Shown: positions 1 through 35,780 of the stretch, in pieces
Layout of the letters: each line of letters opens with the position of its first letter
Numbering within the stretch: position 1 is the first letter of the stretch
DNA from: a virus
Length of the DNA: 35,780 nt
Strand: one strand, 5' to 3'
IMG/VR virus record: IMGVR_UViG_3300037316_000030
Location: 1 to 35,780 of that record
Made by a program: the position numbers and the translations under genes
The notes under the pieces: generated by a model
Told to the model about the DNA's origin: nothing
What the model saw: the letters and a program-made list of their open reading frames with translations, nothing else
Database searches by the model: none

Positions 1-541
1 ACCACACTACCTCATCGTTGAAGTGCTTGAGGAAGTTGGTGAGGCGCTGCTGGTCGGAGTCCAGGTAGAACTCCCACTGGCCGAGCCCGCCGGGCTGCTC
101 GTACTTGGCGACGATGATGTCGAGGCCCATCGCCTCGGCGATGGTACGCTCCCACTTGGCGCCGGTCGAGGACTCCCAGCCTGGCAGCATGACGATACCG
201 GTGCACTCGTTCACGATGATATTGAAGTCCCACCGAAATAGCACTTTGTGGGTGTCGCCGTCGGTGAACAGCGCAGCCTCGTAGCGAGATACATCACCTT
301 CAGCGAAGCCATCGACCAGTGTGATGTCACTGATGCCGTGACTGCGTGCTACGTTGCGATCGTTCTGCGCTGGTGAGCGCACATTGTTGGCGCCACGCTT
401 CCACAGCGTGTCCTCGACTTCGTCGAAGAGCGGGAAGTTAAATGACGGCTTGCCTGTCATACCGCCGCTCACGTACAGCTTCATGCCGAGGAAGTTGCAG
501 ATGCGCATGTCTACCTCATCCTCAGTGATATCAGTCGTCAT
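1..541 (-). CDS. DUF4406-like protein, 3' end outside the window
   Basis: The first 180 codons are present and the frame is still open at the window edge. The N-terminal half has a YVSGGMTG motif (residues 23-30) followed by F-N-F-P, and a GWESSTGAKWE motif near residues 121-131. These match DUF4406, phage proteins with a fold related to nucleoside 2-deoxyribosyltransferases. A role in nucleotide or nucleoside handling is inference; no member's reaction is assumed here. The start is the ATG at 541-539, with GGAGG about 10 bases upstream. That ATG overlaps the stop of the preceding 30-codon gene (ATGA), which suggests translational coupling. It is the last gene seen in the replication/recombination run. 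Confidence 0.8.
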   Translation of the reverse strand, partial: MTTDITEDEVDMRICNFLGMKLYVSGGMTGKPSFNFPLFDEVEDTLWKRGANNVRSPAQNDRNVARSHGISDITLVDGFAEGDVSRYEAALFTDGDTHKVLFRWDFNIIVNECTGIVMLPGWESSTGAKWERTIAEAMGLDIIVAKYEQPGGLGQWEFYLDSDQQRLTNFLKHFNDEVVW

Positions 542-630
542 CTCGAAATCCTCCAGGTATTGATTGCCGTACCGACGAAGAAGCAGACGCTCCCTGCCAG
601 GTACCACAGGTTCGGTATGTACTTGCTCAC
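538..630 (-). CDS. 30-residue single-pass membrane protein
   Basis: A very short reading frame starts at GTG 630-628 and stops at TGA 540-538. It encodes about 30 residues with one hydrophobic stretch (LWYLAGSVCFFVGTAIN), preceded by Lys, Tyr and Pro and followed by Trp, Arg and Ser. This is consistent with one membrane span. The start codon overlaps the upstream gene's stop (GTGA) and its stop overlaps the downstream ATG (ATGA), so it exactly fills the gap between two genes. Similar tiny membrane proteins are common in actinophages, but function is unknown. The Shine-Dalgarno sequence is weak, so translation may depend on coupling. Confidence 0.6.
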   Translation of the reverse strand: MSKYIPNLWYLAGSVCFFVGTAINTWRISR

Positions 631-857
631 GCCGCTGATTCCCAGGTATAGATCCACCGTCCAGTAGTCTCGGATAAGCGGTCTCGGGTGTAGTACCCAA
701 GCAGCTTAGTCACCTGTTCGTCGGCACAGGTCATCTCACTGTCTGCCTCTGCAAACACCCGAATGAGCCGAGAGGGCACAGACTGATAGTTAGGACGCTC
801 CCGCCCCGACCACGGACCGCCGATGAAAGTACTAGCTGTGGGGTGGAGCATCTTCAT
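627..857 (-). CDS. Hypothetical protein, 76 residues
   Basis: The reading frame from ATG 857-855 gives 76 residues with no motif I recognise. The second half is charged and aromatic, ending in RWIYTWESAA. I chose this start because AAGGA lies about 7 bases upstream, which limits the overlap with the end of the endonuclease VII gene to 26 bases. An upstream in-frame start at 953 would run deep inside that gene with low-complexity Thr/Ser sequence and looks like shadow coding. The stop TGA at 629-627 overlaps the GTG of the 30-residue membrane protein, so the two are probably coupled. A second ATG at 851 is an alternative start. Confidence 0.55.
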   Translation of the reverse strand: MKMLHPTASTFIGGPWSGRERPNYQSVPSRLIRVFAEADSEMTCADEQVTKLLGYYTRDRLSETTGRWIYTWESAA

Positions 858-1155
858 GGATCCTTGGTTCGAGAAATACACCGTTAGCGGGCGGGTCTTC
901 GAGATAGAGCCAGGCGTTGTAGTACCACTCCTTGTCGTCGTGACGCACGCCAAGGTCCTGGTTGCAGTCGTTGCAGAGCAGCCCTCTGAACCAGCCCGAG
1001 CGATGATTGTGGTCGCAGTGCGGTAGGCGACTCAGTGTGAAGCGTCGCCTGCAAATGGCACACTTGTCGTCCTGTGCGCTGAGCTGCGCCCACCAGTCGG
1101 CGACGCTGAGGCCGAACTTCTTCAACCTCGACGCAGCCGGCGGCTTAAGGTTCAT
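832..1155 (-). CDS. Recombination endonuclease VII-like HNH nuclease
   Basis: The 107-residue protein has the endonuclease VII arrangement: a CxxC pair (C32, C35), a DHNH core (D48-H51), then a second CxxC pair (C61, C64). The four cysteines would bind a structural zinc, and D48/H49 belong to the beta-beta-alpha metal nuclease centre. The family cleaves branched DNA such as Holliday junctions; T4 gp49 is the type member. It is shorter than T4 gp49 and similar to compact actinophage members. Debranching replicated DNA before packaging is its likely job. The start ATG at 1155-1153 has AGAGG upstream. It follows the DNA polymerase gene by 17 bases and overlaps the next gene by 26. Confidence 0.88.
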   Translation of the reverse strand: MNLKPPAASRLKKFGLSVADWWAQLSAQDDKCAICRRRFTLSRLPHCDHNHRSGWFRGLLCNDCNQDLGVRHDDKEWYYNAWLYLEDPPANGVFLEPRIHEDAPPHS

Positions 1156-1172
1156 CCTTGATCCTCTGCAGC

Positions 1173-3131
1173 TCAGTCATGATCAGTCCAGTTCTTGCAG
1201 TCAAACCGCATGGGTAGATGCTCGAAGTAATCAAGCTCGTCTGCTACGGATTGTAACAACGCACCAACCTTTTCGCCAGTGCCGGGCAGCACTTCCATCA
1301 CGAGGCTGTCGTGCACCTGTAGGCAGAGGCGAGCGCCGAGGGAAATCCACCCTGGCTCACCCCTTACCATGTAGGATTTCATACACTCGGCCACGGCGCC
1401 CTGCACCACGGCGTTCAGGGCGGTATAGAACTTGACGATACGTCCCGGCGTGCGGAAGTGTCGATAACGTCCGTCGACGATCATCGGGAGTACACCGTCA
1501 CGGCGGGCGATGCGCTCGAGGCCCTTCATCAACCGCACGAGCTTCGGGTAGGCATTGCGGTAGCCCTCGAGGTCGTCGGCTGCGGTGCACACGAGGCATT
1601 TATAACATTGTTTGGGCCGTTTAACTCCCGATGCACGGTTCCACTTCCACGCTGCGCACTCGGTCATCGGTGTGTCCGAGGTGACCCGGTACTTCGCAGC
1701 CTTGCGTGGCCCAACACCATAGGGGAACCCGTAGTTCAGGTTCTTACCGACTCGCCGCTGGAGTGGGGTGAAGTCCGGCCCGAACACACGGAGGGCGGTG
1801 AGTGCGTGCAGGTCCTCGCCTCGGGACAGCGCACCGATGAGGTTCTCATCCTCGCAGAAGCCGGCCATGATGCGCAGCTCTGCTTGGGCGAGGTCGAACT
1901 CCCACAGCTCGTAGCCGGGCGCAGGCTCGAACAGATCACGCACACCCTCGAGCGTGTCTGCTCGTGGGATCGTCTGAAGGTTCGGATCGCTGCAAGATAG
2001 CCGGGCAGTAACGGTTCGTGTCGACGAGAACGACGGGTGGATACGACCGTCTTCGGCAATCGTTTCGTGAAGAGGGCGGTAGTAACCGACCATCGCCTTG
2101 TTAAGGTGCCGATACTCAAGGAGATCCGCAACTCGTGGGTCGTCATTGAGTTCCTCCAGTGCTTCCTTGTTCGTAGACGGTTGACCGGTAGCGGTGCGGT
2201 GCTGCACGGGCACGCCCCAGTCGACGTAGATCATCTTGATGAGCTGCGTCACGCTGTTCATGTTGATGTCCGCAAACAGCGCAGTCAACTCGTCGAGTCG
2301 TACCTGCGCCACGTTCGCCTGCGCCACGCACGCCTGCTTGTTGACGTGGATGCCCGTGCCCATCATGCGGTACAGGACGTGGAGCACGTCGTACTCACGC
2401 TGCATAGCGGCAAAGCGTTCCTCGTCGAGGACGAAGGTCTTCGTGCCCTGGTGGTGGCACGTCATGAGTGTCAGCTCGGCGTCACGGGCTCCGTACTCGG
2501 CCATGTCGGTTGCGGTAAGCGTGGCGAACGTCTTCTTTGAAGCCGCAGCAATGCGAGCCGCTTCCGCTCTTGCCGGTGCAGCAGGATGAGGCTTGCCCCA
2601 CTTCTCCGTTTGCCGCAACTCTTTGTAGACATCGGCTTGCGTTCTCCCTCGCTTGATCTTCTTCATTGCTTCCATCTCGGCCTTCGCATCCTCGCCGAAG
2701 TACCGAGACGCCACCCACTTGAGCCGCTTGTCGGCGTTCTCGTCGATTAGGAACTCGACCACCAGGGTGTCATAGAGGTGCTCGCTGTCGGGCACCTTGA
2801 AGTCGCCGCATAACGTGAGCACACGCCAGTCGAACTCCGCATGGTGGTAGCACTGGATGCCGGGGTGACGGTTGAAGGCCTGGAGTAGCCGGCGTGGGCT
2901 GAGGTTCTTCGACTCGACGTGCCCGACGGGCAGGTACCACGAGTGCATCGTCTCACGCTGCCCGATGGGCCACCAGTAGGCGCAGGAGATCCCCGTTGGC
3001 CGATCGTTCTGGTAGACACGCAGGCCAGTGGTCTCGGTATCGATGGCGAGCGTCGCCTCGTGCCTGGCGACCGTGCGCAGCTCATGAATGAGACGGTCGT
3101 ACTCTTTTTTGCTCTGTATGAGGACGCTCAC
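1173..3131 (-). CDS. polA: Family A DNA polymerase with 3'-5' exonuclease
   Basis: The 652-residue protein is a replicative polymerase of the T7/Pol I class with proofreading but no 5' nuclease domain. Exonuclease motifs: Exo I D31/E33 (AIDTETTGL), Exo II near D101, Exo III Y213-x3-D217. Polymerase motifs: A at D413 (EFDLAQAELR), B on the O-helix at R459-Y471 (RRVGKNLNYGFPYG), C at H607-D608 (LQVHDSL). Tyr467 sits where Pol I has Phe, as in T7 polymerase; in known enzymes this residue governs dideoxynucleotide discrimination. Between motif B and the next helix is an insertion with C492, C509, C512 and C515, perhaps a small zinc knuckle. The GTG start (3131-3129) overlaps the previous stop as GTGA. 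Confidence 0.95.
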   Translation of the reverse strand: MSVLIQSKKEYDRLIHELRTVARHEATLAIDTETTGLRVYQNDRPTGISCAYWWPIGQRETMHSWYLPVGHVESKNLSPRRLLQAFNRHPGIQCYHHAEFDWRVLTLCGDFKVPDSEHLYDTLVVEFLIDENADKRLKWVASRYFGEDAKAEMEAMKKIKRGRTQADVYKELRQTEKWGKPHPAAPARAEAARIAAASKKTFATLTATDMAEYGARDAELTLMTCHHQGTKTFVLDEERFAAMQREYDVLHVLYRMMGTGIHVNKQACVAQANVAQVRLDELTALFADINMNSVTQLIKMIYVDWGVPVQHRTATGQPSTNKEALEELNDDPRVADLLEYRHLNKAMVGYYRPLHETIAEDGRIHPSFSSTRTVTARLSCSDPNLQTIPRADTLEGVRDLFEPAPGYELWEFDLAQAELRIMAGFCEDENLIGALSRGEDLHALTALRVFGPDFTPLQRRVGKNLNYGFPYGVGPRKAAKYRVTSDTPMTECAAWKWNRASGVKRPKQCYKCLVCTAADDLEGYRNAYPKLVRLMKGLERIARRDGVLPMIVDGRYRHFRTPGRIVKFYTALNAVVQGAVAECMKSYMVRGEPGWISLGARLCLQVHDSLVMEVLPGTGEKVGALLQSVADELDYFEHLPMRFDCKNWTDHD

Positions 3132-3409
3132 GAGCCCGCCCTCACTGCATACTTCTGTGCGAACAGCTCATCGACCGCAACCCTGAATAACGACCGTTCG
3201 TATTCAAGCTTACGGTGGTCGGCTCGGCGTTCCCACTCGATGAGACCTGCCACATCACCAAGGTCAGCATCGAACTGCGCCGCCTCGTATGTGTGCACGG
3301 CGGTGTTGCGGATGCGCTCAGCAGTGTGCGCACGGTGCGCAGGCTGATCGGCCTCGACCACCGCCTGCTCCGCCAGTGATAGGCCGTGCATGAACAGCTC
3401 GTGGAACAC
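3128..3409 (-). CDS. Hypothetical helical protein, 93 residues
   Basis: The protein is 93 residues, rich in Ala, Glu and Arg, with a sequence typical of long helices and no recognisable motif or membrane segment. The GTG start at 3409-3407 has AGGGG about 7 bases upstream. Its stop overlaps the DNA polymerase start (GTGA), so the two are probably translationally coupled. It lies just downstream of the structured element at 3435-3505. A small replication accessory protein is possible from position alone; the sequence does not show it. Confidence 0.7.
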   Translation of the reverse strand: MFHELFMHGLSLAEQAVVEADQPAHRAHTAERIRNTAVHTYEAAQFDADLGDVAGLIEWERRADHRKLEYERSLFRVAVDELFAQKYAVRAGS

Positions 3410-3434
3410 CTAAGCCCCTAAGTGTGTGAAAATG

Positions 3435-3505
3435 GCACTGGCCGGGACAGCGGAGGGCGGTGTGGGGGAATCCCTATTTGCTCCGACTTACGTCCCGGCC
3501 AGTGC
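3435..3505 (-). promoter_or_regulatory. Long structured inverted repeat in intergenic gap
   Basis: A perfect 14-bp inverted repeat (3435-3448 with 3492-3505) closes a 43-base interval. Inside it, 3451-3455 can pair with 3481-3485 and 3466-3468 with 3472-3474, so the minus-strand transcript could form a long branched or stacked hairpin. On the minus strand it is followed by CATTTTC, a poor U-tract. It occupies the only gap longer than 80 bases in the left-hand module (3410-3512), between the DUF669 and polymerase-side genes. It could be a terminator or attenuator, an mRNA-stabilising structure, or a cruciform/origin element; the sequence does not decide. Confidence 0.6.
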
Positions 3506-3512
3506 GACCAGG

Positions 3513-3965
3513 TTACTTCAGACTACTTCCTCGACGTTTGGTTGTCGAGGACTTCGCCGTCGGCAACGGCTTCAGGCGCTTGATCTCCTGGTACTCGTCG
3601 CTCCCCTTCTGGAAGGCGATGACACCGATCGCACGCTTGCCGACGAGCTGCGACAGGCTGAACTTCTTGCCGGTGCCCACGGTAACGCCGAGTGCGGCGA
3701 CCGTGTCCCGGAAGATGCCCGAGCCCGTGCCCTTCGTGGGGCAGTGGCGGAAGAACACACGACCTGCGTGCGGCTCACCCTCCACGACCTTGAAGACCAG
3801 CACAGCCTTCGGCTGCCCAGCCTTCGACACACCCGGCTCCGCCTTGTCGACGATCAGTTCGTAGTCGCCGATCTCAACGGGGTCGAAGTTGCCATCGCTC
3901 GCCTGACTGAAGTCAACCTCGACCTCGTCAGAGTTGGCCTCTCCGAGCTTGTCCTTTAACGCCAT
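3513..3965 (-). CDS. DUF669 family putative ssDNA-binding protein
   Basis: The 150-residue protein shows the DUF669 pattern: an acidic N-terminal section, then FDPVEIGDYELIVDKAE, a conserved turn with Lys and Gly, a beta strand ending in KVVEGE, and HAGRVFF. The C-terminus is rich in Lys, Ser and Thr. DUF669 genes commonly sit beside phage Sak4/Cas4-type recombination genes and are suspected single-strand-binding-like proteins; that role is inference. I chose ATG 3965-3963 because GAGGAAG lies just upstream. An upstream in-frame start at 4001 would overlap the previous gene. It is two genes downstream of the Sak4-like ATPase, which supports a shared recombination role. Confidence 0.8.
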   Translation of the reverse strand: MALKDKLGEANSDEVEVDFSQASDGNFDPVEIGDYELIVDKAEPGVSKAGQPKAVLVFKVVEGEPHAGRVFFRHCPTKGTGSGIFRDTVAALGVTVGTGKKFSLSQLVGKRAIGVIAFQKGSDEYQEIKRLKPLPTAKSSTTKRRGSSLK

Positions 3966-3966
3966 G

Positions 3967-4155
3967 TCAGACTTCCTCACTAGGAACGTACCGCTTTTCA
4001 ATTCGGTACTGCCGGTAGATCAAGTTGGGGTCGTAGTCCCATTGCTGGATCCACTCCTGAGCCAACTCATAGGTATCACACTCGACGCACGCCGTGTCTT
4101 GGTCGGTGCGAAGCTGTGTACACGAGACAACAAGAAACTTCTCTACTGCTCTCAT
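3967..4155 (-). CDS. Hypothetical protein, 62 residues
   Basis: A short reading frame sits between the ATPase and DUF669 genes. ATG 4155-4153 overlaps the ATPase stop as TGATG; a GTG one codon earlier (4158-4156) is the alternative. The protein has cysteines at about residues 12, 23 and 26, the last two as a CxxC-like pair (CVEC), then aromatic residues and WIQQWDYDP. One CxxC pair is too little to claim a zinc site. No family recognised. It resembles small phage proteins carrying reformatted sensory or display data (for example CDTYELAQEWI), but I cannot assign a function. Confidence 0.65.
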   Translation of the reverse strand: MRAVEKFLVVSCTQLRTDQDTACVECDTYELAQEWIQQWDYDPNLIYRQYRIEKRYVPSEEV

Positions 4156-4988
4156 CACTTCTCTGCTTTCTTCGGCGCCGGCCGACGCCGAGGTTTGGTA
4201 GCTACCTGCTTCTGGGTGGCTGCAGCGTACTCAGCCTGCACCCTCTCCCAGATTGTGTCGAAGCCGTTCTCCTTCGGGATGACAACGAACGGCTTCAGAG
4301 ATTCGATCCTACTCTTGGTGGAGCGGCTGTTGCACTCGTCGGTGAAGAGCACCCTACACCCTTCGTACGCACCGAGCGCCTCGTCCTCTTCGTCTACCTG
4401 GTCAACGATGAGCATCTCACCAATGACCGAGGCGAAGTCACACACGACCTTGTCCATGCCCGGAGAGACATTGGGTCCCGTCTGACCGTTAGTCGTGCGT
4501 TGACCAGACAGGATGATGATGTGTACACCCAGCCGGCGCAGCGCAACAAGAAACCGCTGCATCTGTCGCTGGTTGCCGTAGAAGTCGCCCTGCTCAGGAA
4601 CGAACTGCATGCGGATAGAGACGGTCTTGCCTTGCGCTTCTTTCGTACTGACTGCGTCCTCCGTCATCTCGTCCATGAGTAGGAACACCAACGAGTCGAG
4701 GTTGTCGACCACCAGGGTCTCGTAGTCGCCTTCCTCAATCAGATCCTTGAGTACGAAGTACAATGCCTCCAGATCCTTGTAGCCCTCAGGCTCGAACCGC
4801 ATCGGCTTCTTGCCCTTGAGCCCGAGTGTGAGCATCCCTCGGTTGGTGTCGAGGAAGAAGGGCTTTGGGAACGACTCAGCGAGCGTGGTCTTGCCACGCC
4901 CAAACTCGCCGTAGATGACCATGATGAGCGGTTCGTCGTTGACGTCTAGCTCAGCCGGTTCGTGGGATAGCTCACGATTTGCAACCAT
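4155..4988 (-). CDS. Sak4-like RecA-fold ATPase (phage nucleotide-binding protein)
   Basis: The 277-residue protein is a compact RecA-fold ATPase of the AAA_24 / phage nucleotide-binding type. It has a Walker A loop at residues 27-34 (GEFGRGKT) and a Walker B strand ending at D95 (ETLVVDN). A Lys/Arg/Pro-rich tail follows. Members in other phages are called Sak4 and promote single-strand annealing or strand exchange; here that is inferred from family and context. ATG 4988-4986 has GGAGGA upstream and overlaps the WhiB-fusion stop as TGATG. Neighbours are a Cas4-like nuclease, a DUF669 protein and PolA, the usual recombination company of Sak4. The second half is less conserved and I recognise no further domain. 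Confidence 0.82.
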   Translation of the reverse strand: MVANRELSHEPAELDVNDEPLIMVIYGEFGRGKTTLAESFPKPFFLDTNRGMLTLGLKGKKPMRFEPEGYKDLEALYFVLKDLIEEGDYETLVVDNLDSLVFLLMDEMTEDAVSTKEAQGKTVSIRMQFVPEQGDFYGNQRQMQRFLVALRRLGVHIIILSGQRTTNGQTGPNVSPGMDKVVCDFASVIGEMLIVDQVDEEDEALGAYEGCRVLFTDECNSRSTKSRIESLKPFVVIPKENGFDTIWERVQAEYAAATQKQVATKPRRRPAPKKAEK

Positions 4989-5710
4989 CAGTCCTCCGTT
5001 GATTCTTCTGCTGCCGATACCATAGCCGACCACTGCGATACCGACCAGAGGTGCGGTGGCTTCCAGTGGCGCAGCTCGAGCGTAGTTGCCATGAGATTGT
5101 GGTGTAGTCCATCACGCTCAATCGTTCCGTCGTACTCCAGAGCATCGAAGACACGACCCACGTCCCCTTTACGCACTCCGAACTGCTTGGCGAGCTTGGG
5201 CGGCGATGGCAGGTGAAAGGAGAACCTGGCCGATTCCTCCAGTAGGAACTCGATGATTCGAGAGGCCAATAAAGTGTGACGGTCCTGCCACTCATCGCCA
5301 GCATCGGGTATAGCTTGCACCCGGATGAACTTCCCGCACCCATTGCAGATCAGGATTCCGGTGCGCTGTTGAATGGGGTCCCATGTAGTGCCGCAGTCAG
5401 GGCACGTAGCGTGATCCCGCTTGTACACAGAGTACCGTTGGGCCGGCGTGAGACCAGCACGCAGACCGAATCGATGTCGCATGGGAACGGTTCCCTCTTG
5501 AGCGAGTGCACCGTCCAGACATCCCACTCGGGCGGAACAAGTATCACAAAACCGTGCAGCGACAATACGGTGAGGATTTCCTTCGAGCGGCTCCTGACCA
5601 TTTCGGAGACTGCCAGTGTAGAAGAGTTCGGTGTCCGAACCTGTGCACGCTTCGATCCCCATCTCACGGCACGATCCCAGCTTGTCGAAGGTCATGCCAC
5701 ACGTCGCCAT
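4988..5710 (-). CDS. WhiB-like protein fused to zinc ribbon and winged helix
   Basis: About 240 residues. The N-terminal third has the WhiB pattern C-x32-C-x2-C-x5-C (C22, C55, C58, C64), with D-x-E-L-F-Y after the first cysteine and a Gly-rich turn (GLRAGLTPAQR) where WhiB proteins have GVWGG. WhiB proteins bind a 4Fe-4S cluster and act on the main sigma factor. Next comes a zinc ribbon with C103, C106, C122 and C125. Residues about 150-210 resemble a GntR-type winged helix (SPPKLAKQFGVRKGDVGRVFDALEYDG). Typical WhiB proteins are 80-140 residues, so this is a fusion. The start is uncertain: ATG 5710 has GAAGA upstream; ATG 5695 and 5662 are alternatives. It overlaps the preceding gene by 47 bases if 5710 is right. 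Confidence 0.8.
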   Translation of the reverse strand: MATCGMTFDKLGSCREMGIEACTGSDTELFYTGSLRNGQEPLEGNPHRIVAARFCDTCSARVGCLDGALAQEGTVPMRHRFGLRAGLTPAQRYSVYKRDHATCPDCGTTWDPIQQRTGILICNGCGKFIRVQAIPDAGDEWQDRHTLLASRIIEFLLEESARFSFHLPSPPKLAKQFGVRKGDVGRVFDALEYDGTIERDGLHHNLMATTLELRHWKPPHLWSVSQWSAMVSAAEESTED

Positions 5711-5966
5711 TTTCTTCGGCCTTCTTACGTTCGTACGGTACAAGCACGCTGTCGATAAAGTCGGCACGACAACCTTCGAGTGCGCCGAGGCATTCCGCCA
5801 GTAGGGCGTAGTCAACGCACCAGTGCTGATCTACACGACGTGCGGTGTGTTCGAGGATGTAGTCCTGCAGCACCGCTGTGAGCTGGAACGTGAGCTGCCC
5901 CACGTTCTCAGCCGGTACCACTGTGCTCGGTCGACACGCTCTATCAGTCACTCGTACGTGAGGCAT
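5664..5966 (-). CDS. Hypothetical protein, 100 residues
   Basis: The 100-residue protein starts at ATG 5966-5964 with AGAGGA about 9 bases upstream. The middle is helical with Cys, Trp and acidic residues; the C-terminal part (VPYERKKAEENGDVWHDLRQ) is highly charged. I recognise no domain. It overlaps the end of the small zinc-ribbon gene by 23 bases and the start region of the WhiB fusion by up to 47 bases, in a different frame. That nesting suggests coordinated expression with the WhiB fusion, but no functional link can be read from the sequence. Confidence 0.65.
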   Translation of the reverse strand: MPHVRVTDRACRPSTVVPAENVGQLTFQLTAVLQDYILEHTARRVDQHWCVDYALLAECLGALEGCRADFIDSVLVPYERKKAEENGDVWHDLRQAGIVP

Positions 5967-6105
5967 CGTCTAGTTCCTCTTCACATCGGAAACAGAAGCC
6001 AAGCTCCCGCTCGTGCGGCCAGCGGCACGGTGCGCCGCAGTTGATGCAATACTCGAACGGTATCAGGTCGCCCCGTTCGTCGAGACCTCCGGGACCCTCA
6101 GGCAT
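5944..6105 (-). CDS. Small zinc-ribbon protein, 53 residues
   Basis: This frame from ATG 6105-6103 to TGA 5946-5944 encodes about 53 residues with CxxC at C20/C23 (YCINCG), another cysteine at C27, and a second pair C38/C41 (FCFRCEEEL). This is a typical short zinc ribbon with an acidic tail. The ATG directly follows the TAA of the Cas4-like gene (TAAATG), and GAGGTGG in that gene's end can act as its ribosome binding site. It sits just upstream of the WhiB fusion, which carries its own zinc ribbon. Function is unknown; small phage zinc ribbons often bind nucleic acid or host transcription proteins. Confidence 0.7.
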   Translation of the reverse strand: MPEGPGGLDERGDLIPFEYCINCGAPCRWPHERELGFCFRCEEELDDASRTSD

Positions 6106-7080
6106 TTATGCCACCACCTCGATGTCGTTCTGTGGGAAAGCTAAATCGCTGAAGCACTCACTCTTGGCTGGGCAGTTCTTACAAAACGGGCCGATATTGC
6201 GATTCGGTCGCACGCCACGGCGGAGCTGCGCACGTCGGCGTAGCTGCCCCTTGAGTTCTTCCTGCGCCGCCTCGATGTGGGCGGGCGTGCGGTCGAGGAA
6301 GAGCATCTCGAACGACTCGCTGTCAGGACGCTCAACACCAGGGTGGCGCTCCACCTCGGCCCGTGCCCACTCGAGCTGACGTTTCTTCGCCCAGGTGTCG
6401 AAGGCGTCGGGCTGTGTCGTGTCAGCAGCACAAATCGCTTCTTCGATGAGCGTCTTCTGCGTCGGCTTCTCCGCCTTCCAGCGGTAGGTATAGATGCCGT
6501 CGAAGATGATCCCGTCGATCTTGATGCCGAGCACCTCCTGTGCCACCCACAGGTTATTGGTGAGCTGCGGGTCGACGTCCACGAAGTCGAGCTTCTCCAT
6601 ACGCCCGTACGTCTTGCGCTCCACCATGAAGTGGAGCTTCTTCTTGCCGATCTTCATGCCGGTCTTCATGGCGAAGATGTTGTCGATGATGGCCTGGTGC
6701 ACCTGGTTCGTACCGGGGATCTTTGCTCGGCAGTCCAGCTCGGTGTAGACAACCTCGACCGAGTCAAGCATGTTGGCGTAGTGCCGCTCGTACCGCTGCA
6801 TGAGCCAGTACGCCGTGGCATACGGTTCCTCGGTCACCTGATCGAGGTCGATGAGGTCGGGTATTCCACCGCCGGCCTCGGCGACGATCCCGGCGAGTTC
6901 CTGTCGCCAGTCCTCGTGCCGCCAGAACGCATCGCAGAGCACGCCCATTGTCGAGCCGAGGATCATCGGATCCGACGCCTCGCCTCGGATGCCCTTGACG
7001 TACTTGTACCACCACCGGCGCTCGCATGATGTCAGCTCGCTGAGTTCGGTATGGCTGCTGAGGTTCTTGGCCCTGGTCAC
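6106..7080 (-). CDS. Cas4-like PD-(D/E)XK nuclease with Fe-S cluster motif
   Basis: The 324-residue protein has the RecB/Cas4 nuclease layout. Near the N-terminus is TELSELTSCERRWWYKYVKG with C19. The catalytic acid D133 lies in IIDNIF, followed by E154-x-K156 (VERKT). The C-terminus has C300, C303 and C309, which with C19 give the one-plus-three cysteine pattern that holds a 4Fe-4S cluster in Cas4 and AddB. The family resects DNA ends to give single strands. The GTG start at 7080-7078 overlaps the previous stop (GTGA) and has AGGAG upstream. Beside a Sak4-like ATPase and SNF2 helicase, a recombination role is likely; nothing links it to a CRISPR array, none being present. Confidence 0.85.
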   Translation of the reverse strand: MTRAKNLSSHTELSELTSCERRWWYKYVKGIRGEASDPMILGSTMGVLCDAFWRHEDWRQELAGIVAEAGGGIPDLIDLDQVTEEPYATAYWLMQRYERHYANMLDSVEVVYTELDCRAKIPGTNQVHQAIIDNIFAMKTGMKIGKKKLHFMVERKTYGRMEKLDFVDVDPQLTNNLWVAQEVLGIKIDGIIFDGIYTYRWKAEKPTQKTLIEEAICAADTTQPDAFDTWAKKRQLEWARAEVERHPGVERPDSESFEMLFLDRTPAHIEAAQEELKGQLRRRAQLRRGVRPNRNIGPFCKNCPAKSECFSDLAFPQNDIEVVA

Positions 7081-7316
7081 TTTACAACTACTCCTGCGCT
7101 TGTCTTCACTTCGAGCGATACCCGGCACGCATCCTCTGCGTTCCACAGGGCATAGTCGGGAAGCACGTACAGCTCGGGAACCTGCACCCAGTTCTTAGCC
7201 GTGTTGTAGATCCAGCTCCGAACTTTCCCCTGTGAGTCACGGTCGTAACGGAAGAACACGACGTGCCCAGTCTGGTAGAACTGCACTTGCTGCACACATA
7301 CCCACTCAGTGTCCAC
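7077..7316 (-). CDS. Hypothetical protein, 79 residues
   Basis: A 79-residue protein starting at GTG 7316-7314, with AAGGA about 9 bases upstream inside the end of the helicase gene. The composition suggests a small beta-sheet fold, rich in Val, Tyr, Phe and Trp with alternating hydrophobic residues. I recognise no motif. It overlaps the helicase by 11 bases and the Cas4-like gene by 4, so it is embedded in one translation-coupled string. Its ending (SAGVVVK) shares the stop/start GTGA with the nuclease gene. Confidence 0.65.
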   Translation of the reverse strand: MDTEWVCVQQVQFYQTGHVVFFRYDRDSQGKVRSWIYNTAKNWVQVPELYVLPDYALWNAEDACRVSLEVKTSAGVVVK

Positions 7317-8700
7317 GTAACACGTCCTTTATCGATTGCCCGACGACGACGTCGAGCATGTCCTGCTTAAGGTTCCGAGTCTTCTCAACGTACTGGTCAA
7401 TGGTGTTCCTCGCAATGATGTACCACAAGAACACGGTGCGATGCAACTGCCCCTGCCTGCGCAGGCGTCCGATCTTCTGGTTCACAATCTCCGGTGTCCA
7501 GTCCGGATCAACGATGACCATGTGGTGTGCTGCCTGCTGCAGACCATCCAGGCCCTCAGACATCGTGGCGTCGGTGCCTACCAAACACTGCACATTACCG
7601 GTCGCAAACTGCTCAAGGACACTGGCCCGTTCGTCGTCATTCTGGTCGCCAGTGTACGCAGCGGCTGAAACACCGGCAGCGAGCAGCGCCGTCACGATCT
7701 GGTAGACGGTGCCCTTGAACTGAGCGAACACTACGACGCTCTTGCCATCAAGCTCGTCGACAATGAGGTCGACGCACGCCTGCGCCTTCGAGCCCAGCTC
7801 GTCTATCTCGCCGAGCAGCGCAGCGTTCCAGTCGCTGCTCAGTTGACGGAGCCGAGTGATTTTGGAGACCTCGTTCTGCGCAAAGACTACGGTGTCTCCT
7901 TCTTCCATCCAGAAGTGCTTTGACATCTGCTCGTAGAGCTTGCGCTCATGGGGAGAGAGGTCGACCACCAGTGCAGTCTCCACAACTTCAGGAAGATCAA
8001 GTCCCAGCGTGTCCTCGGAACGCATGACAAGTAGCTCTCCGAAGTCACTAGCGATCTGTTGAAGGGCACCAGGTCTTGGGTCGCCGACAACCTCGATAGC
8101 CCGAACAGCTCGCCCTCCGAAGGTTTCCATATAGCAGAAGAAATGTTCACGAGCCCACCTCCAAAACGACGGCCAGCGCTTGTGGTCGATGAGGTGCATC
8201 GCCGACCAGCACTCGTCAGCTCGGTTTAGTATCGGTGACGCTGTCGTGAGGTCCACGATTAGCGCCCGGCGTGCGAGCTTCGCCGCAGACTTGAACGTCA
8301 GCGTCGTGCGCCCCTTCAGCTTGTGCGCCTCGTCCCAGATAATGGCGTCGTGCGCTCGCCCGATCAGCCTGTCTATCTCGATGCGCATCGTCGTGTACGG
8401 GACCACCAGGGCTTTCGGGCCTTTGGCGAAGTCCCATCCGGCGAGGATGGCTGCCCGTTGTTTGGCGTCGGCGCCGACGGGCATGACGTGAACGCTGAAC
8501 TCGGGTGCCCACACTGCTCCAAGAGCTTCCCAATGTCGGAGCACGTTACGGGGCGCCACGATGAGCGGTCGCTCAGCTTCCCATGTTGAGAGCCACCGCC
8601 AACCAACCGGAGTCTTCCCGGTCCCCGGAGGATCGGCGTGCAACCATCGCTGGTGTTTGTCATCGATCACCTGTTGCTGCATCGGTCGCAGCGTCGCCAT
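7306..8700 (-). CDS. SNF2-like superfamily 2 DNA helicase/translocase
   Basis: The 464-residue protein is a minimal SF2 enzyme with both RecA-like lobes. Motifs: Walker A PGTGKT (residues 25-30), motif Ia near LIVAPRNVLRHW, DEAH box at 123-126 (IIWDEAHKLKG), motif III TTASPILN near 152-159, and motif VI QKIGRLRRQGQ near 408-418 in the second lobe. The wording of motifs Ia, II and VI is of the SNF2/phage helicase type that translocates on duplex DNA. ATG 8700-8698 has AAGGGG about 9 bases upstream, better than the earlier in-frame start at 8742, which falls inside the tRNA. It is the first protein gene after the tRNA and opens the recombination/replication run. Confidence 0.9.
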   Translation of the reverse strand: MATLRPMQQQVIDDKHQRWLHADPPGTGKTPVGWRWLSTWEAERPLIVAPRNVLRHWEALGAVWAPEFSVHVMPVGADAKQRAAILAGWDFAKGPKALVVPYTTMRIEIDRLIGRAHDAIIWDEAHKLKGRTTLTFKSAAKLARRALIVDLTTASPILNRADECWSAMHLIDHKRWPSFWRWAREHFFCYMETFGGRAVRAIEVVGDPRPGALQQIASDFGELLVMRSEDTLGLDLPEVVETALVVDLSPHERKLYEQMSKHFWMEEGDTVVFAQNEVSKITRLRQLSSDWNAALLGEIDELGSKAQACVDLIVDELDGKSVVVFAQFKGTVYQIVTALLAAGVSAAAYTGDQNDDERASVLEQFATGNVQCLVGTDATMSEGLDGLQQAAHHMVIVDPDWTPEIVNQKIGRLRRQGQLHRTVFLWYIIARNTIDQYVEKTRNLKQDMLDVVVGQSIKDVLRGH

Positions 8701-8727
8701 GTTGTGCCCCTTGTGTAATAGCGCAAC

Positions 8728-8803
8728 TGGATGCGGGTGCAAGAGTCGAACTTGCTGTCTCCTGATTATGAGTCAGGCGTGGAAGCCGTTTCACTCCCCC
8801 GCA
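8728..8803 (-). tRNA. tRNA with CAU anticodon (Met or Ile2 type)
   Basis: The minus strand folds as a complete 76-base cloverleaf. Acceptor TGCGGGG pairs with ACCCGCA (six pairs and one G-A mismatch at 7-66). The D arm has GTG/CAC with GG in its loop. The anticodon stem CCTGA/TCAGG encloses CTCATAA (anticodon CAU). The five-base variable loop and the T stem GCAAG/CTTGC with loop TTCGACT are standard. CCA is encoded after a T at position 73. The anticodon stem lacks the three G-C pairs of initiators, so it is an elongator Met or a lysidine-type Ile tRNA. It lies 5 bases after a holin-like gene and 27 bases before the helicase start, where the late and DNA-metabolism modules meet. Confidence 0.92.
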
Positions 8804-8808
8804 GTGAA

Positions 8809-9174
8809 CTACTTTGCAGGTGGTGCCTGCGCCTTATCGTTGATCTCCTTGACTGCAGGGGCGAGTTGCGCCACAAGCGCCTTTGGATCATTGAGCACGC
8901 CGTTGACGAGATGGTTGATGACGGCGTCCTTAGCGTTGAGGTCAGCGACGAACTTCTGCACCGTAGCGGGCGACGCTACGACCTGTCGAATGATGGCAGC
9001 GAAAACGATGGGCAGTGCGAGGGTAACTGCTTCCCGCACCGTGGTGATGTGGTTGGTCTGCACCCAGGTGACGACGACGCCGCCTGCAGCGACGACCGAG
9101 CCGAGTGAGAGCGCTGGCTCCCTGGTGAGTAGCTCCCGCCCCTTGGCGACGAGCGTCTTGACGAACTTGAGCAT
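8809..9174 (-). CDS. Two-span membrane protein, holin candidate
   Basis: The 121-residue protein has a basic N-terminus (KFVKTLVAKGRELL), a first hydrophobic span near residues 20-36 and a second near 43-65 ending in IIRQVV, then a soluble Ala/Lys/Val-rich tail. This resembles small two-span actinophage proteins in lysis cassettes, so a holin is plausible but not proven. ATG 9174-9172 has GGAGGA upstream. A GTG at 9228 would add 18 residues and is the alternative. It follows another membrane protein gene; the endolysin itself lies far upstream at 27604-28482, so the lysis genes are split. Confidence 0.6.
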   Translation of the reverse strand: MLKFVKTLVAKGRELLTREPALSLGSVVAAGGVVVTWVQTNHITTVREAVTLALPIVFAAIIRQVVASPATVQKFVADLNAKDAVINHLVNGVLNDPKALVAQLAPAVKEINDKAQAPPAK

Positions 9175-9237
9175 GACGTGTTCCTCCGCTGCGAGACGAT
9201 CCCAGTACGGGGTCGATGGTTCCTTCACAATGCCACC

Positions 9238-9708
9238 CTACACCGTTCGGTGGGCGGATGCCAGTGCGTCGCTGGCGAGGACCGTAACCTGAGCGTCGAC
9301 ACTGGCCTGAGGTGCAATCACAGCAGCGGAGGCGGCATCGAGCACTACTTTGGCCGCAGCTTCCTGCGCCGGAAGTCGGGAAGCAAGCTGTTCAACCTGC
9401 TGGCTGATCGTCTGCTGCCCCGCACCCTTGGTGCTGACCGCCGTATTGACCTCGTGTATCTCGGCCTCGACCCGAGCAAATGCCTGTTTGTCGGCCTCAA
9501 TATGGGCGAGCATGACGGCGGAGTTTGCGGAAGCCTCGGTATGGATGGTAGCGAGCGTTACCTGTAGAGACAGCAGCACCGGAGCGATGTCGGCAAGATG
9601 AACGGCGACCGTGATCGCTTTCCACAGGTGCTTGCCAACCCAAGCAATGCCGACCAGGATGGCGAAGAAAGCTGCTATGCCGCCGAGCCAGTAGTACCAC
9701 GCCATCAT
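9238..9708 (-). CDS. N-terminally anchored membrane protein with long helical domain
   Basis: The 156-residue protein begins with a strongly hydrophobic span (residues about 6-27: WLGGIAAFFAILVGIAWVG), followed by a second moderately hydrophobic stretch to about residue 52. The rest is Ala/Gln/Glu-rich and probably helical or coiled coil. ATG 9708-9706 is preceded by GGGG. Its pairing with the next two-span membrane gene suggests a lysis pair (holin/antiholin) or a spanin-like role, but no lipobox or other lysis signature is visible. It could equally be a membrane-associated virion or host-takeover protein. Confidence 0.6.
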   Translation of the reverse strand: MMAWYYWLGGIAAFFAILVGIAWVGKHLWKAITVAVHLADIAPVLLSLQVTLATIHTEASANSAVMLAHIEADKQAFARVEAEIHEVNTAVSTKGAGQQTISQQVEQLASRLPAQEAAAKVVLDAASAAVIAPQASVDAQVTVLASDALASAHRTV

Positions 9709-9761
9709 TGCCCCATCAGGTCGTCGAGCAGGGGTGAGAGTCCCTGTGTGGCTATGAGCAT
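9705..9761 (-). CDS. Possible 18-residue leader peptide ORF
   Basis: In the 77-base gap after the 1672-residue gene, ATG 9761-9759 opens an 18-codon frame (MLIATQGLSPLLDDLMGQ). Its TGA at 9707-9705 overlaps the ATG of the following membrane-protein gene. This arrangement is what a translationally coupled leader would look like. No good ribosome binding site precedes it and its short length makes chance likely. Within it, CAGGG and CCCTG can form a weak 5-bp hairpin. Confidence 0.22.
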   Translation of the reverse strand: MLIATQGLSPLLDDLMGQ

Positions 9762-9785
9762 AACACCAGTGTGCCTGTAACAGTG

Positions 9786-12700
9786 TTACAACAGCTTGCT
9801 CTTGTCGAAACCCTTGCCTGCACCGACCAGGATCTTCGACGGTTTGGGCGGCTTCTCGACAGTGGGCTTGAATGCAGCGAGTGCGCTCTTCACCCCATGT
9901 GTCTTGGTCCCGTGTCCCTTCGGTGCCTTGATGAGCGTCTCCTTGAGCACTGCCTGGCTGTGTTCACCTTTCGGGTGAAGTCCTTTGACACCACCACGGG
10001 GTGCGGCGCCGCTGCCATGACCGGCGAGGTGCTGGTGCATGGTGAGCTTGCCTCCGCCCTTCATGCGCAGTCCGCCCTTCACGCCGCCCTTGCCGGTCGA
10101 GAGCTTCTTTGCTTTACCGAGCGCCATCTTGAGTTTCGTGCCGTAGCTTGACTTCCGTCCCCGACTGCCACCTTGGCGTGGATGCAGCTCGTGGTAGGCG
10201 AGCGTGCCATAGCGGGGGTGTACGGTAGCGGGCTGGTTCTCTCGAGCCAGTGCCTGGCGCACCTGCGATGCCGGTGTCTGTGCGGGCAGAACAAACTTCT
10301 CCAATGCGGACTGGATGCCTCCCTTCGCCGTGGCGAGCGAGACGGCCGGGATGCCTGCCAGGAGCTGCTGCAGGTCATGTGCAGGTGACGTGCCCTGCTG
10401 TTCGGTACCGTACGGACCGACGGTGGGAAAGTTGTCCTTGCTCGACGTCGGCGCTTGATAGGCGTTTCGGAGCAGGATGTTGAGGAACGGGTTGACAGCG
10501 TTGACGATGCCCTGCGGTGTTACGAGCGACGCAGCGTCGGAGAACGGGTTGAGGAACTTGGGGTTAACGAGCCCGAGGCCAGGTACCTGCAGTAGGCCGG
10601 CGTAGGCGGACGGGAGCTGCGTGCCGTTGCCGTACTCATTAGCCATCATCTCTTGGTTAACTTGGCCGAGTACCAGGCCGATGGACGCAGCAAGCGGGTG
10701 GTCATACCCGATGGACGCCATGATCTTGAGGATGCCCTTTTGGAATGTGTAGAAGGGAACCACGCTCTTGACGATGTTGCGCTCGAACGGGCTCATGTCG
10801 TTGAAGTCGATGAGTGCCTTCTGTGACTTCTCCAGTGCGGTGATGACGTCGTCGCCGGTGCGTACGCTGTGCAGGTATACGGCAACACGACCGATGTCGT
10901 CGATGGCTGCGGCCGGTGCGGAGATCATGTTGGTAACGCCACGGAGTGCGACCTTCACCTTGCCTGGACCGGCCGCTTCAGCTATGGCCTGCTTGATACC
11001 TTCGATGCCCCTGGCGGCAGGGATGGCTGAACGCTCGGTGCCGATCTCGCCACGAAGCCCACCGGCGACAGCCCCTGCCTTGCCCTCGAAGCTACGGTCG
11101 CCGGCACCGAGAGACTGCATGAGGATGTTGCGGCCGGGATCGATCTCGCCGTTACGGAACGACTCGAAAGCGTCGCTCCAGTCACGCAAGCTGACGCCTG
11201 TCTTGGCTGCGAGGATAACGTGCCCGAGGATATGGTTGACGAAGAACGTCGGGTGGAACGAGAGCGTCAGCATCTTCCACGGCTGCGTGACGTTCTGTAG
11301 ACCACGCAGGACCATACTGTCGGGTGCGGCCTTCTCGTACTGCTTGAGTACGTGCACGATCGCACTGGGGATCTGCATGGTCGGATGGCCGAGACCACGG
11401 GCGACCACATCACCAAGGGCGTTGCGGGTGCCTGCGAGCAGGTACTGCCGTTCGGGGTCCCACGCCTGATGTCCGGGCAGGAAGCGGTCACCTTCGTTGT
11501 AGGGCTTGGCGTAGGTGTCCTCGAGGAACTTGGCGAGTGCATTGGTGTGCATCTCGTGCGTCGCCTCGACGATGCCTGCCTGCAGTGCTGATAGGCTCCG
11601 GGTCCGAGTGGCAGCCTGGATGCGTGCGTTGCGTGTCCCGGCCACTTCTGTCTTCCCGAGGTCACGACCTTGCTTGCCAAGCGACACCGAGCTGTAGACC
11701 AGGTGCTGGACTTCGCTGTCAGTGAACGAGCGTACGTGGACTGGGTCGAAGCCCTGCTGTGCGGCGATGCGGAGCACGGTATCCCAGCCCTCTTGGATAT
11801 GCCCGTCGACCAACGCCTTCGCCAGCTCGGGATTGTGCAGCGCCTCCTGGTGCAGCGACTTGATGCTGTCCCAGATCGGTTTGAAGTGGGCGGACACCTG
11901 AGCCATAGCTGGGTTGGCAAGCTCACGTCCGACGCTATCGATCGAGCGATCAATGCCAGCGCCGAGCTTGTTCCGCATCAGCTCGGCCGGGAGTGTGTGC
12001 TGCTCGAACGATTGCTTCAGCTTGTCCAAGCTCTTCTGGATAGCGATCTTGCGAGCACCGAGTTCGGCAGCTTTCGCCGCTGCCTGCTCGCTGTCACGAA
12101 CTGCATATGCGCTGTTGACCGCACGCTGCTCCAGCTCATATTTCGACCCGGTGACGTCGAGCGCCTGCCTTACTACTTGGGGTCCGGTCTTTGGGACAGC
12201 TAGCGGAGCTTTCGGTCCGAGCGCACCTCGTGCCTCGACGGGCAGGTTCTTCTGCTGCGCACCGATAGCCTTGGCAGAGCCGGGTGTCTCGCCTTTGAGT
12301 TGTTCCTCGCTCGCCTCGACGGGCAGGCGTTCAGCGCTGAGGCGTTCCCGTGCAGCCTTGTCGGCAGCGTGTACGGCGTCCAGCTCGACGCTGATCTTCG
12401 CCAGCTCGTCTCGCATGGCGGCCATCTCGGCTGCTGCTTCGAGACGCACCCTGGGGATCGTGCTGTTCTCCATGCGCTCCACGACACGGAGCCGCTGGGC
12501 GACCGAGGCCATGATCTTCTGAGACTTGGGGCTGAGGTCGGGGAAGTTCTGGGAGATGTGGTCGAGGCCCTTGCCGCTCGTCTCACGCAGGATGTTGGTG
12601 CGTTCCTCGGCTGCGTCCCGAAGCCCGCTGATGGAGTTGTCGATGATGGTACCTAGCTCAGTGCGTGAGCCGTTGGTGTTGTTCAACCATTCGTCTGGGA

Positions 12701-14804
12701 TGCGCAGCTCGCTGCGTTCGCCGGCACGTACGAGGGTCTTGCGCATGTCCTCGATAGCGGTTGGTGTGGCGTGCCGTGCGACGGCGTCCTCGACGGCGGA
12801 GACGTGTTCGAGGTGCGCCATCAGCTCGTCACCCATGAGACCGTCCGCCATCTTGGCGGTGACTACCTTGGTGGTACCGTCGGGCATACGGATCTCACGA
12901 CCGACGAGGTACTTAGCGGCAGCGGCCTTGGGTGCGGCGAAAGCGTCGCTGTTCTTGATCTCACGTCGGTTGATGTCCTGCATGCGTAGACGTTCACGCA
13001 GCACCTGACCGACACCTCGAGCCTGAGTCAGGAACCGGTCGGTGTGGGAGAGCGCACGCACGACAGGGTCGGGCAGGTGCGAGACGGCATCCGCCGCCCA
13101 CTGCTTGATCGGGGCGTGCGCAGCGTGCTCGAGGGCGTCCTGCATCGGACCCTTCGGCGAGCGTGTGAGTCCGAGCGTGTTGGGCTGCTCGTCGGTGTGG
13201 GCCTGTGGACGCTGGAGCGCCTCGGCTACATCCTTCAGGCCCTCGGGTGGTGTGACCTCATCGTCGTGGCGGATGAGCGCATCTTTGATCTCTTCACCAG
13301 GGTGCACGTCGATGTTGACGGGCTCCTTGCCTGGAATGTCGGTGCGCTCGATCTTGTCGTCGGTGGTCAGCTCGTTCGGGAGATGGGCGACCTCGTCGGC
13401 GATACCCCGGTCGCCGGCTGCGACGGCAGCCTCGTGGCCGGCCTGGTAAATCTCAGGGGAGACTCGGGTGTGGTAGACGGTGCCACCCTCACCGGCGTGA
13501 CCTTGCGCCTCGGTGAGGCTCTTCGACCACTGCGGGCCGACGGTCGGAGATCCGGCCTGCTCGCCGTGGTAAAGGTCGACGGCGGTGCCGGGCGTGGCGC
13601 CTTCCAGAGCGAGCCGGTGTAGCTCGCTGGCGGCAGCGACGGTCTTGGCCGCAGCGGCGATATCCTGCGGGTCGCCGTTCTGCGCCGCTTCGGCGGAGCC
13701 CTCCAGGGCGTCCTTCAGTCCGTTCGGCTGGGGGCCGTGACCAAGATTCTCCGAGACGGCCCGTTCCAGTGCCTCCTTCAGGCCACCGTTCCCAGGCCCG
13801 ACTGCCCCGGTCGGTTGTGCCACGGAGGGGGTCGGAGGCTCCTGGGGCACTACAGGGGCCTCTGCGGCCACGCCTCCTGGGGTCGCTGTCTGGGCCGCTT
13901 CGGCGGCAGCGTCGGCCTCGTTCGCCGCCGTGGTGGTCCCCTCGAGCGAGGCGGAGGCGGCACGTCCGAGTGGGCGGATGATCTGGTCGATGAGGGAGCT
14001 GTAGGGGTGGGCGACCATGTCGATCTTGTTGAGCAGTGCACCCTTGGCCTGCGACGCCTCGGAGGTCCAGTCGACGCCCTTGTCCTCGGCTTTGGCGATG
14101 GCCTGACCGGCAGTCTGGAGCACGCTATCGGTGATGTTGGCCTTGGAGAAGGCTGCCTTGTCGCCATTGGCGAGATCGTGCGCTGCCTGAGCAGCCGTAG
14201 ACATCTCGTCGGCGCTGTAGCCGGCGTCGGCAGCCCGCCCTGCTGCCATGGCCGCTGTCCCACCGGCGTCACCAAGCAGTCCCTCGACCCCGCCTGCGGC
14301 ACCGGCGATGTTGCCGACGTTCTGCACAATCGGCGTCAGCAGCCCTGAGTGCTCGTACTGTTGCCCGAAGCTCTGCGGTGTGTACTGCTGACCGCCCAGG
14401 AGGTTACCGACGTCGGAGCGCAGGCCCTGCGTCGAGGGTCCGTAGGGATCGAGGACGTTGATGGCGGTACCGGCGAACGACGAGAGAATGCCCTTACCCA
14501 TCTCAGCGGCAGGGGCGAGGTGCCCGTGCAGTGCCTGGTCAGCGACATTCTCGATACCGGTGAGCGAGCCCGTTAGGGAACCGACAAGCTTGCCGATACC
14601 GAGCTGCGGAAGATGCAGTCCAAAGAGGGTGCCGCCACCATTGGGGGCCTTGGCCTTCTGTTCGGTTACTTGCTGAAGCTGCCCGAGCGTCTGGTTGGCG
14701 ATGGCGGGCGTGATGCCTGCCGCCTCTGCATACTGGACAGGCGTGTATACCGCCGGTCCTGTTTGCGGCGTGGGCGGCGTGGTCAGCCCGTAAGTACCGG
14801 CCAT
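9786..14804 (-). CDS. 1672-residue multidomain ejection-type virion protein
   Basis: This is the largest gene and probably an internal virion protein injected with the DNA. Residues about 1-330 are low-complexity Ala/Gly/Thr sequence. Residues about 395-485 have the pattern of a phage ADP-ribosyltransferase-like fold (VDLYHGEQAG, then GPQWSKSLTEAQGHA and GGTVYHTRVS). Residues about 690-1000 look helical. Residues about 1180-1360 (PTFFVNHILGHV, later DFNDMSPFERN and VVPFYTFQKGI) resemble large polyvalent-protein-associated segments of podoviral ejection proteins. The last ~95 residues are strongly basic with many Gly, Lys and His, suggesting DNA contact. Order after adaptor, nozzle and two smaller ejection-like genes supports the role. 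ATG 14804 has GGGG about 11 bases upstream. The ART call is tentative. Confidence 0.7.
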   Translation of the reverse strand: MAGTYGLTTPPTPQTGPAVYTPVQYAEAAGITPAIANQTLGQLQQVTEQKAKAPNGGGTLFGLHLPQLGIGKLVGSLTGSLTGIENVADQALHGHLAPAAEMGKGILSSFAGTAINVLDPYGPSTQGLRSDVGNLLGGQQYTPQSFGQQYEHSGLLTPIVQNVGNIAGAAGGVEGLLGDAGGTAAMAAGRAADAGYSADEMSTAAQAAHDLANGDKAAFSKANITDSVLQTAGQAIAKAEDKGVDWTSEASQAKGALLNKIDMVAHPYSSLIDQIIRPLGRAASASLEGTTTAANEADAAAEAAQTATPGGVAAEAPVVPQEPPTPSVAQPTGAVGPGNGGLKEALERAVSENLGHGPQPNGLKDALEGSAEAAQNGDPQDIAAAAKTVAAASELHRLALEGATPGTAVDLYHGEQAGSPTVGPQWSKSLTEAQGHAGEGGTVYHTRVSPEIYQAGHEAAVAAGDRGIADEVAHLPNELTTDDKIERTDIPGKEPVNIDVHPGEEIKDALIRHDDEVTPPEGLKDVAEALQRPQAHTDEQPNTLGLTRSPKGPMQDALEHAAHAPIKQWAADAVSHLPDPVVRALSHTDRFLTQARGVGQVLRERLRMQDINRREIKNSDAFAAPKAAAAKYLVGREIRMPDGTTKVVTAKMADGLMGDELMAHLEHVSAVEDAVARHATPTAIEDMRKTLVRAGERSELRIPDEWLNNTNGSRTELGTIIDNSISGLRDAAEERTNILRETSGKGLDHISQNFPDLSPKSQKIMASVAQRLRVVERMENSTIPRVRLEAAAEMAAMRDELAKISVELDAVHAADKAARERLSAERLPVEASEEQLKGETPGSAKAIGAQQKNLPVEARGALGPKAPLAVPKTGPQVVRQALDVTGSKYELEQRAVNSAYAVRDSEQAAAKAAELGARKIAIQKSLDKLKQSFEQHTLPAELMRNKLGAGIDRSIDSVGRELANPAMAQVSAHFKPIWDSIKSLHQEALHNPELAKALVDGHIQEGWDTVLRIAAQQGFDPVHVRSFTDSEVQHLVYSSVSLGKQGRDLGKTEVAGTRNARIQAATRTRSLSALQAGIVEATHEMHTNALAKFLEDTYAKPYNEGDRFLPGHQAWDPERQYLLAGTRNALGDVVARGLGHPTMQIPSAIVHVLKQYEKAAPDSMVLRGLQNVTQPWKMLTLSFHPTFFVNHILGHVILAAKTGVSLRDWSDAFESFRNGEIDPGRNILMQSLGAGDRSFEGKAGAVAGGLRGEIGTERSAIPAARGIEGIKQAIAEAAGPGKVKVALRGVTNMISAPAAAIDDIGRVAVYLHSVRTGDDVITALEKSQKALIDFNDMSPFERNIVKSVVPFYTFQKGILKIMASIGYDHPLAASIGLVLGQVNQEMMANEYGNGTQLPSAYAGLLQVPGLGLVNPKFLNPFSDAASLVTPQGIVNAVNPFLNILLRNAYQAPTSSKDNFPTVGPYGTEQQGTSPAHDLQQLLAGIPAVSLATAKGGIQSALEKFVLPAQTPASQVRQALARENQPATVHPRYGTLAYHELHPRQGGSRGRKSSYGTKLKMALGKAKKLSTGKGGVKGGLRMKGGGKLTMHQHLAGHGSGAAPRGGVKGLHPKGEHSQAVLKETLIKAPKGHGTKTHGVKSALAAFKPTVEKPPKPSKILVGAGKGFDKSKLL

Positions 14805-14810
14805 GACCGA

Positions 14811-16145
14811 TTACCCCGTCGTGGTAGTAGAGACCGTGCTCGACGGAGCCTGAACTGTAGGTAGGGTGATCTTGCCGCCGAAGTTGATCGAGGGGTTCAT
14901 CACCTTGATGTACTGCAACACTTGCAGACCACCAGGTTGGGGGAGGATGTGTTGAATCAACTCGCTGCCCGATGCGTTCGGGTTGTGTGTCATCAGCGTA
15001 AATGCTCGAGCGTAGGTATTCGACCCAAGCATGCTGTTCACTGCCGAGTTCGTCATCCACGGAAGAGACTGGTTCGGTGCCTCGCCGTATCCTTGCGCTT
15101 GCAGCGTCTGCGTGTTCTTGAACAACGTGGCAGCGGCGGCAGCGTTCGCTGCGATCTGCTGCGATGCCGCACCCTGTGCTGACGATGCCGCCATGTTGGC
15201 CTGCTGCAGGTTCTCCTGAGCACTCATGTACTGAGCGCCAAGGTTGGCCTGCTCGCCTTGTGTCTGCGCCTGTACCGCACGCTGCAGCACCGGAACCTGC
15301 TGCTGCTCGGTAACAGCGTTCTGAGCCAGGGCGGACTTGTTGGCTGCGTTGGCGGCACCAACCATTCCAGCTCCAGCGGTCTTGCCTGCTACACCTTTTC
15401 CTCCGACGCCAGCACCCGAAGCGATAGCCGTGCTCGCCGTAGCGTTACCTTGATTTGCAATCGTGGCGAGCTGCCCGTTTGCGCCACCTAGACCGGCGAC
15501 CTGTGCGGAGTTCGTCTGGCCGAGTGCGTTGATGTTCGCTTGTGCCTGGTTGTACTGCTGCGACAGTCCAGCCATGGCAGAGTTGTACGCCTGCTCGTAG
15601 GCGGCGTAGTAATTGGGCGCAGGAGGTGCGGGCGGGGGCGGTTTGTTTGTTGTCGTTGTTTCGGACGCCTTATTGATAGAGGCGACGGTGTTGTCGGCAT
15701 TGGCAGGCGGCGAGACGGCTGGGTTGTAGGTCTGACCTTGAACCCCGGCTGGTAGTTGTGTCGAGCCGGGACTTACCGTCGTGCCGACGTTACCGGACGG
15801 CGAGATAACCTGCGGCCCCGTGATGGTTGGCGCAGAAACGCCACTGGGGGTGTTAGCTGCAGGTGCGGCTTTGTACGTTGGCATCTGTGCGTACGGGTTG
15901 TTTGTGCTGGGCTCGATGTACTGGCTGGAGATCCCGGTACCACCAGGGGTCGACGGATAGGCAGGGCCTGAACTCGACGTGGGGGAGTTTGCACCGGCGA
16001 GTAGCGAAGAGCCGGCTGCGCCGAGCAATGAGCCGTTGACATAGATTTGGCCGTTGGCAACCTGGATAGGGTTCTGCTGATACCCAAGCTGGTTCGGACC
16101 AGTGACGCCCTGCGGACCCGCCGCCAAAGCAGCAAGCGTAGCCAT
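14811..16145 (-). CDS. Ala/Gln-rich putative ejection (internal virion) protein
   Basis: The 444-residue protein has a Pro/Ser/Thr/Gly-rich first half, including a short proline run near residue 170. A helical Ala/Gln/Asn-rich middle follows (YYAAYEQAYNSAMAGL, then repeated QAQ and QQQ patches). The C-terminal part (TYARAFTLMTHNPNASGSELIQHILPQ) looks folded. No enzyme motif is visible. Composition, size and position between a 111-residue protein and the 1672-residue protein match the sets of three internal proteins that short-tailed phages eject to extend the tail. The start ATG 16145-16143 overlaps the upstream stop as TAATG. Confidence 0.6.
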   Translation of the reverse strand: MATLAALAAGPQGVTGPNQLGYQQNPIQVANGQIYVNGSLLGAAGSSLLAGANSPTSSSGPAYPSTPGGTGISSQYIEPSTNNPYAQMPTYKAAPAANTPSGVSAPTITGPQVISPSGNVGTTVSPGSTQLPAGVQGQTYNPAVSPPANADNTVASINKASETTTTNKPPPPAPPAPNYYAAYEQAYNSAMAGLSQQYNQAQANINALGQTNSAQVAGLGGANGQLATIANQGNATASTAIASGAGVGGKGVAGKTAGAGMVGAANAANKSALAQNAVTEQQQVPVLQRAVQAQTQGEQANLGAQYMSAQENLQQANMAASSAQGAASQQIAANAAAAATLFKNTQTLQAQGYGEAPNQSLPWMTNSAVNSMLGSNTYARAFTLMTHNPNASGSELIQHILPQPGGLQVLQYIKVMNPSINFGGKITLPTVQAPSSTVSTTTTG

Positions 16146-16480
16146 TACAGACCGATCAGTGTCGACACGCCGTTAGCAACGAGCTGCGAGTTTGCGTTTG
16201 CGAGCTTGGAGTTGATGTCCCAGATACCTTGGTTGTAGGACTTGACGTTCAGCTCGTGGTTCATCTGGTACTCGCCGCCGCCGAACGATCCAGACGCTGC
16301 CGCAGTGTTCTGTGTGCCTGCCTGCGTCTGGTAGAGGTTCGACAATGCCTGACCACGCTGTTGGGTGGCCTGGGTGTTGCCCAGACTCTCCTGTGCTGTG
16401 ACGGCGCCGTACAGAGCGAGCCCTGCACCAGGGTTGGTCGGGGTGGCGATTGAGCCGAACACGTTGGGGTCGAGTGCCAT
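16145..16480 (-). CDS. Small Gln/Ala-rich virion-associated protein
   Basis: The 111-residue protein has a Gly/Ala/Gln/Asn-rich sequence with helical stretches (RGQALSNLYQTQAG; ELNVKSYNQGIWDINSKLANANSQL) and no enzyme motif. Its style matches the 444-residue protein that follows and is coupled to it by TAATG, so it is probably the smallest member of the ejection-protein set. The start ATG 16480-16478 has only a poor ribosome binding site (GGAGCG about 20 bases upstream). The preceding gap (16481-16549) contains a dyad at 16538-16550. Confidence 0.6.
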   Translation of the reverse strand: MALDPNVFGSIATPTNPGAGLALYGAVTAQESLGNTQATQQRGQALSNLYQTQAGTQNTAAASGSFGGGEYQMNHELNVKSYNQGIWDINSKLANANSQLVANGVSTLIGL

Positions 16481-16537
16481 GTGTGTAGTGTACAGGGCGC
16501 TCCATCGCCTATCCCTGTTCCGTGCCCCGACTTTGTT

Positions 16538-16550
16538 GATAGGCCCTATC
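16538..16550. repeat. 13-base dyad at the adaptor gene stop
   Basis: GATAGGCCCTATC is a perfect 6+1+6 dyad at the adaptor gene's stop codon. A further copy of its half-site occurs as GCCTATC at 16507-16513, giving a second inverted pairing across the 69-base gap 16481-16549. It could be a weak hairpin or an operator-like site. No U-tract follows on the minus strand, so a terminator is unlikely. Confidence 0.35.
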
Positions 16551-17425
16551 TAGTACCAATTGTCAACAAACTCTGGATTGCGGTCCTGGTTGCCTGCGGT
16601 GAGGTCAGCAACCATCTGCATCTGCGTGGCCTTCCACGCTGCCTGGTAGAGCGCAGCCTGCTGTGGCTTCTGATCGTCGACGTTCGCCATGGACAGCGCA
16701 CCGAGCACGAGGATGTTGTGCCACTGCGCCGGGAACACGGGCGTCGATGCAAGTACCGACTCGAAGTCCGAGTAGGTGAGAACAATGTGTGTGCCGGTAG
16801 TGTTGGCAGTGACGATGTTCAGTGTGCCTGCGACTGGGCAGGATGCGTCAGCAGTGATGTCGGTCAGCGAGTGGTCGGTGTCGTCGACCGTGACACAGGA
16901 AATGATGGTGTCGTTAACATCGAGGTCGGTGACGGTAAAGTCGCCTGGCACTCCACCGTCAAGGGACGTCACGACGGTGGCCGGATCGGTGTCGAGGTCG
17001 GGCGGAGCGATGATGTAGTCGAGCAGGATGTCGGTCGTCTCTTCAGGGAGCGGCCACACCTCGAGCGTGTTGTTGAACACCCGGTAACGCTGCACGACGC
17101 CAGTCAGCGTCTGGTCGGGGTAGAGGCGGATGTGTTGCGTGCCTCCCTCGATCGCACGCATCGGATACTGCTCCGTGACGTTGTACACCGACGTCACCTT
17201 GAAGACGTCGGTGGGGAGCGGTTGCGAGCGGTACGCCTCGGTGAAGCCGTTCGGGAACGTGAGGTGTAGGTTCGTCTGTTTGAGGAACGGCCAGAGCGGG
17301 TTACTGTTCAGCACGTCCCGGTAGGCGTCGTTCAGGTACGCAACCCAACCAGCTTCACTGACCTGATCGTTGTTCTCATCCTGGTACCGGAGCGAGCACC
17401 GGGCGATCATGTCCGAGAGATCCAT
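16550..17425 (-). CDS. Head-tail adaptor protein (P22 gp4 / T7 gp11-like)
   Basis: The 291-residue protein begins with the helical pattern typical of podoviral adaptors (MDLSDMIARCSLRYQD, then GWVAYLNDAYRDVLNSNPLWPFL). It ends with a helical section (FPAQWHNILVLGALSMANVDD, then AALYQAAWKATQMQMV) seen in the same family. The middle is beta-rich with many Asp and Thr and looks like an inserted domain. Such proteins form a ring under the portal and seal the head to the tail. GGGAG lies about 9 bases before ATG 17425-17423. Position after the nozzle and capsid genes agrees. T7 gp11 is shorter, so the beta insertion is a difference. Confidence 0.72.
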   Translation of the reverse strand: MDLSDMIARCSLRYQDENNDQVSEAGWVAYLNDAYRDVLNSNPLWPFLKQTNLHLTFPNGFTEAYRSQPLPTDVFKVTSVYNVTEQYPMRAIEGGTQHIRLYPDQTLTGVVQRYRVFNNTLEVWPLPEETTDILLDYIIAPPDLDTDPATVVTSLDGGVPGDFTVTDLDVNDTIISCVTVDDTDHSLTDITADASCPVAGTLNIVTANTTGTHIVLTYSDFESVLASTPVFPAQWHNILVLGALSMANVDDQKPQQAALYQAAWKATQMQMVADLTAGNQDRNPEFVDNWY

Positions 17426-17437
17426 ATGGACTCCCGG

Positions 17438-18013
17438 TTAGTTCTGGCCGATGACCAGGAGCTGCACGGTCTCGCCGCTGAGGTCAGTGGTGCTGACGAC
17501 TTCGGTCGCCTTCGCAGGCGTACTCGTGATGTCACTCGGACGCTGCACGATGAGCACGACGAAGCCCGACGTAGTGTTGGTTCCGCCAGTGTTGGTGGCC
17601 GTGTTGGCGGAGAGCACCCAGTCGTTCGCCTTGTCCTCGGTGACGGCAGTGACCGCACCGGTTGAGGTGGCGAAGTAGAGCACCGACACGATGACGTCAG
17701 TGGCTGCGACGCCGGTCGCTGTGTGCGCCCCGGCAGCACCCCCAGCGAACGGGAAGACCCGAAGCGGGACTGCATTCGCAGTGACTGCGCCTGGTGCAGT
17801 GACCTTGAGACCGCTTCCGGTCCACTTTACTGTGTATCCGTTGGTGGAAGGCCCGAGCGGGATGACGGTCGAGAGCCCGGAGAACCCGAGCTGGGTGTTG
17901 GTCACTACCTCGCCGCCCGTAGCGTACGAGCTGGAGAACGTGTAGGCCACGAGGGAGAGCTGGGCCTGGCCTGGATAGTTGACAGGATTCTTGACGATTG
18001 CGGCGGCGGTCAT
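17438..18013 (-). CDS. Beta-rich putative virion (decoration or tail) protein
   Basis: From ATG 18013-18011 the protein is 191 residues, nearly all beta-type: alternating Thr, Val, Ser and Gly. It has two segments that I recognise as common phage virion folds: a first half with SSYATGGEVVTNTQLGFSGL and a second with GVAATDVIVSVLYF and later GFVVLIVQR. An upstream in-frame start at 18151 would overlap the nozzle gene with unlikely Pro/Arg-rich sequence, so I rejected it. The ribosome binding site at 18013 is weak. It is 19 bases after the nozzle gene. Exact location in the virion is unknown. Confidence 0.62.
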   Translation of the reverse strand: MTAAAIVKNPVNYPGQAQLSLVAYTFSSSYATGGEVVTNTQLGFSGLSTVIPLGPSTNGYTVKWTGSGLKVTAPGAVTANAVPLRVFPFAGGAAGAHTATGVAATDVIVSVLYFATSTGAVTAVTEDKANDWVLSANTATNTGGTNTTSGFVVLIVQRPSDITSTPAKATEVVSTTDLSGETVQLLVIGQN

Positions 18014-18032
18014 AAGGACAGGATACGCCGTG

Positions 18033-19604
18033 CTAACTTGGTGCGAAGTGTCCCGACCGAGTCCAGAGCACCACGTCGTCGAAGGAGGGTGCTTCGGCGC
18101 CAGTGCCGCTGGTGGACACGAAGGTAGCGTCCAGCGTCTCAGCCTGCTCATTGAACAGGAACCGTACGTTCTGCTTACCCACGGTGCGAAGCAGGCGAGT
18201 CTTCGTGGTGCCGTGGACAGTCACGGCGATAGTGGCGTTGGCGTCGTAGGTCTTGCAGTTGACCTCGACCATACGCACAGCGACCGTGCGGCCATCGGTG
18301 CCGTGGATCGGTGCGGTCTGCGCTGTGAAGGTCTCCTGCCTGGTGGTGTCGCTCTGTGGGTAGTACTGCACCAGGGCGTTAGAGCTGATGACGCCGTTCG
18401 TCTGCGTACCGAAGACCTCGTTGTCGTAGTCGTTCCCGCACTTGACATGTCCAGCCATGGCTGTCTGGGTGAACCACGACTTAGTGCGGAAGTCGTACAC
18501 ACGCTCGCCGGGACAGAAGAGAAAGTCGCCCATGTACACGAGGTCGCCGTAACTAGAGAAGTCGGGTGACTGCTCGAATGCTGAGATCTGCTCACTGATC
18601 TTTGTTGTGGTTCGCCCGTCGGTCAGGTACACGTACCCGTCAGCAGAGATGAAAGCAAGGCCATACGGTGTGGAGCAGAAGTCGGTGTATCCGGTCTTAC
18701 CCGAATCCACACCATCATTCGACACAACAACTACTGGTCCCTGCAGCAGGTCGCCTTGTACTACGACCATACCTGCGCCCTCACGAAGGCAGGCCAGGTC
18801 ACCCGGTTCTATTCCGTACAGTGCAGCGAGGCGTGTCCCGTCGTGGCTGGCATCCACTGCCAGGAAGTTGGTCGAGGCGTAGGTTGTTGCGGCGGGGTCG
18901 GTGAAGATGATGACTCCGTTACCACTACCAAACACCAACCGCTGCTGGTGGACACACATCGAGCCAGCCTGTGTACTGAATGGCGGATTGGGATCGCCTG
19001 ATGACGTCGTGGGCGGTGTGATGGAATCGAGCACACCATCATCGTCGGTGAAGAGCACGGCGTAAGTATCAGCATCGGGTCCGTTATACCGCACCATGAT
19101 TACCATGAGTCGGTTGTAGGTGTCCTCCAGCCCCTCCGACGCCTGTGTGACATAGACGAGCAGGCTCGCCTTACTCGGGTTGTTGTCATTGACTGAGGTG
19201 AGCACGTTTGGACTTGAGCCCTTGTACATGAACACCCACTGCGTGAAGTCGTTCACGGTGCCGTTGTAGCGGTACACCCATGGCGTACCGGTGCTCGATG
19301 CCCAGTTGTACAGCACCAGGTACCGATCAGCCCCGATCGCTCCGCTGCTCTCAGCACCTGTGTCGAGCAGCCCGCCCGATGCGTGAATGCCAAGCACCCG
19401 TGTGTGCGTGGGGTCGCTAATACCGGTGAACCCGGTCGAGTACTCGGTGACGTTGTAGAACGCACGAAGTCCTCCGCCGATTTGCGGGCAGCAGTTCTCC
19501 ATCTGCTGCCAGCCCTTGGCCGGGACCAACCAGTCGGAGCTGTTGTACAGTCCGGGTGAGAAATCACTGATTACGATCGGCTTAAGGCCCTCAGTGGACG
19601 GCAC
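18033..19604 (-). CDS. Beta-propeller tail nozzle/hub protein
   Basis: The 523-residue protein matches the podoviral tail nozzle type (P22 gp10 / T7 gp12 class). It starts with DFSPGLYNSSDWLVPAKGW, followed by repeated beta blades. The family signature HQQRLVFGSGNGVIIFTDPA appears mid-protein, and another blade has YGLAFISADGYVYLTDG. Six copies of such proteins close the tail tip in known phages. The GTG start at 19604-19602 follows the previous stop by two bases, with GGCGGTG upstream. It is placed just before the adaptor, as expected for a head-tail completion cluster. There is no sign of a receptor-degrading domain. Confidence 0.78.
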   Translation of the reverse strand: MPSTEGLKPIVISDFSPGLYNSSDWLVPAKGWQQMENCCPQIGGGLRAFYNVTEYSTGFTGISDPTHTRVLGIHASGGLLDTGAESSGAIGADRYLVLYNWASSTGTPWVYRYNGTVNDFTQWVFMYKGSSPNVLTSVNDNNPSKASLLVYVTQASEGLEDTYNRLMVIMVRYNGPDADTYAVLFTDDDGVLDSITPPTTSSGDPNPPFSTQAGSMCVHQQRLVFGSGNGVIIFTDPAATTYASTNFLAVDASHDGTRLAALYGIEPGDLACLREGAGMVVVQGDLLQGPVVVVSNDGVDSGKTGYTDFCSTPYGLAFISADGYVYLTDGRTTTKISEQISAFEQSPDFSSYGDLVYMGDFLFCPGERVYDFRTKSWFTQTAMAGHVKCGNDYDNEVFGTQTNGVISSNALVQYYPQSDTTRQETFTAQTAPIHGTDGRTVAVRMVEVNCKTYDANATIAVTVHGTTKTRLLRTVGKQNVRFLFNEQAETLDATFVSTSGTGAEAPSFDDVVLWTRSGHFAPS

Positions 19605-19606
19605 GA

Positions 19607-20206
19607 CTACACCGCCACGGCGTCTTTGGCGACAGGCGTGAAGTCGCTGTACTTCTCTGGAACGACCAAATCACTGGCAGAGAGAAGTTTGTCGGGATTT
19701 GCCGACGAGAAGTTGACCTCGGGCATCTGGCGGAACCGGTTCGGTCCCTCAACGACGTCGTGGATAAGACGCAGCCGGTGCTCTTCGCCCTCCACGAGCG
19801 CACCGACAATCTCTTCGTCGTTGGCCTTGTCGGCAGCGGCGTTCGCTGCATCGATGGCATCGAACACGCTCTCGTGGTTCGGCGACTCGAAGCGCATCGA
19901 AGCGATGTCGAACAGGATGCGGTCGAACTCTTCAAGCCGCCAATGGCCGATGCGCTGCACGCTGCCGTCGGTGCAGTGCTCGTACACGGCGTAGCGCCGG
20001 CAGAGGATCTCGCCCTTGCGCACACGCCGGCCGAGCGGCTTGTACCACATACTTTTTGGCGCCTCCATCGTCTCCATCCCAAGCTCGAGGTTGGGGTCGC
20101 CTGCCCAGTGGATGCCGTCGCCCTGAACCAACTGCTTCGCCAGCTCGGGAGCATCGGCGTGAGCGAAGGCATACTTGGAGTCGGACGATTGCGTATACAG
20201 GCCCAT
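19607..20206 (-). CDS. Hypothetical protein in the capsid-tail cluster, 199 residues
   Basis: The 199-residue protein has a mixed sequence: a basic region with GRRVRKGEILCRRYAVYEH, then helical acidic stretches (FDAIDAANAAADKANDEEIVGALVEGEE), then a Ser/Asp-rich end. No family recognised. Its position between capsid/decoration genes and the nozzle suggests a virion or assembly role. ATG 20206-20204 has GAGGA about 10 bases upstream, immediately after a strong hairpin (20226-20262). That leader hairpin may set its level relative to capsid genes. Confidence 0.65.
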   Translation of the reverse strand: MGLYTQSSDSKYAFAHADAPELAKQLVQGDGIHWAGDPNLELGMETMEAPKSMWYKPLGRRVRKGEILCRRYAVYEHCTDGSVQRIGHWRLEEFDRILFDIASMRFESPNHESVFDAIDAANAAADKANDEEIVGALVEGEEHRLRLIHDVVEGPNRFRQMPEVNFSSANPDKLLSASDLVVPEKYSDFTPVAKDAVAV

Positions 20207-20225
20207 TGGTATGTCCTCGTATCAG

Positions 20226-20262
20226 GAGGGGCGAGACCGGGGATTTCCCAGTCCCGCCCCTC
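20226..20262 (-). promoter_or_regulatory. Strong GC-rich hairpin before the 199-residue gene
   Basis: The bases 20226-20237 can pair with 20251-20262 (GAGGGGCG and GAC halves with one G-U pair). Inside, 20240-20242 pair with 20247-20249 around a four-base loop. The minus-strand RNA continues as CTGATACGAGGA, so there is no U-tract and the ribosome binding site follows within a few bases. A leaky terminator, RNase-processing site or mRNA stabiliser downstream of the capsid genes is possible. Confidence 0.55.
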
Positions 20263-20285
20263 AGTGGGTAGGTAGTTCCAATGGT

Positions 20286-20300
20286 ACGGCGTTGTGCCGT
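20286..20300 (-). repeat. Small hairpin upstream of the GC-rich hairpin
   Basis: ACGGC (20286-20290) and GCCGT (20296-20300) form a perfect 5-bp stem around a five-base loop. It lies between the end of the possible 31-codon frame and the larger hairpin at 20226-20262, in the longest gap of the capsid cluster (20207-20390). It may be part of the same leader structure. Confidence 0.35.
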
Positions 20301-20313
20301 CGGGCTGCCTGTT

Positions 20314-20409
20314 CTACACTTGAGCCTGTACTGGCTGTGCAGGCGAGGCAACTGCAACGCTTGCGTCGTTCTGCGTACCAGAAGGGTTACCTAGCCTCGG
20401 CGCAGCCAC
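20314..20409 (-). CDS. Possible 31-residue ORF or frameshift extension
   Basis: Past the stop of the 92-residue gene, an open frame shifted relative to it runs to TAG 20316-20314. A GTG at 20409-20407 would start a 31-residue peptide (VAAPRLGNPSGTQNDASVAV and a Pro/Gln/Val tail). The Ala/Val/Pro/Gln composition resembles genuine C-terminal tails of phage proteins. It could be a separate tiny gene overlapping by 19 bases, a frameshifted extension of the 92-residue virion protein, or chance. No ribosome binding site and no clear slippery heptamer is visible. Confidence 0.28.
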   Translation of the reverse strand: MAAPRLGNPSGTQNDASVAVASPAQPVQAQV

Positions 20410-20669
20410 ATAACGAGCATCGTGGAACTAGCCGGCCCGTTGGTTCCGCCAGTGTTGTCGATCGTACCGCTGCCGGAGATGGTGAACTGCGACGTGATGT
20501 CCTGAAAGAATCCTGTGAGTTGGCTGAGCCCGACGACGGATACCAGCGTGTCAGTCGTAAGGATTCTCGGCACGGAGTGCGACCCGGCATTGCCCCACGG
20601 GGCCGCCGTAAAGAACGGCGTGGCACTCCCACCTGTGCCGGTGATCTCGCCGATACTACCGCCGGACAT
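20391..20669 (-). CDS. Small beta-rich virion-type protein, 92 residues
   Basis: The 92-residue protein is Gly/Ser/Thr-rich, with a likely beta sheet (ITTDTLVSVVGLSQLTGF in part; then QFTISGSGTIDNTGG) and a final strand STMLVMWLRRG. It starts at ATG 20669-20667 with AGGA about 9 bases upstream, two bases after the previous stop. No named family, but sequence style and position directly after another small beta protein and the capsid gene suggest a decoration or connector protein. An open frame beyond its stop is described separately. Confidence 0.6.
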   Translation of the reverse strand: MSGGSIGEITGTGGSATPFFTAAPWGNAGSHSVPRILTTDTLVSVVGLSQLTGFFQDITSQFTISGSGTIDNTGGTNGPASSTMLVMWLRRG

Positions 20670-20671
20670 GA

Positions 20672-20944
20672 CTAGTCCTGTACCAGAACAGAAACCGCTG
20701 GTGAGCCTGAGCCGGCAGCGCCGTACAGGATCTCGCCAGGTTGCAGGATCAACGGCAAGCTCTCACCTGGCTTCAACGGTAGCCCAGTAGTGTTCGTGAC
20801 ACCGGCACCACCGAGGTAGACCACGATGGATATGTCGGTGTTGCGTACCAGCACCGACACAAGGTCGTTCAGATAACTCCCATTACCACTGGCGATGACT
20901 GTTGCGGTCGTAGCAACTGTGACCTGGGTGTGTGAAATAGTCAT
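20672..20944 (-). CDS. Putative head decoration protein
   Basis: From ATG 20944-20942 the protein is 90 residues, almost entirely beta. It has the pattern LVSVLVRNTDISIVVYLGGAG, then GLPLKPGESLPLIL and GEILYGAAGSG. I recognise this as a common small phage beta-sandwich found next to capsid genes, where an Asn-Thr-Asp turn precedes YLGG and a LxPGES turn. GAAG lies about 8 bases upstream. A TTG at 20971 is a poorer alternative start. It follows the major capsid gene, the usual place for decoration proteins, so a capsid-surface role is likely but unproven. Confidence 0.6.
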   Translation of the reverse strand: MTISHTQVTVATTATVIASGNGSYLNDLVSVLVRNTDISIVVYLGGAGVTNTTGLPLKPGESLPLILQPGEILYGAAGSGSPAVSVLVQD

Positions 20945-20972
20945 GGTTACTTCGACATCCACAAACTGCAAC

Positions 20973-22196
20973 TTATGAGGAAGGAGTGCTTAAAGTCAGC
21001 GAAACGGAGCTGTTCCGGTTGGTTGCGGCAAGCTGGTCGAAGACCCGGTACCGTGCCTGGATCGCATCACTGTCGTCGAGCGCCTTGTACAGCGTCGACC
21101 CTGAGTCGTCGTCCCAGCTCCAGTCCAGCGCCACGAAGCGGGCGAGGTCAGAGGTGGTGAGACCCCAGGCGTTGTTGGTCGGACAGAACCGGTCGACCAC
21201 CAAGGTGCCCTCGGCGATGTCGAGACCTTTCCAACCAGACTTCAGCGTGGTCTGCATCCCGTCGTACCGCTTCTGTGCCTGGAGCTGAGCAGCAAGCTTG
21301 CGCCGCTGGTCGAACTCGCAGATCCAGATATTCGGGGTGCTGCCGTCACCATCGGTCTGCACTGCTTCACTTGCCTCGTTCAGGACGAACTCGGAGAGCT
21401 GGGTAGTGCTGGAGCCTTGGATGACCGAGGACCACTGCGGAACCGTGGAGGTGCTGATGCCGGCGTACGTGTCAGCCGAGATCAGGTGGCGAAGGCCGTT
21501 GATCTCGAACGTGTACGAGCCGTACCGCACGACGTAGTCGGTCACCGCCACCGTGGCGTCGAGGGCCTGACTGACAGTGACAGTCTGGGTGGCAACGTTG
21601 ACGCCGGTGACGACGTAGCCGCCGGACGGGGTGTTGCTCCGCTCGGTGGTAGACGCCGTAGCGTAGAAGTCGACCGTCTCATTGACGAAGAAGGTGCGCA
21701 GCTCGCCCTTCGTCGCAGTGGACATCGTGAACGTGGTCGAGGTGACACCACTGACAATGCCGATGACACCGGACACGAGCGAGGTGCCGTTGGTCAGTGC
21801 CTGGCCGAACTGTTGGCGGGCACGGTCGTTCTTGATGTCGGTCTCGGCCCCCTTCAGTTCGGTTTCGAGTGCACGCACGAACGCACCCTCGTCGCCTTGG
21901 GTGAGGTGCAGCGCAGGACCCGTGACCTTGATGGTGTGATAGTTGAACACCAGCTTGTCCGTGGTCTCGGTGAAGCCCTGACTCCCGGCGGACGGAAGCG
22001 TCCCACCTTCACCTCGAGCGCCGGTCGAGCCGGATCGCAGTGTGTGGACGGCCCAGACCGCACGCCGACCGACGATGTCCTGGGTATTGATCGGGACTTC
22101 GTTCAGCACGTTGTGCGAGTTGTTCAGGGCGTTCTTGAGTCCAGGCCCGTAATTGTCTTTCAAGTCGGCATCGTACGTAGTCAGGGAAGCAGGCAT
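20973..22196 (-). CDS. Major capsid protein, probably HK97 fold
   Basis: About 407 residues. The N-terminal part (LKNALNNSHNVLNEVPINTQ, then GRRAVWAVHTLRSG) and the section GEGGTLPSAGSQGF followed by KLVFNYHTIKVTGPALHLT match HK97-fold capsid proteins of actinophages. In these, a Glu-Gly-Gly-x-Leu-Pro loop precedes the spine-forming helices. The second half holds beta-rich domains (TFTMSTATKGELRTF; TYTFEINGLRHLI) and a C-terminal Ser/Thr segment. It lies directly after portal and scaffold, as in P22/T7-type clusters. ATG 22196 (with AGG close upstream) and ATG 22211 are both possible starts. The preceding gap has two hairpins. No prohead protease gene is evident nearby. Confidence 0.82.
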   Translation of the reverse strand: MPASLTTYDADLKDNYGPGLKNALNNSHNVLNEVPINTQDIVGRRAVWAVHTLRSGSTGARGEGGTLPSAGSQGFTETTDKLVFNYHTIKVTGPALHLTQGDEGAFVRALETELKGAETDIKNDRARQQFGQALTNGTSLVSGVIGIVSGVTSTTFTMSTATKGELRTFFVNETVDFYATASTTERSNTPSGGYVVTGVNVATQTVTVSQALDATVAVTDYVVRYGSYTFEINGLRHLISADTYAGISTSTVPQWSSVIQGSSTTQLSEFVLNEASEAVQTDGDGSTPNIWICEFDQRRKLAAQLQAQKRYDGMQTTLKSGWKGLDIAEGTLVVDRFCPTNNAWGLTTSDLARFVALDWSWDDDSGSTLYKALDDSDAIQARYRVFDQLAATNRNSSVSLTLSTPSS

Positions 22197-22251
22197 GAAC
22201 CTAAGGTACATACCTGCTCTCTACCACTGGTTGTACCACCGTACAGATACA

Positions 22252-22305
22252 ACACTGCCCCACCAGGGGCGGGGCGAGGCAGTGTGTGCGGGAGGCGATC
22301 CCCGC
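22252..22305 (-). promoter_or_regulatory. Tandem hairpins between scaffold and capsid genes
   Basis: In the 99-base gap 22212-22310, ACACTGCC (22252-22259) pairs with GGCAGTGT (22278-22285) around a C/G-rich loop. GCGGG (22288-22292) pairs with CCCGC (22301-22305). On the minus strand the larger hairpin comes second and is followed by TGTATCTG rather than a run of T. The pair could be a leaky terminator, an RNase-processing site or an mRNA stabiliser that raises capsid output over scaffold. I see no clear promoter in the gap. Confidence 0.5.
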
Positions 22306-22310
22306 TGATC

Positions 22311-23144
22311 TTACCAACCGTGTTTGGCTCGTACCCTTGCGCTCGCTTCAGCCACGGTCATAGGTTCACTGGGCTGCTCGGTACCGCCGGACCCACCGGC
22401 AGGGAGCGGCGTGGGCAGACCACCAGCGGTCTGTGCTTTGCCCTCGATGTAGCCCTTGGCGGCTGCCTCGACCTGACGGTTGAACTCGGCCGTTGCTCGA
22501 GTGATCGCAGCGGCAATGACACCCTGGTCGGCCGGGATCTGACCGGGAATCGGGAGCATGGCATCTGCCATTTGGAGGATCACTTGGCGATTTTCCTCCG
22601 GGACGTTGCTGGTGTCAAGCGTCTGGCGGATCGTGATCTGCGCATTGTCAGCGATCTGTTGCTGCTCCCGTGCCTGGTTCGATGCGAACTCTCGAGCGTC
22701 GAGCACACGCTTGATCTCACCAGCGGTGAGTTGCCGATCGGGATCTGCGAGCAGTTGCTCGATGGTCTCTTGCTGCTGAGTCTCCTGACCAGCCGGCTTC
22801 GTCGGGTGCAGGAACTCTTCGATCTGCACTGCCGAGTAGCCACGAGCTATGAGCCCTTCACGAATCAGCGTGTCCTGACCCTCGGGTGTGTCGAGCACCT
22901 TGTCGATGCGGATGGCCCGCTCGATGGTGGACTCGCCGCCCCACGCCTGCACCCGCTCTTCCCACGTCGGGGTAACAACGGGCTCGGTGGTGGTAGGTGC
23001 AGCGGTGGTTGCATCCGCCGCACCCCCACCGGCGTCGGGGGCTGGTGCGGTCGTTGCGCCTGCGTCGGCTGCGGGTGCACCACCGGTGCCTCCACCCGAA
23101 CCTCCGCCAGCGTCGCCTTCAAGAAAGATCGGGGTCTCGAACAT
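22311..23144 (-). CDS. Capsid scaffolding protein
   Basis: The 277-residue protein has the composition of a scaffold: a Gly/Ala/Thr/Pro-rich low-complexity N-terminus (about residues 10-60), a helical Gln/Glu/Ala-rich centre (QETQQQETIEQLLADPD; EFASNQAREQQQIADNAQ), and a Lys/Arg-containing tail (ASARVRAKHGW). A short basic C-terminus is what binds capsid protein in P22 and T7-type scaffolds. It sits between portal and major capsid genes, the usual location. I chose ATG 23144-23142 because AAGGAG is 7 bases upstream; the earlier GTG/ATG region would include that site. Scaffolds diverge fast, so the call rests on composition and position. Confidence 0.72.
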   Translation of the reverse strand: MFETPIFLEGDAGGGSGGGTGGAPAADAGATTAPAPDAGGGAADATTAAPTTTEPVVTPTWEERVQAWGGESTIERAIRIDKVLDTPEGQDTLIREGLIARGYSAVQIEEFLHPTKPAGQETQQQETIEQLLADPDRQLTAGEIKRVLDAREFASNQAREQQQIADNAQITIRQTLDTSNVPEENRQVILQMADAMLPIPGQIPADQGVIAAAITRATAEFNRQVEAAAKGYIEGKAQTAGGLPTPLPAGGSGGTEQPSEPMTVAEASARVRAKHGW

Positions 23145-23200
23145 ACTGGGCTCCTTCATCAGTGGGCAGCTTACCGCCCGGCGAGATTCTGTGTTTCGAG

Positions 23201-25459
23201 CTAATGGCCCATGGCTTGAGCCTGAGAGTTAGGCTCGACGCCTGGCACTGCACCAGGTAAACCAACCTGCCCATGCCCGATCCCAGCCCGTTGCGAAATG
23301 GCCGCTTGCAGTGCTGCAAGTCCGGCCCCGTTCCCGGATCCGGGCATGGGATGCTCAGGTTGATGCGGACCGACCACGGGGCCGGCACCAGCGGGACCTA
23401 CCGGACCATGCTGCTGCGGAACCTGTTCGGGCGGTACACCGTGCATCGCACTGGGCTGGAAGCCGGCAGCCTTCTCCATCTGCGCCTGAATGTCGGGCGG
23501 GACGAACTGGTAGTCCATCTGCTCGGTCATCTTGGCCTGCGACTCGGGCGTCTGAGCCTGCGCCTGCTGCGTCGCTTGAGCAGCGGTGTGTGCATCGACG
23601 TGGGAGTTGAAGATGGCAACGATCTGCGTGGCTTGGTGGTCACCTTGTCGTGCCATGTTCTCGATCTTCTCGAAGTCCTCGGACTTGCGTTCGAGGTTGT
23701 GCTCGATGATGTGGATGGCGTGCACGTCGAAGTCGTGAATGGCGACCTGCGTACCTTGCATGAGTACCTCGTTCTCACGCTGCGCCTGTCGAGCGTCAGC
23801 GTTGAACTCGTCGCTGAGGAAGCTCATGTCTGGCACGTTGAGAATCTGCAGGAGGTGTCGGGGGTCGGTGATGACCTTGGCCTGCCACAGCTCCATCGCC
23901 ATCTGAATCGTCGCAGCTTTCGACTGCTTCTCGCCCATCTCGACGTTCATGTAGATGTCGAGCTGGTGGTCGACATCGGCACCACTGAAGTGCGCAACCT
24001 CAAGCTGGCCGATCTCGGAGTATGTGGCGACGAGGCGCTTCTCTTCCCAGAACTGCTTGACCAGCTCGAGCATGTGCCACGCTGTCTCCTTGACAGCGTT
24101 CACCAACAGGAGCTGCGAGCCGTAGACCTTCGTGTCGTTGATCTGCTGCAGTGCCATGATGGCGGCGGCGCTCGCTCGTGAGATCACCAGGGCGGACTCG
24201 CCTGCTCGTGTCTGGATCTCGGACTGTGCCCGCTGCATGGCGGACTCGTACTGACCCATCCAACCGGAGTCGGGGATCATCAGCGTGGGCTTGTCACCCA
24301 TGCCGGGGTTGTAGCCGAGGAACTCTACCCGTGAACTCAGCCGTGTCGTGTCGATGGACCCGTTCGCCCCAATGAGCTTCGGCGTGAGCGTGCGACGGAT
24401 TGCGGCTTCCCTGGAGCGAGCATCGTTGTAATCGGCTTGGAGAGGCACGACGTCGTCCATCCATGTCCGACCCTCACGTCGCCCCATGCCCGGTAGCAAA
24501 TCCCATTGCACAAAGGGCAGACGTTGGTGATTGTACGGAAAGTCGTGTGGTCCCTCAAGAAGCGTGTCACCACAGTACGTAACCACGAGACCCTTGGGAG
24601 CTGCTCGACACGGAACCATCCACAACTGATGCACACCAACGGTGTCGCTACGCTGCTCCGACGAACGTGAAGACGCATTGCAGAGAGCATAGACCTCGTC
24701 GGCGATGCTGCGCACGGGCTGCGCCCCGACGGGCATCTTGCCGTACTTCTCCCAGACAGCTTCCTTGTCCATCATCTTGGTGCGTACACACCAGATTGCG
24801 CTCTGCATCGTGAAGGCGTTAGGGTCGACGCTCAGCTCGTAGGCGGGCACGGACTCGATCTCAACCTGGCCGGTGAACACCTTAGTTGGGTCACCACCCT
24901 GGTCCTGCTTGTTCGGCACCTCACCGATGTTCTCACCGGCGTTGGCGTCCCACAGGACCTGTACGTAAGCCCAACCGTGCGTGACTACCCAGAAGAAGTG
25001 GCAGAGGATGAACTTGTCCCAGTTCAGTCGGCGGAGTTCTGACTTGAGGATTCTCGTACCGCTCTTGGCTGCATCGATATCCTTGTCGTCATTTCCAACA
25101 GGGCGTACTTCAGCGTCTGGAGTGTTGGAGATGAGTCGGGAGATATAGTGCTCTGCTTCGCCGCCGACGACGTTGCAGGTGATTCGGATGGGTGCATTGG
25201 GATCGTCCGTTCGTGGGATCGGCCGTTGGAAGAGTCGCCGGTCTGGGTCCCATGCAAGCTGCTGCTGACCGATCAAATATGCGAGGTTCAGTTTCATCTG
25301 ATACTCAGGCATCCTCGCCCGACCCTTCTTGCGCTTCCGTTCACACCAGGTGACGAGCTTCTTCGGGTCAGTGGGTGCTTTGAACGTGGGCGGGATCTCA
25401 GGCTGATTACTCGTTGACCCATCGTCCATCGGCACGCCGTCGGTGTCAGCGCCAGCCAT
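23201..25459 (-). CDS. Portal protein, podovirus type
   Basis: The 752-residue protein is a large portal of the P22-like group. Recognisable sections include a Glu/Leu-rich helix with ELSVDPNAF (the conserved Val-Asp-Pro-x-Ala turn), LPFVQWDLLPGMGRREGRTW, and VVPLQADYNDARSREAAIRR of the wing/stem region. A later Gln/Ala-rich helical domain and a Pro/Gly/Gln-rich C-terminus, possibly a barrel or disordered tail, follow. Twelve copies would form the DNA channel that binds terminase outside and adaptor inside the tail. ATG 25459-25457 overlaps the previous stop as TAATG and has GGGAG upstream. It lies two small genes after the large terminase and before the scaffold. Confidence 0.85.
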   Translation of the reverse strand: MAGADTDGVPMDDGSTSNQPEIPPTFKAPTDPKKLVTWCERKRKKGRARMPEYQMKLNLAYLIGQQQLAWDPDRRLFQRPIPRTDDPNAPIRITCNVVGGEAEHYISRLISNTPDAEVRPVGNDDKDIDAAKSGTRILKSELRRLNWDKFILCHFFWVVTHGWAYVQVLWDANAGENIGEVPNKQDQGGDPTKVFTGQVEIESVPAYELSVDPNAFTMQSAIWCVRTKMMDKEAVWEKYGKMPVGAQPVRSIADEVYALCNASSRSSEQRSDTVGVHQLWMVPCRAAPKGLVVTYCGDTLLEGPHDFPYNHQRLPFVQWDLLPGMGRREGRTWMDDVVPLQADYNDARSREAAIRRTLTPKLIGANGSIDTTRLSSRVEFLGYNPGMGDKPTLMIPDSGWMGQYESAMQRAQSEIQTRAGESALVISRASAAAIMALQQINDTKVYGSQLLLVNAVKETAWHMLELVKQFWEEKRLVATYSEIGQLEVAHFSGADVDHQLDIYMNVEMGEKQSKAATIQMAMELWQAKVITDPRHLLQILNVPDMSFLSDEFNADARQAQRENEVLMQGTQVAIHDFDVHAIHIIEHNLERKSEDFEKIENMARQGDHQATQIVAIFNSHVDAHTAAQATQQAQAQTPESQAKMTEQMDYQFVPPDIQAQMEKAAGFQPSAMHGVPPEQVPQQHGPVGPAGAGPVVGPHQPEHPMPGSGNGAGLAALQAAISQRAGIGHGQVGLPGAVPGVEPNSQAQAMGH

Positions 25460-25776
25460 TACAGACTCCCAGCATCCTCGTAGGCATCGTCATCCATGTC
25501 CCCGGGACCGACTACCTCGATCAGACCCGTGGCGTCGTAGAGATGGCGCACCTTCGGTGCGGGCGGCGCAGGCACAGTCTCGACGAGCTGCTGCGCTTCG
25601 GCAGCGGCACGGTACTCCGGGAGCGAACGAGTCGCCAATCGGTTAAGCAGAAGATCCTGGCGCATGCGTTCCTGCGCTACGACGTGGTGCATCTCCTTCT
25701 GATGCGACCAGTCTTGAAATACAATGGCAGCAAGCGACACGACAGTGAAGACGACAAGCACCCAGCTCGCAACCAT
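25459..25776 (-). CDS. Single-pass membrane protein upstream of portal
   Basis: The 105-residue protein has an N-terminal hydrophobic span (residues about 2-20: VASWVLVVFTVVSLAAIVF), then a helical Gln/Arg/His-rich section and an acidic end (DMDDDAYEDAGSL). The tail contains a Pro-rich segment. It overlaps the genes on both sides by TAATG junctions, so it is tied to expression of the portal. Function is unknown. Possibilities are a membrane-associated assembly factor or a lysis accessory such as an i-spanin; no partner o-spanin is seen. Confidence 0.65.
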   Translation of the reverse strand: MVASWVLVVFTVVSLAAIVFQDWSHQKEMHHVVAQERMRQDLLLNRLATRSLPEYRAAAEAQQLVETVPAPPAPKVRHLYDATGLIEVVGPGDMDDDAYEDAGSL

Positions 25777-26003
25777 TATGCCGCTGCCTCTTGCTTGGCC
25801 CGTCTCTTCTCTGCTGACGCCATGGTGGCCCGACCCTGACGGGCGAGCTGCCCAAGGTCAAAGATACAAGGCACGCAGATCACGAGGTTGCCCTCACCCT
25901 CGATCACGGCATCGGTGTACACGACCTGGTTAGGTGAAGTGCACAAATAACACCCACCCTTCGCCACAGTGTACGGATCGGCTGATTCCTGGAACATTGC
26001 CAT
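25776..26003 (-). CDS. Small zinc-ribbon-like protein, 75 residues
   Basis: The 75-residue protein carries two cysteine pairs, CYLC (residues 18-21) and CVPC (residues 43-46), separated by about 21 residues of beta-type sequence, a classic zinc ribbon. A helical Ala/Arg/Lys tail follows. ATG 26003-26001 has GAGG about 9 bases upstream, and an ATG two codons in is an alternative. Placed between large terminase and portal, a packaging or DNA-contact role is possible. No small terminase is recognised elsewhere, but this protein shows no helix-turn-helix typical of one. Confidence 0.68.
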   Translation of the reverse strand: MAMFQESADPYTVAKGGCYLCTSPNQVVYTDAVIEGEGNLVICVPCIFDLGQLARQGRATMASAEKRRAKQEAAA

Positions 26004-26025
26004 GAGAGCCTCAGTCTACTCGTTT

Positions 26026-27597
26026 TCAGAAATCATCTGGAAGACCTAAAACCGGGTTGACGTCCCGCTTGGTGTCGTACCGTTGTTTATACTTTCGCCA
26101 CATGGCTTCGTCGCTCATGTCGTGCACTCCAAACAGTTGCTCGACCCGACCGGCGGGTGCGTCGGGCGCCACCAATAGATCAGCGAAGGCGAAGCTATAA
26201 ACTAGGGCATCGGCACGGTCGGGGCTTTTCTTCGAGCGCTTGTGCATTTCGAGCTTGGACTCGATGCGGATATCGCCGGTCGGGCTGACGGTGTAGTGGA
26301 TCGTGGTGAGCTGATCCATGAGCTTGGCGTCGTCGATGGCGATCTGGATGCCTTGGGACTCGAACCGGCGTCGAAGCATCCAGTACCACTGCGCACGCAG
26401 GTTCAGGTAGCGGAGTCCCTGCACACCCTTGCCGCCCCGGAAACCAATGACTGTGCCTGCTCGACCCATGAGGTGCTGCAAGTCCTCGAAGTAACCAACT
26501 GCGCCGGCCCCGACACCATCGGCGTCGAACACAACAACGTCGGGATCGAAGTCGAGCACTGCCTTAGTGACTGGACCCTGCACCAGGGAGGACGTCTGCA
26601 TGGATGGCAGCGCACGCATCTCGACGAGCTGGCTGCCATCACGAAACGCTATGACGTTTTCGTCGGCGCCGTAGGATGCAATGTCAATACCCAACTGCCG
26701 TTGACCAGTGCCCAGGCGGGGACTATGGGTGCACGCACGGGTGTACCAATCGGCAGGTACCAGTACGTCGTCTCCAAGATCCCAGTCCTCAGCCATAACC
26801 GAGGTGACCCACTCGAACGTGCCGGGACCACACCCTTGCTTGATGAGATCATCGAGGAAGAACTGTGTGATGAGGTTTGAGCCCTCCGGCACCTGCTCAC
26901 CAGTGAAGGACGGCGTATCCTCAGCCCGAATCTGAATCCGAACAAAGTTACCGCTACGAGCCATCCGTGAGGCATATGTATCAGGCGTGGTGCAGTTGTA
27001 GATGAGAAGTATGCGAGAGTCGCTCGACGCCAGCAGTCTTGTAATCGCAAGCTGGATGTCCTCATCTACCGACGTTGCCTCGTCGCCGATGATAAGCTTG
27101 TGTGCTGCGTGGTATCCCTGAAACGACTCTGCACTGTTTGCTGTCTGCCCGATGATGAAGTGCTCGCCAGGTATGTTCTCCAGGCGCATGTCGGCCTCGA
27201 AAAGACGACCTGGCACGATGATGCCACGATCCTTCAACTTCGGGTAGGCGTCTCGCAGTTCGCCGAATAAGTTATCACGAAGGTGCGACTCTTTCGATGA
27301 AGTGCAAATCACCTTGCTACCACGACACCCACCCTTCGTGCCAGTAGGATCACACTGAATACACGGCACCCCTGGTGAGAAAGCAACGTAGAACGCAAGC
27401 GCCAAGCGAGCAGCGAGCCATGTCTTGCCCGAGGCGTTGCACGACGGAACTGCAACCTTCGCTCGAAACATACTAAGTTCGGTAGCTATGTTCCGCTGGG
27501 CAGACCACAAGGTCTCACCAGTGCCGCACTCTACAGCAGCGCCCAGATCATACTGACCCAAATAGGCGAAGCGTTCTGTCTCCGAGTTGGTGCGCAC
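26026..27597 (-). CDS. terL: Terminase large subunit
   Basis: The 523-residue protein is the packaging motor. Its ATPase half has a Walker A variant at residues 52-59 (SCNASGKT) and Walker B with D172-E173 (LIIGDEA). Between them is a cysteine-bearing loop with C79, C82, C91 and C98 that is not in the classic T4 or lambda enzymes. The nuclease half has the RNase H-like acids: D305 (GIDIASYGADEN), D358/D360 (VVVFDADGVG) and D460/D463 (SPDRADALVY). It pumps DNA through the portal and cuts unit lengths. GTG 27597-27595 is the only sensible start because a stop lies close upstream in frame, although its ribosome binding site is weak. It follows the endolysin gene by six bases. Confidence 0.93.
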   Translation of the reverse strand: MRTNSETERFAYLGQYDLGAAVECGTGETLWSAQRNIATELSMFRAKVAVPSCNASGKTWLAARLALAFYVAFSPGVPCIQCDPTGTKGGCRGSKVICTSSKESHLRDNLFGELRDAYPKLKDRGIIVPGRLFEADMRLENIPGEHFIIGQTANSAESFQGYHAAHKLIIGDEATSVDEDIQLAITRLLASSDSRILLIYNCTTPDTYASRMARSGNFVRIQIRAEDTPSFTGEQVPEGSNLITQFFLDDLIKQGCGPGTFEWVTSVMAEDWDLGDDVLVPADWYTRACTHSPRLGTGQRQLGIDIASYGADENVIAFRDGSQLVEMRALPSMQTSSLVQGPVTKAVLDFDPDVVVFDADGVGAGAVGYFEDLQHLMGRAGTVIGFRGGKGVQGLRYLNLRAQWYWMLRRRFESQGIQIAIDDAKLMDQLTTIHYTVSPTGDIRIESKLEMHKRSKKSPDRADALVYSFAFADLLVAPDAPAGRVEQLFGVHDMSDEAMWRKYKQRYDTKRDVNPVLGLPDDF

Positions 27598-27603
27598 GAA
27601 GTG

Positions 27604-28482
27604 CTAGACGTATTTGTACAGAGCGAGCAAGCATGCACGACCGCACACATTGCCCGCTCGGTTCTTCAGTCCCCTGCGCCTCTTGAAGTCGGCCACTGCT
27701 GTGACCGTGAGCTTGTTGTACGTGCTTCCGCCGACGTGATACCCGTTTGCACCAAGCAGCCAGTTGAGCTTGGCGACGCCGGGCGACGTGTCGCCAGCCC
27801 GCAACGGTTTCGAGGTCACTGCCTTGACGAACGCCGCAATCTGCTTGAGGACGCTCCAGTTGATGGGCGGCGTGAACATCTTGTCCCACGCTGCTGTCCC
27901 GAGTACGTCATTGCCGTCAAGACCCTGCGGCTCGAGCTGACTGGTGAACTGGTGCAACACCACCGAGGGTGTCGCCCATGTCGGTGTCTGCACAATGTGC
28001 GGGAAGCCGTCGTTGATCGAGTAGTCGGGCAGCCACCAGTTGTACTGCTCGATGAAGTTGGTGAGCCCGTACTGCACGGCGAACGGCCAGCCCATGTACA
28101 GGAAGCCACGAGTCCCTAGAAGCTTGGTGGTCTCCGCCATGAACTGCGGGATGAACGTGAGCCACTCCTGAGATGTACATCCGTCGTTGTCGGCCTGTTC
28201 GCAGTCGAGCTGCCAGACATCGACGCCTGGCTTGAAACCTGCGTTGACAGCGACCGCTGCGAAACGACGAGCTTGCGCTACCGGGTCACCACCCACGACG
28301 TTTGCATAGTGATAAGCGCCGACGATAGGCGCCTCAGCACGAAGCCCCCCGTACCGCCCGTCAAATAGGGGGTCGGTGTAGCCGCCTCCCTCTGTGGCCT
28401 TGTGCATTACAAACAACCATGGTCCCGCTGGCACGATCGCTTGATCTGCGCTGATGTCGATCCCAACGGAACTGTTAGCCAT
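27604..28482 (-). CDS. Endolysin, GH25 muramidase with peptidoglycan-binding domain
   Basis: The 292-residue protein has a GH25 lysozyme domain (about residues 5-205). D9 is in GIDIS, followed by FVMHKATEG, GAYHYA, the catalytic pair D93-x-E95 in VWQLDCE, WWLPDY and LHQFTS. GH25 enzymes cut the beta-1,4 bond of N-acetylmuramic acid. Residues about 230-292 (AGDTSPGVAKLNWLLGANGY, then TAVADFKRRRGL) form a PG_binding_1-type wall-binding domain. There is no signal peptide, so release should depend on a holin; candidates are at 8809-9708, far away. ATG 28482-28480 has TAGG upstream. A placement between glycosyltransferase and terminase is unusual for a lysis gene. A virion-associated wall hydrolase is the other possibility. 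Confidence 0.9.
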   Translation of the reverse strand: MANSSVGIDISADQAIVPAGPWLFVMHKATEGGGYTDPLFDGRYGGLRAEAPIVGAYHYANVVGGDPVAQARRFAAVAVNAGFKPGVDVWQLDCEQADNDGCTSQEWLTFIPQFMAETTKLLGTRGFLYMGWPFAVQYGLTNFIEQYNWWLPDYSINDGFPHIVQTPTWATPSVVLHQFTSQLEPQGLDGNDVLGTAAWDKMFTPPINWSVLKQIAAFVKAVTSKPLRAGDTSPGVAKLNWLLGANGYHVGGSTYNKLTVTAVADFKRRRGLKNRAGNVCGRACLLALYKYV

Positions 28483-28487
28483 GGGGC

Positions 28488-29609
28488 CTAGGGTACTTCA
28501 ACCCAGGGTGCGAAGGTTTGCGGAAATGGGTCGGTCAGCAGTCGCTCGAACCAGTCGTCGTAACTCTGCCCTACTCGCCCTGCACCAGTGGTGGGGTCGT
28601 AGCAGTAGCGGTCGATGGCCTGGGCCGCAATCTCTTCGGGGCTGTCGTACTCGTCGTATTCAACTGCGTCGCAGAACTCGGCCACTGACTTACAACGCCA
28701 CCCATTGACTCCATTGATGATGGTTTCCGAGAAGACTGCCCAGTCCGGCGAGATGACCGGTACACCTCGAACGAGAGCTTCAGCGTGCACCCGACCGAAC
28801 GGTTCCTCGTAGAGCGACGGCATGATGACAGCACGAGCATCACAGATAAGACGATTCTTCGCCTCACCCAGAACGATACCGAGGTGGTGAGCGTCGGGCG
28901 CATCGTCCGTCGGTCCCTGCCCAACGACCACGAGATCCATACCCGTGCGCCGAGCAACCTCGGCTGCGATCCCCAGACCTTTCCCGTCGACCTTGCGGCC
29001 GATGAAGAGTAGGTAATCGGCCCGGTCTTCATTTGCAATCTCCAGTGGTTGCGCCACAATGTTCGGCGTGACGTTGTCGTAGAACTGCGGCCACCGGCGG
29101 TGCCACCCGTCGGTGTAGTGCCGGTGTGCGTACGTCGGGTAGTTGGCATAGCGGGTGTAGCGAGCGTCGGCTGGGAAGCCAACGATGAACTCCACGCAGC
29201 GCAGTCGCACGGTGTTGCAGAAGTCGACAAGCGTGCGGTGTGCCTGCCCAACTGTCGTACAGACAATGTCGTCGGGTTCGAAGCGTTTAGCTACCTCAGT
29301 GATGCACGCCTCGTTGAATGCTGCCCACTCAGGGGAGTCGTGGTGAAAGTCCGTGTCGGCGCTGCCGTAACCGAACCCTGCCGGCCCACCAAGGCCACGT
29401 CCGCCGAACCACTGCTCCTGCTGAGCGAGCGTGACACACGCAACATGTTCGGTGACTGCGACGTCGTTCAGCTCGCCCGAGTACAGCGTGGTCTCATGAC
29501 CACGAAGCGTCATGCACCGTGCGAACTCAGAGACGTCGGTGGTAAAACAGTCGTACTCGTAGTCCTTGGTCGTGTTCGTATGGGGTACCGCAACCACATG
29601 AAGCCTCAT
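28488..29609 (-). CDS. GT4-family glycosyltransferase
   Basis: The 373-residue protein has the GT-B layout of GT4 enzymes. The N-terminal domain starts VVAVPHTNTTKDYEYDCFT with RGHET soon after. The C-terminal domain begins with YLLFIGRKVDGKGLGIAAEVA and carries the E-x7-E nucleotide-sugar signature (EPFGRVHAE) followed by LVRGVPVI. It would transfer a sugar from a nucleotide donor with retention. Acceptor unknown: virion proteins, host surface glycans or modified DNA are all possible. No hydroxymethylation gene for DNA is visible. The neighbour upstream is a tail fibre rich in Gly-Thr/Gly-Ser repeats, an attractive acceptor. ATG 29609 has GGGAAG upstream; the earlier GTG/ATG start at 29657 would overlap the fibre gene. 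Confidence 0.87.
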   Translation of the reverse strand: MRLHVVAVPHTNTTKDYEYDCFTTDVSEFARCMTLRGHETTLYSGELNDVAVTEHVACVTLAQQEQWFGGRGLGGPAGFGYGSADTDFHHDSPEWAAFNEACITEVAKRFEPDDIVCTTVGQAHRTLVDFCNTVRLRCVEFIVGFPADARYTRYANYPTYAHRHYTDGWHRRWPQFYDNVTPNIVAQPLEIANEDRADYLLFIGRKVDGKGLGIAAEVARRTGMDLVVVGQGPTDDAPDAHHLGIVLGEAKNRLICDARAVIMPSLYEEPFGRVHAEALVRGVPVISPDWAVFSETIINGVNGWRCKSVAEFCDAVEYDEYDSPEEIAAQAIDRYCYDPTTGAGRVGQSYDDWFERLLTDPFPQTFAPWVEVP

Positions 29610-29650
29610 GACCACTTCCCAACGTAGTGTAGTCGAGTCATGCTGGCAGA

Positions 29651-31855
29651 CTACCAAACAATGATGAAGGCCGCACCAACACCACCCGTGCCACCTGCGC
29701 CAGAAGACGTTGCACCATCCGTTATCGTGGCACCACCTCCACCCGCCCCACCGCCTGGTGCACCGCCGTTCCCACCATGGCCGCCGCCGGTCCCAGGTGT
29801 AGAACCACCGCCAGCTCCGCCGCCGCCACCTGCCCCGCCAGTCATACTGCTTGTTTTGGTAGTAGTGCCAGACGATCCGCCAGCCGTGCCTGAGTTACCT
29901 TGTGTAACCCCAGCAGCACCGCCGGCGATGTTGGGGCTGTTCGTAGCGTTGTTACCGCCGCCACCGCCGCCACCGCCTGGTGCACCGCCACCAAATCCTG
30001 AAGTAGTCACTGCATCGCCGCCACCGCCGCCGCCTGGTGATGCATCAAGCAAGACGTTCCCGCCCTGCGTACCGGTGGTAGCGCCCACGGCGCTAGTACC
30101 GCCCGTACCACCTATTCCTGCCCCTTGAATAGCCAGCCCGGTAGCGGTACCTCTGAATGCCCCATCGTCAATCGAGTAATAGCTCACACCTCCAGCGGCT
30201 GCAGCGCCAGCCGATATGATCGCACCACCGTTACCGCCAACCCCACCATTAGCCTCTAAAAGAACCGAAGCCCCTGTTGTTTCAAAAAGGGTTTGCCCAC
30301 CGTTACCGCCGCTGCCGCCTGCGTGAGACGATGTTTCAGCACTGCCAGGAATACCGCCCGCACCTACGACAACTTGAAGAGTGAGGCCGGCGAGATCGTC
30401 AGAGCGGAACGTCATACTAGAGTACTGCCCACCTGCGCCGCCGCCACCGCCGCCGGGAGTAGAGGCGCCGTTAGCACCGCCGCCACCACCACCGCCTCCG
30501 CCTATGAGTACAACACGTACCCAGTGTCCGGCCGCCGGCACAGTGAACGATGTAGTACTTGCAGTTGTGTAGGCGGTTATCGTGACTGCGCCCGCACCGC
30601 CAGTACCACCACTACCGCCAGTACCACCGCTGCCACCGGTGCCACCTGTTCCTCCAGTGACCCCTGGCCCGCCGGTCCCGCCCGAGCCGCCTGTTCCACC
30701 CGTACCGCCGCTGCCACCTGTGCCTCCACTGCCACCTGTTCCACCCACTCCGCCAACGCCGCCCGTTCCACCGCTTCCACCCGTACCACCGCTTCCGCCA
30801 GTCCCGCCAGTACCGCCGCTTCCGCCCGTGCCACCGCTTCCACCTGTTCCACCTGTGCCTCCAGTTCCAAGCTCGAACTTTCCGTCCGCAGCAACGTAAA
30901 CGTACACCTCGCCATCGGTTGGTGCGCCAGTCTTGAGTGGCACGCCGAGGAAGTTGTCGACACTCGTGTCGATGCTGTCACCAGGGACACAGACATTACC
31001 GTTGACCGGAACTTGTGGGCCGGGTAGCCCCGAGCTGAGCGACTTCCAATCTGAGAAGAACGCACTGTGTACACCGAGCTGCACCTTGGGAACACCAGCG
31101 GGGGGTGTGTTGCGGTCGTCGTAACAGTTGAATCCGTTGCAGTGTGTGAAGATCCCATCCGACACTGGGTGTGTACTTGGAGTGATCGTTGTTGGGAACG
31201 GAGTCCCTGTTCGTCCGTCGGCAGCTTGAGTTTCAGAGATGCGGTACCCGGTGTGAGTACCTAACCCACCGTCGTACACGTAATCCCAGCCGTCGAGGTA
31301 GCAACCAAAAATGTAAGTGTCACCTCCCTCGTTCACCAAGGAGAAGGTCTTGGAGTGGTCGACTACGGCTGCTTGTAGAAGCCAAATGTGCTCAAGTGTC
31401 AGCTCGCCAGTGTTCTGGAAGAAGAAGTAGCGGGTCTCGGAAAGCCCAACGTCGAAGTAGGATCCATACCCAGACTCGCATTGGAAAGCTGTAACTTCGG
31501 GACCGTCTCGGAACTGACACCCACGAAGCGTGGTGGCTGTGCCGTTGACAATGTAGCCGGCCAGGTAGACGTACCCGCTTGAGAACTGGATAACTGCGTT
31601 GTGGTGTGTAGTGATGATCGAGTTGATCAGCACGTCATCAGCGATACCGCTGAGAATGTAGTCGGCGGTCGCTGTCTCCCACGCCTGAGCGTCGGAGCAG
31701 GCCACGTAGACGATTGCCTTCGGAGGCGGCGGGGGAGGCGGGGGCGGAATCGCCTCCTGCACCGCTTGGAAGTTGCGCAGGATTTTGTTGTCGGCGGACG
31801 GAACGCCCGTTCCTACCGAGGGGTAGGGGATCGGCTTGGGCGGGGTGGCAGCCAT
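29651..31855 (-). CDS. Glycine-rich tail fibre / receptor-binding protein
   Basis: The 734-residue protein has four parts. The N-terminal anchor (about residues 1-40) ends in nine consecutive prolines. Residues about 45-330 are beta-rich, perhaps a beta-helix (SSGYVYLAGYIVNGTATTL and similar). About residues 330-425 are GGT/GGS repeats like collagen-type linkers. The C-terminal 300 residues are the glycine-rich domain seen at the tip of actinophage fibres (FTVPAAGHWVRVVLIGG, then long poly-Gly and a final GAAFIIVW). It probably recognises the host. ATG 31855-31853 has GGGAG upstream. It follows two beta-rich virion proteins and precedes the glycosyltransferase. Assignment as fibre rests on the C-terminal domain. 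Confidence 0.78.
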   Translation of the reverse strand: MAATPPKPIPYPSVGTGVPSADNKILRNFQAVQEAIPPPPPPPPPKAIVYVACSDAQAWETATADYILSGIADDVLINSIITTHHNAVIQFSSGYVYLAGYIVNGTATTLRGCQFRDGPEVTAFQCESGYGSYFDVGLSETRYFFFQNTGELTLEHIWLLQAAVVDHSKTFSLVNEGGDTYIFGCYLDGWDYVYDGGLGTHTGYRISETQAADGRTGTPFPTTITPSTHPVSDGIFTHCNGFNCYDDRNTPPAGVPKVQLGVHSAFFSDWKSLSSGLPGPQVPVNGNVCVPGDSIDTSVDNFLGVPLKTGAPTDGEVYVYVAADGKFELGTGGTGGTGGSGGTGGSGGTGGTGGSGGTGGSGGTGGVGGVGGTGGSGGTGGSGGTGGTGGSGGTGGPGVTGGTGGTGGSGGTGGSGGTGGAGAVTITAYTTASTTSFTVPAAGHWVRVVLIGGGGGGGGGANGASTPGGGGGGAGGQYSSMTFRSDDLAGLTLQVVVGAGGIPGSAETSSHAGGSGGNGGQTLFETTGASVLLEANGGVGGNGGAIISAGAAAAGGVSYYSIDDGAFRGTATGLAIQGAGIGGTGGTSAVGATTGTQGGNVLLDASPGGGGGGDAVTTSGFGGGAPGGGGGGGGNNATNSPNIAGGAAGVTQGNSGTAGGSSGTTTKTSSMTGGAGGGGGAGGGSTPGTGGGHGGNGGAPGGGAGGGGATITDGATSSGAGGTGGVGAAFIIVW
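30585..30875. repeat. GGT/GGS-coding triplet-type repeat in fibre gene
   Basis: About 290 bases of near-periodic 9-base units (plus-strand consensus like CCACCGCTACCGC) encode Gly-Gly-Thr, Gly-Gly-Ser and a few Gly-Gly-Val units. The third positions vary, so the repeat is conserved at the protein level and drifts in DNA. Such tracts can change length by slippage or recombination, which would alter fibre length. Confidence 0.8.
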
Positions 31856-31867
31856 CACTGCTCCCGT

Positions 31868-32350
31868 CTACGGGGCGATAACTGCGTAACAGGTGAACGA
31901 CACCGAGTCAGTGTCGGCATTCGTGTTATCGGCCGTCACCCGGAAGATGTCGGGCACGATGTCGTTAGCGCTGAGGTTGGTGACCGCAGTCAACCGATCA
32001 CTGATCTGCAGCACGACCACCTGAGTACTCGTGAGCGCAGCGGACGTGAGGATCGTCCACACGACCGGCGTACCACCAAGGGCTTCGCCGCCGTTCGGGT
32101 ACACAACACCCTCGATCTTGAACGTGACGCTCGGACTCCCACTGTTCTTGTGGAAGTCGATGACGAGAAGCAGGTCGTCGGCACCCGACTGTTGCAGCGA
32201 GATGTCGTCGGAGACCCAGTTGTAGCTGCCGCTCGTGTAGACCGAGCCGGCGGTCACACTGCCTACCAGACCAGAGCGGGGAAGCGGCTCAGTGCCGAAC
32301 CCGATGCCCTTGTCGTGTCCGACGACAGTGCCTGATGCGAAGTTCGTCAT
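31868..32350 (-). CDS. Beta-sandwich virion protein, 160 residues
   Basis: The 160-residue protein is beta-rich throughout. Segments such as DDLLLVIDFHKNSGSPSVTFKI and DIVPDIFRVTADNTNADTDS resemble a widespread phage virion beta-sandwich, in which a V-x-I-x-x strand is followed by a Gly-Ser-Pro turn and a late PDxFRV strand. It is probably a capsid decoration or tail protein. It starts at ATG 32350-32348 six bases after the previous stop; the ribosome binding site is poor (GGGTG). It lies immediately upstream of the fibre gene. Confidence 0.62.
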   Translation of the reverse strand: MTNFASGTVVGHDKGIGFGTEPLPRSGLVGSVTAGSVYTSGSYNWVSDDISLQQSGADDLLLVIDFHKNSGSPSVTFKIEGVVYPNGGEALGGTPVVWTILTSAALTSTQVVVLQISDRLTAVTNLSANDIVPDIFRVTADNTNADTDSVSFTCYAVIAP

Positions 32351-32356
32351 GGTGGG

Positions 32357-32692
32357 TTACGCACCCGTGCCGAGCACAATCAGCGCCACCGTGGTGGCGG
32401 ACTCGTCGACGGTACCAATGGCCGAGGTCCCGTTGTAGAGCGTGAGCGTGAACGTCCCGCCGCCTGCGGCAAGTGTGGGGACCACATTGTGGCCGACGTT
32501 GGAGCTGCCATCCTTGACGATGACACCGGTGATGTTGTTCAGGCCGAACTCGTCAGCGGTGAAGAGCGGGAGCTTGGCGGCGGCATAGTCGGATCCGAGG
32601 GTCACGACCGCACGCACGGTCTCCTGCTTGCCGACACGTCCGATCTGCTTCTGGAAAGAATCGATTGCGACTGCGCTTGCTGAGTTGGCCAT
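32357..32692 (-). CDS. Beta-rich hypothetical virion-type protein, 111 residues
   Basis: The 111-residue protein begins with a short helix-forming section (AIDSFQKQIGRVGKQETV) and is then beta-rich (GVIVKDGSSNVGHNVVP, then FTLTLYNGTSAIG). No enzyme motif or membrane span. Sequence style and its place directly before another beta-rich protein and the fibre suggest a virion or fibre-associated role. The start is ATG 32692-32690 with a weak Shine-Dalgarno. I do not recognise a named family. Confidence 0.58.
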   Translation of the reverse strand: MANSASAVAIDSFQKQIGRVGKQETVRAVVTLGSDYAAAKLPLFTADEFGLNNITGVIVKDGSSNVGHNVVPTLAAGGGTFTLTLYNGTSAIGTVDESATTVALIVLGTGA

Positions 32693-32710
32693 GGGGAGAT
32701 CGTACCCGAC

Positions 32711-33091
32711 CTAGCGAGCGACCCGAATGATCGCTGCGGCCAGGGTCTCCACCGTGTGCTCACACACAGCATTCACGTAGTGGGGGTGGTCTCCCTCGTC
32801 GGTGCGGAGCTGTGATTCGATGGCTCCGAGCATGACGTGTACCAGCTCGTGGACGAGGGTGCCGTCGATGTACTTCTGGCTGACGCCTGCCGCATTGTGC
32901 AGGCTCCAGCGTATCTTCGCCTGGTGGTACTCCCAGGCTACGTCCGTCTCAGCGAGAACATCCTTGTCGCTGGTGGCTGTGGCGCCCTCGATGAAGAGGT
33001 GCTTGATCGTAACGTTGGGCGGGACGAGGTGTCGCCAGACCCGGATTGCGTCCTTGATGCGCCGTTTCGCTGCCCGATGTTCGGGTGACAT
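32711..33091 (-). CDS. HExxH metallopeptidase-like protein, 126 residues
   Basis: The 126-residue protein has the zinc-peptidase signature HELVH at residues 81-85 (TLVHELVHVMLG), where H81 and H85 would bind zinc and E82 would activate water. A later acidic helix (C110-E111-H-T-V-E115) offers a third ligand, with E111 or E115 as candidates. The N-terminus is basic and helical. The short length and layout resemble SprT-like or other small phage metallopeptidases. Substrate unknown: a host protein, a virion precursor or peptidoglycan crosslinks are possibilities. It is 6 bases after the Ala/Pro-rich gene and 18 bases before a beta-rich virion gene. No signal peptide is seen. The active-site motif could be vestigial. 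Confidence 0.7.
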   Translation of the reverse strand: MSPEHRAAKRRIKDAIRVWRHLVPPNVTIKHLFIEGATATSDKDVLAETDVAWEYHQAKIRWSLHNAAGVSQKYIDGTLVHELVHVMLGAIESQLRTDEGDHPHYVNAVCEHTVETLAAAIIRVAR

Positions 33092-33097
33092 CTGGCG

Positions 33098-33631
33098 CTA
33101 CTCTTTGCCAGCGGCGAAGGCTGCCTCAGCCTCGGCTTCGGCCTGCTCAGCGGCTACTGCGACCTCGTGCAACTTCGCCACGTCGGATGCAGTGACGGTC
33201 TCGGGCTCTGCAACTCCGGCAACTGCCTCGGGGGTCGCTTCTGGCTCTGTCGTCGCATCGGCAGGTGCCGGATTGGGCGTGGCAGGTGCCGGATCGGGCG
33301 TGGCAGGCTCTTCGACCGTTGGGGCTGAAGTTGCCGAAGTTGCAGGCTCGGGATTCGCAGGTTCGGGCACGTTGACGATGTCGGTAGATGCGGGCCCGAT
33401 CGGTGTGGCGGCCTGCTCAGCGGCTACTGCGGCCTGGGCTGCAGCGAGCGTCTTGAGGTTGTCGATAAAGCTGGGCTCGATGCTCTCGGCCCGGCTGAAG
33501 AGCACGGCTGTGTTGCCGCCTGCGCTCTTGCGCTGCAGGGATGCGGCAGCATCAGCGGCGACCCCGGCGATGACGTTGCCGTCTGCGGTGGTGTCGGAGA
33601 CGAGGATGATGACGTTCAGGGAACCGGACAT
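33098..33631 (-). CDS. Ala/Pro/Glu-rich repeat protein, 177 residues
   Basis: The 177-residue protein starts with a short hydrophobic beta stretch (SLNVIILVSDTTADGNVIAG) and a Ser/Ala segment. From about residue 65 it becomes Ala/Pro/Glu/Thr-rich low-complexity sequence, ending in AEQAEAEAEAAFAAGKE. It contains duplicated segments (AVAAEQA twice and PAPATPN/PAPATPD in tandem), described separately. It is likely largely disordered. The start ATG 33631-33629 has AAGGTGG about 9 bases upstream. It lies just after the primase-helicase gene; function unknown. Confidence 0.62.
   Translation of the reverse strand: MSGSLNVIILVSDTTADGNVIAGVAADAAASLQRKSAGGNTAVLFSRAESIEPSFIDNLKTLAAAQAAVAAEQAATPIGPASTDIVNVPEPANPEPATSATSAPTVEEPATPDPAPATPNPAPADATTEPEATPEAVAGVAEPETVTASDVAKLHEVAVAAEQAEAEAEAAFAAGKE
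33141..33431. repeat. Direct repeats inside the Ala/Pro-rich gene
   Basis: Two identical 21-base copies lie at 33141-33161 and 33411-33431, exactly 270 bases apart and thus in frame, each encoding part of AVAAEQA. A second, tandem pair of 21-base units with one mismatch lies at 33260-33280 and 33281-33301 (PAPATPN/PAPATPD). These look like recent internal duplications in a disordered coding region. Confidence 0.75.
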
Positions 33632-33648
33632 GGGACCACCTTAGCAGG

Positions 33649-35430
33649 TTAGTAGCTTCCGGCCTTGCGCTTCCGCACGGCCTCGACTACAGCGTTCATG
33701 GAGAAGCCCTCACCCAGCTCGGACAGTGCCTCGTACATCTTGCGGGTACTCAGCTCCTTGGACAGGCCGTGCTCGAGGATAGCGTGCAGGCACCGTGCGG
33801 CCGGGGCGGCCTCAGGGTCCTTGAGCTTCTTGGGCTTGTCGGTGTCGAGCACGATCTCGTTCGAGATTGCGGTGATGCACAGACTGCTCGTGTCGTTACC
33901 GGTGTCGACCCGCCCGAACTCAATCGTCAGCTCGTCGAAGTCCTCAGCGTCCTTGAGCTTCTCGGGCTTGAGGATGGAGATGAGCTTCGTACCCTTCTCT
34001 TTCTCAAGCGCAACAACCACGTCGGCATCGTCATGAATCGCAGACGTACCTCGTGGTCCATGAACCTTTTGGTCCTTCGGGTCGTGGTGTAGGAAGAACA
34101 GGTGCGCTTTCCCGGCGATCTTCTGGGCGTTCTCAAACACGAGACCCATGTCGCCGGAAGAGTTCTCTTCGGCGCCGGCCGCATTACGGTGCAGTGTGTC
34201 GACGACGATGTACTTGAACTCCATGACCTTCATGAACGTGCGCCACTGTTCGAGCATCTCAGCCTTGGCGGAGAACAATCGGAGAGGCATAGCCATCCAG
34301 AGGAAGTCTTTGATCTCGGCGAGATCAATCTCCGGGTGCAGGGTGTTCCATGCACGTACACGTTGCTTGAGTCCCATCAACCCCTCGGCAGCAATGTAAA
34401 GCACGGAACCGGGCACAACGTGACGTCCCTGCCAGTCATTGCTGGTGGCGGCACAGAGCATCCAGTCGAGCATGAGGAATGACTTGCGGGTACCTCCCTT
34501 ACCGTGTAGTACGGTAAGCGGCGCTTCTGGGATGAGATCCTCGATGAACCACGTCGGGTCGGGCAGGTCGAGCAGGCGTGCCATGTTCATGGTCCGCTGC
34601 TTCTTGACCACCTGCATCAGCTCTTGTTCCAGTACCGTTTCGTCGTCGGGCTGGACATGCCCGTTCTCGTCGATGTGGTAGCCCTCAAGGAGGATGTCTT
34701 GGTCGGGATCAAACGGCGTTTCGTCATCGACGTCGTCAGTACCCTCTTCCAGGATCTCAATGTCGCCGTCCGGACTGGGTGTGTACTGAGCGGCTGAGTG
34801 TGCGACAGACCCAATATCCTTTAACGACATAGGATCGGAAGACATGATGATTGGACTGATAGCTGCAAGGCATGCCTCGATCGCATCTTCAGCCATGTCC
34901 TGTTTACGAAACGACCCGGCAAACGAGATCATTAAATCATTGCCTCTACCGTGCGGTACCTCTGTCCAGCCCCCGACTGCTTCCTGCCTGACCTTACCGA
35001 GGGTCGTGTCTATCGGTGTACCAATCAGCCAGTGGTAGTCAAAGGGGAGAATCGGGAGGTCGAGTAGTTCCTCCTTCCCAGGACTGGGTGGTACGACGAC
35101 AAGACTTCCTCGCCCAGCTTTGATGTCGATCCCGCCTGTTGGGTGAAGTTTGCCGATACTGGAGCTGGTCGGGCTTCCGGGCGTGTACGAGTAGTAGAAG
35201 TGGAACCCGTTGGTGGTCTTGACTGTGTAGGTGTGTTCGAACGGCTTCTGTATCCGCTCGAGCCACCACCCTTCGACACCCGGCTTGTCGCAGTCGATGA
35301 CGACCAGGTTGTCGCAGCGGAGCCCGAGCCACTTGCGTCCTTCGGGGTTGATGCCCTTGTATTCGGGGCTGGACCAACCCTTGACGTGACAGGCCTTAGT
35401 CTTGGCCGAGATGGGCAGCCAGACGTTCAC
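33649..35430 (-). CDS. Prim-Pol primase fused to RepA/DnaB-like helicase ATPase
   Basis: The 593-residue protein joins two replication activities. Residues about 1-150 match the archaeo-eukaryotic Prim-Pol type: D46-x-D48 (VVIDCDKPG), NGFHFYY near 74-80, and the GIDIKAGRGSLVVVPPS motif near 100-116. A flexible acidic linker (about residues 220-270) leads to a RecA-fold ATPase with Walker A GKGGTRKS (310-317) and Walker B D411 (YIVVDTLH). HHDPKDQK and GTSAIHDDAD follow, as in RepA-like hexameric helicases. It should unwind and prime the phage genome for PolA. The C-terminal ~60 residues are helical and basic. GTG 35430-35428 overlaps the upstream stop as GTGA. It sits 26 kb from the other replication genes. 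Confidence 0.87.
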   Translation of the reverse strand: MNVWLPISAKTKACHVKGWSSPEYKGINPEGRKWLGLRCDNLVVIDCDKPGVEGWWLERIQKPFEHTYTVKTTNGFHFYYSYTPGSPTSSSIGKLHPTGGIDIKAGRGSLVVVPPSPGKEELLDLPILPFDYHWLIGTPIDTTLGKVRQEAVGGWTEVPHGRGNDLMISFAGSFRKQDMAEDAIEACLAAISPIIMSSDPMSLKDIGSVAHSAAQYTPSPDGDIEILEEGTDDVDDETPFDPDQDILLEGYHIDENGHVQPDDETVLEQELMQVVKKQRTMNMARLLDLPDPTWFIEDLIPEAPLTVLHGKGGTRKSFLMLDWMLCAATSNDWQGRHVVPGSVLYIAAEGLMGLKQRVRAWNTLHPEIDLAEIKDFLWMAMPLRLFSAKAEMLEQWRTFMKVMEFKYIVVDTLHRNAAGAEENSSGDMGLVFENAQKIAGKAHLFFLHHDPKDQKVHGPRGTSAIHDDADVVVALEKEKGTKLISILKPEKLKDAEDFDELTIEFGRVDTGNDTSSLCITAISNEIVLDTDKPKKLKDPEAAPAARCLHAILEHGLSKELSTRKMYEALSELGEGFSMNAVVEAVRKRKAGSY

Positions 35431-35753
35431 TTCGCACCACCATGGAAGATGCAGCGCCCAGTCGCCCGCACTGCGTTAGCCGTGCACGGTGTACCGTTCT
35501 TGCGCTTGGCCTTGCAGATCAGCGTTGTCGGCTTGATGACCCTCGGCTTGATGACCTTCGTCGGCACAACCCCATCAGGGTGCCAGCGGCAGACACCGTC
35601 GATCATGTAGCCCTTGCACTGAAGGTCACCCTTCTTCCTCGGGCACTGGCAGCGTGGGAGTGTGCCAAGGGCGCCACAGCCAGTGCAGGTGCGGGTTACG
35701 GTGTCATCGGTGTACTCGTAGGTGACGTGCCAGTGCATGCAGGTGTCGGTCAT
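35427..35753 (-). CDS. Cys/His-rich zinc-binding protein, 108 residues
   Basis: The 108-residue protein has three cysteine clusters: CTGCG near residue 23, CQCPRKKGDLQCKG and a CRWH motif near 35-58, and a C-terminal CKAKRKNGTPC with GRCIFHGG. That last unit (C-x8-C-x9-C-x2-H-G-G) is a recurrent small zinc module in phages. It is basic overall, so nucleic-acid binding is plausible. ATG 35753-35751 has a perfect AAGGAG at a normal distance (35754-35770 region). It is the first gene of the window and overlaps the primase-helicase start by four bases. Confidence 0.72.
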   Translation of the reverse strand: MTDTCMHWHVTYEYTDDTVTRTCTGCGALGTLPRCQCPRKKGDLQCKGYMIDGVCRWHPDGVVPTKVIKPRVIKPTTLICKAKRKNGTPCTANAVRATGRCIFHGGAK

Positions 35754-35780
35754 GGTCTGCTCCTTTGTCGGGTCCGACCC

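Follow-up and report, generated by a model that had tools for sequence, protein, structure and literature searches.

The window, by which we mean the whole stretch of viral DNA analysed here (a contig of 35,780 bases whose genes lie almost all on the minus strand), carries a gene whose 240-aa product, P0004, combines a divergent WhiB domain, a four-cysteine ribbon motif and a probable winged helix. With moderate confidence, we propose that P0004 is a three-module actinophage transcription regulator that acts through the host RNA polymerase.

Gene, operon and viral context

The gene occupies positions 4988..5710 on the minus strand, and its first codon, ATG1, has an AAGG 9 nt upstream. Its product contains ten cysteines (residues 4, 14, 22, 55, 58, 64, 103, 106, 122 and 125). 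The earlier note had left room for a true start downstream of C22. In-frame ATGs are found at residues 1, 6 and 17, each ahead of C22, and the next start codon is GTG62, so that this objection falls unless translation begins at GTG62. ATG17 (5660..5662, minus strand), an alternative start that retains all four WhiB cysteines, lies one base past the stop of the upstream neighbour, a DUF6899 (PF21840) gene (5664..5966, minus strand; Pfam E 1.2e-8), which overlaps the WhiB gene by 47 nt when the latter is counted from ATG1.

The reading frame of P0004 is established: it is open, with a family match, an intact set of four ribbon cysteines, an in-frame winged-helix signal and a TGATG at its 3' end. 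All this weighs against an artefact, in which an assembly error or a mis-called ORF would have given a wrong frame, start or C-terminal part. We hold such an error to be highly improbable, even with a low third-position GC (0.61 vs 0.73-0.80 in most neighbours) and a tail that has no relative in any collection searched.

The downstream neighbour is a Sak4-like ssDNA-annealing/AAA_24 gene (4155..4988, minus strand; PHROG 124, E 1.3e-28; AACGGAGGACTGATGG). The stop of the WhiB gene and the start of the Sak4-like gene overlap as TGATG, with a GGAGG just before, and genes for SSB, DNA polymerase A, a PDDEXK exonuclease and an SNF2 helicase adjoin the pair (Pfam, PHROG). By this overlap and GGAGG, the WhiB gene is placed inside a replication/recombination operon. 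A comparable neighbourhood surrounds whiB in cluster EK Microbacterium phages (PMC8612146). Co-translation with replication and recombination genes makes it most likely that P0004 would act early to middle in infection. P0004 might also be a DNA-handling protein of this operon, such as an initiator or loader accessory, whose ribbon and winged helix would work on replication DNA. The coupling to Sak4 and the surrounding SSB, polymerase, exonuclease and helicase genes fit such a role, but transcription is the main target of well-characterised WhiB proteins (PMC6282962) and an early-operon position is usual for phage regulators too; we consider a DNA-handling role quite unlikely.

Two further observations concern other genes of the record. 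The second gene upstream of WhiB, a 53-aa ORF (window 5944-6105, minus strand), encodes CINCGAPC...CFRC, a motif rich in Cys that resembles a ribbon. Elsewhere, a glycosyltransferase gene (PHROG 3408, E 5e-42; 28488-29657, minus strand) stands beside the gene of a collagen-like GGTGG-repeat protein (29651-31858, minus strand).

The host is likely an actinobacterium. The portal protein of the record has distant relatives (22-26% identity) in Cellulosimicrobium phage DS1, in a Manatee Spring podovirus and in Arthrobacter phages, and these relatives, together with the WhiB domain, uphold the actinophage origin assumed in the earlier note. Its remark that no phage RNA polymerase is visible also holds, in that neither a polymerase nor a sigma factor was recognised: PF00940 gave no match, in a search without positive control and in a record that is possibly a fragment, and sigma region 4 gave no match in the record with controls that worked. 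An RNA polymerase may nonetheless have escaped recognition, given this missing control, the possible fragment and a 1,672-aa protein encoded among the structural genes (9786-14804, minus strand) that has no Pfam or PHROG match. This protein may be an ejected virion protein; it may also be a divergent RNA polymerase. Intergenic gaps yielded no shared promoter motif, shuffles giving about as much, and scanning for promoters of sigma-70 type did not exceed the level of shuffles; the missing motif counts against the regulator that we propose.

A divergent WhiB domain with an Arg turn

To judge from its sequence, the WhiB domain (residues about 20-98; 5417..5653, minus strand) is real but divergent. 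The spacing of its candidate cluster ligands, C22-x32-C55-x2-C58-x5-C64, is exact, as had been read in the earlier note, and the four cysteines, which are invariant in an alignment of 20 sequences, probably hold a [4Fe-4S] cluster. The WhiB-type context withstood profile searches as well. PF02467 scored the domain alone at 24.5 bits, above its curated cut-off of 23.6, and the whole chain at 21.5 bits, just below it; in a search of the whole record, the match was again above cut-off (E 2.4e-6, 24.6 bits). PHROG WhiB families matched at E 1.3e-6 to 7e-4. A WhiB HMM built from 19 other WhiB sequences, P0004 being left out, gave 46.7 bits, whereas 5,000 shuffles reached 11.8 bits at best; P0004 was its sole clear match among the 398 ORFs of the window (E 9.8e-14). 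Finally, the P0004 model aligned with WhiB1, WhiB3 and WhiB structures at Z 6.2-6.9, and resembles WhiB1 and WhiB3 bound to sigma region 4.

WhiB1 contacts sigma region 4 by Trp3, Phe17, Phe18, Val59 and Trp60 (PMC7363131). Counted from the cysteines and the turn, the counterparts in P0004 are E16, F30, Y31, L83 and R84. Like WhiB1, WhiB3 and WhiB7 on sigma-A region 4, P0004 has the four-cysteine core and the turn, with F/Y and L, all hydrophobic, at three of five contact positions. It differs from them by E16 and R84 in place of Trp3 and Trp60, a 17-residue loop, an added ribbon and winged helix, and its length (240 aa vs about 80-140 in Wbl proteins of this type). The G[V/I]WGG turn with its sigma-contacting Trp is replaced by GLRAG (residues 82-86), for which reason we file P0004 as an Arg-turn WhiB-domain protein and not as a canonical Wbl. 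The turn and the 17-residue loop after C64 (residues 65-86; 5453..5518, minus strand) form an "Arg-turn, long-loop" signature. WhiB7 needs a Glu-Pro-Trp motif to bind SigA (PMC3905903), and none is present in the P0004 loop.

The change of two of the five WhiB1 contacts makes it uncertain whether P0004 binds the primary sigma factor. Both Trp losses would argue against a plain copy of the WhiB1/WhiB7 mode, and the F/Y/L positions for some hydrophobic docking. An alternative to our proposal builds on these losses (PMC7363131): the head would stay off sigma region 4, serving as an Fe-S module with a redox or structural task or binding another partner, and regulation would be left to the winged helix of P0004, which might for instance repress genes of the host or the phage. 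Repression is reported for the WhiB of phage TM4, whose target is host whiB2; overexpression of some phage WhiBs is toxic (PMC8612146, PMC13148394).

The association of turn and loop also bears on this alternative. Among 223 distinct WhiB cores from fetched loci, a 17-residue loop was found in 22 of 25 Arg-turn proteins, and a loop of 10-11 residues in 148 of 162 Trp-turn proteins, a correlation that may be inflated by the fetching of phage loci with seeds of both turn types. Clustering at 60% identity left 74 clusters, with 38 W and 1 R among short loops and 3 W and 19 R among long loops (Fisher p about 1e-11, only a guide since related sequences are counted as independent). The same split was seen in whole-genome Pfam searches of four actinobacteria, a check blind to turn type but small, in genomes reached through seed-found loci: the 46 proteins comprised 41 with Trp (loop 10-11) and 5 with Arg, four of these with a loop of 17. 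The coincidence of Arg turns with loops that are 6 residues longer favours a head without sigma docking. On the other side, the hydrophobic contact positions are kept by F30, Y31 and L83, and one family model still recognises Arg-turn WhiBs. We regard a head that does not dock on sigma as unlikely, though a real contender.

Arg-turn WhiB proteins occur in phages and in bacterial chromosomes. No description of an Arg-turn, long-loop WhiB type was found in the literature, nor are we aware of binding data on Arg-turn WhiBs. LeBron gp77, among the best phage-genome matches, also has an Arg turn (GIRAG). As annotated (L004 2435-2752), gp77 begins at a TTG that leaves out its initial WhiB cysteine; further upstream the frame stays open, through NWRKLADC, and offers other TTG codons. 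If it was the annotated form that was cloned, the report of gp77 as "not toxic" (PMC13148394) may thus refer to a truncated protein.

The ribbon and the probable winged helix

Behind the WhiB domain, the Cys4 ribbon motif (residues about 101-131; 5318..5410, minus strand) reads exactly C103-x2-C106-x15-C122-x2-C125. This cysteine order (CxxC-x10-20-CxxC) never appeared in 20,000 shuffles of the P0004 tail, and the four-cysteine ribbon of the earlier note stands; the ribbon would bind zinc. AlphaFold2 modelled short strands at 119-121 and 128-130, in keeping with the two CxxC knuckles on adjacent hairpins that mark a zinc ribbon. A TFIIB-ribbon Pfam match was weak (E 0.017-0.024), and phmmer searches of the PDB gave GATA-like matches (E 2.4e-5 with the whole chain, 0.07-0.5 with single stretches). 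Kinship with TFIIB- or GATA-type zinc domains was rejected, as these are short-motif matches only.

The third part is a probable winged helix, GntR/MarR/Crp-like (residues about 139-216; 5063..5296, minus strand; LPSPPKLAKQFGVRKGDVGRVFDALEYDGTIERDG). Three profiles fell on this one stretch, all below cut-off: MarR (E 0.011, 16.0 of 24.6 bits required), HTH_Crp_2 (E 0.031, 14.7 of 27 bits) and GntR (E 0.15, 12.2 of 27 bits). With such scores, we say that the tail would work like a winged helix and do not file it in these families. The AlphaFold2 model, which has effectively one sequence to draw on in this region (pLDDT 44-79), places helices at 139-162, 170-177 and 181-190 (pLDDT about 66-79) and renders the wing region helical, at pLDDT 44-56. 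It nevertheless matched winged helices with VIA Z of 6-8.7, and Foldseek retrieved the DNA-binding domain of PdhR, with 35% identity over 52 columns. MYST acetyltransferases topped the structure search and were read as generic winged helices. The winged-helix-like segment described earlier is thus backed by three families on one stretch and by the modelled helices, but not by any score above cut-off nor by a well modelled wing.

Tailed WhiB proteins and the proposed role of P0004

The earlier note had treated the three-part fusion as exceptional. This did not hold: WhiB-HTH, WhiB-zinc and WhiB-zinc-HTH proteins recur in actinophages, and a WhiB-ECF sigma fusion, WblP, has been published (PMC6282962). 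Using several seeds, we drew WhiB loci out of viral and genome collections and obtained 235 distinct cores, mostly from phages. Tails of at least 40 aa were found in 82 of them, and a zinc-like tail motif in 45. The exact combination of parts in P0004 appears to be new, and its building plan already known.

Several of these proteins can be set beside P0004. Guppsters phage encodes both a WhiB with two zinc fingers (gp58) and a WhiB with two HTHs (gp60). The latter (PHROG 472 + 664) has, as P0004 probably does, a WhiB core followed by DNA-binding HTH modules, but these are of HTH_38/resolvase type, and it has no ribbon, a short loop and a GVFGG turn. In Guppsters gp58 (PHROG 1333), Kevin1 gp47 (PHROG 8273) and Brevibacterium L031, a zinc motif comes directly after WhiB helix 4, like in P0004, and L031 and its phage relatives share the Arg turn and 17-residue loop; unlike P0004, the three have mostly treble-clef-like fingers and no winged helix. 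WblP of plasmid SCP1 also joins a WhiB domain to a built-in promoter-recognising part, an ECF sigma factor where P0004 has ribbon and probable winged helix (PMC6282962).

As to the same fusion elsewhere, the part order WhiB-zinc-HTH is found in L186, and in L219 and L088 as weaker candidates, and no relative of the P0004 tail was detected in the collections searched. L186 has two treble-clef-like fingers and a plain HTH-like end, and its tail cannot be aligned with that of P0004. L219 was tried as a second case of ribbon and winged helix; the model rendered its tail as helices, and the structure search bore mainly on the WhiB domain, leaving L219 a candidate only. IMG/VR single-protein scans with P0004, DNA polymerase and terminase returned no close relative, tblastn of the P0004 tail against phages gave noise only, and a search of 296 actinobacterial genomes, made without positive control, gave nothing at 1e-6.

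Two side observations were made on the gathered loci. One tail pattern recurs in phage WhiBs (L008, L023, L027, L144-L195) and is often duplicated; this pattern, CGTxxGYxRHxRxGExxCxxCRxA, looks like a zinc-binding add-on. Cellulosimicrobium phage DS1 contains an unannotated WhiB-domain ORF (GIWGGLDEDER; L005 13618-14223, plus strand), over which hypothetical proteins are annotated, one on the opposite strand.

In the regulator that we propose, the WhiB head with its probable [4Fe-4S] cluster would form the link to the transcription machinery of the host, perhaps to the RNA polymerase itself, or else act as a redox sensor. The ribbon comes straight after WhiB helix 4, a placement shared with the zinc fingers of other phage WhiBs, and the predicted C-terminal winged helix would read DNA. 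In this way P0004 could raise or lower the activity of phage promoters, or of certain host promoters, via the host RNA polymerase. It may likewise be the switch diverting host transcription that the earlier note conjectured. WhiB7 and WhiB3 make DNA contacts of their own on top of a sigma-bound core (PMC10245118), and in a 2018 review WhiB7/WblC, with its AT-hook, was the only Wbl with a recognised DNA-binding motif (PMC6282962).

More tentatively still, Arg-turn, long-loop WhiBs might be a functional subclass that relies on another partner instead of a Trp-mediated contact with sigma region 4, and P0004 a self-sufficient Fe-S transcription factor made of a redox-responsive head and a winged helix. 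If true, the phage would gain promoter choice without having to encode a sigma factor. Phage proteins, P0004 included, show that the WhiB core has repeatedly acquired zinc fingers and HTH domains, and tailed phage WhiBs are test cases of whether the WhiB head is merely a docking or redox module for any DNA reader. The Arg-turn type offers a second test, having lost the sigma-interface Trp and yet being widespread in phages and chromosomes.
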